In this document: one piece after another, positions 1 to 64,000 of the stretch | Numbering within the stretch: the stretch's first letter is position 1 | Layout of the letters: every line of letters starts with the position of its first letter | DNA from: Brachionus manjavacas | Lineage: Eukaryota > Rotifera > Eurotatoria > Ploima > Brachionidae | Assembly (NCBI GenBank): GCA_019054805.1 | Contig: JAHQIY010000004.1 | Span: 8,068,501 to 8,132,500, forward strand | DNA: 64,000 nt | Direction of reading: 5' to 3' | Made by a program: the position numbers and the translations under genes | The notes under the pieces: model-generated | Databases searched by the model: none | Told to the model about the DNA's origin: nothing | The model's input: only the letters and a program-made list of their open reading frames with translations

Positions 1-239
1 AAACAATTAAATAAAACAGTCGTTATAAATGAGTGTTTAATTAATGGAAAACAATTAGAACGGTTCTTTAAAATCTATCTTTATAACAGATAAATCGTTA
101 AAACGGGAATCGTAATAAAAGAAAAAATTAACATGGGATTTAATGGGATAATAATTGGGACGGAATAGTTTTATCTTTATAGAGGAAAATCGTTAACAAC
201 GGAGTCGTTACACATACTTTCTGGCAACTTATTCCAATA

Positions 240-830
240 ATCTCATTTCATTTGACATGTTTTTTAAAGACAAAGGTATGAGCTGCCCTCTCTTGCACCT
301 TTTCTAACGCATTCACATCCCTTTTCATACTTGAATTCCAAACCTGAACTGCATAGTCTAGGTGGGGTCTCACCATGAATATATACAATCTAACCCACAG
401 CCTTTCTTCTCTCCTTGTAAGCTTTCGCTTTAGCATTTCAGGTACCCTACTCGCTTTCGCACAAGCACCTTATACCTTATACAAACACTCCAAGGTTTCT
501 CTCACACTTTGTGGTCGCTGGTATAACATTTAAGTTGCTTTTTTGTTTATATATATGCCTTGCATTTAGTCTGCCGAAATGCATTACTTTACATTTATCA
601 GCACACAGTCCCATACGCAAAACCTCTATCCATTGACATACTGCATTCAGATCTTTCTGAAACATCGCTCTCTCATAAACTCTATTAACTATGCCGAGTA
701 TTTATGAGTCATCTGCATACAATTCCATTCTATTTGATATGCAGTCAGGGAGGTCATTTATGTACAGAACAAATAGAAGAGGTCCAAGTACAGACCCTTG
801 CGGAACTCCACTTAGTATCTCTGACCATCT
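240..830 (-). mobile_element. Non-LTR retrotransposon reverse transcriptase relic (CR1/L2/Jockey-like)
   Basis: Reading the minus strand from about 830 down gives SGVPQGSVLGPLLF, then an INDLPD segment and the palm motif YADDS (revcomp of about 700-715). These are motifs of the reverse transcriptase of CR1/L2/Jockey-type non-LTR elements. After an in-frame stop and a frame change the homology continues with FQKDLNAVCQW and ADKCKVMHFG at about 665-540. It then resumes near 436-250 with the thumb-like VRPHLDYAVQVWNSS and LEKVQERA. Stops and frameshifts interrupt it throughout, so this is a dead copy. No endonuclease domain is visible upstream. Clade assignment is by general motif resemblance only. 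Confidence 0.85.
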
Positions 831-1087
831 AGAAAATCCATCACCAAGTCATTGAACAGAACTCATTGAAGCGAGTTCTCATACTCAAAAAGTCTTCGAA
901 CCATCTAACTATTTTCTCACCAAGCCACGTAGTTTATGAAGAAGTCAGTGATGCGGTACAGTATCAATAATTAATTATTCATTTCTTAGAAAAATGAACA
1001 TAAATTTCTTAAAAAATGATAAATAAAAAAAAAGCTAAATATTCTTGAAATTAGTAATATATTTTATTGCTTAAGTTTTATTTTAGT

Positions 1088-1280
1088 TTTATTTATTTAT
1101 TCAAAAAGTAATTTAGGGGGTGACCCCAGGGCACGTCCGAATGGTGCAAGACCTTCGTTTGAGCCCGCATTAGAAAGAAAAATTGATATGAATTTAGATG
1201 ATAGAATAAAATTGGAAAAAAAAAACATGAAAAAAGTGATTAAATTAGTTTAAAAGCGAATTCACATTAAAAAAAAAAAA
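1088..1280. repeat. Dispersed ~190-bp repeat, copy 1
   Basis: This segment matches 21913-22102 in the same orientation over its whole length with only scattered differences. It begins in an ATTT-type run and contains a GC-rich core (GGGGTGACCCC, then GCACGTCCGAATGGTGCAAG, then CCTTCGTTTGAGCCCGCAT). It ends in an A-rich stretch after GAATTCACATTAAAA. It has no coding potential. A related but diverged core lies at 1896-1955. It could be a SINE or the 3' end of a non-LTR element read on the minus strand, where the ATTT run would be the tail. I do not recognise the family. Confidence 0.85.
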
Positions 1281-1895
1281 AATCAGATAAAAAGTCTAAG
1301 ATAAGATTAATTAAGTTTAAGAAAAATTAAATTTTTAAAGTAGAATCTTTAATTACTTGAATTGTATAAAAATACTTTAAAAATCTTCTTTTAAAAATTT
1401 GTGCGTATAAATCTTCTTTTGGAAATTACGTGTTAGAATAATTCATTTAGAAAATCTTTTAAAATTCAATTTAAAATATCTTAAAAAAATCGCTATTGTT
1501 TTTGTTTATTTTTTTGATTTAGATGTAAAATATTTATCTTCACATCTCATTACGCTCTAGTTACACCGACAGATTATTGTATGATTCTTTAAATTTAGAC
1601 TTCTGTCAAATATGACAAAAAAGCTGAAAAATAAAAATAAATTTAATTAATACATGACTAAATTCATAAATTATTTGTTTCGTTTGAATCATTTCGAACC
1701 AGTTTTTCAAGCCAAAAACTAGGTCCTAATGTCCAACTGATACTTTTGCGTTAGAGTTCATCAAATTCTCTATACAATGACCGATGGTCTGCAGTTTTTG
1801 AATAATTCCTAATACTATCCGACTTCGGTCCGTGTTTTAGCATAAGACCTATTTCAAGCGATAATTTTTTTTTTTTTTTTTTTTTTAAATAGATT

Positions 1896-1955
1896 TGGGA
1901 AAACCCAGGGTTCGTTCGAATGGCAATAGCCTTCGCTTAGACCCTACTACTTGGG
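1896..1955. repeat. Diverged copy of the dispersed-repeat core next to a poly(T) run
   Basis: The sequence ACCCAGGGTTCGTTCGAATG followed by GCCTTCGCTTAGACCCTACT parallels the core of the repeats at 1088 and 21913: CCCAGG, then CGTCCGAATGG, then CCTTCGTTTGAGCCCGCAT. A run of about 20 T lies immediately to the left (1866-1886), where the other copies carry their ATTT tract. On the minus strand that run would be a 3' poly(A) tail. Only the core is shared; the flanks differ. Confidence 0.5.
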
Positions 1956-2367
1956 AGCGTTTTCAGAATTAAATCATTGATAAAACTATAAAAAAATTTT
2001 ATTCAATTGAAGATTTTAATTTTTCTTAACTAATCAAACTTTTTACTTTTTCTTAATCTTTGTCAAAGTCAGATTTTCACTATAAAATTACTTTTATATA
2101 ATGTAAAAAAAAATTTATAAGAACTCAAGAGTTTTTATTAAAAATTATATTAAAATCAAAGTGTTATTTTATTCTTATGACTTTAGTACGGGTTAAAAAA
2201 AATAAAAACAGGTTCTATTTTTATTTTTACAGCCTCTAACGCCGTATAATATCCCAAAAGTCTTTCTGAAATAAAAATTTTAATTTTAATTTAGTATTTC
2301 TAATAAAATTAAAAAAAAAAATTAAATTTTAGGTAAATTTAGGTAAATTTTGCTTTGCTGAAAAATA

Positions 2368-2695
2368 AGGTCGGTAAGAGTGTAGTCTGAATTGAGTTAC
2401 GGCATTGTATTGCTACAAACCGTCTTGCTAATCGCACTGCAGTAGCCAGCCACGCCACTTTCTCAACTAAAATCCGTGTCCATAGCATCATTCGTATTGA
2501 TTAAATACAAAATCGTGTGCCTCTTACGAGAACACGGATCAAGTTATCCAAACATTGGAAATTTCTGTGCAACGCCAGAACGTTTAAGCAGGACCCTTCT
2601 AGAGTCTTCTAGCGGCTTTTCACTCAGACCTTCCCAAGAATAAATAAGTGATCAGACACTTTTTGTGCATCCTATAACAAGCATCTTACCGACCT
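2368..2695. mobile_element. Possible small terminal-inverted-repeat element
   Basis: The 12-bp sequence AGGTCGGTAAGA at 2368-2379 reappears as its exact reverse complement TCTTACCGACCT at 2684-2695. The 328 bp between and including them is distinctly richer in GC than the flanks and contains an internal 8-bp inverted repeat (ATCCGTGT and ACACGGAT). No target-site duplication is obvious and no ORF is present. It ends about 230 bp upstream of the trpS start codon, so promoter sequence is an alternative explanation. Confidence 0.4.
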
Positions 2696-2926
2696 AATCA
2701 AAAAAAACTTCAAAATCTTATTTTATACTTTAAAAAACTCAAATAATTTAGCATTTGGTATATTTTGTTAACCAAGAGATGGCGCATTTTAACTTTTCTG
2801 AAACCCACGTTGAAATAATTTTGAAATATTTGAAATTTTAAGTTAAAAAAAAAACATATTTAATTGACGTGCATATAGAAAACTAAGTAAAAAATTTAGG
2901 AGACAAAAATTTTTAGGTAAAATAGA

Positions 2927-4224
2927 ATGAGTGTTGAAGGGGTTGAACAAGCAGTTCAAAATCTTAAGGTGGAGGAAAACAGTGCCGAAGAGCAAGAAGA
3001 CTTTGTTGATCCATGGAATGTGACTTCTTCATCGGAAACGGGCATCAACTATGAAAAATTAATAGTCAAATTTGGCTCATCAAAAATTGACCAAGATATC
3101 ATAAGTCGAATGGAGTCAATCATAAATCAGCCAGTTCATTTTTTTGTAAGACGCGGTATTTTCTTTTCGCATCGCGATATGCACACCATTTTGACTCTGT
3201 ATGAGCAAAAAAAGCCTTTTTTCTTGTACACAGGTCGCGGTCCGTCCTCGGAAGCCATGCATTTAGGACATTTGATTCCGTTTGTGTTTACCAAGTGGTT
3301 GCAAGATGTTTTCAATGTTCCATTGGTAATTCAAATGACAGATGATGAGAAGTTTTTATGGAAAGACTTGACACTTGAAGAAGCGAATCGCTTGGCTTAC
3401 GAAAATGCCAAAGACATAATTGCTTGTGGTTTTGACCCGGAAAAGACTTTTTTATTTAACAACTTGGATTTCATGGGTCAGTGTCCTAGTTTTTACAAAA
3501 ATATTTGTCGAGTGCAGAAATGTGTTAATGTCAACCAGGTTAAGAACATTTTTGGATTTACTGATGCGGATTGTATTGGAAAGATTGGTTTTCCGGCGAT
3601 TCAAGCTGCACCTAGTTTTAGTTCATCATTTCCGTTCATATTCAGTGACCGGAAGGACATACCCTGCTTGATTCCTTGTGCCATTGATCAAGTAAAATTT
3701 AATGCATTAATGATTTGAGATAAGTTTGAATATTTGAATCTAAGGACCCGTATTTTAGGATGACTAGAGATGTGGCACCAAGACTAGGCTTTCAAAAACC
3801 GGCTCTAATTCACTCGGTATTTTTCCCGGCTTTGCAAGGTGCCAAATCAAAAATGAGTGCTTCAGATGCCAACTCCTCCATTTTCTTGACTGATACGCCC
3901 AAGCAAATTAAGGATAAAATTAACAAGTACGCTTTCAGTGGAGGTGGTCAAACTGTCGAGGAACATAGGGCTAAAGGAGGAAATTGTGACGTCGATGTTT
4001 CTTTCCAGTATTTGAAGTTTTTCATGGACAATGATGAGCGTCTGGAAGAAATTAGAAGGACCTATTCAAGTGGTGAATTGTTGACCGGTTTTTTGAAAAA
4101 AGAATTGATAGAAGTATTACAAAAATTAGTTGCTGACCACCAGCAAAAACGCAGCCTAGTTACTGATGAAGTCGTTAGGCAATTTATGCAACCCAGAAAA
4201 TTAAAATTCGCGTTTTCTTCTTAA
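2927..4224 (+). CDS. WARS1: Cytoplasmic tryptophanyl-tRNA synthetase, two exons
   Basis: This gene encodes tryptophan-tRNA ligase, a class Ic synthetase that charges tRNA-Trp with tryptophan for cytosolic translation. Exon 1 is 2927-3691 and exon 2 is 3745-4224; the 53-bp intron runs from GTAAAA to an AAG acceptor. Splicing in phase 0 joins IPCAIDQ to [13 protein letters not shown], as in the eukaryotic family, and gives 414 residues. Visible motifs are the HIGH-type HLGHLIPF with its preceding GRGPSSEAM, the family block [19 protein letters not shown], and the KMSKS-type KMSAS. The C-terminus FMQPRKLKF is typical. The protein starts with about 30 acidic residues and lacks the WHEP domain found at the N-terminus of the vertebrate enzyme. 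The start is the first ATG in the frame. No neighbouring gene appears co-regulated. Confidence 0.96.
3692..3744 (+). other. Minimal intron of the tryptophanyl-tRNA synthetase gene
   Basis: The intron begins GTAAAATTT after GATCAA and ends ATCTAAG before GACCCG. It is 53 bp long, AT-rich and contains an in-frame stop. Three introns of the talin gene in this window have the same size (52 or 53 bp). Confidence 0.92.
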
Positions 4225-4251
4225 ATTTTGACTTTTTGTTATTCTATTTTG

Positions 4252-4257
4252 AATAAA
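4252..4257 (+). promoter_or_regulatory. Polyadenylation signal of trpS
   Basis: A canonical AATAAA lies 27 nt after the stop codon, which implies a very short 3' untranslated region. In such AT-rich DNA the hexamer alone is weak evidence; its position supports it. Confidence 0.55.
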
Positions 4258-4900
4258 ACCATTTACCAGTTTCAAGTTAAAGTTTAATTTAAAAAAATTT
4301 TAATTTTATTTATCTTGTATTTGATATTATTTTAAAATCCTTTATTCTCTTAGATAATAATTTTTAAGAATAAAACTTAAAGAGAATAATAAATTTAAAT
4401 TAAAATGAAAAAAAATCGGTTTGGAATAAAAAATCTAAAAATTATGTTTTGATAATTTTTTGATAAAAAAATCAAGCATTTGATTTTTAAACTTTTTACC
4501 AGTTAAAAAGATGGTCTAATAGAGTTAACTGACCATAAAAAAAACAAAAAAAAAGAAGAAAAAATTTTTCAAAATTAATTTTTTTAATTGTAAATATGGT
4601 TTTGGTCAATTATTTTTTAATTTGGTCAAAATTTAATAATTTTCAAAAAAATCTCCAAAATTGTACTTGCCATTTATACAAGATTTCAATTTTTTACCCG
4701 GCATCATTCTCTGAAACTTAATAAAAATTAATCATTAATTTTAATTATTTTTTTCAGATCCTAATTTTTTGCGTGACAGATTTTTTATTTATATTTAATT
4801 TAATTTAGTTTCCATTCAAGATTTTAATTAAAAGTTTAATTTTTTAAAATAACAATTGACATAATTTGTCCCATGCTATCTAAAAGAATCATCTTTTTAG

Positions 4901-4962
4901 TACCTTTTGAGTGCTCCGGTCTGACACAAGGGTAGCTGCATCGTATTGAACTTCTACACCAC
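4901..4962 (-). repeat. SINE 3' fragment, second copy of the 13.8-kb SINE family
   Basis: On the minus strand this reads GTGGTGTAGAAGTTCAA, an ATG-containing spacer, then TGTGTCAGACCGGAGCACTC and AAAAGGTA. The SINE at 13841-14036 has the same order: GCAGTGTAGAAGATCAA, ATG, then TGTGCCAGATCGGTGCTCAA and AAAAGTA. The match covers about 60 bp in opposite orientation, including the 3' tail. The tRNA-like head is missing, as expected of a 5'-truncated copy. Confidence 0.7.
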
Positions 4963-7900
4963 AATTAAAACTTAAAAATTTTTCAAAAAAATTGACAAGC
5001 TAGAAAAAATACAAAAAAGATTTTTCACACTAATTGCTTTATTATTGCTATTATTAAAATATTTTTTTTCAACAAGGATGTCAGAAAATTGGAATTTTAT
5101 TGATTTTAGGATATCAAATACCAGAACCATTGACTTGATCATCTTTAACTTTAAATTTCTACTAAAAAATATCCACAAATATGTGTTAGGGCTCTCGGAA
5201 TCAAATCCAAATGTCAATCTAATAGAGGATTATGGTTAATAAATTTTTGAAAAATATGTTTTAAAATGTTTATGAAAATAAAATACTTTAAAAAAATCTA
5301 ACAAAAGAGTTATTTTTCAAGAAATTTTGTTCAATTGCGTTTATTTAGCTTTATTTCTTAGACTCATTTTTAAATTTTAATTATCAAAGCGAAAAATAGT
5401 TCTTATTCTGGTTTGAAATAACATATATTCGAAGGCTTTAGAATGATTTGCTTTTAAATTTCTAATTAGTCAAAATTTTAGCACTTGACAATTGACGGAT
5501 TTATTTAACTCCCTTTTTAAAAGAATAAATTTGTCATTTTCGCAGCTAGAAAATGACAAATTTATTTATATTGAAGCTTTAAAATTAAGATGAAAAATTT
5601 TAAAGTAATTGACAATCATATAAATTAAATTAAGCATGTCTTAAAAGCAAAAAATTAGTTATAAAATATTTTTTAGAATTATTTTCAAAAGCATTAATTC
5701 AATTTAAGCTTTACACGCAAAATATTTTAAGATTTAAATCAGCATTTATTTTAAACCGGGAAATTACAAATCGAACTTTTATTTCTTATTAAAGAACTAA
5801 TGTTTGTGAAAAGTCATGAAATATTTGGCTGGTTCAACAATTTAAGCAAATCCATTATTTTTAATAGTATTTTAACACATTGTTTATTTAGCTTATTGGC
5901 AATAAAATAAATGTTAGCATAGTAACAAGAGTCTGAAAATTCATTTATGTCAATATATTCATTAGGAATTATAATAGTCACGATGTAATCTGGCAAATCA
6001 TTAGATAAATAAATGGTTTATTACATTTAGATTAGTTTTTTTCAAAAAAATTTTTTTAAGGCTGAAAAAATGTTAAATTTTATTTTATTTTAGATTAATA
6101 TTTCTCACTTCTGTTGTCATACCTTAAGAGATTATAATATTTCTCCAGGGCAAATTTAAAATGAAATTATTTATTTTAAAGTAATGCGTTTAAAAGTGGA
6201 TGATTTTCTATCCATTAAATGAAAATGACAGCTGATGTCTTGATTATCTATTTTTTAGTTTCATTTTTAAAATTTTTTTATCCAAATTAGACGAATGTTA
6301 AATTCGTCAAAAAAATTAATAATGATAAAGTACCAAAATTTGAATAGTTTTTTTTATATTTTTTTAATTATTTTAAAATTTCTTTAATAATTTTAATTTT
6401 TTTAATTTTCCATTAATCTTTTATCAATAATTTGTAGTTAAAAATTTCAAATGCATCTTAAACCAAGCTATTATGATCGTCAAATTATTATATTCCTCCA
6501 TTTTCTTATATTCATTTTCTTTTATTCATTATTCATCCAATTTTTAAATCATTTTAACTAGTCTGATAAATCATTTTTTTGATAACTATTTTACTTAAAA
6601 TCTACAAGTCCTTTTTTATTTAAAAAATAATAAGTGAACTTAAATTAATATTAATATAACTAAATTAATTGGAAGAATTAAACATTTTACTTTTCATGGA
6701 GATATCAAACTTCCTGCATATAAATACAATTTATAAAACCAATATTTGCATCATGAAAACAAAATTTCCTAACATTATTTATAATAAAACAATCCACAAA
6801 ACTGAATAAAGATAAACAAAATTTGATTTAATCGATTCAAGATTAAGGAAACTATTCCGGAACTTCTTCACTAAAAGAATAAATCATCAACATTTATTCA
6901 ATAATCTAGAGTCATATGATGCTAGCATTCCACAAAAAGATCTTAATACATAGACAATTCCCTTTTTCATTTGCATAATTCGTTTTAAAACAAAAACAAA
7001 ACAAATGCCATTTTTATGTAAAAGATAATTTTGAAAGTTTAAGAGCACTTTGTTGATTTTTCGATGCTGATATCCTGAGAATGAACATATTTTGATAAAT
7101 CAACGATAACTTATTTGATTAAATAAAATAAGAATTAGCGTAAATTGAAAACAAATAATAATAATAAATCAAATTACAATATTAAATAAAAAAAAGTGAA
7201 TTGAATCTTTTTTTTAAGGCATTAAGTGGTATAACTTAATAAAAATTTATTTCTTATCTTTAGTTAAATCTTTTTGTTGATTTACCTTTTCAAAAAGAAA
7301 TAATTAGAAAATGAAAAATCTTTAAAGATAATCAAATAAAATGAAAGCTTTAAATTTACTAAATCAATTGTAATCTTTTTAAAATGATTATAACAAATCT
7401 TTTATTATATACCGCCTTTAACAACAGATAACTAAAAACTGAATTAAAATCTTTGAAAAATTTCCAAGATCAAAAATATTATTTTAGAAATTATTATCAT
7501 TAGCCTTAGGGCTAATTTTATGAACTAAAAGTAAAATTTGTCACTCAAAATACTCGATAAATTTTAGCCATCTAATATAGCTGAACTTTTCTATTTAAAT
7601 TTAATTAAAACTTAATTGTTTTTTAATTTTATTGATAATTTTTTTTGTTACATTTAAGTATTTTCAATTATTGAATTTATTCTAATTTAAAAGGAAAACT
7701 TAAAATTAAAACAATTAAGTAGAAAGAAATAACTAATTGATATAGATGTTATTTTTTATGCATGAAATCAATACTCTTAATATTTCCGATTAAAACACTT
7801 ACAATACTATTCGATTTTTAATCAAAAATTCAATTTATTTTTTTAGTTTTAATTAAATTAAAATGATAAAATAAACAAGAATAATGAGTTATTCAGTGTA

Positions 7901-10173
7901 ATTTTTATCGATTAAATTTCTATTTTAAATTGAACTGTTAAATTTTTTAACTAATTTTGGTCTTTGTTATTTTAATTGTCAGTAATCTAGTTTTGAAGTA
8001 AAAATTATTTTGAAATGGGTTTAAAAAAAATTGAAAATTATTGAGTTTAAATATATTTTATTTTTTGAAAACTTAGAGGAATTTTTTTAGGTTTTTGATT
8101 AGCATTTCTGATAGAGTATATGATCATTAATACATCAGAATGTTTGTAAATAAATTAAATCACTTTTTTATTTTGAGTATTAGTTGCTAGTCTCATATTC
8201 AAAATATGATCAGATGCTTGACATCTACTTTTAGATCTAAGTCTAATAATCACAAAATCACGATTAAAAATTACCAAACATTTTTTTCTTACTCATAAAA
8301 GACATTTATCATTAAACATTTTAATAGTTTTTATATTTTTTAAAATTTTTCTTAAGTAAAAATTATTGTTAATTATTTATTATTAAATAATTTTTTTTTT
8401 AAAACTTGCTGTAAAATGGATATTGAAGATTTAATTAAGCTTTTTAATCTTATTAAAAAATTCAGTTTTCTTAACTCCAAATCTAAGAAAACTGAGATAA
8501 AGGATTAAAAGCTAGAAATTGTTGATGCAAAAAAAATTTTTTTTCTCGATGGTGTGGTAATTTCGGGTCGTTTAAATAATTTATTATATTAATGATCATT
8601 TTTCTCTGATAATCGGAAATTTTCAAATGAACAAAACAATTTAAAGATAAAATAGATTAATGAAAAGCTTAAAATAAATTTTATAAAAAGTTCATTTATT
8701 CATGACCATATATTTAGGGATCATTATTTTTTGACTCAAATCAAAAATACTAAAAAATTTAGGTATTAAGTGTAACTAAATTTATTTTTGAAAAGCCATT
8801 TTATATGTATTTTATTGGTATAAATTTATCATTTAATATGAATTAATTGAAAAAATGTCAAAGGATTAGTATTTTTTTAAATGAAAAATAAATTAATAAC
8901 CCAAAATAAACTTTTGAAAATAGCGCTTTTTTGCATAAGGACTTAAAACACAAAACAAATTCGGTTAAAAAATAAATGATTAAACTTGTAAAAGATTAGT
9001 TTATAATAAAAATTTGTTAATTAATCTAATTAGACATTCGGGGGCCTGTAACAGAAAAAATATTTGTAATAAAAAAATTGTTATTTTTCTTTTTTAATGC
9101 AGTTTTTTCAAGAAGTTCATTTTTCAGATTATTTTTTAAATTGAATAATCTTTTTTCCTTTTTTTTAATCAATTATCTCTCAAACAAAAAGATTAAAGAT
9201 CAAAAGAAAGAGAAATATTTTCTTTTGAGTTTTGAATTGCATTAATTTTTATTTTGATCTAAAATTTTCTTGTAAAAAAAATTGAATTTAAAACTAATTT
9301 TTTGAATTAATTTTAAATCCAACATTATTTGTCTAATAATATAATTTAAAGACCAAATAAAAACAAAAATACGCTAGAGGATTTAAACAAAGCCTAGGGT
9401 TATTCGAACGAGCCATAATCTAACTAGAAATAATTTTCTTTTATGATGATGTTGTTTTTTTAAAAAAGTCAAGCCTTAATTATTCATTTAAAAATAATGA
9501 TATTTGAATTTTTTAAGGAAAGATATGAGCTGAATATTAGTGTTTTTTAACTAAATTTAAGAAATTTGATAAAAATTTAAATTTACATGATTAAGCCTTC
9601 TGATCTCTTCATTGGAAATTTTTATAAAAATCAAATCTTGAGTTATTAAAGAGAATTTTTTTTTCATTTATTCTTTTGGTTTATATTTTATTTTTGATTT
9701 AAAAAATTACTACTACTAATCTCGGAAATTCCAGGATTTTTATGAATGGAACTTCAAGCTAGATTACATTTATTTAAAAAAAAATTAAATAATCAAATAA
9801 AATTAAAAAAAAATCAACTAATATAATTAAATATTAAATTTGAAGATAATATACAAGATTAAAAAATGTTCTTAATTTAATTAATTTGATTCTTAAATTT
9901 TAATTGATAAAGATTGCTTAAATTTTTGGAATTTTGAACTATCATTGATAAATCTAGTAAATGAATTGAATGGATCTAGTATAAATAATAATATATAAAA
10001 AAACTACGACCTGAACATGTCGAAGGCTTTTGAAGTTCTTTGAACTCAAACTAGTTTATGTACCATAAACCATTCTTCAAGTCTTGAAAGAATTTTCTTT
10101 AGTGACATTTATCGGTAAACGGTTCCATTTAATTTTAAAAATCTGAACTGATAAAAATTAACTTTTAGCAGAT

Positions 10174-10213
10174 TTTGACAGCTGAAGGGGCAGCAAGTTA
10201 ATCCGCTGTCAAA
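10174..10213. repeat. Short inverted repeat (9-bp arms)
   Basis: TTTGACAGC at 10174-10182 is complemented exactly by GCTGTCAAA at 10205-10213, with a GC-rich 22-nt centre that contains a further GCTG/CAGC pair. It stands out in an otherwise AT-only region. No gene context explains it. Confidence 0.4.
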
Positions 10214-13200
10214 TTGAACACAATCAACGTCATTTAGTAAACAATTTATTTATTGCTTTACTGATAGAATAAAACTAAAATATTCTTTTATATTATTGTT
10301 GACAAAAAAAAAATAATTAAAATTGTAATATTAATTATTTTTCAATTAGTTTACAATTTTAATGATTAATTTATAATTTTTGACCAAATTATAAGCCCTT
10401 CTTTCATTACAATTTCAGTTTTAGTTTTTCAATATGAAGTCAAACTTTTATTGAGAATATTTCTCAACAAAAACAATCTTTTTTGTAATTATTTGGTTAA
10501 ATTTAATTATTGCCCGAATAATTAATCATTTAAAAAAGTGTCTAAAAAGCTTAGATTTTTAGCGAGCAAGAAAAACAATCAAAAAATCGATAGATTATAG
10601 CCTTTGGCTATTTGGTCAAATTCCTACACATAAGTTAAAAATATCTAGGCCCAAATATATTCTCGTCTAAAGATTAAGATTAATGATAAAAGAATTATTG
10701 ATAAACCAGCTTGTTTATCAAACCAACATAGAAGTCCCGGTTGGATGCTCACAACAAAACTCCGAAAACTGCAGCATGTGTTTTATTATAATTAGATTTT
10801 GTTTATAGCATAAATCTAATTTAAACATTGATCAAATAGAAAAAATAACAATTCAAAATGTTTTCTTTCGTGCCAACCATGACTAAAAGTATCAAATTTA
10901 GCAAATTAAAAAATTGTTAATACCAAAAAAAATTGCTTTCATCATTTGAATATTTTAACGGATTAGTGTAAATATTAGTTTAAGTCATTCACTTGAATAT
11001 CATCAAGTAGGTAATCATGAAATTCAAGCTGTTTCGCTTTTGTTTTAACAATTTTTATTAAAATTTTAACCCAATTAAATAAAAAAATGATGAGATCGTG
11101 ATGGCACCAGATTTCGTGGAGAGTAAAATTTCAGAAAATTATGGGAATCATTTTTTTTATTTATTTATTTGATGAAACAAAATTTTAGCTGTTTGAATGT
11201 TAAATGCCTTTCTTTCAGCTCACAAAATTTACATTTTATTTTGTACATAATTTTAATTTTAATTTTTTTCCCAAATTATTTTAGTTACTAAGTAATAAAA
11301 AAAATTTTTTTTATTAAAATCAAAATTAAAAAAAATTAAAATCAAGTTAAAATGAAATAAATACAATTTAAGCGCTAAATTATAATTTTATATAATAATT
11401 TATCATTAAAAAAATTATAATCTGTCTCTAACTATGCAGACCTATAGTTACTAACCTTTTTTATTTTTTTAAGAAGGAAAAAAATTAAAAACATAATTAA
11501 ATTTTTCTGTAAGGAAGAATCAATCTCCATTCAAACCTGCCCGGCTAAATCCGAAATTATTTTATTATATTAAATTAAAAATGCTAACTTTTTATTCAAT
11601 TTTGTTAGGTATTCCCGAGGAGAGAATTAATAATCAATGAACAGTTGATAGCATGATATTATTTTTATAGAAATTGATTAATCTACCATGTCAGAAAAGG
11701 ATTTATTTTTAATTTATTTTTCGGTCAAATGATCATCATATTTTTTTGATTATTTTTTTTCTAGTGTTTTTTAAATAATCATTATTATGATATTTTATTA
11801 AAAAATTGAAAGGAGCACTTCTTTCGCTTGAACTAGTGTCTCAAAGTTGATCATTGTAAATTTTCCTGATTAGTTATTAGAAAAATTGTGACCCGGATTT
11901 GAGAATCGATCAATACTCATCGGAAGCTAATTAATCATTTCATTTTGATTGCAACCTTGCATTTAATCTTGACGAGATATGGCTTCAAATTCAAAGCAGT
12001 TAATGCAGCACATTTTTTAATTATTTTATATGAAAATTAATATTGTCGATTTGTGAACAATATAACCATGACACTTCCGTCTTCAGATTAATCAAAATAA
12101 GACCAAATTAGCAATCGATATCTCTCTATTTTTTCAGTAATTTTAGCATTTAAGTCAATTTTTTATTGAGAATAAATTCACCCCAAGTTTATCATTTTTT
12201 CTAAAATTACCTAAATTTTTGAACAGAACATGAACTTTATTCAGATTTTTAATTAAAAGCTCAAATAGAAAAGAAAACTAGCAATAACAGTCTGAAAGAA
12301 GGAAAAAATAAATTAAGTCAAAGTGGTGACTACGCCATGGAGATAAATCTTATTATTTATTTTTATTTTTTCATTTGTTTATCTGTGCCGATCTAAACCT
12401 CCTTCAGATAAAAAAAAATAAAAGATGAATCTTGATTTCATTTGCTTTTAAAATGAAAAACAAACAGAATTGATTAATTAGCAGTTTTAGTATTTAAAAG
12501 TGTTGAATTTTCTCGAGCTCTTTGAAAATTTAATATTAAACAATCAACTTTTAAAGACGTGTAATTATTAGCAAATATAATGAATTGGGTTTAATAGAGT
12601 GTTTAAAACAATTAATAAGGTCAATGCTGCGTGAATCTAATGATAAAAAATTTGTTATTTCGCCTAGAAAATTTATTTATTTTTTGTTAAGAGATTCTCT
12701 CAATTTTTGGCCATCAATTCTTGGTCTATTGATGATTATATTTTATCTACCTAAAACTTTCCAGCTTAAACCCTCGTGATATTGCCACAAAATTTTTTTT
12801 TTCTTTAAACGAAAAAAAATGTTAAATTTTAAAATAAATAAAAATCTGAATTGACATGAATTTTAAAAAAATTTTAAATTTTTCGAGAAAAAATAATTGA
12901 ATCTAAAAATCAAAATCAAATCATTTGGCTAAAAAGAAGGATTGAGTGTCCATTCTAAATTTTCTAAATAAAAATGAATAAATAAATAAAAAATATAATT
13001 ATGAAAATGTTTATTTAATAATCTTTTTAAAAATGATAAAGAAAAAATTTGATCAGCTATTATCGGATTCATTAAACAACCAAATTTACTCGTCTAAAAG
13101 AATAAAGCGATACATCCAAATAATTCTTCTAATCTATTTTGTTTTTTTAATTAAAAAAAAAGACTCAAATAAAAAAATGCGTCTAAAAAATCCATAATCA

Positions 13201-13840
13201 GGTTCTTTTTCTCTCTTAGTGAAACAAAGAATAAAATAACTAGTATTTTTATTTAAAAAGAATTTCGAGTCAAAAAGCTAAATATAACAAATTGAACCAG
13301 CTTAAGGACTTTTTTCAAAATTTCTAAATTTTTTTTATAAACAATTCATTTACAGAAAAAAATTATACGAAAATCTATTTTTCATTTTTTTCTAAATAAT
13401 TTAATAATTTAATAGAAGATAACTTATGAATTCTGTCAATGCATCACCAGGATGTTTATTGAATCAAATAAAATAGCGCATAATCTTAATAAATTAATAA
13501 TTAAAAAAAGCTTCTTTGAAGCGCACATTACGATGCATTATTCTAGCCAGATGCACGTTCAGTATCACGCATAGAAAACAAGTCTCTTTTCACAAAATGG
13601 TCATGTCTAACATTTACTCCAAAAAGAGCATCAATGTTAGAAGTATATTCTCTAGATAAAATGAAGCATGTGAATTGAGCTAAAGAATGTACCTTGATAA
13701 TTTTGTTTTTGTTCAATAAATCATTATCTAGGTCTAATATAAATGATCTTTCTTAATCAAAAGATTTTTTTACAATCGCACTTATAGGCTTATTGAAATA
13801 AATAAATAATAAAACTAATTTATAAATTATTTTTTTTAAA

Positions 13841-14036
13841 TAGCCTAGTGGTTTGTGTGTAAGTCATACAAGCAAAGGGTCAAGGGTTCGAAAATTACTG
13901 GGGAAGAAAAAATCTTTCAAATGTCTCTGCAAAATGGAACGCATGTTTTAAGAGGACTCCTTCCAACTGGGTATTAATTGCAGTGTAGAAGATCAACCTG
14001 ATGTTGTAATCTCTGTGCCAGATCGGTGCTCAAAAA
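13841..14036 (+). mobile_element. tRNA-derived SINE
   Basis: The head has the internal RNA polymerase III promoter of a tRNA gene: an A-box-like TAGCCTAGTGG at 13841-13851 and a B-box-like GGTTCGAAAAT at 13885-13895. The spacing between them is close to that of a tRNA. Downstream is a body that does not resemble a tRNA (GTGTAGAAGATCAACC, then TGTGCCAGATCGGTGCTCAA and an A-run). The 3' part recurs on the opposite strand at 4901-4962, which supports a mobile family rather than a lone tRNA pseudogene. A proper tRNA cloverleaf is not preserved. Confidence 0.72.
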
Positions 14037-14904
14037 AGTACCGGAAAAGGAAATGTGTGCATCAAATTATACTTTTTGATGGAGTTATTTTCAATTAAAA
14101 ATAAAGAAAAAAAACTAAATTTTGTTGTTGTTGTGTGATTGAATAATAAATAAAAAGGAAGGATTAAAGTATTAGCATAAGTGTTGACAAATGGGATATG
14201 TTGGCCTATGTGGCCATTGATCCGGCTGAGCAAAGTACTGGTCATATCATATGTTGATAGAATTTAGTTGAAATGCGTGTCAAAAGCACTTGAATTTAGA
14301 TAGAAAAAATTTAATTAATTCAGCATTTATTTTGGAAAAATCAATCATTTTCTATCTCAATAGTTTCATTTGAGTTTATTGTTTAGTATTTTGGCGATAA
14401 ATTATTCAGCATGATCGACCGATACGACAAAAAAACAAAACAAAATTAAATAATTAAATACAATTTATTTGAATAAGAGAAAAAAAATGATAAAAAATGT
14501 AATTTTTTTGTAAAAAATTAATTTTTCCTTACGATTAATAACAGAAATAAAAGTGTCATAGAGAAAAAAATTTTAAATTAGAAAAAAAAAATTGACTTTA
14601 ACTCTAATTTATGCTCGATAAACTCACCACAACCGAAAACGAACTTGATACAAAAAAATTCATAATAAACAAAAAAAAAAATTAAAAATAAAAAAAAAGA
14701 GAAGCGAGCTAAAGTCATTATACAAAACAAGCGAAAAACGTGAATAAAAAATAGAAAAAAAAAAACAAAAAAAAAAAAAACACCCCGAACACTCAACGAC
14801 AAAAAACCCAGCTTCGTTCTAATTTTGATTATTTGCTCTAGCCCCGCGTAAAACAATGGAATTCAATTCTAACCCAAACATGATGCCAAATCAAGAACAT
14901 AAAA

Positions 14905-14910
14905 TTTATT
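14905..14910 (-). promoter_or_regulatory. Candidate polyadenylation signal of the scribbler-like gene
   Basis: TTTATT on the plus strand, that is AATAAA on the gene strand, about 170 nt beyond the stop codon at 15079. Such hexamers are common in this AT-rich DNA, so the assignment is tentative. Confidence 0.3.
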
Positions 14911-15078
14911 CTATTTCTTTACTTTTAATAACTAAAATAAAAAACGGTTTAATTTAATTACTTTTTTTAAAAAAAGAGAGCTAAATTAATAAAAAAAAAT
15001 AGAAACAAAAAAATAATAATAATAAAGATAGCGAGGAGACAGAGAGTAGACAATGACAACTTGACCACTTGAGATTGC

Positions 15079-16056
15079 TTAGGTCTTGACCTCTTGTGCG
15101 CTGGCATTGGTGGCCGGCGGCGGCTCGCAGCTATCACTATTAACCGGTGTGTGTCTGCCTTGGACCATGGAGTTGGACAAAGTGTCGTCCAAATGCGAGC
15201 TGTTGAGCGTTTGGTCCGGATTGAGTTTCTTGTTTTTCTTGTAGCTGCGCGCGGACGAGTTGGACGTGGTCGACTTGGCATCGCCATTGTTCAACTTGGC
15301 CTTTTTGCCGGCGCTCTTGTTCGAGCACTTTGAGCTGGTCGAGCTGGCCGTGCTCGATTGGGTCATGGCGTCGAACTCTTCTTCGTTGACCGAGGACGCG
15401 GACGAGTGCGACTCCTTGGGCTTGGCTTCTTTGACATTGACCGGCGTGGTCGACTGCTGGCTCGCGGCACCGTTCGTGCTGCATATGTCGAATTCCAGGT
15501 CTGACATCAGGTCGCTCTCGAACCGATTTATGTAGCGGCGCTTTCCGTTGCGTAGAGTGCGCACTGTCGGGTCAGTGGACAGGCCGTTCGGGTTCGGCTG
15601 CGGAACAAACGGATTGAACGGCGATTCCGAGCTCGAATATAAACTATTCGAGCCGTACTGGCTGAAAAACGGATAGGCTTCTTTGTTCTGCTTGAACTTG
15701 GGTATGTCCTTGAATCGGGGCGGCGCCCAGCTCGTCTTGGCCGTGTCGATCAGCGAGCCGACAAAGGTCTTGCCGCGCCAGCTCACGTTCAGTATGAGCA
15801 CGCCTTTGCTGGTCTCGTTCCACACAATGCCTTCGAGCAGGATGTTGGTGCCCGGCTCGCACGGCCTCAGGTCCGACGTGTCCGTGCAAATGCCCACGCT
15901 GCGGGTTCGCTTCTCCTCGTCCACCGTCTCTTCGGATATCAAGCTGTCCGCCTGCGGCTGTGGCTGCTCTGCTGGCTGCTCCGGCTGCTGGAGCTGTTGC
16001 TGCGCGCTCACAGCCTCGTTTAGATTTAAATCGCTAATTTGTTGTGTATCCATCAT
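15079..16056 (-). CDS. sbb: Scribbler/ZNF608/ZNF609-like transcriptional co-regulator, short form without zinc finger
   Basis: The signature is the conserved block of the Drosophila scribbler (brakeless) and vertebrate ZNF608/ZNF609 family: RTRSVGICTDTSDLRPCEPG, LLEGIVWNETSKGVLILNVS, WRGKTFVGSLID and WAPPRFKD, at about residues 50-120. I start at the tandem ATG (residues MMDTQQ), preceded by AAA; this gives 325 residues. The N-terminal part is Gln/Pro-rich. After the conserved block the chain is Ser/Thr/Asn-rich with basic KKAKLNN and KKNKKLNP patches, and it ends EVKT. In the family these proteins are nuclear transcriptional regulators. Missing here are the acidic N-terminal motif and the C2H2 finger of the long vertebrate proteins. 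That could mean a short isoform, or exons not visible in this window. The exon is markedly more GC-rich than its flanks. Confidence 0.85.
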   Translation of the reverse strand: MMDTQQISDLNLNEAVSAQQQLQQPEQPAEQPQPQADSLISEETVDEEKRTRSVGICTDTSDLRPCEPGTNILLEGIVWNETSKGVLILNVSWRGKTFVGSLIDTAKTSWAPPRFKDIPKFKQNKEAYPFFSQYGSNSLYSSSESPFNPFVPQPNPNGLSTDPTVRTLRNGKRRYINRFESDLMSDLEFDICSTNGAASQQSTTPVNVKEAKPKESHSSASSVNEEEFDAMTQSSTASSTSSKCSNKSAGKKAKLNNGDAKSTTSNSSARSYKKNKKLNPDQTLNSSHLDDTLSNSMVQGRHTPVNSDSCEPPPATNASAQEVKT

Positions 16057-16141
16057 TTTCGTATATTCATTAGTATTGCTTACACACAAACTAGGTTTTT
16101 TTTTCTAAATAAAATTGAAGAGAAAAAATATTTTTAGTTTT

Positions 16142-16161
16142 AGTTAGTTAGTTAGTTAGTT
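16142..16161. repeat. TTAG tetranucleotide run
   Basis: About five TTAG units lie just upstream of the scribbler-like coding exon, within the putative 5' intron or leader. Confidence 0.8.
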
Positions 16162-16187
16162 GTTTTTTGGTAAACTAAGTCCAGCCC

Positions 16188-16275
16188 ATTTGGGGGGGTC
16201 GCGGGAGTAGTGATCGAAAACGGTCACTCTCCGACGAGTGCAGTCCCTGGTCCCGGCCGGCCCGGACTAGTAGCT
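16188..16275. promoter_or_regulatory. GC-rich island with stem-loops upstream of the scribbler-like gene
   Basis: A short island of high GC in very AT-rich DNA. It holds a G-run, AGTGATCG-AAAA-CGGTCACT (a hairpin with one G-U pair if transcribed as the plus strand) and the near-palindrome GTCCCGGCCGGCCCGGAC. It lies between the coding exon and the candidate upstream exon at 16292-16441. It may be core promoter, structured 5' leader or intron sequence; the sequence does not decide among these. Confidence 0.4.
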
Positions 16276-16291
16276 CTTAGCAAATATTAAC

Positions 16292-16441
16292 CTTCAATGT
16301 TTGCCTAGCAGTTGGCGTTGTCGAGCTCTGACTTGTGTTCAAACTGCTATTTGTTGCTGCTGTTGTTAGAGTTGTTGTTTTTGTTGTGTAATTGTTTATC
16401 GATTTATCTTCTGCTAAAGATTGGTTTTGTTTTATTTTCAT
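16292..16441 (-). CDS. Candidate upstream exon of the scribbler-like gene
   Basis: An open frame starts at ATG (MKIKQNQSLAEDK) and runs for 50 codons rich in Thr, Ser, Asn and Gln to TARQTLK, then AAG followed by GTTAAT, a usable donor. Joining it to the acceptor ATTTAG at 16105-16110 keeps the frame open into the main exon through KKKPSLCVSNTNEYTKMMDT. The product would be 391 residues instead of 325, with a 187-bp intron containing the GC island. The low-complexity composition suits this family, but no conserved motif proves it. It could also be a short upstream ORF or chance. Confidence 0.35.
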
Positions 16442-16864
16442 TTTGTGCAATGGTGTCGCTTGGTGCTGCTTCAATTTTGAATTTTGAATAAATTTTTTAG
16501 AAAATCATTTTTTTCTCTAAAATCTACTGCAAAATATCTAAAAGTTGAATTAATCGACTTTATTACGCTGGTATAGACATTTAACTGTGTCTTAATCACA
16601 AGTCCAATTGAGTAGACTCTTTTCTTTTTTTTTTCTAGCTCTAAAATTTATTCATTTGGCCATAAATGGCTAATTATAATAAATAGCCAATATTTTGCTA
16701 TCTATTACGCCACTTTGACTAAACCCATTTGAGCATTAACAGAAAAAACTCAAGAGACAAGAAAATTTTGAAAAAAACTATGCTAAATCACGAAGAAAAG
16801 AGGGACGATCAAACGAACAGAAACTTTGCTCGTAATCTCATATTTACAGACTGCATTTTAAACT

Positions 16865-16899
16865 TAACACAAGTTAAATCCAAAATTTAACTTGTGTTA
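16865..16899. repeat. Perfect 15-bp inverted repeat with 5-nt loop
   Basis: TAACACAAGTTAAAT at 16865-16879 is followed by CCAAA and then its exact reverse complement ATTTAACTTGTGTTA at 16885-16899. It would form a stable hairpin in either strand. No T-run or gene end makes it a terminator. Confidence 0.85.
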
Positions 16900-17479
16900 T
16901 GAGCATCGCCAAAACTACTCACCTTTTTTTTTTTTTAATTTAATTTTTGAGCAAAGTTCTGAGTAATTGAACTCCTTTCATCAAAATTATAAAATTAGTA
17001 AATAAATAAAATACCAAAAGGTAAATTTAATTTTTTTCTTTATTTAGAATATTAATCTTAAATTGATTATCCCTAGGACTTTTCTGAACGGCTCTTCACC
17101 TCTTTTTTTTACTCTTCATTTTATTTAAAAATAGAATTAGAAAATAAAATAATTGTTGAAGAAATTAACTTTAATTAATCTTTTATCTCCTAAATGCAAA
17201 TGGTGTCCAACTAAACAAAAATTGTCTGATTCTCTAAACTCCATTCAGAGTGTTTCCAAATATTCAAAATAAAAATTTTCCGCATTATCCTTGCCCTTTG
17301 CAAAATCTTATCCATATTGCTTAGTTATTAATGTAATTAGGAGGATGATCACCAGGTCACATATTCGAACGACCTTCGATTTGAAATCATCAGAGTTTGT
17401 TTAGAACACATGGCTTGAAATAATAATTTTATTAAATTAAAAACTTTTAGTTTTTAGCGCTGCTGTTCTGCGAGCCATC

Positions 17480-17818
17480 AGTACGAAGATAAATGTCTGA
17501 ACAGGAGATTGCTTTCTTTCATCAATAAGTATCATTCAGACAAAAAAATTCTCTCATTACGCAGAAGCGTCATTGGACTTAATGGTCGAAAATTCAATCG
17601 ATCATGTCGACAAGATGGATAACCCTGCAATTTTGTTAATGAAAACATTTGGTCAATATTGAAAGGGGAGTCTATGAGGATGGCTGGGAAGCGAAAACAC
17701 TTCACCAATTGAAGCTCAAGGTACTCAAATGTCAGCGTGAAAACAACCTAGCATCAATACAGACCCTAATGGAAGGTGTCAAAAGTCAGATTGACAAAAT
17801 TCAAATAGATATAATATA
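17480..17818 (+). pseudogene. Tc1-type transposase C-terminal relic
   Basis: One frame reads PCNFVNENIWSILKGES, which corresponds to the PDLNPIENxWSxLK block around the third catalytic acidic residue of Tc1/mariner transposases. After a frame change it continues VYEDGWEAKTLHQLK and ends near KSQIDKIQ, in the order expected of the family's C-terminus. A stop precedes the block, and the upstream part (LSLRRSVIGLNGRKF) is poorly conserved. No inverted terminal repeats were found around it. It is clearly non-functional. Confidence 0.6.
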
Positions 17819-18612
17819 ATAAATTAAGTTTGTAAAGCTTTAAAATATTTTTCTAAATCACTTGGCCTTGGTCTTCATTCCTTTAAAATGAAGGAGCAAT
17901 GATCTTCTGAAAAAATTCCGTAAGTCAAGTCAATTAAGTTGTATCGACAATTTAGAAAAGAAAAGCAGGAATTGATAGATCATTTTCATAAAGTGTCCGA
18001 TACTCATTCATTGAAAGTCAACATTTGATACAAAACACTGAAAATACATGCAAATTGATAAACAATATATTTAATTTTTGATAAACAATGACTGAGCATC
18101 ATAGTGAACATGATCAGACAAAAGTGGCACACAGTGGACGCAATAGATTTTGAACGCTAGTAGGCCTGTCATGCTGATAGTTGACTAATGTGCAAAATTA
18201 ATCAATAAAACTGTGACTGATTCTTCAAACAACATACTCTCTTTCTATTAACTCAAAGCTTCATAGCCAAAAGAAAAAAGTCTAATTAAAAGTCTTAATT
18301 TAAGAAAAAAAATAAGTAAATGATCTATCTTTTAACGGTCATTTAAAACTTTCTAAAAAAAAATAGTCATTTATTTTGGTTTGAAACTAATGAATGGAAT
18401 AATTTTTTTCATATATGGAATGAATTTAGTGAATGGTTAAATGATAAGTGATTATCTTTCTGATTTTAAATCTTTTTGCTTTATTCTTTTCTTTTTTTTA
18501 CACTAAAATTAAACAAAAAAAAAACGCTTTTCCAGTAATTTACTAAATTATTCTTTTTTGTACTTTATTTTTCAAAAATTTTTTATGTTTACTTTATTCA
18601 CTTAAAAATTCT

Positions 18613-18875
18613 ATGTTTTACTTATGGTCAGCTCCGAGAGACACGAAGAGAAGTCAACTAAGGTGTGAGATCGTGGCATCTTGTCAGCAAAGACACAACT
18701 TCTTCATCAATCGGATAGCAAATGTATGGAACGGACTTCCTGACGAAGTAGTGGCAATTGAGACGGTAGAGTCCTTTAAAATAAAATACGATCAACATCA
18801 ACTAAGACGACCGCTATGAGGGACATCCCAGCGAGTTATCTCGCTTTGCGGTCTTATTTCTACTACTACTACTTA
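18613..18875 (+). mobile_element. 3' end of a CR1/L2-like non-LTR retrotransposon
   Basis: The frame at 18613-18819 contains FFINRIANVWNGLPDEVVAI followed by ETVESFKIKYDQ. This is the C-terminal signature of CR1/L2-type reverse transcriptases (RVVxxWNxLP, then a FKxxLD-like end). A stop codon is followed by a short 3' UTR that ends in a TAC microsatellite at about 18859-18873, consistent with the short tandem 3' ends of this group. The copy is 5'-truncated. Further RT tails lie at 55.1, 56.4 and 59.3 kb. Confidence 0.8.
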
Positions 18876-21800
18876 TCTAATGGCAGAAGGAGTTTTATTA
18901 CTCAGACCAATTTCAAATTTAAATAAACAATCAAAAAAAAAAAATTTTTTTTTTTAATGATTTCAATAAAAAAGTCCACCTCCATTCAATCTTAATGAAA
19001 TGAATTTCTATGTGAACGATTCAAAATAGTTATTTTTTCCCTTTCTAAATCGCAGTATAAAACCTATTGGTGTGTTTGTTTTAAAATATAATGCACTTCA
19101 CTATGAATTACTCGAACTTTTATCTCAAGTGAACAATGGCGAAAATAGTATTAAATCAAATTTTTTTAATAAACTATTAAAAAGAAAAAAACTGTATTTG
19201 GCGTCTTGGTGAAAATAAACAGATCCTTTTTTGATTAAATTAAAAAAAAAGAATAAAATAAATTTGTGTTGATGCTGGCATATATTTTTTTTTGTTTTTG
19301 GCTAATACCCGATCTTAGATAAATTATAATTGATAATTTTTTTTCAACGAACCTGAGGAGAACAACATAAAGTGAAGAGTGAGTGAAATGAAATTAACGT
19401 GTACTGAGGCAACCACAAAGACAAGAACAGAAGAAACTACTGTCGCTAAAGTCAAATCTATTCGAATTTTTAATATGTCTAATTTTCGAATGGATTTGGA
19501 TTAAGTAGGCAATTAAGATAAATGGAAAATTTTTGCGTATCTATTACGCCACTTCAACAGCGACTTAAAGTTTATCAAGTATTTTTTTCTAATAAAAAAA
19601 GCACTAGTTTTCACATAGTCTCTATTCAGACCTAATTTTTCCATTATTTTTAATAAAACTTTTTTTTATTAATTTAGAATTTCCGATCGTTTTGATCAAT
19701 ACACTTAGCTTTGTGTGTAGATTATGGCCAAAATCTAGATAAGTGCCCTTCAAGTTGATTTACAAGCAAAACAAATTTACCTGTAGATTTGTTAGTTCTT
19801 AATTGCAAATTTAGATTTTGCTATTGAAGAAAAAAAATAATTTCAAAGATTAGTAATCATTAAAATTTTAAGCCCATCGAGTTTGTGTTATAACCAAAAA
19901 AAAGATAATTTAAGAAAAAATAGGAAATCGTAGAAAATAAGAAAGAAAGTTGAATTTAATTAACATTTTTAAGTAAATCCTAACAAAGACTAAACTATTA
20001 TTTACGGCCTGGATTGAATCGGACACACAAGTCCACAAGTAAGTCGCAGTTTTAAAGTACTTTTACTTAGGATAATTTTCACACAATATCGATCTAGAAT
20101 AAAAAATTTCTAAACGACTTGACAGAAAAAAATCAACAACTATACCGAAATAAAATAATTTATTAAAAACAAGTCATGGAATTTTAAATAATAAAAGAAA
20201 GAAATGTCAATCGATTTGATTCCATCTTTGCGTAAATAGATTTACTCAATAGACTTGCCAAGCTTTTTATTTAAAATTCTATTTACCTTTTTTTTTAATT
20301 TTAATGTCAATGTACTTTTCTCACTGATTCAATTTATTTTCCAAAAATCCAATTAAACATAGCTGTTTTGTTGTTGTTCTATTCTATCCTAAGTTAACGC
20401 TAGTTTTTGCATATCAATTTTGTTTATTGGCTTTAATGATACGACATTTTTTCTAGTTTTATTGCTTTTTATGACATCTAACAGCTACAATGGAACGGAT
20501 AATCTATCTAGATCTTTGTGCCTAGAGTATTTCCGGCAAGTGTCTAAAAACAAAAAAGAGTAAACACTTTTAGCCGAGGCCCTATTATCAAATAAACCAA
20601 ACTATGCTTTGGATGCATCGATCTAATAAAAAATTCGTATTGATTCTAGATCAACGATCTAGCAAGATTTTTGTTCTTTATTGCCCAGAGTTGTTCATCA
20701 CACAAATAATTACTTTGATTTTCTTATCAATAAAAAAAAATATTAAACTATCTACCACTTTTAAAAAGAAGTCGACGACGAAGTGAGCTCTTTAAAAAAT
20801 ATCAAACTACATTTTTTTTTTTTTTAAATAATTTGGTCAATTTTTGTTCCTATGTGTTCAATTAGAAGGACTTTGATAGATTCTGAGCAGCCTGGTTTTT
20901 TTCCCAAAAAAAAATTTTTAAATAAAAAATAATAACTCTCTATTGAAAACTGGCATCCTCACACATGATTTTGATTTATTCAAAAAATTTGACCTAAGTC
21001 TGCTGCTAAGAGAGTGAGCGATTTCCTTTCAGCGTAAAAATAATTCAAAATTTAAAATAAAAACATAATTATTTAACACTCAAGTTTGACGTAAAAAAAA
21101 TTTATAGAAAAAAATTCTAGATATCGGTTAATTAAAATTTGTTTTATACATTTTTTATCAATTTTATTCCAATTTGGATTTGAGTTCTTGATAATATTTT
21201 GTAAAAGATTTTTGATTCGGGTTCCTAAAGGATCTATGTAGGAAAAAGCATTTAGGAAATTATGTTGCGCTGCTCGGCATAGCTCAATTTTGAAGGGTTT
21301 GTGGCTCAAATTATATCTTGACTGGTTATTCACAAGCAAAAAAGTAATCTGGGTAAATGAAAATTTGCAGGACATGCTCTGTATTATTAGCTGAATTGGA
21401 AATGAGCATAATTATTATTGAAATTAGAGTAGCACCAAATCGGCAAGATGTGAGACCTCCTGAAGTTTCAATTATCAAACAATTTTTGACGCCGATTAGA
21501 CTATTTGTTTGACCACATCTAATTTAAAGAGTGTCTTTGAATGTCACAAAAAGTATGGTGAACATAATGAAAAAGGAGTGTTCTTCAATGAAGATAATTA
21601 GCTTATTTAGAATGGTTTCCATGATTTTAAAATTGATTTTAAAATTGATATTTTTTTAAAGTGCTTTGATATACTTGTTTAAAATTTCTTTAAGACTTTG
21701 ATATTTTGGACTTTATTTTTTTTTGTAATATTCTAATCTTCTATTATAAAAATAACAACATAATAAAAAATGAACAAAAAGGGTTAATTAAAAAAGCTTT

Positions 21801-21912
21801 CCGGATAAGTGCGTTCTGAAATGAAAGTTTCAAATTTCATTATTATCATATTAAGAATACATAAGATCTAGATCTAAATTCAAATAAAAACATGTTAACA
21901 ATGGATTTCTAA

Positions 21913-22102
21913 CTTATTTATTTATTTAAAAAATAATTTAGGGGATGACCCCAAGGCACGTCCGAATGGTGCAAGACCTTCGTTTGAGCCCGCATCAAAA
22001 AGAGAAATTGATAAAAATTTAGATTACGGAATAAAATTGGATAAAAAAAACATGAAAAAAGTGATTAAATTAGTTTAAAAGTGAATTCACATTAAAAAAA
22101 AA
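21913..22102. repeat. Dispersed ~190-bp repeat, copy 2
   Basis: This is the same repeat as at 1088-1280 in the same orientation, from the ATTT run through GGGGATGACCCCAAGGCACG and CCTTCGTTTGAGCCCGCAT to the A-rich end after GAATTCACATTAAAA. The differences are scattered substitutions, as expected of independent ageing copies. No coding potential. Confidence 0.85.
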
Positions 22103-22585
22103 GGAAAAAAAAGTGACAATGGATTTCTAACTTATGCTAAGGCTTAATTAAATCATGCAAGATCTGCTTATACTTGTCAAAACAAAATGAGAATTTAAAA
22201 TTTAGTTTTTTTTAATTAGAGAAAAAAAAGAATCTCACTTTCAAACAAAATTAACATTAATGCTTGTTCCTTAATGAACATTTCGAGTGCAAAATAAAGA
22301 ATAGTTATTTGGCTAGGATCAAATTTCGGATGAGTTTAATACGATCTAAATCACAGTCTCAGCCAAAGACAACAAATTCCTTGTGAATAGCAATAACTGT
22401 GGGCCACTTTTTTGTTCTCTCTAAATTTATTCTACCTGTTTAATTTTCAAAAAAATTTAATTAACTCTTTAAGTCAAAGCGAATGAAAAATAAAAACACT
22501 AAAAGAAAAATTTAACTTACAATCTGCATAAATAAAATATTAATGACTTTAGTTTTCTTGTTTTGCTTTTTCTCAATGCTCACCC

Positions 22586-22609
22586 CTCTTCTCTCTCTCT
22601 CTCTCTCTC
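22586..22609. repeat. CT dinucleotide run
   Basis: An almost uninterrupted CT run. Similar pyrimidine or purine tracts occur near 24312, 25658 (GA) and 50838. Confidence 0.85.
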
Positions 22610-23394
22610 GATTTTATAAGGTTTTTTTTTCTTAAACTAAGAAATATTTTCATTTCTTATTTTATAATAAACAATTTACGTTTATGAATTAATTAATGAC
22701 TAAATACACATATTTTCGAAACGAGTCTTCTCTTCTACCATTTGACCAAATATATGTTCCACTCATGCCCAAATGAATAAGGACCAAACAGTCTGACAAC
22801 AAAAAACAAATATTTTTGATCATTTTCAAACAAAGTTCATAGCAAAAGTTAAACTTGAAATTTAAAATTTTAGGTAATGCATTTCCTGAAATTCGGAGTC
22901 CAAAGACCTGAATGGATTTTGCCAAATTGAGCTTTCAATTTAGTTGCATTAATTATGATGATAAGATTACTCTAGTTTTCAAGAGTCAACAAACCGAGGA
23001 ATTAGCTTTTAGTTAATATCTTAATTGGGTCACTATGAGGATTATTTATTTTTTTGATTAGCTAATAAACGAGCAAAAACTAATTTAAGAGCTTGAAAAC
23101 AGCTTTTTGACTGATTTGAAAAAAATAAAGCTACTAATCTTCAACCTTTCGAGTGAATTATCAAAATTAGTCAAGTACCAAACAAAAACAAGTAGGCTTT
23201 TATTTATTTACATTTTTAAACTTGAAAAAAAAAGGTATAAAAATTGAATGTATAAAAATGTTCAGGTGGAATGAATATCAGCTGACCCGAGATTCTTACT
23301 GAAACCCTAACAGTTTTATAAATATTTATTTTATCCTATTTTAAACGAATTGTGATGATTAATGAATTAAGCTCCTTGGTGTTTTGAACACTAA

Positions 23395-23545
23395 TGGCAT
23401 CTGTTCATAATTCCTTCGTTTGCTTGGCCAAACTAGCATAACCTGGGGGACACTCGAAATTGCATTGGGATTTAGCTATATATAGTTCGAATTGGTCTGC
23501 TAATTTAACTAACAATGGCATCAAATCGGCCTCACCGATTTATTA
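23395..23545. promoter_or_regulatory. GC-richer patch with TATA-like sequence
   Basis: The patch contains CCTGGGGGACACTCG, then GCTATATATAG about 30 nt on, and then an ATG (plus strand, about 23516) opening a 27-codon frame. On the minus strand the same patch can be read as CNFECPPGYASLAKQ between an AG and possible donors. Either a core promoter or an unrecognised exon would explain the raised GC; neither is proved. Confidence 0.25.
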
Positions 23546-25649
23546 GCTCACGTAATCAAATATTAAACAAAAGAAGAAGAGAACAAAAATTAGATTAGTA
23601 AACTAAACACACTGAATAGATTACATAGTCTATCAACAATTAGATCAGATGAGAAGATTATAAGAAATTAATATTTCATTTATGATTTATTATAATGTGC
23701 TAAAACAAAACTATTTGTCATAAATATCAATCGAATCATGAGTGCTTTAGAAACAAATTATTCTAAAATGACACTAAAATTAGATTGAAAACAGTTAGTT
23801 AGTGTCCCAAATCTCATGGAAAAAAATTTTAAAAATTAAAAATTTGTTTAATTAAACGCTTTTAGAAAAAAAAAATTATATTGATTTAAGAAGCTTGATG
23901 AACACCTTTCTAATCACTGACCCATTATTTTACATGTGCATGTCTAGAACTAAATAGAATCTTTGATCATAGCCACAAACTTAGTTTTAAATAGTTTTAT
24001 TTTTTTTTTAAATAATCTGTGAGATAATTCCGAGGATTTAGAAGAATCATCAACTTACCAAATTAGCATAAATAATTTCAACTTAGCTTGGACTTTAGTG
24101 CAGATCGTTGGCAAGATGGTGGAATGAAAATTTCGACAACAGAAAATTTTTTTGCTAAATAAAAAAAAAACTAGTTTAAAATACATTTGAATAGATAAAC
24201 GTAAATCTGCTTAGCAGGCTATTTCAGATAAAACAAACTCATTTTTTAAAGATAAGACAAGTTAATTATTAAGTGCAAGCGAACAAATCGCTAGAGAATC
24301 GTCTTTCTCGCGCGCTCTCTCTCTTTCATAACTAGCAGGGTGAAATTTTAAACATCGACTTGAAAGAAAACTTTTTTCTAAATTAAATAAAAAGGTAGAA
24401 TTTCAACATTTGCCCAAGTTATTCAACGCACAATACCTGAACAAGTTTGTAAGTCGACAGAAAAAAAATGAAAACTATCTATTTACTTTATCCTTATTGA
24501 TCATTCTATAATCTTTTAAGCTTATTTGTTTTGGAATTCGGGCTAAACATGATAATATCAATAAATTTGTTCTAAAATGACATTGCATCGCTAATCATCA
24601 TTTGCTTGGGAACTTGGGCAAAATCCTGCAAACCAATAACTTCTAAACTGATCAGAATTGAATTTTAAAAACAAAATAAACTTTTGGCTTTTGACACTGA
24701 CCAAAGCTAATAAACCACCTGTGCTGGATTTAGCACACTGTTTGCCAATTATGCAAAAGTCTTTGGGCGATTAATTAAGTACGATATAAAATCAAATTGA
24801 TTTATTTTTGTATTTTTTTTATTTTTTGAAAGCCGATTGCTAGCTCTGTAATGAAAATAAATAGAAGAAAATCTCTAGGAAATGAACACACAAAATATTG
24901 AAAACGAACGAGCAAATATACATAAAAGCAAATAAGCAACAGTTTTCTAAATTAGTGAATAAAAAATTTTAAATTAATTTTTTATTATTATTATCCGGCG
25001 CACTCGATTTTCTACAACTTAAATCTTTTTTTTTTTTGGTAAATTGACGTTTTGGAAATGTCTAAATTAACTTAAGATATAGAAAAAAAATTATTGATTT
25101 ATGGAATTAATCAGTATTTAGCTAGAAAATTTGATTCCAATACTTGAAATAAAACATCAATGCAAAATTCTAATTAATCGCATATTTAAAGCCAGAAATC
25201 TGATTCAGAGCATTCACTCCACTCTCTTACTCGCTCACTTGTCGCTTTTAATTTGTCCAAAAAACATTACTTCAGGTAGCTGAGACCGTGCATTGTCTCA
25301 AAACAAAAGCTTATAATAATTTATTTTAAGACTATCTTATCTGTCAAAATTTAATCTAGAAGCTGAGGAAAGTTGCCAATTCAATTTGATGATTGTTGTT
25401 CAAAGGAAGTTTAGCAATCAAGTCTGAAAATGGTTTTTTCTTAGTGATTATCGATTACTAGAACTTGTTTCGTTTTTGAAATTAACCATTATTATTTTAA
25501 ATTGATCTAAATTAATCTTAATTAATAAAATAAAGCTAAGCGTTTGTCATTCTTTTGAAAAGAATTTCCAAAATTAAATTTGATGAAACAAGAAAAAAAT
25601 ACTAAATCTAAAAGTAAAATAATAAAAAATGACGAGTGTAATAAATGAG

Positions 25650-25672
25650 AGTGTGAGAGAGAGAGAGAGAAG
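25650..25672. repeat. GA dinucleotide run
   Basis: A purine run on the plus strand inside a GC-richer patch (about 25630-25880). On the minus strand this patch reads as a CT-rich leader-like sequence. No supported coding sequence. Confidence 0.6.
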
Positions 25673-28600
25673 GAGTGAGAGCTCGGAGGGAGGCCCAATG
25701 TGTGTTAGTGTTGTGTGAGAGTCTCGTGAGTCTTTAAACGACCAAATGAGTTTCTGCACCCAGCCATTTAGTCCAATAGGTCCGAGCAGCAACCTTTGGT
25801 CTGTGTTCTTGCTAAAACAAACCAGGTCACTTTTAAAAATATTCGCCAAGACTCGCTTTGCTACGATCAATCTAAGAAGCAAATTGTTTGCCTAGGAAAA
25901 AAACTCTTGATGAATACTAGAGCTATAGAAATTAATTTAATATTGAAATAAACAAATACAAATAAGATGCTTTTTTTTCTAATCATGGACTCAAAACTAT
26001 ATGCTCTAATTAATACTCTTTTTTAAATATAATATTGTTTTAAAATTTGCCTAATTTTCTGAGCCAACAGTTTTGACCGAGCAGACTTGTCCAAGCACTT
26101 AGCATCTATTCGAGATTTATAAATATAATTTGTTTTTATCGTGCTGAAAAAAAAATTCATGATTTAATTTTGGCTCTCTCAAATATCGGATAAGATTTTA
26201 ATAAATTTAAAATTCATGCCATTACATTAGTGAATAAATAATTGATTAGCGTAATAAAAACTCAAATTATTTACTGTATTGAAATAAATACTCTTACTAA
26301 AGCTTAGTCTAACTTGGAAAAAAATTGCTTTCAAATATGTGTATTTGCTGCTTTATATTCTCGTAGTAATTTTTGATCAAAAGAATTAGAAAATTTTCCA
26401 AAAGTTTAAACAACAAAAAATCAACTTAAAATAGAATTTAGACCGACCCCGTACTTTATTCAGAGATCTAATTAGATATTCTAATTTGGAAGTGAATTAA
26501 GCCCATGGTTTGGCAACAAGTTTAATTGGCAAATTACGATGGTATTATTCTAGATAGGAAGACTTAGAAAAAGTGCTGAAGTGTTCAAAAACATTCTGCT
26601 AGAAATCATTGCTGGAAAGCCCTTGTACGAGATTTTAAAATAAGTTAATGCTGAATAAGATAAATTCATAAATAAACTACCAGAAACTAAAATCACAAAA
26701 ATAAAAATTTTGAAATAGTTTAATTTTTGTGTTGGAGAAAATTTAGCAAACAACAATCTATGTACTTTAATAAAAATCTAATTATTTCTAAATACCAAAT
26801 ATTATATAAATAAAATTTAATCTTTTATTTTGATACAGGAAAAATAAACAATTTAGAATTTCTTCTGTGCAAGCGTGATCATCAAAATATTTCTTGACCA
26901 AAGTGTCTGGGGGTTAGATCCCATAAAATTCGATTTAGAAAAGAGAAAAAAAATTGACGTTTAAATTTTTGATTTGCAAATATTAAAAAACTAAAATTTT
27001 AATTTTTATTTAAGTCTTTTATTCTATTATGCAATTAGAATTTAAGTATATTATAGATCTTAATATTGCTGAATATCAAAATAAATTATAGTCATGTTAT
27101 ATAACTCTCTTGAATTTGCCTGATGCACTAAAAATATTTTTTAACAATTTGCTTCTATTGCATTTTGACATCCTAAATTAAATAGCTTAAATTAATTAAT
27201 TACCATTAACTGTCGATCAGACTAATTAAACATTTTCAAAAATTAAATTTAATAAATAAAATACTACCATGTACATAAAATACATTTGTGAAAATTTTTA
27301 TACTTCTATAATACCACTAGAACCATTCTTATCTCAGGTATATCTAGTGACAAAAATTTACTTTTTTATAATCAATTATGTGATAAAAATAAGCTATTTT
27401 TTCCAAAAAAAATCATCTTTCTAGCATAGAAACTAAGAAGATAAACTTTGATAATATTTTGTCAGATCTATCTTCTTAGTAATGTTACCTTTTAACCAAG
27501 TAATCGAAGTGCCTTCAAAAATGATTTTTGTTTTTTTGCAAGCTCTATTGAGCAAATGATTTCATAGACTCAAAATAAACCAAGTATAACGATCATGATC
27601 AAGCATTTAATTAGATAATTTAAAAAATACCAAATGCAACGTATAAGAAAAAAAATGATTTAACTATTTGGTGTCCAGATCGTAAGCCAATTCTCAATCA
27701 AACCTAAAATTTATAATTTTTGTTAATAATTAACATACAGAAGCTTTTGCGACAAATCTAAATTTAGGAAGTAATTTAACACTGAATAAATTGAGCTTTA
27801 ATTATGGCATGAAATTTATTTTGAAAAAAACTGCAACATCTACTAAAAATGGGAGATCATTGTATCAACAAAGCATAAGCAGTCAAGTAATTTAACATAA
27901 GAGCTTTGCTCCTAATTTAGATAAGGACAAGTGGAAAAATTGTAAAATTTTCATTCTGTTAACTTATCTTTAAATGTCAACATTTAGATTAGATTTAAAA
28001 TTTAAAAAAATTTTCTAAGTCTAGTGTTTATCTTTCTTCTGGAAAAATTCGAAACTTAATTAATTTTTGATGAAAATTTAATTCAAAAGCTCAAAAATCG
28101 ATTTGAAGTCTTGAATATCAAAAAAGGAAATGTTTAATGTCAATTGGCGTTATACGAGATAGTTTACGAGACTTTTATTTTTTTTAAACTTTAATAAAAT
28201 ATTTATGAAAACATTTCGTCTTATCAGACAGAAACTAAAAATTGAATTTCTTATTTAATTCTTTAAATACCATAGAACGAGAATGAGAAAATAACGATTA
28301 ACCCTAGGAGTTACAAGAATTTTACAGGTAAATTAATATATTGAAATATTTTCAATTATAATTTTTATCCATAAAAATAATCGTTTTTGAATCATCTTAA
28401 AATTTGGTACTAAATTTTCAATCGAGTAAAATGTGCATCTTATTTTAATTTAAACATTAATTTTCTAAAAGGCACATTTAGGCAAGGAGTCTAATTAAAT
28501 TAAACAGACTGTTTTATCTTATATTTACCAAAGTTTTATTCAAATTTTTCTAAGAAAATCAAAAACCTAAAATAGGCAAACGTGCAATCTCAACTATTAA

Positions 28601-30737
28601 GTATCAAATAAAAATTATAATTCAATTCGTCTTAAGGGATAGACGAATTCGGTCTATTGATTTTGATTCAATTTGCAGAATTTTTGAATTTAAATTAACA
28701 AATTTATAATGATAAGAATTAAACTATTCGACACATTTTAAAACTGATAAGGCCTAATTATGATTCAATAAAAATAAAACTACAGATTTTTGTACCAAAA
28801 ACACTTAATATTATAGTTTATTAACAATTCAGCTCAAAAATAAATAAATCAAATTATGTAATTTTGAAATTTATATTTAAGCTTTTTTAAATTCGTTTTG
28901 TGGTTAGAAAAAAAATTAGTGAATATTTTCAAAAAGTGATTAAACAATTTTATCTAATTAATTTGTTTAATTTCATTCTTTTTAATTAGAAAATTTAAGA
29001 TCAAATTTAATTTCTTTTCAAAAATATTTATAGAAAAACTTGTTTGTTTTTTTTGCGTTTTCAATTTAAAATTTTTTAAATAATATTTACAGGTATGGTA
29101 TTTTAAAATTTGAAATAATTTTTCTGTTTTAATTCAATTTTAAAATGAAATCTTAATTTAATTTTATTTTGTTTTATGGGTTCAAGTGGAATAAAAGCAA
29201 TTTAGTGATTTTTTTTAAAATTCAAACCTTTTATATCGAAATGGAATTTCTTTTTTAATATGTTTAATTTTCAGTTTTTTAGGAAAAAATTAATTTTAGT
29301 TTAAAAAAAAACATAGATTTTATTTTTTAAGGATTTTTTTTAATTAAAAATATTCAAAGATTAAATATTTGATAATTAATTTTTTCTTTTGAAAATTTTT
29401 TGACCCCTAAACTAGATTTAATAATCACAATTTAGGAACAAATTATCAATTAAATTACATGAAATTATCCAAATTTAAAATTTTAAATCAGCTTTAATCT
29501 TTGACTAAAAAATACAAAAAGAAGTTTACGCATTTAATCTTTTTTTATCGCAATCAAAATTACACAAATCATAATATCTTGTTCATTTAATATTATTAGA
29601 AACAAAAAATCATAAAAATTGAGAATAAACTTTCCTAAAAGCACACTTTTCAAATTTTCTATGTATATTTTCTTAAATGAATTTTTCAAGTGTTAGTTCT
29701 ATGAGTTTTTTAGGTTTACAGATTAATTTTTTCTTGATTTTTGGCATATAATATTTAATTTTTTAAGGTCATTAAATTTAAATACACTTTACATTTATTA
29801 AAAGCATTTTTATTAAACTTTAGAAAAACAATTTTCTAAAATTATTTTTCATAATTTGTTTTTAAGCTTTGCGGCTGTTCAAATAATTTAAGTTATCTTT
29901 ATTTTATTTATTAAATAATATTTAAAAAGAATTCAATTTTAATGTTCATAAAATGATTTAAATTCAAATGAATTTTAAATAAAAATACAGAAAATTTTGA
30001 TTAATTTAATAAAATAATTTATCAATGAATTTAAGAAAATAAAAAAATTACTAAACTTTTTTTCATCTTACCATAAACCATTATATTTTTAATTTTTTAT
30101 ACTTTTTTAATTAAAGTTTATTAGTAAAATCAAATTAATTTTTACTGATGTGCTGCTTTTTTAATACAAATATAAATTTTAATTATAAACTAAAAATATT
30201 TGATAAATTATTTATGATCTTTACATATCAGATTTGGAAATAAAATGATAAAAAATTAAATTAACTTAAAGTTTTGAATTACAGTTGAAGTATTATATAA
30301 AAATTATTAAGAATCTCGAATATTTAAAAATTAAAATAAACAAAATTTATAAATATGTCAATATTAAAAAGACACAGACTCTCCTTATCAGAACTAGTTT
30401 GAACTAATTTTTATATATTTGTAAACAGCTTACTAAATAATATTGCATAAAGTCTCAAAAAATTTTTTCTTAAATTTTGGCAAATTATTACAAGGTAATA
30501 ATCAAAATTTGAAACATATTTTGCTAATTTTTTGAAGGAATTTTGGACAAAAAACAAGAAAATTAAATTATCAATTTACGCACTAAATTAAGTTCATTTT
30601 AGTTTTGAATTATTTTTAGAATATTAGCCTTAGTTTTTTAAAGTCATGTTTTCAATTAGGCATTAAGCATCTGCAAAAATCAAAAATAAATACGACTTCT
30701 GAGTTAAAAAAAAAATGTTGAATACAAGGTATAAAAA

Positions 30738-30743
30738 TTTATT
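30738..30743 (-). promoter_or_regulatory. Candidate polyadenylation signal of talin
   Basis: TTTATT on the plus strand (AATAAA on the gene strand) about 150 nt past the talin stop codon. AT-richness makes chance matches likely. Confidence 0.3.
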
Positions 30744-30895
30744 TCGCTTATAAGTATTTAAAATTTTTAATACAATTTATGAAAATGATATGAATAGATA
30801 AAATTTGCTAAAAATAAATTATCTTCTACACAAAAAGGCATAGTTTTTAACTTAAAAAAAAAGCACCTTAAAATAAAATTATTTCTAATCTCAAT

Positions 30896-31468
30896 TTAAC
30901 TCTTGTTATTCGTTGTGTTGGTCTCATGTGTATTGTTAGTAGTTACAGACGGAGGGTAGGGTGTCGAACTATTCGAATTCGAAGAAGGAGATTGTTCATC
31001 TCGGTGATATCTTGCTTTTTTTACAGCACTATAAGCTGCATGAGCCGCTCTGAGCTCCCTTTCTTTTCTTAAAATCTCTTCTCGAAGCATAATCTCTTGT
31101 GCCATGGAGCCAACAAATTTACTATTTAATTGAATTAGCTGATCTTCCTCTGTTGTGTCAACAGTTTGCTGGGCTGCTCTAACCAAAGCGTCCGTAGCTC
31201 TTTTAATTGCATTGCCGGCATGCTGAAGCCTTTTCATGGCTTGAGAGCTCATGTCCGATTTTACTTTACAAGCAACAAGAAGCGCTGCGGTTGAACTCGC
31301 TACTTGCTTTGCAGAAGAAATCAATCTCTCCTCAGTTCCATGCCCTTGAACTAAACCATTTGCTGCTTCACATAATGTATGACAAGCTGCTGCAACCATG
31401 CGCGCTGCTGATATCAATCCTTGGGACCATTGGCCATCATCGTCGCTTGAATTATTTATCGGTTTGAA
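30896..31468 (-). CDS. TLN: Talin exon 13: I/LWEQ actin-binding core, dimerisation helix and tail
   Basis: It reads FKPINNSSDDDGQWSQGLIS, LISSAKQVASSTAALLVACK, VKSDMSSQAMKRLQHAGNAI and KRATDALVRAAQ. The basic residues of the F-actin binding surface are kept. The dimerisation coiled coil follows (MLREEILRKERELRAAHAAY), with the LRKEREL motif. About 35 further residues rich in Ser, Thr, Asn and Pro (from DEQSPSSNSNSST) end in NNKS. Vertebrate talin stops soon after the helix, so this tail is an addition. The stop codon is TAA. Confidence 0.95.
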   Translation of the reverse strand, partial: FKPINNSSDDDGQWSQGLISAARMVAAACHTLCEAANGLVQGHGTEERLISSAKQVASSTAALLVACKVKSDMSSQAMKRLQHAGNAIKRATDALVRAAQQTVDTTEEDQLIQLNSKFVGSMAQEIMLREEILRKERELRAAHAAYSAVKKARYHRDEQSPSSNSNSSTPYPPSVTTNNTHETNTTNNKS

Positions 31469-34400
31469 CTTAAGATTATTAAAAATTAATTGGGAGCTAT
31501 GTAGATTTAAAGAGAAGAATCTAAGTAAGTTCATGCATTTCTAAAACCAAAGTCAAATTTTTAGTTGTTTCAAAATAAATTAAAGTAAGTTAAGTTTAAA
31601 TTCTTAATCTCAGTGTCAAACCTGTGAATCGTAATCCGAATCGTCGTCAGAATTTTTCTTAAAATATTATTCAATTAATATTTTATATTTTTTATATTTT
31701 TTTATTTTTATATTAAAGGTTATATTGTTATTTAAATAAATGACTAAAAGAAATTTCATGAAAAAGAATTAAATTTCAATTAAAAATTTTCTGTCAATTT
31801 CATAATCATTCCAAAAAAATTATTTTTTTAACACTTAGAAAAATTTGCAACGTGAAGTTTTTAACTTTGAAAATTTTTTTTATTTTTTACTAATTAAATA
31901 ATTTTTTTTTTCTAATTTTAATCTTGAAGTTGTATACAAAATTATCATACTCAATAAATTTTTATCATAATTTTGGAATTAAGAATAAATTTGAAAAATA
32001 TCTGAATAAAAGAAATAGCCAAACAAATAATAGTTTAATTTAATATCCAAGTCTTCAAAAACTATGCAAATTTGTGCAGCAAAAAGATTCGTATAAAAGA
32101 TTTAAGTCGATAGTTAAAATCTTTTTACAGAGTTTTTGAAGACTTTGATATTAAATTAAAAGATCAAACTCAAAACAAATCTTTTTTAGAAGGTTAATTT
32201 TAAAATAATCTCTTGTTAAATTTAAAAAATTTTTGTTTTTCTTTTAAATTTTAAATGGAAAAAAATTAAATAAAGTCTATTAGAACTTTCTTAAATTATT
32301 CAGATTTAATTTGTTCCACTGTTCAAAAATTTGAAAGAATAATTTATTTATAAATTTCAAAATTTTAAAGAAAAATCCAAATTAGCATGAAAAACATTGG
32401 TATAAAACTTCAAAGTGCCTCTCTTATCTTATTTAAATTAAATAAGGTAAGGTAAACCTAAATTCTTTGAAAAATAAAAAAATTGGTTTTGTGAAGTTCA
32501 GTACAAAATAAAAGTGAAGTTCAGAGAAAATGAATTACCAGTCGATAATGAAATTGACAATTTGAATTTTTTGATAATTTTAGACATTAAATTACCTTTC
32601 CTTGGGTTACCAATTCTTTTTGTGCAGTAGTTGCTGCTTTGATTAGAACACCAGCGGCGTTTGTTACTGATTTAGCGGCCTCCAAAATTTGCTCATCAAA
32701 ATTCAAATTTTCTGAAACTGCCTTTAAAAAAGAAAAAATTGGCTTATTAAAATAAATTTTTCGAATTTAAAAAAAATCATCAATTGAATTCAACCGGTAT
32801 GTTAGTCTAAAACCAATACTATTCAGATAGGTTCGATATTCGGTTGAGTGGTTTAATGCCAAAAAACAGTTTAATATACAACCAAATATCCAACATATCA
32901 AACAGTAATTTGGCAAAAATTCCATTAACCATCATGCTAAATTAATAAAACTAAAAGGTTAAAACTAAATCTAAATTTTATGTATTATTTTTTAGAAAGG
33001 AAAATTTAATTTTTACTTGTTCTTGTTCACGTGGTTTTAAATTGGAAATTTTTTTTGCCGCCGACTCAATGGCAATGGCTGCGCTCAAAAGCTCATTTTC
33101 AGCAATTACAGTTGGATCTTCGGGATCAGTCCAATCTGAGCCTTTTAGACACTCGGCCAACTGAAGTATTTCCGAAACAGAATTGGCAACATTTTTACTA
33201 TAACCTATTAAATTTTGCTTAAAATCACTTCCTGTAGCTTTGCTGAAAATCTTCAAAGCAAATTTTAAGAAATAAATTTATTTTTCTTTTATCTAATCAT
33301 ACTGCTTGAATACATTCGAGAAGTTCTTTGTATTGACTCGAACATGTAATGCCAACATTAAGCACCTCTTGTTGACAGTCTAGCAGATCTTTGTCTGATG
33401 TAGTGGTGTTAACAGCGAATGCACGGCAAACAAAAAGCAAATCCGAAACTGCTTTCCTGCCTAAATTCGCAGCCTGAATTATATCCTCTTGTCTTTGTGA
33501 ATTAGCTGCGCCGACAGATTTCGACGTGGCCATAGTAATTTGTTTAGTAGCTTTGATCAGGTCTTCTGGACTTATGGACTGATTTTCATTTGATTTTTGT
33601 CTTGTGTCCTCTTCTGAATGAAGATAAGCGGAATAAATCTTAATCTCTTGATTGATTGCTTCAATTGCTGATTCTAATGCACGGGTTCCGCGCTGAGCTT
33701 CGTCTTCCACAGTTTTGACTGTTTTCAAGAGCGATTGAACACTTGTGATCATGTTTTTGGCCGATTCGCTCAACAACGATGCCGAGTGGGTCAAATTGAT
33801 ACTTTGTCTAGTCGGTGTGTTATTTGAGGATACAAGTTTGATGGTGCTTATGAGGTTGCTTAATGCTGTTGAGACGTCCTTTACCGAATTTATAAGAAGA
33901 ACCTGGGCATCTGGTTGATCGGATCCGAGAGATGCTGCACCCAATTTCACAGTGTCGGACAATTTAAACAGAGTTTTGACACTCTTTTGAACGCATTGAC
34001 TCAATTCTTCCTGATCAATGCAAGTAGTGCCTGATGCACTAACCAATGATTTGGTATCCTCAACCAACATTTTAGCTGAGCGAAGTATCAGCTCTCTATG
34101 ATTGCTTAAAGAGTCTGATTCAGTTTCAGATTTTAGTGTTCCAGCAGTTGCGAACATGATAACTGTGTTTAAATCAGCTAATACTCCGTTTAATGCATTA
34201 CCGGCACTGATGCATGCTTGAGTACCTAATAATTATAATTATTTAATAAATAAAAAAAATTTTAGTTGAAATTTTAAAATTTCAATTATTCTATTTTATT
34301 AAACCAATTTTTCTAAAAAATTTTATTTTCTAATTTTATTGTAAAATTAAATATTTAAATTTTTGCTTTTCAAACAATTCGCTGAGATTCCAATTTTAGT

Positions 34401-37400
34401 GATATTTTTAAATTAAGTCAAAATAACCTCTAAAGAAGAGAAGATAATTAATTAAAAATAGGCGAAGACTCATAAAAGCAGATAAATACGATCTATGGTA
34501 TCAGTGTAATTGAATGCTATCTAAAATAGAATAGTAATGGTATTCCAGGATCTCTTTTTTTATTCCAGTCATCAGTAAATTTTAATTCATATCTATTTGT
34601 GAGACAATTTAAATACAAAATTCGTGGTTTAAAAGAGAAATTTTTGAATTTAAACAAATTAATTCATCTTTATAGTCTTTTAAATATTTATAAATATTAA
34701 AAATATAAAATTTTAATAATTTATAAACTCAAATAGTTTTAATAATAGAAAATAAAGATCTTACTAAAAAAAAATTACTATTTCGTATTTGACTAAAAAT
34801 TTGACTTTTATGAAAAACGTTTAATTAAATTTTTAAATAAACTTAAAATACATTAATTAAAACATATCAAATTTATCATTTGGGTTTATTTTTTGACAGA
34901 ATTGCTTTGCTTAATAAAACAAAGTGATTTATTTAAATTAGAACCATTTTTTCAAGAGAAATAGTCATTAATATTAAAATTTCAGACTTATGGATGGCAA
35001 AAGTTTCCTGTAATAAAAATTCTTTTTTAATCTTCCTTTGAAAATATTTTTAATATTCCATTGTTCCTCTAGTTCTTTTTCACTTAAAATTTTTTTATCC
35101 TTTTAAGTATTAGTATTAAAATTGAAAGGACTTAATCTAAACATTTTTTAATCAATACTGATTACGAGAAGAAGTTTTTTTAATTGTCATCTGATGTTTA
35201 GAATTAAAAAAAAATTAAAAAATTTTAAAATGGTTTTTGCTTCTTGAAATAAAACTTAGTAATTCGAATTTCTTTACAAAAAAAGTAATGCATATTGTAT
35301 CTTTTTAATCTGGAATATATTAAATTGAGTAATATTTTTTTATTATTTGACAGATTTTAAATTGAATAAAATAAATAATGAAGTTTCATATTTCTAATAT
35401 AATTGATTTTTTAGTTTGATTTCAAGTGATTCAAACCAATTTTAAAATATTATACGAAAACCTTAGAAGATTTTAATTTCCAATTATTTACCAAACTTAG
35501 AGAAAATCAATTTTTCAATTTGCCTATTTTTCAAGTAAAAAATGTTAAGTAAATTAGCAAACTATTCAAATTAAATACATAAACATGAATGTCTAAAGCA
35601 TAAATCACTCAAAAAAATACTTCTAATAAATTTGATATATCTATTTTTATAAGTTTAGACTTGTTGAATATCTTAAATTTTTTCAAAACTTTTCAAAATT
35701 TACGATTATTAGTATTTTACTCAATATATTATCCTAATTTGAGTTTACTAATCGTAATTTTACTTAATCAATGTCGAAAGCTTAAATTTATTTAACTTTT
35801 ATTTTTTTATAAGAAAAATAAAATAACCTGATCCACAAAAAATCATTGCTATGATTTATCTCTTTCAGATAAAATAATTCTCATGATTATTCCAAATTAT
35901 GGGAATTATATTGAAGTTGAAGAAATTTACAAAAGCAAAAATTTGGTTCAAAAAAACTCAAATTTTTATTTGAATAAATGTAAAAATGTTATATTTTATA
36001 TTTTTTTTAATTTTAAACTTCACACAGTTTTCTCAAAATCACGAAGAAACTTTTCACAAAATATTTTGACACTAAACTTTGATTAATAGATTTTTAAATT
36101 TGAAATCAAGTATTAAAATATAATTCAAAATTAAGCATTTTTCATTATTTATCAAATTATATTTTTAAACAAAAAAAGACTATTGTGCTTAAGTTCAAGT
36201 TTTAAACAAGCTACAAAATACAGACCAAAAAAATAACTAAATTCTTTTGAAAACAAATCTCAAGTAAAACTAATAAAAGAGTAAAATAATAAAACAAATC
36301 TTTTCACATTTTAATAAACAACCAAGAAGCTAAAAAAAAGTTCAGTTAAAAATTAATTTTAATCAATATGAAAAATTTTATTTTAAAAGAATTTTCTTAA
36401 TGGAAATACATCAAATTAAATTATGTGACGTTTATCATAAATATCAAAGAATATAATTTTTATTTTAATTCTTAAAAGAGTCATTTAAATTATGAAGTTC
36501 CTGAAATTGCTTAATAATGGATAAATAAATCAAGATTGTCTCGATTCAAGTTTTGCAAGTAAAGAAAGATCAAACAAATAAACAAAATCCCAGTACTTTA
36601 AACTGCAAAGAAAGCTATAAATCTGCATTTTTTATTAACAAATTAAAAAAAAAAATTAAATTAAATTAAACTATTTATAATAGAAAAATAAACCATAAAA
36701 AAAGAATCTGTTTTATTCCCTAAAAAAAACACTTAGCTTAACTAAATTATGAGCAACAAATATTGAAAAATTGTTCTTACCTTTGGCACTGGTCTTGAAA
36801 GCCTGCAACAAATTGATCGATTTTTTCTCAACTATCTCAATTTGATCGAACAATTCTTTCCTCAAGGTTTTATCTAATTGTTTTTCCTGTTGAAGCCGTC
36901 CCGCCAGATGTATCAAATCAATACAACTCTTTCCCAAATCCTGTGTGCACACTTTCAATCCATAAGCGAGCTCTTTGGACAAACAAAGTCCAATGGCCAT
37001 TTTACAAGACTGTATCAATTGGTTAAAAGTCTGCGTGAGCATCTGAGACTTGGCGCCAAGTTCATGCACTGAACAAATGCTTATATCCTTTACATTCTCT
37101 TGTATCTGCTTGATTAGATCAAAAATTTTTGTCTGCTCCTCTACGAACATTATTTGGCAGCGTTCGTCCATTTCAGTCTGGTCCTCTTCATTTTCTCTAT
37201 TCAAATCCACTCTGTCTATTGCTTTGTTTATATTGTCCACCATTAAATGAACATAGCCATTTTGAGCGCTAGACTGCTCCATTGTTTGCACCAAGTCCTC
37301 TAAAACCTCTTTGGCACACTGGCAATTTTCGTCTATCTGTCCATGCAGAGTGTAATTCTTGGGATTTCCGGCATTCTCCTTGACAGCCAGCATTAGCTGA

Positions 37401-40400
37401 TAGACCGATTCGATGACTGTCTTGGACTGTTCAAGAAAAACGAGCTGTTTTTTGGAATCAAAGGGCATTTTGGCCGTGGTTCCGATCACATTGACTACCA
37501 AGCTTTCGAAATACTGCGAAAACTCCGTGACCAAATGGGCAAGTTTGTCCGGCTCGCACTTGCCCGCCTGACTCACCTGCTCGACCAGCTCCAACATTTG
37601 ATTGGCACATGTCAACGCATGCTCTTGGTAAATCTGTTCTGATTTAAGATTGGCCTGCTCGGACAACTGCAAAGTTTGATTCATGTTCACCGACAGCAGC
37701 ACACTGTCCAAATGCTTGACACACTTGTCCAACACATCCAAGGCTTGCTCGCACTCGAGCTTTGCCGGCGCTTTTTCTCTAATACCAGTTGCCAGACGCT
37801 TTATCGAGTCCGATATTACTTTGCTATTGCTGGAAAAAATGAGCCACTGGTGTGGATCCTTGTTGTTTAGAATCAAATTTTTGGCACCGTGCACCAAATT
37901 GAGAGCCGATGACAACAAAGTCCTGGTACTGTCCAATATGGGCTTTTGATTCTGCATGCCAGTTTGACTAATGACAGCAGGTACGCCACTAAACTCAGGC
38001 GACAAGGCGTACTGACACAAATTGTCCACCGACTCTAGCAATGGTCTGACCAAATTTTTGTAGCTCTCCTCGCTGAACTCGTAGCCAATTTCCATTGATT
38101 TTATTGACTTGACAAAAAAAGCTGTCGCATTGGCCACTTGTTTGGCCGATTGGACAAAGTGTCGCTTGGCAATGATGTTGTTTGTCCGACTCGAGGCTAT
38201 TTGGCTTGTGTTGCACAGCGCGGCAGTGTTGTGCGCTATTTGTGTGGCCGCTTGTATCAGTTGCTTTTGCTCGTCAGTGCCAATACACTGACCAGTGAGT
38301 ATCTGAAGGCCCGAGCAAGTGTCCTGTATTTTTTGTGAGTACATTATAAATTGACTTGTATCCAGAATAGGCATTTTGCCAGGCTTTGACTCACAGTCCG
38401 ACAGGCCTATTAAATAGGCCGAGTGGACGGCAGCCTCGACCAAGCCGATCAAACAAAAACTAGTGTCCCTAATGAATTTGTTGAACATGTCCAAATTTTG
38501 TGATTTACAACTGTTGGCAACGCCTGTGACCGACTCGCCAAGAAGTCGTGAGTGCTCGATTATGTTGTCCAAACAGTCGTAGTAGGAGACCAGTGTGGTC
38601 GAGCTCATGGGGTCGGTGATCACTTCGCCCAACAGATTCATAGTGGTAATTATATTTCTCACTGTGTTATCACACTCTTTTTCTGTGATATTATCACTGT
38701 TTTGTGTGCAAATATCAACTATGGTGTTAATACTCTGTGTGACTTGCTTGATTGCATAGAGCAGTTGTTGGCGACTTGTGAGAGCATTCGGATCGGCCAG
38801 TACCGACTTAGCCGAATGAAGAAGTTTATTCGAGTTTGAGTAGAGTTCGCGCAGATTTTTTACCACCGGCTCGGCAGACTGGAAACCAGCGGCTATTGAC
38901 AAACTCGACTGGACAAACGAGTCAAACGAATGGGTGAATTCTGCTGTTGATTGATTCAGATTTTGCGAGGAGAACTTGCTGTCCAGACAAATTTGGTTGC
39001 TTGCTTGGTTGAGTTTGAGCGCGATCTGGTTCAGCTCGGACTGGTATTGGAAGAGATTGTGGGCGCTAATTGGCGACAACTTCAGACTCGAAGAGTACAA
39101 AATGCTCGAGTATTCGGCCAAAGAGCTAATTACGTCATCAATATCCTTTTGGCCAGGTAGACAATTGACGCATTCGTAGAGGGACTGGGCGATTTGTCGC
39201 GCAATCTGAATCAGTCTTTGCTGATTTTGTACTGAGTCCGAAGTGTTGAGGAGGGCGAATCGGGACTCGTTGACCAGTGTGATCGACTGGTCGAGCACAA
39301 TATGAGCTGATTCGATTAATTTTTCCTGGTAAGTTCGATTGTTCGAACAAGCGCTAATTGCTCGGATCGAGCTTGTAAACGAGCGTAGTGAGTTCAGGGT
39401 CTCTTTGGCAGCGATGCCGGTGTAGACTTCGTTGCCCTGAGCGGCTGCGGTCAGCATTTGTGCCATGGAAAGACCGACTGTTTTGGACAAGGCGGCCAAT
39501 TGGGCTTCACAAATTTCCAGGGTTTCGCCCGGCAAAGGTCTCAGACTTTGCCGTAGTGCAGCTTGTTTGATCTCATTCAACTCTTTGGCCAATTGACGTA
39601 TTGAGTCAATCATAGCGTCAGATTCAAATGATCCGCACACTTCCTGAGCCTTAAATTAGCAAAATTTTTACAGCATTTTTTTTCTATTCTTTGGAAAAAG
39701 AATTAACCAAAAATTTTTTTTCTCATTTTCTGAAAAAATTTCAGTGGAAAAAATGTAATCTTCGTTACTAGTACCTTACACGACTTTTGAAAGTTATAAG
39801 CTTAGCACTGGGGAATTGCTTCAAAAATTATAGCACCTTTAAAGAGTGAATATTAAAAGGAATATTTAGCTCTAAAAATTGACCGTAGAATCAATGTGAC
39901 ATTTTATTTATAAAAAAAAAAGAAAAGAAAAATGCATTGATTCAATTAAAAGTTAAAGAAAAATTTATTCAAAATCTATTTTTCTGTCTTTTTCAACTCT
40001 CCAACATTCAAATCAATAATACCTGTCTAATCTTATAAAGCTTTTTTATATCTATTCTATTTATTATTTTATTTAAGATTTTATTTTCCAAAAAAATTAT
40101 TTAAACTAATTTAAAATAATTTAATCTAAAATAAATGTTAGGAGTTTAAGTTTAATGATTAAATCCGAAATTTCATTTTAGACTTAAGAAAAGAAGTTCG
40201 GCTTAAAATACTGGGTTTATTTAAATAATTTTTAGCTTAAAAAAGTCAAATCGTTCCGACCTTTGGGTCAAACAAATACAGAAATACATTGAATCAGCAG
40301 TGTTGATTGTTGTTATTGACTATTACATTCACTACGATGATAGAAAATTATCCTGGATAGTCAAAAAATTTTCAAAAAATAGACAGAGAAAGTAGTAAAT

Positions 40401-43400
40401 TTCTATTTTATAATTTAATAATTCAAAAAAGAAGAGAAGAAAGAAAAGTGTTATGTCTCTAAAGTTGTTCTCAATTTATGTTGATAGCCTAATTTAAAAA
40501 AGTTGAGAAAAATAAGAAAGTACAGTCTTAAATTAGATAGTTTTTACATTAAAAAATAAACATTATCTCTTTTGCAAATGATTTTATTCTTTTTAATACC
40601 TCTAATAAGTATTCCATATGATCTAATAAAAATTGTAACTCAAGAATCATAATATTATTATTATTATTATTAGTATTTTTTTTGTTGATTCGAACATAAT
40701 AAGATAAAATAGCATTGAAAAATTTAAATAAAATGAATTAAAATATTTAAATGGACTGACAAAAAAACTACATTTGATGACAAATAAATTAATTGACTAA
40801 TAAAATAATGATTTGAGTGACAAAAATACTTTTTTGACTAATTAATTATTTTTACAATAAATTAATGATTTTGAGGTGACAATAAAGATCAAAATCTTGA
40901 ACTATAGCACCAAAATCGGAAGGAAGTTCCAGACGATTATGACAAACCGAAAAAAATTTAAGCCGTTTGGCCATCAATTAATAAAAATAAAAATTAATAA
41001 AAATTAATAATAATATTTTGTCAGTGCAAAATTATTAAATAGTCATCTCAATATATATATATTTGTCAGAATAGTTTGTTTTTATAGTCAGCTAAAATAG
41101 ATTAAATTAGTCACCACTTTTAGTTATTTTTGTCATATTAAAAAAATTAAATTTGTGACCCCCAAGAAATTGAAGCTGTTTAATTTATGGTTTTAATGTC
41201 ACCAACAAGGATAAAATTAAATTTTTTAATTTTCAAAAAACAGAATCTTTAAAATTATATTTAAACAATTAAATCTTTTACATTAAATCAATATTTTAAA
41301 AAGACGATATTTTATCTACCGTAAATCCTTGCAAATTATCCATGGGTTCTGGTGTGTATAAAATCATAAGCCAAGTACCCAAGATCCGGTTACAACCCTG
41401 TTTTTTTATATTTATAGTCTCATGGAATCAAAAAATTGAAAATATTATACGCTCATGAGCTCATACTACCTAAATCTTTTATAATCCATGACAAAAATTA
41501 CTTTATATGATGTGGTTTATAGATTTAAAAGAAAAATAGAAGACTGTTAAATTAAATCAACTCCGATTCAACAAGAAAGAAGGAGGGATTAAAATTGATT
41601 AATTTTTTGTTTTCCACAAATTAAAATAAAAAATTTTAAATTGCCCTAGGTTTCTTATAAATTTTTTAAATTAAAAAAATATCGAGAAAATAATTTTTTA
41701 CTTATTAACCCATCTAATTTTTAACATGGATTAATTTGCAAGGATTTAGGGTAATTAAATTTTAAAAAATTTTCAAAATAAAAAATTTTTTGCCTACTTT
41801 AACTATGCAAGTTTTAAGTTCATTCAAAGAACTGGTAAGTTGGGTGGAACAATTTCTGAGCTGTATAGCCTTGATCTCATCGGTAATTGTGGGTAGAATC
41901 GATCTGGTTAGTGCTATCATTTTTTGAGTGGGATTAATAAAATCTTCACAAGCATTAATTAATTCAAAATGAGCGCTTTTGGACATTGTGCTAACCATGC
42001 ATCCTCGAATGGCTTGTACAATTTTGGGCACTTGATCAGCCACAATTTTACACTGATTTATCAGTTGATTGTGAGACTGGCAATTTTTAACTGCAGGATT
42101 TTCACTATTCTCCGCATTGACCGTGCATACTTGTATAGCAGCGATTGATTGTGTGGCACATGAAGCAGCTTGTTTGGCGCACATCTCCAAGCGCTTCAAG
42201 GCTTGAAATTGCACATTATCTCCCAAAGCCAGTGATGTGGCATTTTTTAAATCTTCCACCGCTTTTTTCAAACTGTTCTGAAGTTTTTCATCATTAGGGT
42301 TCGATGCACAGCCCTTAGCTGTTTCAACTATCTTACTTGTAGCCTCGGCAAGCAGTTTAGCTGCCAGCAGCAATTTTCGCTGCTGATCATTGCTGCTCTG
42401 AGAGTGAGCTTCTTGCTTAAGCGAGTTAATCAACTCGGTGGTGGCTACGGCTAAATTCTTGGCCTGTCTGATCATTTCGGATGGATTGTGAATGCTTTCA
42501 AATAAGCAATCAGTGACCATGTGAATTTTTTCAACCGATTGGTTTTGACCATGCTGACCTGAATTTATAATCTGTTCATTTGAAGCTCTGACACTGTCCA
42601 GCAATTGAATGACAGCTTCGGTCACATTTTTAGCACAATTTCTTAGCTCTACAAGAACTTGTTCATCTCTACAATTGGCCACAGCCACTTCCATTACCGA
42701 GTCCACATTTCTTGAGACCTGTCTTGCTGCTTCGACAATTTGATCTTGACACTCTTTGCTAGAAATAGTCGACGAACAAACTTTGGTACAAGATACTAGT
42801 TGTGAGGTGCTCAAAGCACATTGGGTAACCATTGATATCACATCATTCACTCCTTGTTGATTTTCGCAATGATTGGCAACATTTTTAGAAGCAATTACCA
42901 ATCCAGCAGTCGAACTGGCAACTAGTTTAGCCAAGCCGATGAACGTTTCTTGTAGTCTAGGCTCATTTGAATCCCCATAGGTCAAATTTTTGACAACCTC
43001 ATTTCCTGCTTCGCCAATTTTTCCCACCGCGCTGAACATATTTTGTCTCGGCTCAGAGCATCCAGGCTCAACGTGCTGTAAAAAATCCGAAAAAGCATTG
43101 CATAGCCTTTTGGCTGCGTCTAAAAGTCTGTCATTTTCGGAAACATTCTGCAAAGCAGATATCATGGCTATGTCTTTTGAAAAATCGCCCAAATTTGAAG
43201 ATATGCAAGACACAGCTGCTCCAACTAAATTCAAATCTGTGTGCTGGACGCCATTAGATGTTAGAGTAACAATCTGGGCAGTGGATGCATTCATTGCCGA
43301 TAGATGTGAGGTGACATTTTGTTTATTGACATCAATCATGTTTGTCTTCCATTGGAGCGAGACCGGATCGGTGCCAATGTCATCCAAGTCCGGATGGTGG

Positions 43401-46400
43401 TCAAGGTTAGATTGAGCATGGGCTATGCTGTTCCTTGCTGTTTGAATTGTGCTAATCAATGGCTGATGCGCTTTCTCGGTTTCGTAATCTGCATGATGAC
43501 TAAAACTGGATGCTTGGCGAACTTGATTAGTGTCAAATTCGGAATTTGCCCGACTGATTGACACAGGAGCATCATTGTTCTCCTGATTCATATTCGGTTT
43601 ATTTATTTGAATTATCGTTGCTCTATATTACAATATATTTAAAAAACTAAAAGCTATTTTTCTAGGTTATGTTACTTTGAAGGCGCTATGACCTCTTCGA
43701 TCATTGGGGATTCCTCTTCAGCATCAAAACCATTATATTCTTTGGATTTTTTCTATATTAAATCAATTTTTTAATTTCAAAAATTAGAAATATTTAGTGT
43801 TTTTATTATTCGATTCTCCCAAAGGTTGAAAACAAAATTGACGAGTTGGTTGTTTTATTAGTCAACCCTTAATCTCGCTTAATTTTTAATATCACATTTT
43901 TAAATTATTGATCAACCTTTCCATCAAAATTTTTCATTCAAAACAATTTAACTCACAAGTTCTCATTTTTTCATCATTATTTGACGGCAATTTAAATTAA
44001 ATTTTTTTAAATGAAATAGATTCTTACTTGAAAAATAAAATTTTTTATCTTTAATGCCATTTTGTATAAATAATTTACAGTTTTAATAAAAGCTTGACTA
44101 TTCAGATTTTAGCTTAAAAATGGGCGAAATTTTTTTATAATTTTTGGACCAACTTTGCTCATTTTATCTTTTTAATTAATTGACTTTTTTAGAGATATTT
44201 TATTAAAAACAATTAACAATGTTTCTGGGTCACATAATCTGCATGATGACTACTAAAACTCTGTTAATTTAATACAAATTTTAACTAATTCAAAATTATA
44301 TTTTAATAAAATGTTGTGAAATTACAAAAATTTTATTTATAAAATATTTTTATGACTTGGTAAACTTGAAGCTTTAGAAAATACGCTTGTTTCTTGTTTA
44401 CAGATAAATTTCCTTTTTTTTATTCGATTTTATTTTTCCAAAAAAAAATTCAAATTTTTATTAAAAAATGATTTTGGTAAATTCTTTTACATGATCTGGT
44501 ATGTTTAATTTCTTCTTAAAAAAGAAAAATTAAGAAATGATTCTAAACTAAACTAAATATTATTTCTATCGTGTTTTTTTGTTAAATTTACAGTGTTATA
44601 TGGTTTAAAATTAAATTTCTTAGGATCTGTATTATTCAAAAAATTATTTAGTTATACGCATTAGGTTCTAAAAAATCAGAAATTGAGTGATAAATTTGGA
44701 CAAAAAATAAAGGTAATTTCTTGTTAAATTTAAATTTGTTTATAAAAATTGTAATTTTTTATCAAATTATTAACAAATTGTTCATTAGAAAATTTTTTTA
44801 TAATAATTTTCTTTATTTAATGACACTTTTCTTCGAATCTTTATTCAAGCATTTCAAAAGCGCTTAAGATAATTAAGTCTTTTGGATTTAAAGTTAAAAA
44901 TATCTAAACAATTAATTAAAATTTTTTTTTAATTTCTCATTAAAAAGCTTAATTTTTGTCGAGTTTTAACAAACAAATGAGCTATTCTTCTAATGACCCA
45001 AATCTGTGCTCAAACAAAATATCCAAAACTATTTTTTAAACGATTTTTTTTGTTAAAACCCATATTTTTAAGTAATATTTACAAAAAATAAAAAAATATT
45101 TTTATACTCACTAATTCAAAATTTGTTTTTATTAAAATATTTAAATGAAAAAAACTTTGTGTATTTTTTGAAAATTATTTTTCATTAATATCTAGAAATA
45201 TTTCTTCCTGTAAAATCAATCGATAATTTTTTTCTAAATTTTTAACTTCATTTAAACTTAAATTAGCGGAAAAAAAATTATTTTTTTATTTTTAAAGGAG
45301 GACAAATTTTTTATTAATAAGAAAAATAAATAAAAAATACCAACCTTTTTGAGTATAATATCAATGTAGCCTGAAATGAGTCTAGCAATGTGTTCACCTT
45401 CAGATGTTTGCATGGAGTAATATTGTTCCTTGTAATGATCGCCGAAGTCCAAAGTGAATGTATTGGGCGAAGCGGCCCATTTTTTGACACACTCAAGAGG
45501 ATACACATTCAAAAACTCCTTGGTTTTTTCGTCCACTCTGATAATGGATTCTTTGGTAATTCCGAGCAAACGAGCTACTAGTTTATTTTTGCCTTTCATT
45601 TTTTCTTTGACCAAAAAAAATGTCACTCCATATGTCTTGAGCGAGCGACAGAGCTGTGTGTATTTAAGCTTGGCTTCTAGCTCGTTTAAACCACCAAGAG
45701 TCTTGTACTCTTGAAGAATTTTTTTCTCAATACCTTTTATCTTTACATACTCTTTGGGAACAAGTTCTTTTAGGCTAAAGATAAAAAAGGTTAGAATTTT
45801 TTTTTTCCTATTCGGACAGGCCTCATGCGTAATTAGTAGCGCAACTTAGGGTTTAGTCTAATTACCAGTAAGTGTCTGAACTTGAGTGATTACACCTAAG
45901 TTTTAAGCAAAGATTTCTGCTTGATTACATTTTAATTTTTTTCTATAAAAATTGGTAAAAGTCTTACTCGAGTCCATGGCCTTTTTTTTGTTCGACATGG
46001 TCTCCATGTTTAATCTGGCATTGAAAGGCAGCAAATTTTATCGCTTCTTCTTCAGTGATCGGATGCGAGCCTTTAAGAATGGCATCTCTACATTGCACAT
46101 AGAGCAAATTCAGCTGAATTGGATCACGTGTGTCGATATTCTTGTCAGAAAAGAAGAATTTACGCTTGAGTATAAGACAGATGGCTTCGTCAATTTTTTG
46201 TTGACGAAGCGTTTTAGAATGATCTAGCCATGCGACTAAAAAAAAATTAAATATTTATTTTTTATAAATTTGGTTAATTAAGTATTACTGTCATCGTCAG
46301 TATGCAGTTTTTTTTTCAATTCCTCCATCTTTTTGTGATCTCTATGAAGCGATCTGTCTTTTTTGATAGTTTGATATTTTTCCTTTTCTATTTCAGGCGA

Positions 46401-49400
46401 GTCGTTTATCAACGAATATTCTTCATAATTAGCTATTCCCAATTGTGAGCAAATATTTATCATTAGCTGGCCCACTGTTTGGCTATCATCGACCAAAAGT
46501 GCTTTGGTCTCTCCATCCAAAATTTTGATGTTTAATTTTCGGAATTTATTGCAATAATCAATTGTATCCTTAAAAAAAAAATAAAAATTTAAAATATTAA
46601 TTTAAGTTAAAAAAATCCAAAAACTTAATGAACTATTGATTTTTTCGTTTAGAAGAGAAAAAATTTCAATTTTAAACCATTGAACCATCTAGCATTATTA
46701 ATTTTTGAAGCTTTAAATTTTGACATAAATAAGGAATTTTGCTAAAAAATTTTTTTGACTGAATTATTTAGAATAGAAAAATATATCAAAAACAGTCAAG
46801 TGAAATGTCAACTGGTAATTAAACAAATTTTTTCCAGTACTACTACTGATCTTAAATTTTTTTAATTATTATCAATGATCAAAAATCTACAAAAATTCAT
46901 TTATCAAAAAAATTCGTAATTTGAGATAAAAAAATCTTATTTTTTGGAGAATTTTTTGTCATGTAAAATCTATTTTTAAAATTTCGTACTTTTTTAAATC
47001 TTTATTCACTTAAATATTCAATGATTTGCTTTATTCGAATTTAAATGATGGAACGTTTTCTTTTTTATGTTGCCTATTTAAAAATTAAACCCAGATAATT
47101 TGTCAATTTTAGCACTTTGTTTTAAGCTCTACTTTATTTCAAGAAAAGAAAGTTTAAAATGAGAATTTCAACAAACTTATTTTGAAATTATTTTACTGTA
47201 AGCAGTAATTTTTAATTCAATGCAAAGTCAAAAATTCAAAAATTTAATTTTAAGAGAAACTAGAAATTAAATGATATAATGAAAAAAAAATTCTCAAAAA
47301 TGTACAAATTTCAAATTAATATTCATATTTAGATATCAGTAATTGGATTTTCAATTATTAAAATCCTTTTTTTGACATTGATTTTAATTAATTTTTGATT
47401 CAGATTTAATTAAAAAAAATACAAAATACTTTAAAGCTTTTAAAAGCTTCTTTCTCAGTAAATCAATGTGTAGTTAGTTAAAACCTTGCTGTTACTTTTT
47501 TACTGATCTAATGTGGTAATAAAATTTATTGTTGCTACACGCAGGTAGAGTTTTAAGAATATAAAGTATTTTTTATTAAAATTTAAAAAGGACTCACAGT
47601 CAAAATGACTTTTTTATCTAAATTTTAACAAATGAATCCTTCAACCTAATGAAACCTATTGTCAAAAAGACCATCTTCCTATTATTTTATTTATTTTTTT
47701 AGAAGTGAAACATTTTTCATTAGGGGTGAAAATTTTTTTAGAAGTGATCGAAATTTGTACATTAAGGGTAAAAAATAATTTTGAAAATTAATTCTTTCTT
47801 TTGATCTTTCCTATTCCATCTAAAATATCTCAAAGAAAAAATGAATTTTGAGTAAAAATGACATGATAAAAAATTTAGACTTATTGAATTAATTCTATCA
47901 GGTTTTGGAAATTTGAAATTTTTGCACTCTGATCTGATCTATTAAAATTTCGATAAAATTTTTTAATTCTTCGATATTTCAAATCCCATGAATCGTTTTT
48001 TTATTTTTTATCTCCCTTTAGCAATAATTACATCATCCAACTTCATGCTTAAGACCTCGAGTCAATACCTTTCCTATTTTTGTTCATTAATTTTATAATA
48101 GCCATATATTCCCAAAGCACAGATTTTTGTTTAAAGATGGTTTATGTGTTGTAAGAAAAAAAAAATTAATAGTGGCATTTACGTTGGGTTAATTGGCAAA
48201 TTTTGAAAAGTTCTATAATTTTGATATTCTTAAAGAAAAAAAAACTTTTTTTTAATCTCTACAAATTTTTCTCACCTTAGTTTTTTAAAATTAAATTTTT
48301 GTCATTCGGTATTTTAAACTGAATTTAGTTCAAATTTAATTGCTTAAATGGCATGGAAGATTTTAATTGTCTTAAATTTTTTGGAATTTTCCTTCTCCAA
48401 TAATCAGAATTTATAGTTTCGTGATCACTTATGTAATCATGTGTCGCCACATATTATGTGATCACAGAATTAATGATCAGTTTTGTTCACGAAATCAGTA
48501 TAAAAATATAATATCATTGGTTTTTAAATACTTAATCTAATTTTGGACAAGATTTTATTTGTTGTGAAATATTTTAAATCTTCTATTATTATTTTGATAA
48601 ATCAGCGATTCCTGTTATCAAACACATAAAGTAACCGTAAAAAAAGATTTAAGCTAATAAATATATATTGAGTCCTAGAACGATCTTTTTAATCTTTAAA
48701 GTATCATAACTAGACTGTCTTAAGTGTTTTTTATTGTTCTTAAGTGTTTATTTGAAAAGTTGTCATGTTCATAACAAACAAAAGAAACGCTAATTTACCA
48801 AGTATCATAGTGATTTTTTTTTAATTTTCTGGACAATTAGTTCAATATTGTTCTTATTTTAAATATCAGAATTTTTGGTTTAAAAATTTTTTAAAAAATT
48901 CTTGTAATCTTTAATCAAATATCGTTCACTTTGAAAAGCATTTTTACTCATTTTTGCCTAAAATTTTACCGTGTTACCCTCAACAATAACCTTTTAAATT
49001 GAATTAGCACACTTTTTTATGCAATAAATTTTTTTAATTTTTATTTGAACTTAAAAAGGATACATTTTTTTTTCGGTTGTGAATGGAATTTTAAACCAGT
49101 TAAGACATGCTTTACTTTTGGAAATATGAACTTTTTTGTAGCTTTCAATTTTTTTTAATAATGAGAATAATTAATACCCTATTGTTTATTTTGTACAGAA
49201 TTGAATTAAATTAAATATTTGATATCAGTTTGAAGCTTTTTGGGGGAAATTTGAAATTTTTCATATCACTATAAAAGACAAACTTTTCATCATTAAAGTT
49301 TAGAAGATAAAATTTAAATTTAAAAAATACTGTACCTTTAAAAGCAATTAAAATTAATTAATTGATTTGAAAAAATTTCAAATTAACTTTTCACCATTAC

Positions 49401-50368
49401 TGAAAAGTCACCAGCATTCACTTTATAAACAACTACGAAAGAGCTCACGGAAATGGAGATGCCATGGATAGAAGCAGGTGTATAAAAAAAACAAAAAATA
49501 TCCTACTCGATAAAAAGACTGAAGAAGAATAGAAAAAGTATTACATTATTTTTTTTGATTTAAATAAATGAAAAAATGTGAAAAAAAATTTTAACTTGCT
49601 TTTACACCAATGTAACAAAGCTTAAATTAAACAAAAAGAAATAAATTGAAATTTAAAAATTAACTTACCCGATAAAAAATTGAAGTAGACTTCTATTATA
49701 TTTTTCTTTATTAATTACATTAAAAAAAATATTTATTTCAATTTTTTTTGCGACAAAAATTTTTAAATCCTCTTTTAAAATTTTTTTCTCTTTGCTCCAG
49801 TGTAACAAAACTTTTCAATACTCTGGTAAAACAAACACAGAGAATTAAGTTAAAGAAAAAAGAAAATTAAAAAAATAAATTCCCCGAAGATAGAGAAAAT
49901 AAAAAAACGCATTCAATTTATATTGATAATGGGACTGAATTAAAATTTAAAAAATATCAAAGCTCAAATAATCTTATTAAGTCTTACCCCGTTTTTGAGC
50001 AAATAATAGTCTAATGAACGTCCATTATCAAGCCAAGTTCCTTTTGACGGATCACTATTTGCTATGAAAATACCATAATTTTCAGCTTAAAAAAACAAGC
50101 AAAACATGAATTTATTTTCATTATTAGAAATTAAAATTTTAAATTACAACTTACCATTAATGGAATTTGTTTCCGGTATTTTTTCCCTTATTATTTTAAG
50201 AGCGTCGAACACCAAAGTGCCCGGGTTAAATTGCAGGGTTTTAGCGATGTTCTGATCAACAAATCTGACTTTAATGGAGAGAAGAGTAGAAGCCGATGAA
50301 TTTGAGGCCGTCGACGTCGATATGGAAGACGGACTTGTAATTAATACTGGATTGCAGCTATTTTCCAT
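30896..50368 (-). CDS. TLN: Talin, complete gene in 13 coding exons
   Basis: Talin is the cytoskeletal adaptor that binds integrin beta tails through its FERM head and links them to F-actin and vinculin through a helical rod. The exons, in gene order, are 50155-50368, 49988-50085, 46289-46568, 45968-46235, 45345-45774, 43676-43752, 41798-43622, 36781-39649, 33303-34225, 33017-33250, 32596-32721, 31622-31657 and 30896-31468. All are bounded by GT and AG and all phases agree. The sum is 7,953 nt, or 2,650 residues against about 2,540 in vertebrates. The order is F0, F1, F2, F3, linker, rod bundles, I/LWEQ actin-binding domain, dimerisation helix. Differences from vertebrates are an N-terminal extension of about 30 residues, an acidic insert encoded by a 36-nt exon, and a Ser/Thr/Asn-rich C-terminal tail. 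It is encoded alone; the neighbours are unrelated. Confidence 0.96.
31622..31657 (-). CDS. TLN: Talin exon 12: 36-nt acidic micro-exon
   Basis: A short open segment of 12 codons, KNSDDDSDYDSQ, lies between a TTTTAAG acceptor and a GTTTGA donor, phase 0 on both sides. It fits between QGK of exon 11 and FKPINN of exon 13, where vertebrate talin has a 13-residue loop before DGQWSQ. It stands out by its GC and Asp codons in an otherwise AT-only intron. Skipping it would keep the frame, so it is a natural candidate for alternative splicing. No transcript evidence is available here. Confidence 0.7.
31658..32595 (-). other. Talin intron 11 (0.9 kb)
   Basis: From GTAATT to TTTAAG. It contains the 127-bp inverted repeat at 32034-32160 and lies directly upstream of the micro-exon. 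Confidence 0.75.
32034..32160. repeat. 127-bp inverted repeat (33-nt arms) in talin intron 11
   Basis: Positions 32034-32066 and 32128-32160 are reverse complements with 2 mismatches in 33. They share the cores TTTAATTTAATATC and AAGTCTTCAAAAACT. The 61-nt centre has an additional weak AAAGATT/AATCTTT pairing. No target-site duplication is evident. It may be a small MITE or simply a long hairpin in the intron. Confidence 0.75.
32596..32721 (-). CDS. TLN: Talin exon 11: upstream helix of R13
   Basis: The 42 codons read AVSENLNFDEQILEAAKS, VTNAAGVLIKAATTAQKE and LVTQGK, the helix that precedes the THATCH core and in vertebrate talin dampens actin binding. It is bounded by a TTAAAG acceptor and a GTAATT donor, phase 0 on both sides. 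Confidence 0.93.
33017..33250 (-). CDS. TLN: Talin exon 10: end of R12
   Basis: It encodes IFSKATGSDFKQNLIGYSKN, then SDWTDPEDPTVIAENELLSA and AAIAIESAAKKISNLKPRE. The WxDPEDPTVIAENELL block is a talin hallmark. It ends EQEQ in phase 0 at GTAAAA. Confidence 0.95.
33303..34225 (-). CDS. TLN: Talin exon 9: end of R10 to R12
   Basis: After the acceptor ATTAG it reads TQACISAGNALNGVLADLNT and VIMFATAGTLKSE, one of the most conserved talin segments. HRELILRSAKMLVEDTKSLV, VKLGAASLGSDQPDAQVLLI, LLKTVKTVEDEAQRGTRALE and ATKQITMATSKSVGAANSQR follow. It ends LLECIQA in phase 0 at GTATGA, before a 52-bp intron. Confidence 0.95.
34226..36780 (-). other. Talin intron 8 (2.6 kb)
   Basis: AT-rich intron from GTAAGA to ATTAG. 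The short frame near 35.9 kb on the plus strand has no recognisable features. Nothing else is seen. Confidence 0.85.
36781..39649 (-). CDS. TLN: Talin exon 8: rod bundles R5 to R10
   Basis: One 2.9-kb exon encodes about 956 residues. It starts AQEVCGSFESDAMIDSI, equivalent to vertebrate AQEACGPLE, and contains LRPLPGETLEICEAQL, YECVNCLPGQKDIDD, AKRHFVQSAKQVANATAFFV, ISDSIKRLATGIREKAP and CEQALDVLDKC. The five-helix bundle order, including the R7/R8 insertion region, appears intact. It ends AFKTSAKG in phase 1 at GTAAGA. Confidence 0.95.
39650..41797 (-). other. Talin intron 7 (2.1 kb) containing a MITE
   Basis: From GTAGGC to TTTAAG. Besides the MITE at 41319-41751, it contains an ATT repeat near 40650-40670 and otherwise plain AT-rich sequence. 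Confidence 0.85.
41319..41751. mobile_element. MITE with TA target duplication in talin intron 7
   Basis: The left end reads CCGTAAATCCTTGCAAATTA and the right end, reverse-complemented, reads CCCTAAATCCTTGCAAATTA. The inverted repeats continue to ATCCATG with one inserted base. Both ends are flanked directly by TA (41317-41318 and 41752-41753), the target duplication of Tc1/mariner-type elements. The 433 bp contain no ORF, so it would depend on a transposase elsewhere. It lies just inside the intron that follows the exon ending at 41798. Confidence 0.8.
41798..43622 (-). CDS. TLN: Talin exon 7: linker and rod bundles R1 to R4
   Basis: It starts with ATIIQINKPNM in the linker. The linker-to-rod transition LISTIQTARNSIAHAQ follows, then helical bundles rich in Ala, Ser and hydrophobic residues. 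Diagnostic blocks are TQCALSTSQLVSCTKVC, MIRQAKNLAVATTELINS and LLLAAKLLAEATSKIVETAK, which align with talin R2-R3 where vinculin-binding helices lie. It ends LNELKTCIVK in phase 0 at GTAGGC. A MITE has inserted 46 bp beyond this donor. Confidence 0.95.
43676..43752 (-). CDS. TLN: Talin exon 6: start of the head-rod linker
   Basis: This short exon of 77 nt reads KKSKEYNGFDAEEESPMIEE and then VIAPSK. It matches the vertebrate KKSKDHFGLEGDEESTMLED segment directly after F3 and keeps the acidic character. It is followed by a 53-bp intron (GTAACA to ATATAG). Confidence 0.92.
43753..45344 (-). other. Talin intron 5 (1.6 kb)
   Basis: From GTTGGT to TATAG. AT-rich, nothing recognisable. Confidence 0.85.
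45345..45774 (-). CDS. TLN: Talin exon 5: end of F2 and the F3 PTB-like integrin-binding domain
   Basis: LKELVPKEYVKIKG closes F2. F3 follows with RSLKTYGVTFFLVKEKMKGK, LVARLLGITKESI, VKKWAASPNTFTLDFGD and YYSMQTSEGEHIARLISGYI. The integrin-contacting WAASP block and the lysines of the membrane-binding KEKMKGK segment are kept. The exon ends DIILKK in phase 0 at GTTGGT. Confidence 0.95.
45968..46235 (-). CDS. TLN: Talin exon 4: F2 domain
   Basis: It is joined over a 53-bp intron and reads IAWLDHSKTLRQQ, then KRKFFFSDKNIDTRDPIQLN and LLYVQCRDAILKGSHP. These blocks are almost invariant in talin F2, including the SRDP-type turn. It ends in GHGLE, phase 2, before GTAAGA. Confidence 0.94.
46289..46568 (-). 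CDS. TLN: Talin exon 3: F1 domain with basic loop
   Basis: It begins DTIDYCNKFRKLNIKILDGE, the F0-F1 junction, and continues with VDDSQTVGQLMINICSQLGI and EYSLI. The Lys/Glu-rich stretch that follows (KEKYQTIKKDRSLHRDHKKM) corresponds to the positively charged F1 loop that contacts acidic phospholipids in vertebrate talin. It ends KKLHTDDD in phase 1 at GTAATA. Confidence 0.94.
46569..49987 (-). other. Talin intron 2 (3.4 kb)
   Basis: The largest intron of the gene, from GTAAGA to a run of T and AAG. Apart from the palindromic cluster at 48417-48491 I see only AT-rich sequence and no embedded ORF with protein-like composition. Confidence 0.85.
48417..48491. repeat. Palindromic cluster in talin intron 2
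   Basis: GTGATCAC at 48421-48428 recurs at 48458-48465, and between them CATGTG and CACATATTATGTG lie around TCGC, giving an imperfect hairpin. An outer TTTCGTGA at 48417-48424 pairs with TCACGAAA near 48487. No function can be assigned. Confidence 0.5.
49988..50085 (-). CDS. TLN: Talin exon 2: second half of F0
   Basis: Too short for ORF finding but clear: AENYGIFIANSDPSKGTWLD followed by RSLDYYLLKNG matches the end of talin F0. It is preceded by a 69-bp intron with a TTTAAG acceptor and followed by GTAAGA. The exon ends in phase 0, and the next intron is the largest of the gene (3,419 bp). Confidence 0.93.
50155..50368 (-). CDS. TLN: Talin exon 1: N-terminal extension and first half of F0
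   Basis: The start is the ATG of MENSCNP; upstream in the same frame only TTG codons are available. About 30 Ser/Thr-rich residues precede LLSIKVRFVDQNIAKTLQFN, the first strands of the ubiquitin-like F0 domain. TLVFDALKIIREKIPE is its helix, as in vertebrate talin. The exon ends in phase 1 before GTAAGT. Vertebrate talin starts almost directly at F0, so the N-terminal tail is an addition. Confidence 0.93.
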
Positions 50369-50589
50369 ATCAAACAAACGTCATAGAATCAAAATTTAAA
50401 ATATTCTTTCGTGTCTAAACTTATATTTAAAAAAAGCTATAATTAAGGAAGTATTATAAAGATTAGTCTTTAAATTAAGAATTATAAATGCAATTTCCGA
50501 CGCTAAAATCTCTAATAAAAGCATCCTTTTATCCTCGTTACATGTTTGCTTAAACAATAAAATCTAATAAATGCAAATAGAGTCAAATA

Positions 50590-50890
50590 ATTTCATTTGA
50601 GACACGTCAGTATACAAAATTTCCCAGCTTTAATTAGTTTTACGAGGAAATGGCTTGTGTGCATGCGCCATCAAAATTATTAGTCTCAATCGATTTGTTT
50701 ACAAGTTGTTGTTGGGCTAAAGTCTCTTTTAAATCTCTTTTAAATCGCTCTAATTTAAACTAATTGAATTTAATTAAATTAGTTTAAAATCCTTGCTTCC
50801 AAATCTGCAGCAAACCGCTCTCTTAACAAAACTCTTATCTCTCTCTCTCGTTTTAAACTTTCTTTATCTAAGATTCGCAGAAAATTATGC
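50590..50890 (-). promoter_or_regulatory. Putative talin promoter or 5' leader region
   Basis: The 300 bp beginning about 220 bp upstream of the talin start codon are less AT-rich. They contain GTGTGCATGCGCC, AGACACGTCAG and, further out, a CT tract at about 50838. These resemble promoter sequence by composition and position only; no TATA box or start site can be assigned. A non-coding first exon may lie here. Confidence 0.3.
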
Positions 50891-53800
50891 TTCTGTTCTT
50901 GGCATTCTTATCAGAGTGACATATATTGATTTTAGCTTATTTAAATGGAAATATGAGACTAGAAAGCATATTTTTTTTTTTCTTATTTTATCAAAAAAAA
51001 TTGAATTGAAAAAGATGTCCTGCTATAACTCAGTCAACAAAAAATTAAAAATATTCAAAATTCCTGCATTTATTGTTCATTTTTTAAAGAAAATGTAAAG
51101 ATCGTGTAAAGATGTTTTAGCTTGAAAAAAAATTTATTTATCTTTTACGAAACCAAAATGTTTTAAAGAATTAATAAAAAAGTTTTTAAGAAAAATAAAT
51201 AAATATTTTGTTAAAAATAGCTGAAAAATAATGAATTTTTTTTATGATATTTTCTGAAAAAGACTTCAATTAAACTTCTCTAATCCAAAGATCAACAATT
51301 CGAATTTGAACAGAGAGGTTTTTCCATGTAAAACACATTGACATTACCCTCTTTAGCCCAAAATTCCTTATTTCGGTGATTCAAATAAATTTTTTCAAAT
51401 AAGCTTAATTTTAATCTGAAAATTAAACAATTTTTTTTTTAATTTTTAAAAATAAATTGATCCGTTTGGATTTAAACATTAATAAAGTAAAAAAAATAAA
51501 TAATTTTTTTTAAGATAAAGCCTGATTTTGTATTATTTTGTGGATTATATCCGAAAGAATTCGTTGATGTAATAGACCGTAATAGAAACAACATTAAATA
51601 TAATTAATATAATAAATTGTCTTTCTTTTAAAACTTTGATGGTTTAAAATAATTCAGAAAGACAAGAATAACTAAATTAAAGAGATTTACATTAAATTAT
51701 CTTTCAAAAATCTCTGAAGATTAATTAGAGAAAATTTTTCCAAAAGCCTAAAAAAACGATCAAAAAAAATCTTTAAAAATTCTTGAAATATTGTTGAATA
51801 TAGTCCACAAAAATATCTGAAAAATATTTTCTGTATTTTAAGGGCTATCAAAAAGATCCTAATCATATGTTAAACATTAAGCATTTTACGGAACTAAATT
51901 GAAACGAACTTCAAAACACCAGCTTTCAGTTTTCTAACTTTTACCATTCTTGCCGATATTTTCAAAAAGTTTAAATTTAAATAAAATTTATAAATTATTT
52001 TATTTTTGAAGGAAATTTTCTTTTTTAAGCTTTACCGTTCTTGCTGTTAATTTGAATAAAATCAATTTAAAAAGAAAATTAAAAAATTAGTTAAACAAAA
52101 TTTAGAAATGAATGCTTAAAAAATATTCTTTACCATTTTTTGAAATTTTATGAAAAATTTTAATTTCCCAATTTAACCATTTTTTATTAAACCAGAATTA
52201 ATTATTTTTTATAACTTAAAATAAATAAACTAAAAATATTTTGATTTAAATTTTTTACATAAATAATCATTCGAGCAAGTTGCTCAAGTAAGTTGCGCTT
52301 TCTCGAGTTAGTTTTTTTAGAAAATTTAGAAAATGAAAAAAAAAAGTTATATATTTAACTCCTTAAGTCCAAGCTCTGGTCAAAAATGGGCCAAAATTCC
52401 TAATTTTACATCTGATCGACCATTGACGTTTAATTAATTTCTATTAAAGCTTGGACTGATAGCATAATTTTTCTTAAATATTATTTATAATTGGCATTTA
52501 GAACTTAATTTGTTTTTGAGAAATTTTGGTGAATTTTCCAAAAATACTGGTAAAAATAAATAAATTGCTATTTCTAAATGCTATAAATTCTCGAAATCCT
52601 GCGAGATACGAACCTTATCTACATATGTTCAGCAAATTATTCCATCGTAATTTAATCCTAAATCTCGTAATAGATAATTTTAAAAGTAATCAATTTGGCC
52701 CTTGGCACTCTTTATCTATTTAGACCATTTAGCTTTTTCAACAGTGAGTCGGAAATAAGACGCTAAAAATGATGGATTATGATTCACTTGATTTAAACTA
52801 TAATTTATAATAAACCTAGAAATCTATTTAAATCTGGCTTGATTTCCTGTTAAGAATCTAAACTTCAAATGATTTATAAGAGCTGAGTAAAACAATCGTT
52901 TTACTAAACCAAGATGTTTCTTAATTATGCCTCAAATGGTTTAGCTACAAAATTAAGCAAAAAATGCGCTTCTCCTGTTTTTGTGGGAGGGTGCCGATTT
53001 TGGAACGTACAAAAAGCCATTTTTTATGTTCATCTCTTAAATTACCTTCAGATACTTGAGTTTCTTTTTTGAATGATTTTTTTGTTGACTAAAATTATGC
53101 TCGCGAAGTTATTTCTGATCGAGCTCTGAGCGTTGCCTTTTTACTAAAATGGATCTACGCGATGAGATAAAAATAAGCACCATTTTCATTAATCCAACTT
53201 TTGATCAAAACTAGGAAAAACGTTGATAAATTTAAATCTTTTTTAACATGGTACCAAAAATAGGAAAAAAGTAAGCAATCATTCATTACCAATTGAAATG
53301 TCTTCAGTTTGACAACTCAAAAAAAACTCTGAAAATATTTTAATCAAAAAATTTGACATTTAAAATTGAAAAATATTAAAATTAAATTTAAAAAAAAAAG
53401 AAAAAACCTTCTAAATTTTTGCAATTAAACTTGAATTATTCATTGCTAATTCTTATCTAAATTAGCTGAATTGTTTAGAAAAAATTAGTAATATGTTAAA
53501 GAATTTGGAAATTTTAATCACCGACTAAAAGTCTTATCTAACTTTTTAGGTAAGCCTAGAAGAGAAAAAAAGCACCACAAGATTCACAAAATAATTAGGC
53601 GCGCTTGCTCCAACACCAGGTCATCGCTTCTCATAATATTGAGTTTACCGCTTATTCGGCGCATTCTCCTTACTTGAACTATATCGTTATATTTAACATT
53701 TTAGCAACAACAAAAAAGAATAATTCAAATCATTCAGGTTAAGCAAAAAATAAAATATTTATGAATGCAAGCTAAATTCGAGCATATTTTATTAGTCCGA

Positions 53801-55110
53801 GAATGACCAAGTAATGCGAATTTATTTCAAATGAACTTAAGCTATTTCAAAAAAAATCCATAATTTCAATTATTAACATATTTATGAACATTCGAGCTCA
53901 GATGGTTAGTGTTAAAAGTATTAGCATAAAATAGGCTAAGAAATGCGAATCTAAGCCAAGAGAAGGCTACCACTTATCAATCAAAATAAAGACTTTGAAA
54001 CTTTCCGTCAGAATCATTTCACTTGACCATTGATCCAAACTAGTTTAAATTATTTTCAAAAGCAATTCTTTTTTTCATCCTAAATAGTTCTTTTCTTAAC
54101 GAAAAAGTAAAATAACTTGCAGCAGTAATCAAAGTTTTTAATTAAATAAATAGAATATTTCAAAATTTGCCTCTACCGCGAGATCTGCACTGAACTTTCA
54201 TTAATTGCTCTCTCTCAGTCCATCGCTGAAATCAATATTTAATTTAAGATTTTTTAAATTAGCGATAAATTGAAGCTAAGCAATCATAGTTTACCTTGGA
54301 GAATTCTTGGTTTTAAGAAAAGCTGTGACATGAGAACGCAAACTCAAAGAATGTTAAAAGTAGAATTTAACTTTTAAACTAACCTGGAGCATTGCATCAA
54401 AAACTTAAATATATATTTAATTTAAAAAAAAAACAATATTTTTGAATAAAAATTTAATTAAGTGAATTTTCACAACATGTTCTATTTATGATAAATTAAA
54501 AATCACAAAAACATAAATCTTATTTACCTTAAAATTGATTTTTTTTCGAATTTTTTACTAAATAAATATTTTTTCTAAATTTCAATATTATCGATTTTGA
54601 AATCGGTCATATGTTCGGCTCAAACATACAAACTAAACGAACTCTAAAAAAATTTTATTAAAAATTAAGAAAACGCATCTTACTGTAGGCCGGTACCTTT
54701 TCTAAATTCCATCGAGTTCTAATCTAATTCTTTTCTGGTCAAAACCTGGTAGAAAAAAATAAGACCTAAAAGTGGATTCATAGAGAATTAGTCTTTTTAA
54801 TTTGATTTTTTTTGATTTTTTTTGAACCTTTATTTTTGTTATTGAAAATTAAATTAATATGTCATTTTTATGGAAGTTAATTAGAGATTAAAATAAACCT
54901 TGCAGATAATCTTTTTGATGCTTACATTAGCTCTTGGGCCCGTCTTTCCAATCTTCTCGTTGGACTGTATCAGCTATTTATGCTCCTTCTTTACTTAAAC
55001 GCTCATGGTCAAGTTAAATAACTTATCTAGTGATATTGACAAAGATATAGCGATATCAGAATAGTTCCTTATTTATTTAAAATTTTAGAGGAACCATTAC
55101 CCTGTTCATC

Positions 55111-55185
55111 AAGCAATCATTTTTGCTTTAAAATCATTAACTGTAGGTGTTTCAACTAGTTCAAATGAAATAAGTTCCAGAAATT
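55111..55185 (-). mobile_element. Possible reverse-transcriptase C-terminal fragment
   Basis: The minus strand reads ELVETPTVNDFKAKMIA and then a stop, resembling the end of CR1/L2 reverse transcriptases, where a Val-rich turn precedes a VNxFKxxL segment. In a neighbouring frame FWNLF stands where WNxLP is expected, so a frameshift is implied. Short and weak. Confidence 0.35.
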
Positions 55186-55704
55186 TCTAAAAGATTGATC
55201 TTTTTTATATAATGAAAATGATGAAAATAAATAATTTAAGAGGAAAAGAAAATTTATCAAATAGTAAAGGAAAATTTCGATTTTATTCTACAATTTTTAC
55301 ACTAAGCCAAAAAAGTTAGTGTAAAATTTCTGATCGAATGGTTTTAAAATAAAGCCGAAGCTTTTGAAAAGAAAAAAAAATGAAATAATAAAATATGGTT
55401 TAATAAAATAAAATATTAAAAATTTGAAAAATAAAAAACATTGTCATACTTTTTCGGAAAGAGCTTATAATTTGTACTTTTATTCGAAGCCAAAATACCT
55501 AACAAAAGAATGGCAATTAGGAATAATCGAAAAAGGATTCTTATAACTGACGAGTATATGTTTGTAAATATAAAAGTTTGAAATGGATACAATTTTTTTA
55601 TAATATTTTTTTTCACTATTTTATCAAAAATTATATTATTCAAGTGATATTTGTATTAAGTGTTCAAGGCAGCCATACACCAACCTATTTCCTATGGCCA
55701 CTGT

Positions 55705-55785
55705 AACGCAGCTACCATAGACGGCTTCCTTAGTAAGTCGTCTCCGCAAGCCTGCTTGCTGAAGCTTATTATTATTATTATTTTA
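55705..55785 (+). repeat. Retrotransposon 3' UTR fragment ending in an ATT repeat
   Basis: GCAGCTACCATAGACGGCTT, CCTTAGTAAGTCGTCTCCGC, AAGC and then CTGAAGC and ATT repeats. The end of the element at 59925-60001 has the same order: GAGCTACCATAGAAGTCTTC, TTAGTGAGACTTATCCGCAA, GCAGTAGC and ATT-rich sequence. The shared segment defines the 3' UTR of one non-LTR family. Confidence 0.65.
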
Positions 55786-56361
55786 ATTTGATTGAGTTCT
55801 TGATTAAAAGTAAAACTGTTCATCTTTATTATATAAGATAATCTAAAAAGTTGTAGGAGGACTGAGTATTTACATTTCATTTGTTTTCAGCCTTGTGGAG
55901 GAATATAATACAAAACAGGTCTCGAATAAAGATTTATCCTATTGGAGTAAATGCTATTTTACTATTTATTCTTACCTGAACCGTTCAGTTCTTAAATATG
56001 TTCCACTCATTTCAATTTTTCTTTTTTTAAAAAAATTATTTTTATATCTTTCGTACTTTAATTTTTTATTTTTATTTAACACTAGAAGACCTTCACTTTT
56101 AAAAGTTAAATTAAAAAGAAAGACACAACAAAAAATGATTAATATCAAAAAATTAGTATAAATTTTTTCCTTAGATTCAATAATTTCTAAAATATTTGAA
56201 AAAATTAATTATTTTTAAATTCATTATAAGAAAAAATTCATTAAAAAGTTTTTTAGACTTCTCGGGTCTTAATAGTTAAAAAAAAGGATCTTCTAGTGTT
56301 AATCTAATGGAACTTTGGCCGGGCACAAATACAATAATAGATAAAAAATAAAGAGTGGGTT

Positions 56362-56602
56362 TTTAAAATATTGAACGGTCCTGGTCTAGCGGACTGGCAC
56401 AGTCCGAATAAATTGGTGAGTTCATTGACAATTGAGGGTCTTACAAGAAACTTTGAAGGAGAAAAATATAGATAGGCAAAAAATAATACAAGGATAAGTC
56501 AAAGGGAGCATTTCTTGTTTAAAAGAGTGGTTGAAAATTGGAATCTAGTTGAATTTGATCCTCATCATATTATCCATCAGAAAATATATCAAACTATTAG
56601 AT
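56362..56602 (+). mobile_element. Reverse-transcriptase C-terminal relic
   Basis: The frame reads FKILNGPGLADWHSPNKLV, LTIEGLTRNFEGEKYR, an in-frame TAG, then ISQREHFLFKRVVENWNLVE. FKILNG, the TRGH-like TRNF and RxxFFxxRVVxxWN are the expected C-terminal landmarks of CR1/L2-type elements. The copy is truncated at the 5' end and interrupted by at least one stop. Confidence 0.72.
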
Positions 56603-58343
56603 AATTTTTTCGATATTTTTAAACTAATTGAAAATAAAGATTCTGAAAATTTTGAAATTATTTTTATATCTTAACTACCAAGGTATTTTGTAGCAATGAC
56701 TAAATACTACTCAGTTTTACTTAGACTAGATTTTTTCATGAACTTTATAAGGTAAAGTTTTTAATCATCAATTTTTTTTGGAGTAAAATAAAAAAATTCT
56801 AAGAAGTTTACCAAGCTTAGAAAAAGTCTAAGTAAATATTTGAATTAACATTAATGATAGAAAAAAATTAACAGATAGAAAATAAAAGTAACTGTGATAA
56901 AGAGAAATAGAAGCTATAAATTTGATCAGTTAAGAAATTTTATCAATTAAATATTGGCAATTTAAAAAAAAAAAGTAAATGAACTAAAGTAAGCTTAATA
57001 AAAACATTAAAAAGCTCATTTTTCCGAAAAAATGATTTATTTGAAATTAAGAATTTATTAATTTAAAATAAAAAATAAAAAAATTCTTCTTCAATATTAA
57101 ATTTAATTCACTTGACTTAACTTGAGCATTAGGCTAAATGAATATTGCATTAATCTCAATCTAATCTAATTCTAAAATCTCGAACTTATTTCGGATAGAC
57201 TCACATTTTCATCAACGATTAATGAGTTTATCTTTATTTAAATATATAATTGATCTTGGTATCTAAAAATATTTTTTGTTTAACTTGTTTGCCGAGTTAA
57301 TAAATCAGTCCGAGAATTTGTTGTGGCATTTAAATCTGACTAAAGTTCAGTAGGTAAATCATGAATTTTCTTAATAAAGAATTTAAATAGTTATTTAAAA
57401 AATAATAAATAGGTCGATTCTGTTTAAAAAGACCTAGAATAATCCAAACAATCGTTTAGAAAATTTTTGATTTTTCCTATTCTTAAAAAATCAATCAAAT
57501 AAACTAAAACATCTAATGCTCACAAATCAAGTACTTTCCGAAACCGATCTTATCATGAGTATAATTTATGCTTTCAATTAACTCACTAGAAGTTTTTTAA
57601 GTAGCAAGATGTTTGAATTGATTCGAGTCAAAAAAGTTCTGAAAGTGTTTAAATATTGAACATTAGTCATCAAAAAATTCAAAAAGTACATAAAAAAGTT
57701 TAAAATATTAAAACGTACTCATTACTTCACTTATACACGATTATATTGATGTTTTTGTTGAAAGCTCAATAAGTTATGAACTTAAATCCCTCCTTTGAAA
57801 GGTTTCAAATGAGCTATTCTGGCTATTCCAATGGACAACTATTTTTCTGTAACATCCAATTTCTCTTTCAACTTCTAAAGTCATTTTATTAATTTAATAT
57901 TATTTTTATGGAAACTTTTTTTAAAATTTATAATAATAATGGCTAAAGCAGTTTAATTAATCAAAGGCCATTTTTTTAAATCTTAAATAAGCTAAATAAA
58001 AAAATAAAAAAATTCAAACAAAAAAAAAGTGGATTACGAATTACAAAAATTATCTTGTGTAATATTTCGAAATTAATGTATGAGAAAACAGTGGTGATTT
58101 AATACAAGGATTTAAAATATTTTTAGTTAATTTCCGTGATTTAAATAATCCTAAATGAAAAAATTCACGAATTTAGTGTAATCTACATGAAATATCGTAA
58201 AATTATGTCAAATTACCGAAATCAAGTAAATAAAAATTAACCGGAATTTTTCGAAAAAAATCTTTATTCTTTTATCCTTTTTTTAAATTGGTAAATTTTA
58301 CTAAAAAAAATTGGTTAAATTTATTTTTTGCTATAAGCTTACG

Positions 58344-58683
58344 CAGAAAATTACAAAAAACATCGGAAGATTATAATCAAATTTTGTTCTTAATTATTAT
58401 TATAAATAAAAGTCTTTATAAATCGAATTTTGTAAAAAAAATTAATTTTTGTTTTTTGGTCGTTCTCCTTTTAGGCTGATAGCAGTTTTTTTCCACGACT
58501 CTTTAATAGTCAACCTCTAAGAACAAATTCTAGTAAGTCATCTAAGTAAAATAAATTAATATATTTTTATATGTTTTAAATTTAGTTCTTACTTCTAATT
58601 TCAAGCATCAAACAAGGACAATTTTTGTTGTAGTTTAAATTTGAATAAAATCTTCCGATGTTTTATGGTTTTTTTCTCTTTTA
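58344..58683. repeat. Inverted-repeat (foldback-like) structure
   Basis: The arm at 58344-58385 and the arm at 58634-58683 are imperfect reverse complements around a perfect 13-bp core, ACATCGGAAGATT (58360-58372) and AATCTTCCGATGT (58649-58661). Weaker complementarity seems to extend outward to about 58270 and 58790 through repeated GGTAAATTTT-like motifs and AAATTGG/CCAATTT. The central 250 bp is AT-rich. No TA or other target duplication could be fixed. Confidence 0.6.
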
Positions 58684-59289
58684 ACGTAAAATTTACGAAA
58701 AATTTACCTTTTTGTTTACGAAAATTTACCAAATTTTACAAAAAAAAAATCCAATTTTTTCAAATTTATCAAAAAAAAAAATTAAAAGATTAAAATTTTA
58801 TAATGTGTTTGAATTCTTAACTAAATTTAATTTTTTAAATGAGAAATGCTCAATTTTCGAAATTATTTTTTCACCTAGATAACTTCTTTTTTGAAATTTA
58901 GATTTTAAACTTAATGGCTTGGATAAAAAAATTTATAAACTCGGTATCTGATTTTTAGAAGAAAAATTGATAAGAGAATTTTAATAAAGATAAACTAAAA
59001 ATGAATGTGTCTGTGATAAAGCGACATCCCTGTCGATATCCCTGGTTTGCTTAATTATCAACCAGTTAAGTTATCAGAGAACATAAGAAGGTGCTGAAAT
59101 GCTTTAAAATGTTTTAAGGTACATTTTCGTAAGGATTTAGAATAAAAAAAGAGACGCTGTTAAATTTGATTTAAGCTAAATTTAAGCTTTTCAAATAAGA
59201 TAATTATAATAAATAGTTTTATTTTTTAAAAAAGAAAAAATAATCCTTTTAAATTTCTCACATTTAAAAATCTTTCTCAAAATTTATAG

Positions 59290-60003
59290 GGATCTAAGGA
59301 TTAAAATGGGGACATGGAGCAAGAGCAGACATTAGGATTAACCGTAACTGAAAAAGACCTCGACATGACCCCATCAGCAGGGAAGGTTATTCGAAATCCC
59401 AGAGTTCAAGATTCTCATTTCTTGTTATTTGTAAGATCTCATTTGAAATATGCCGCAGTTGCTTGGTCTCCTCAAAACACATTAAAGTCATGCAAAGGAT
59501 GCAGAAAAGAGCTGATAATTTGGATTACAACAGTTGATTAGCAGCATCAGATTTGACAACACTAAGCGAAAAAAAAACAAGGGGTGACATAAATTAGATT
59601 TTCAAGCTATATAGAAGAACAGGATAAGACCTCTGTTCAACTGCAATTGAATCGTCATTTCAAGGTCTGAAAATGGGAGCTGAGGAGACTAAGAGGAGGC
59701 TATTAGGACAAACCACGAAGATTTACTGTCAGAGGGAACATTTTTTTTTCCAAAAAGATAGAAAATGAACTATCAGAGAAAGTGATTTACTCGGCGACGG
59801 TGAATGCATTTGAGGATAAATATGATCAGCAAAAAAGTACAGGTAGAGCCATTCTTTGGGTCATTGTGAAATTTGAAGCAAGTTTGAAGCTGGATTGGTT
59901 TGGCTGGAGTTTAAGTTCAAATGAAGAGCTACCATAGAAGTCTTCTTAGTGAGACTTATCCGCAACTTTTCTTGCAGTAGCTAAATTCATTATTTTATTA
60001 TCA
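59290..60003 (+). mobile_element. Degenerate CR1/L2-like retrotransposon 3' end
   Basis: The longest open piece (59314-59541) contains LGLTVTEKDLDM and then FVRSHLKYAAVAWSPQNT, the thumb region of this RT group. Further pieces in shifted frames include VIYSATVNAFEDKYDQ at about 59785-59830, followed by the 3' UTR with ACCATAGAAGTCTTC at 59931. Several stops and frameshifts are present. The 3' end is shared with 55705-55785. Confidence 0.75.
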
Positions 60004-61215
60004 TCGACTCAATCATGGTCATAATAGATCTCGAAAAGATGGATAAGATGGTCAACCCTGCACCTATTATGACGCGTTGTCAATTCAAGGATGCTTCTAC
60101 TTTCTAACAACCGCTTGGACTTGAGATTAGAAGTCAGTTTTAAAATTTTCTTTTAATTTAGATGTGGTGCACTTGAAAAAAAAGGAAATATGCTTTTGAT
60201 TCCACACCTGGCACTAATAAGAGTAGAAATTCACTAAATATTGGATATTTCTGTATCAAGGTCTGAGGTTTAACCCCGAACCCAGATTTTTTTCAGATTC
60301 ACTCAATTGAATCAAACAAAAATTTAATTTTTAATTATTGTAGTGTTTTATTCGAAAAAATTTGAAATTGATACTTTTTAATAATTGATCTAATAATTTT
60401 TTCAGAAAAAATTGAAGTTAAAAATAGACTTTAAATTGTTTTTGTGAGTAAATAATTTTTCTATCACTTAAATAAATCCACTTTATAAAAATGCTTCATG
60501 CAAATAAAAACCTTTTTTGACATGAGAATTATTTTTTTAAATTATACTAGAATTTTTTCAGATAATTTTAAAATGCTTGATTTGGATAATCAGTCTGGTT
60601 GTAGTTTTGCTGAAAGAAAAGACACTCAAGACATTCAAAAAATTGCTCTAGAGCTAGATAAGGATTCGGATTAAGATAAAGACCAAAAATGAAAAAGACG
60701 CCGAGAATATTGGGATTTAGAAGCCATTTTCAACAATTACGAGCATAAATAAAAAAATAATTTTTATTTTTGAGACAAGATGAATAATTTTTTTTCCGGT
60801 TCAAAAAGTATTTTTACATTGGAAAAGTATTTTTTTATTGGAAAGTTTTTTTCATTGTAAAAGCTTTCTTTATCTTGATAAAGTCGTTCTATAAAAATAA
60901 TAATATTCCTGTATAAAATAAGTTTAAGTAAATGTATACCTAAAAAGTTTAATTAATGATAAAAAAGTATAGGACACTAAAAAATACCTAAAAAACCTGA
61001 ACTAAAGGGTAAAAGATTGTTAATTTATCACACATTCAATTCATATAATTGAGACTAAAATTAAAGCTTATTAAATTTATAAAACAAGTTTTATTTTAAC
61101 CATTAAAAAAGACAAATATTGTTGGAAAAAAGTTATAATAAAAAAATTTGCAAGATTTAGTAACAACACTTATCGATTGATTTATCAATTATATTAATAT
61201 AATCATAATAAAAAT

Positions 61216-61221
61216 TTTATT
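61216..61221 (-). promoter_or_regulatory. Polyadenylation signal of the unrecognised gene
   Basis: AATAAA on the gene strand, 37 nt beyond the stop codon, similar to the short 3' UTR of the trpS gene. Confidence 0.4.
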
Positions 61222-61257
61222 TGCTGATTTTTTTCAATAATCTAATTTATAAGTTAT

Positions 61258-62077
61258 TTAAAAAATTTCGAATTGTTGACTAAACTGTTTTACTTTTTCC
61301 ATATTCTTCAAAAATTCGTCTTGAAAAAAATGACTTTTCTCTCTACTAATTGAATTATCGTTTATTATTTTCTCCATTTGTTTTTTGATCAAATACTTAT
61401 GACAAAAAGGTTTTATATTTGTGTCGCCTTGGTCGAATTCAGGTGCCCTATTGCACGATTTAGCGAACACGAATTGCTTATAGCGCTTTGTAAAAATCGG
61501 ATCAAGTTTTTTATTTCTTTCAATTTTGGATTGCGGAATTTTAACTAAACTGTCTCTAACCTCACATAATTCCAAATATATTTTGTACTTTTCTTTATCT
61601 TTAAACTCGAATTTTTCATCTTGTTCCTTCTCATCAGCTATTTTTTTTGGAACTCTTATTTGGGCATATTTATTCCATTCGACCAGGTCCCTTTCCTTGA
61701 ATGTCACATATGAACTCGATATTCCTGACTTTTTGGGCTTTTTTTCTTTTAAGACTTTACCTTTAACTTCCTCGTTCAACTTGTGAGTATAAGCAACTTT
61801 TTTTGATGAGTCGATGAATTTCTTAACACTATCTTTATAAACAGCATCATTATAGCTATCGAGTTTGAATCTTGCCATGTATCTAGATCCTGAGTATTCA
61901 AGCATACTCTTACTTCTTTGAACTGAATCATGCTGAAAACAATTTTCTTTAGAGAAAAAAATAAGAATCTATCAAAAAAGCAAAATTTTCTATTACCTCT
62001 AGTTGTTCGACATTCCATGGCACTCTGAGCTCCAGTTGGAATACGAATATTATAATCTGTAGTTATCTCTGATTTTT
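61258..62077 (-). CDS. Unrecognised lysine-rich protein, last two visible exons
   Basis: The penultimate exon (61997-62077) reads KSEITTDYNIRIPTGAQSA, then MECRTTR, and ends in phase 1 at GTAATA. The last exon, from acceptor ATTCAG at 61923-61925, is 61258-61922. It continues VQRSKSMLEYSGSRYMARF and then about 200 mostly charged residues (Lys/Glu-rich, with KERDLVEWNKYAQIRVPKK and FAKSCNRAPEFDQGD), ending QQFEIF. The reading is protein-like and sustained in AT-rich DNA, and the intron (74 bp) has good signals. I see no signal peptide, membrane segment or known motif and do not recognise the family. The 5' exon is not identified. An alternative acceptor 10 nt upstream with another frame of the first exon is possible but gives a less protein-like sequence. 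Confidence 0.65.
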
Positions 62078-64000
62078 CTATTTAGTAAAAATAGGATTAA
62101 ATTTATTGAAAAGATAAAAGCTCATTTGTTTAAATTTAATTGAAAATTTTTAGAGATTTTTTTAAAATTCGAAATTTTCAAACCTTCCAAATTTTTTACA
62201 AAAAACAAAATGAAAATTTTAACTAAAAAAAAAAACAAAAAATGACTTTTTCTCATTGTAGATAAAAATTGCACAGTAAATCAAATCAAAATAAATGTTC
62301 CACTTAAAAACTTTGACAAAATACTTTCCTTAACTAAAAATTTATTTTCAAGAAAAATAATATTTATTATCATCATTTTTTTTTTCATCGTCAGAATTAA
62401 CGTAATTTGAAAATAAATAATAATAATAATTAGTAAACCTAGATGGTGATTAATTTCAAGGCTCGAATATTTTACAAATATGAAGTTGTCAACAATTAAT
62501 GATTATAATGAAGGATTCTAGATATTCAAATTAAATAATAAAGGCAATTTTAAGCCATTGGGTATAGCATGCATTAAATATCGTTTTCTAGAAAGTTAAT
62601 AAAAAAGATAAAACCCTCAAAAGAAAAAAGGAAAGTGGCTAAAATTAAACTTATGGTGTATATCTTTGAGTCGATTTATGTAATAGGTTGGGTAATTTGC
62701 AAAAAAAGAAGCTAATGGAGTTAATGCTAAAAAATATTACCAAGATGGCATTTTGAATTTTGACCCGACTTGATCATTTCATTATGCAATTATAGTACAG
62801 AATTATCCATTGGAAAAAATGTGAAGCATAATTGAATGAATTATACAACAACGCTCATTTCCATGCGTCATTAAGGAGCTAAATCTTTATTGACACTATA
62901 TTTTCAAAATAAGGAGATTTAGTTACTATTCAAAATTATAAAAGTCTTTAAAATAAAAATTTTAATATAACATATTTTAAAATATTAATTGTGATATATA
63001 TAAAGATAAAGATATATTGTGTAATAATTTTAATACACATAAATATTTTGTGGCATGTTTGTTCTACATTTGGAACTCAACTTTTAAATTTTGGATGATG
63101 TTTTTAAATTGGTAGAATCTATATAAGAAATTATTTGAATCAAATGTTATCATAAAGATACTACATCTAACCTGAAGCATAATTTCCTTAAATCCAAACC
63201 CCAGACTTAGCATTAATTCTGAAAAAAATTCTGATATATTATATATAAAAATTAAAAGAATTTCATTGAGAATTAAATTTAAAAAAAAAAGTAATCGCAA
63301 ATTTATTGATCATTTTTTAATTTAAAAATTATATTTTTAGTGTAGCTAAAAGTATCTATTCGCTAATTAAAGCCTAAATATTCGTATACATTGCACTTGG
63401 GTGGTAAATTATTTTAAATTTTTGTGATAAATTTCAGTTTTGAAAAATTTTTGTAAAATTCTTTATTTTCAAATTTTTCCAAAAGTGTTTAAATAATTTA
63501 TTTAAAGAAAATTTAGTTTTATCTCACAATCCGGTTAAAAATTCAGGTAAATTTGGCGAAAAAAGGAACGTAAATTAGACCAGCCCCAAAAATCTTACCG
63601 AGACAACAGTTTTCTTACATATTGATTAATTCAAATTTAATTTTAATATTAATTAAGTTGACTTATTTTGTAATTTTCAAAACAATTTTAGTAAAATAAA
63701 TTTATTATCAAATATAATAGACAGTTTAAAAACATGCATTGAATACGAGGTGTCTAAGCTTGTCAATTAAATCGACTTGAAAAGTACTTAAACTAAAAAG
63801 TACTAAACAAAGTCAATATTGCTTAAATAACTAATTTTTATATCAAGCTATCAAAATGACTAAAAAAAATTATTTAATTAGGGCTTTATTTTTAAGCCTT
63901 TCTAAAATTATCGAAATTTTTTAAATTTAAGTAATTGAAAAAATTGACCATTTAGAAAAAAATTATTAATTAAAAATTCAATTAGATTTGAATCTAAAAT
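62078..64000. other. AT-rich flank without a supported gene
   Basis: It should contain the upstream exons or promoter of the unrecognised minus-strand gene if these are close, but I could not identify one with confidence. A small AG-to-GT bounded frame near 63172-63213 does not fit the preferred phase. Confidence 0.5.

Follow-up and report, generated by a model that had tools for sequence, protein, structure and literature searches.

The talin gene and its R13 hinge exons

The window (the whole stretch of DNA that was analyzed, 64,000 nt in length) lies in a 114-Mb, AT-rich animal genome, and a talin gene spans its minus strand from ~50380 to 30899. The gene belongs to the I/LWEQ group: its terminal exon was matched by the PF01608 profile at 146.2 bits, helix 1 and the core align to talin-1, and in comparisons of the terminal exon with the PDB talin-1 chains were matched with E values down to 1.3e-47. 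A search of the genome with PF01608 gave one match at talin plus two fragments from a single other locus (on contig C1), which is presumably a Hip1/Sla2-type gene, and the gene in the window is the sole talin-like I/LWEQ gene found in the genome by this search. The features at the 3' end of the gene, in the order of transcription, are the following:

32596..32721, minus strand: talin coding exon with R13 helix 1 (the upstream helix), AVSENLNFDEQ...KELVTQGK, 42 codons, ending in phase 0; aligns to human talin-1 DESLNFEEQ...ELVAQGK
31658..32595, minus strand: upstream intron, 938 nt, 17.9% GC, parts of which match dispersed repeats
31622..31657, minus strand: candidate cassette micro-exon, 36 nt, KNSDDDSDYDSQ, net charge -4, splice plus codon score 15.06
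31469..31621, minus strand: downstream intron, 153 nt, 23.5% GC, with neither AATAAA nor ATTAAA
31561..31565, minus strand: weak candidate QKI site ACTAA, not distinctive (20 in talin introns)
31532..31537, minus strand: candidate Rbfox site TGCATG, 84 bases past the micro-exon donor
30899..31468, minus strand: terminal coding exon with the loop remainder FKPINNSSDDDGQ, the I/LWEQ core, the dimerisation helix and a low-complexity tail, then the stop; matched by PF01608 and talin-1 PDB chains

On the minus strand the candidate reads ...aatattttaag/AAAAATTCTGACGACGATTCGGATTACGATTCACAG/gtttgacac..., with slashes at the exon borders, and the exon (31657-31622) translates as KNSDDDSDYDSQ. The helix 1 exon has the acceptor tttttaaag/GCA and the donor AAG/GTAATT (GGAAAG/gtaatt), the latter with a score of 4.46, and the terminal exon starts at 31468 with tcttaag/TTCAAA (acceptor score 3.06). 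The preliminary description had placed here 12 open codons within AG and GT, in phase 0 on both sides, and direct reading showed it to be exact in coordinates and translation. Its characterization of the insert as strongly acidic was borne out by the net charge of -4 over 12 residues; its characterization of the host intron as AT-only was too strong, given the 17.9% and 23.5% GC of the flanking introns.

Several further observations were made in the window and the genome. The segment at 30899-31010 (minus strand), past the dimerisation helix, encodes a low-complexity tail of Ser, Asn, Thr and Pro, and the aligned talin-1 chain match ends before it. At 44300-44180 (minus strand), the intron upstream of a rod exon holds an incomplete and seemingly decayed copy of the beginning of that exon (SFSSHHADYVTQK versus SSFSHHADYETEK); none of 1000 plain shuffles aligned as well, and the copy is possibly a relic of exon duplication. 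On one contig of the genome, a talin-intron repeat was matched three times with equal scores and at a constant spacing of exactly 11,646 bases (G000 C22:1065215, 1076861 and 1088507), which points to a long unit arrayed in tandem. A search with a spliced-leader sequence of rotifers had 0 hits. Elsewhere in the window, a tryptophan/tyrosine tRNA synthetase gene lies at 2921-4221 on the plus strand, with PF00579 on its first exon and an intron near 3692-3744.

Scoring of the 36-nt segment as an exon

In order to score the candidate, splice-site models were built from 10 talin introns, which had been positioned by eye under the guidance of protein homology, and were combined with a codon model. 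The scores should be read in the light of their sources: 10 introns underlie the splice model, codons taken mostly from the same talin gene underlie the codon model, and a human talin sequence guided the placing of the introns, its R13 part being confirmed by the alignment of PDB chains. The 10 homology-guided introns replaced two automatic sets. The first of these (264 kb, 139 introns accepted) consisted largely of false introns called within coding stretches in the wrong frames; under that mixed model the micro-exon acceptor equaled or exceeded only 2% of the accepted sites and the donor 62%, and the model was judged invalid and discarded because a GT-AG consensus above chance level was absent from the accepted set. 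A stricter automatic version yielded 20 introns of mixed quality.

The micro-exon scored 2.65 for its acceptor, 5.34 for its donor and 7.08 nats for its codons, giving a total of 15.06. Both splice sites fall inside the leave-one-out ranges of the 10 real introns (donors 3.1 to 7.9, acceptors 0.1 to 8.6). Within the 1127-nt stretch from 32596 to 31468, five segments of 9 to 150 nt qualified as open and frame-neutral candidates; the micro-exon was the best of them and the second scored -3.62. The acceptor is without a pyrimidine run and ends in AAG, an ending shared by 5 of the 10 talin acceptors and so ordinary for this gene. The use of AAG rather than TAG or CAG at so many acceptors appears unusual for an animal.

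The reading in which there is no exon, only a chance AG and GT pair flanking an open and fairly GC-rich piece of intron, draws on three of the comparisons that were made. The splice signals alone were less decisive than the total, since, of the 3580 AG..GT pairs in the other talin introns, 8 scored higher at both sites and 51 had a higher sum. The GC content alone was likewise not distinctive, as the exon has 14 G+C and at least 14 were found in 290 of the 10079 36-mers of those introns. In 400,000 strand-bases of other genome DNA, coding sequence included, three phase-0 candidates of no more than 45 nt scored as well (344 at 9-150 nt), from which an upper bound of ~0.01 per intron of such length was derived. 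Against this reading, none of 768 candidates in the other talin introns (the 7 of the 10 with sufficient length; 20,416 strand-bases, both strands, three phases) reached 15.06, and among 1000 second-order Markov introns simulated at equal length only one reached the total and none equaled all three components. Moreover, the host intron is the very one that divides helix 1 from the actin-binding core. A chance pair is therefore considered quite unlikely, and with high confidence we judge the 36 nt at 31657-31622 to be a real exon.

Another reading takes the acceptor as used and the donor as unused, so that the segment would be an alternative last exon and talin would end ...QGK KNSDDDSDYDSQ V stop, without the actin-binding core and the dimerisation helix. 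Reading through the donor does lead to a stop after one codon, but the donor is a good one (5.34) and neither AATAAA nor ATTAAA is found in the 153 nt that follow, and we regard this outcome as extremely improbable.

No second copy of the micro-exon was found in the genome with up to 3 mismatches allowed. One pattern scan each of a collection of genome contigs (45 matches) and a collection of viral contigs (5 matches) gave no relative. An origin by duplication of the first part of the terminal exon was considered, as NSDDD-like codons are common to both, and was rejected when 200 of 2000 shuffles of the exon, and 252 of 2000 with its flanks, scored as high.

Position of the insert within R13

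When the skipped form of the protein was aligned with human talin-1 (9az6), at 214.3 bits, helix 1, the loop and the following part of the core matched up gap-free, with QGK-FKPINNSSDDDGQWSQ over the human QGK-VGAIPANALDDGQWSQ at the hinge. The included form needed a gap in the same loop and scored 198.0 bits. It follows that the insert falls between helices 1 and 2 of R13, and the gap-free alignment of the skipped form upholds the earlier placement of the site between the upstream helix and the I/LWEQ (THATCH) core. When the micro-exon is skipped the helix 1-2 loop has 13 residues and a charge of -2, as does that of human talin-1, whereas inclusion gives 25 residues and a charge of -6.

A further phase-0 acceptor, tttggttttag/AAA at 31541/31540 (minus strand), lies 72 nt before the terminal exon and directly before the TGCATG, and its use would add 24 mostly hydrophobic residues. 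It was rejected as the normal site based on its score (-2.52, versus 3.06 at 31468) and on the alignment to talin-1, which it split in two (196.4 versus 214.3 bits); it may still be used as a rare acceptor.

Possible optional inclusion and a candidate Rbfox site

Since all junctions are in phase 0, the reading frame is kept on both inclusion and skipping of the micro-exon. A frame-neutral length (3n, phase 0 on both sides) combined with usable splice sites, whose scores lie inside the range of the 10 talin introns, is consistent with a cassette microexon. By size, the assignment depends on the author, as the limits in use run from 27 to 51 nt: 36 nt is within the limit of 51 nt applied in PMC12064062 and beyond the 30 nt of PMC8042270.

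Alternative splicing of the micro-exon is plausible from these features. The sites of the micro-exon are similar in score to those next to them (donor 5.34 versus 4.46 upstream; acceptor 2.65 versus 3.06 downstream). According to PMC8042270, 283 of 411 internal Drosophila microexons of up to 30 nt are alternative, compared with 9.8% of longer exons, and the alternative ones have splice sites about equal in strength to those of their neighbors. By our site scores, the micro-exon matches the pattern of alternative rather than constitutive Drosophila microexons, although at 36 nt it exceeds the 30-nt limit of that paper.

The downstream intron contains TGCATG, the DNA form of the Rbfox motif (U)GCAUG, and it is the only one on the sense strand in 11,556 bases of talin introns. 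The probability that a 153-nt intron holds one or more is 0.006, a value to be read knowing that the motif was picked after the fact among several. An Rbfox-like protein is also indicated in the genome by an RRM encoded in two neighboring exons on contig C3, with 74% and 71% identity to the RBFOX RRM. Pfam searches of the genome for Fox-1_C and SRRM_C gave no match, and the controls likewise gave none. An Rbfox-type factor acting at the TGCATG would probably promote inclusion, in the manner of other animals' exons in muscle or nerve. The nearest parallel is the RBFOX-regulated 33-nt microexon of vertebrate Snap23, also a tiny frame-neutral exon with UGCAUG and ACUAA in its downstream intron, where downstream RBFOX sites promote inclusion through RBFOX2 (PMC12064062). 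That case is vertebrate and was tested by deletion and blocking, whereas the talin micro-exon has the motif only.

The principal alternative to optional use is that the exon is real but constitutive, such that all talin of this lineage has a longer acidic R13 loop and there is no isoform switch. The equality of its splice sites with those of the neighboring exons speaks for a constitutive exon, and the downstream FKPINNSSDDDG is itself acidic, so that a longer acidic loop may be the form of this lineage. What counts against a constitutive exon is that the human loop length is kept without a gap by the skipped product alone, that a TGCATG lies downstream, and that frame-neutral exons of 36 nt are often alternative (as reported in PMC8042270 for exons of up to 30 nt). 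We consider constitutive use a possibility to be held tentatively. Given that the exon is real, we judge its optional use to be moderately probable.

Comparison with known splice variants

The best analogue of the micro-exon is metavinculin, whose five-helix actin-binding tail has a 68-residue splice insert likewise placed ahead of helix 2 (PMC7827843). The talin insert occupies the corresponding position by alignment, and the comparison is one of how the two may work. As to kind they differ: metavinculin belongs to the vinculin family and its insert replaces helix 1, whereas the gene here is a talin and its insert, at 12 residues, would be too short and too charged for such a replacement. In addition, the muscle splicing of metavinculin has been demonstrated, whereas the talin micro-exon is known from genomic sequence. 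The micro-exon is thus an analogue of metavinculin and not a member of its family. PMC7827843 gives similar F-actin affinities for the metavinculin and vinculin tails (0.6 and 0.5 uM) and a difference in bundling, which implies that a talin insert at such a place need not alter affinity.

Within the talins, a parallel comes from the invertebrate Ciona, where the I/LWEQ module of one talin gene differs between splice forms (PMC1702346). Talin-a and Talin-b arise there from an alternative exon 49 and differ four-fold in Kd (0.76 and 0.19 uM) and also in targeting. Ciona exchanges the last 78 residues, encoded by the last coding exon, whereas the micro-exon is a short insert at the opposite end of that module. 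Human TLN1 exon 17b resembles the micro-exon in being a small in-frame talin cassette exon between helical units; it has 51 nt, encodes 17 residues between R1 and R2, and lowers the opening force (PMC9997659). It differs in lying at the opposite end of the rod, outside the actin-binding domain, and in being supported by RNA. For Drosophila talin (rhea), PMC8742874 describes one tested alternative splice event. No report of a splice insert in the talin helix 1-2 loop was found among the papers listed from the open-licence literature searched.

Proposed consequences for actin binding

The limiting role of helix 1 in F-actin binding by vertebrate talin, invoked in the preliminary description, is stated in two reviews: R13 helix 1 limits F-actin binding (PMC6927945; PMC10198623), and in R13 without helix 1 actin binding is strongly raised, release of the helix under load being the proposed catch-bond step (PMC10198623). 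We propose that skipping of the micro-exon would give the standard R13 hinge, with a loop as long as the human one, and that inclusion would give the 25-residue loop of charge -6. Helix 1 must exit the five-helix bundle for strong F-actin binding, so a longer, acidic and probably disordered hinge would most likely destabilize its docking or slow its return, and either change would shift the force threshold at which the catch bond forms. As the direction of the effect, we prefer easier release or slower return because human TLN1 exon 17b lowers the opening force of R1-R2. The opposite direction, in which the acidic loop repels actin, is also possible. Actin is itself acidic. The insert may act on actin binding in either direction. 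It also contains two S-x-x-D motifs, in NSDDD and DSDYD, a type of sequence recognized by casein kinase 2, and these could add charge to the insert and so could make its effect adjustable.

Taken together, our joint reading is of a genuine, probably alternatively included talin exon that lengthens an acidic hinge and alters helix 1 docking or its force threshold, with inclusion promoted by Rbfox; as a whole we hold this reading to be evenly poised. A bolder version, which we offer as speculation and think unlikely to hold in full, is that an Rbfox-switched hinge micro-exon gives one talin gene two force-grades of actin catch bond, and is a counterpart of metavinculin reached independently with 12 acidic residues.

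R13 helix 1 partly sets the grip of talin on actin before and after force, and a natural 12-residue insert at its hinge would be a ready-made experiment on the contribution of that hinge. If the reading is true, it would be a third splicing route to talins of differing mechanics, besides the exchanged last exon of Ciona and human exon 17b, and if the micro-exon is optional, the animal could make two grades of a cell-anchoring protein from one gene.
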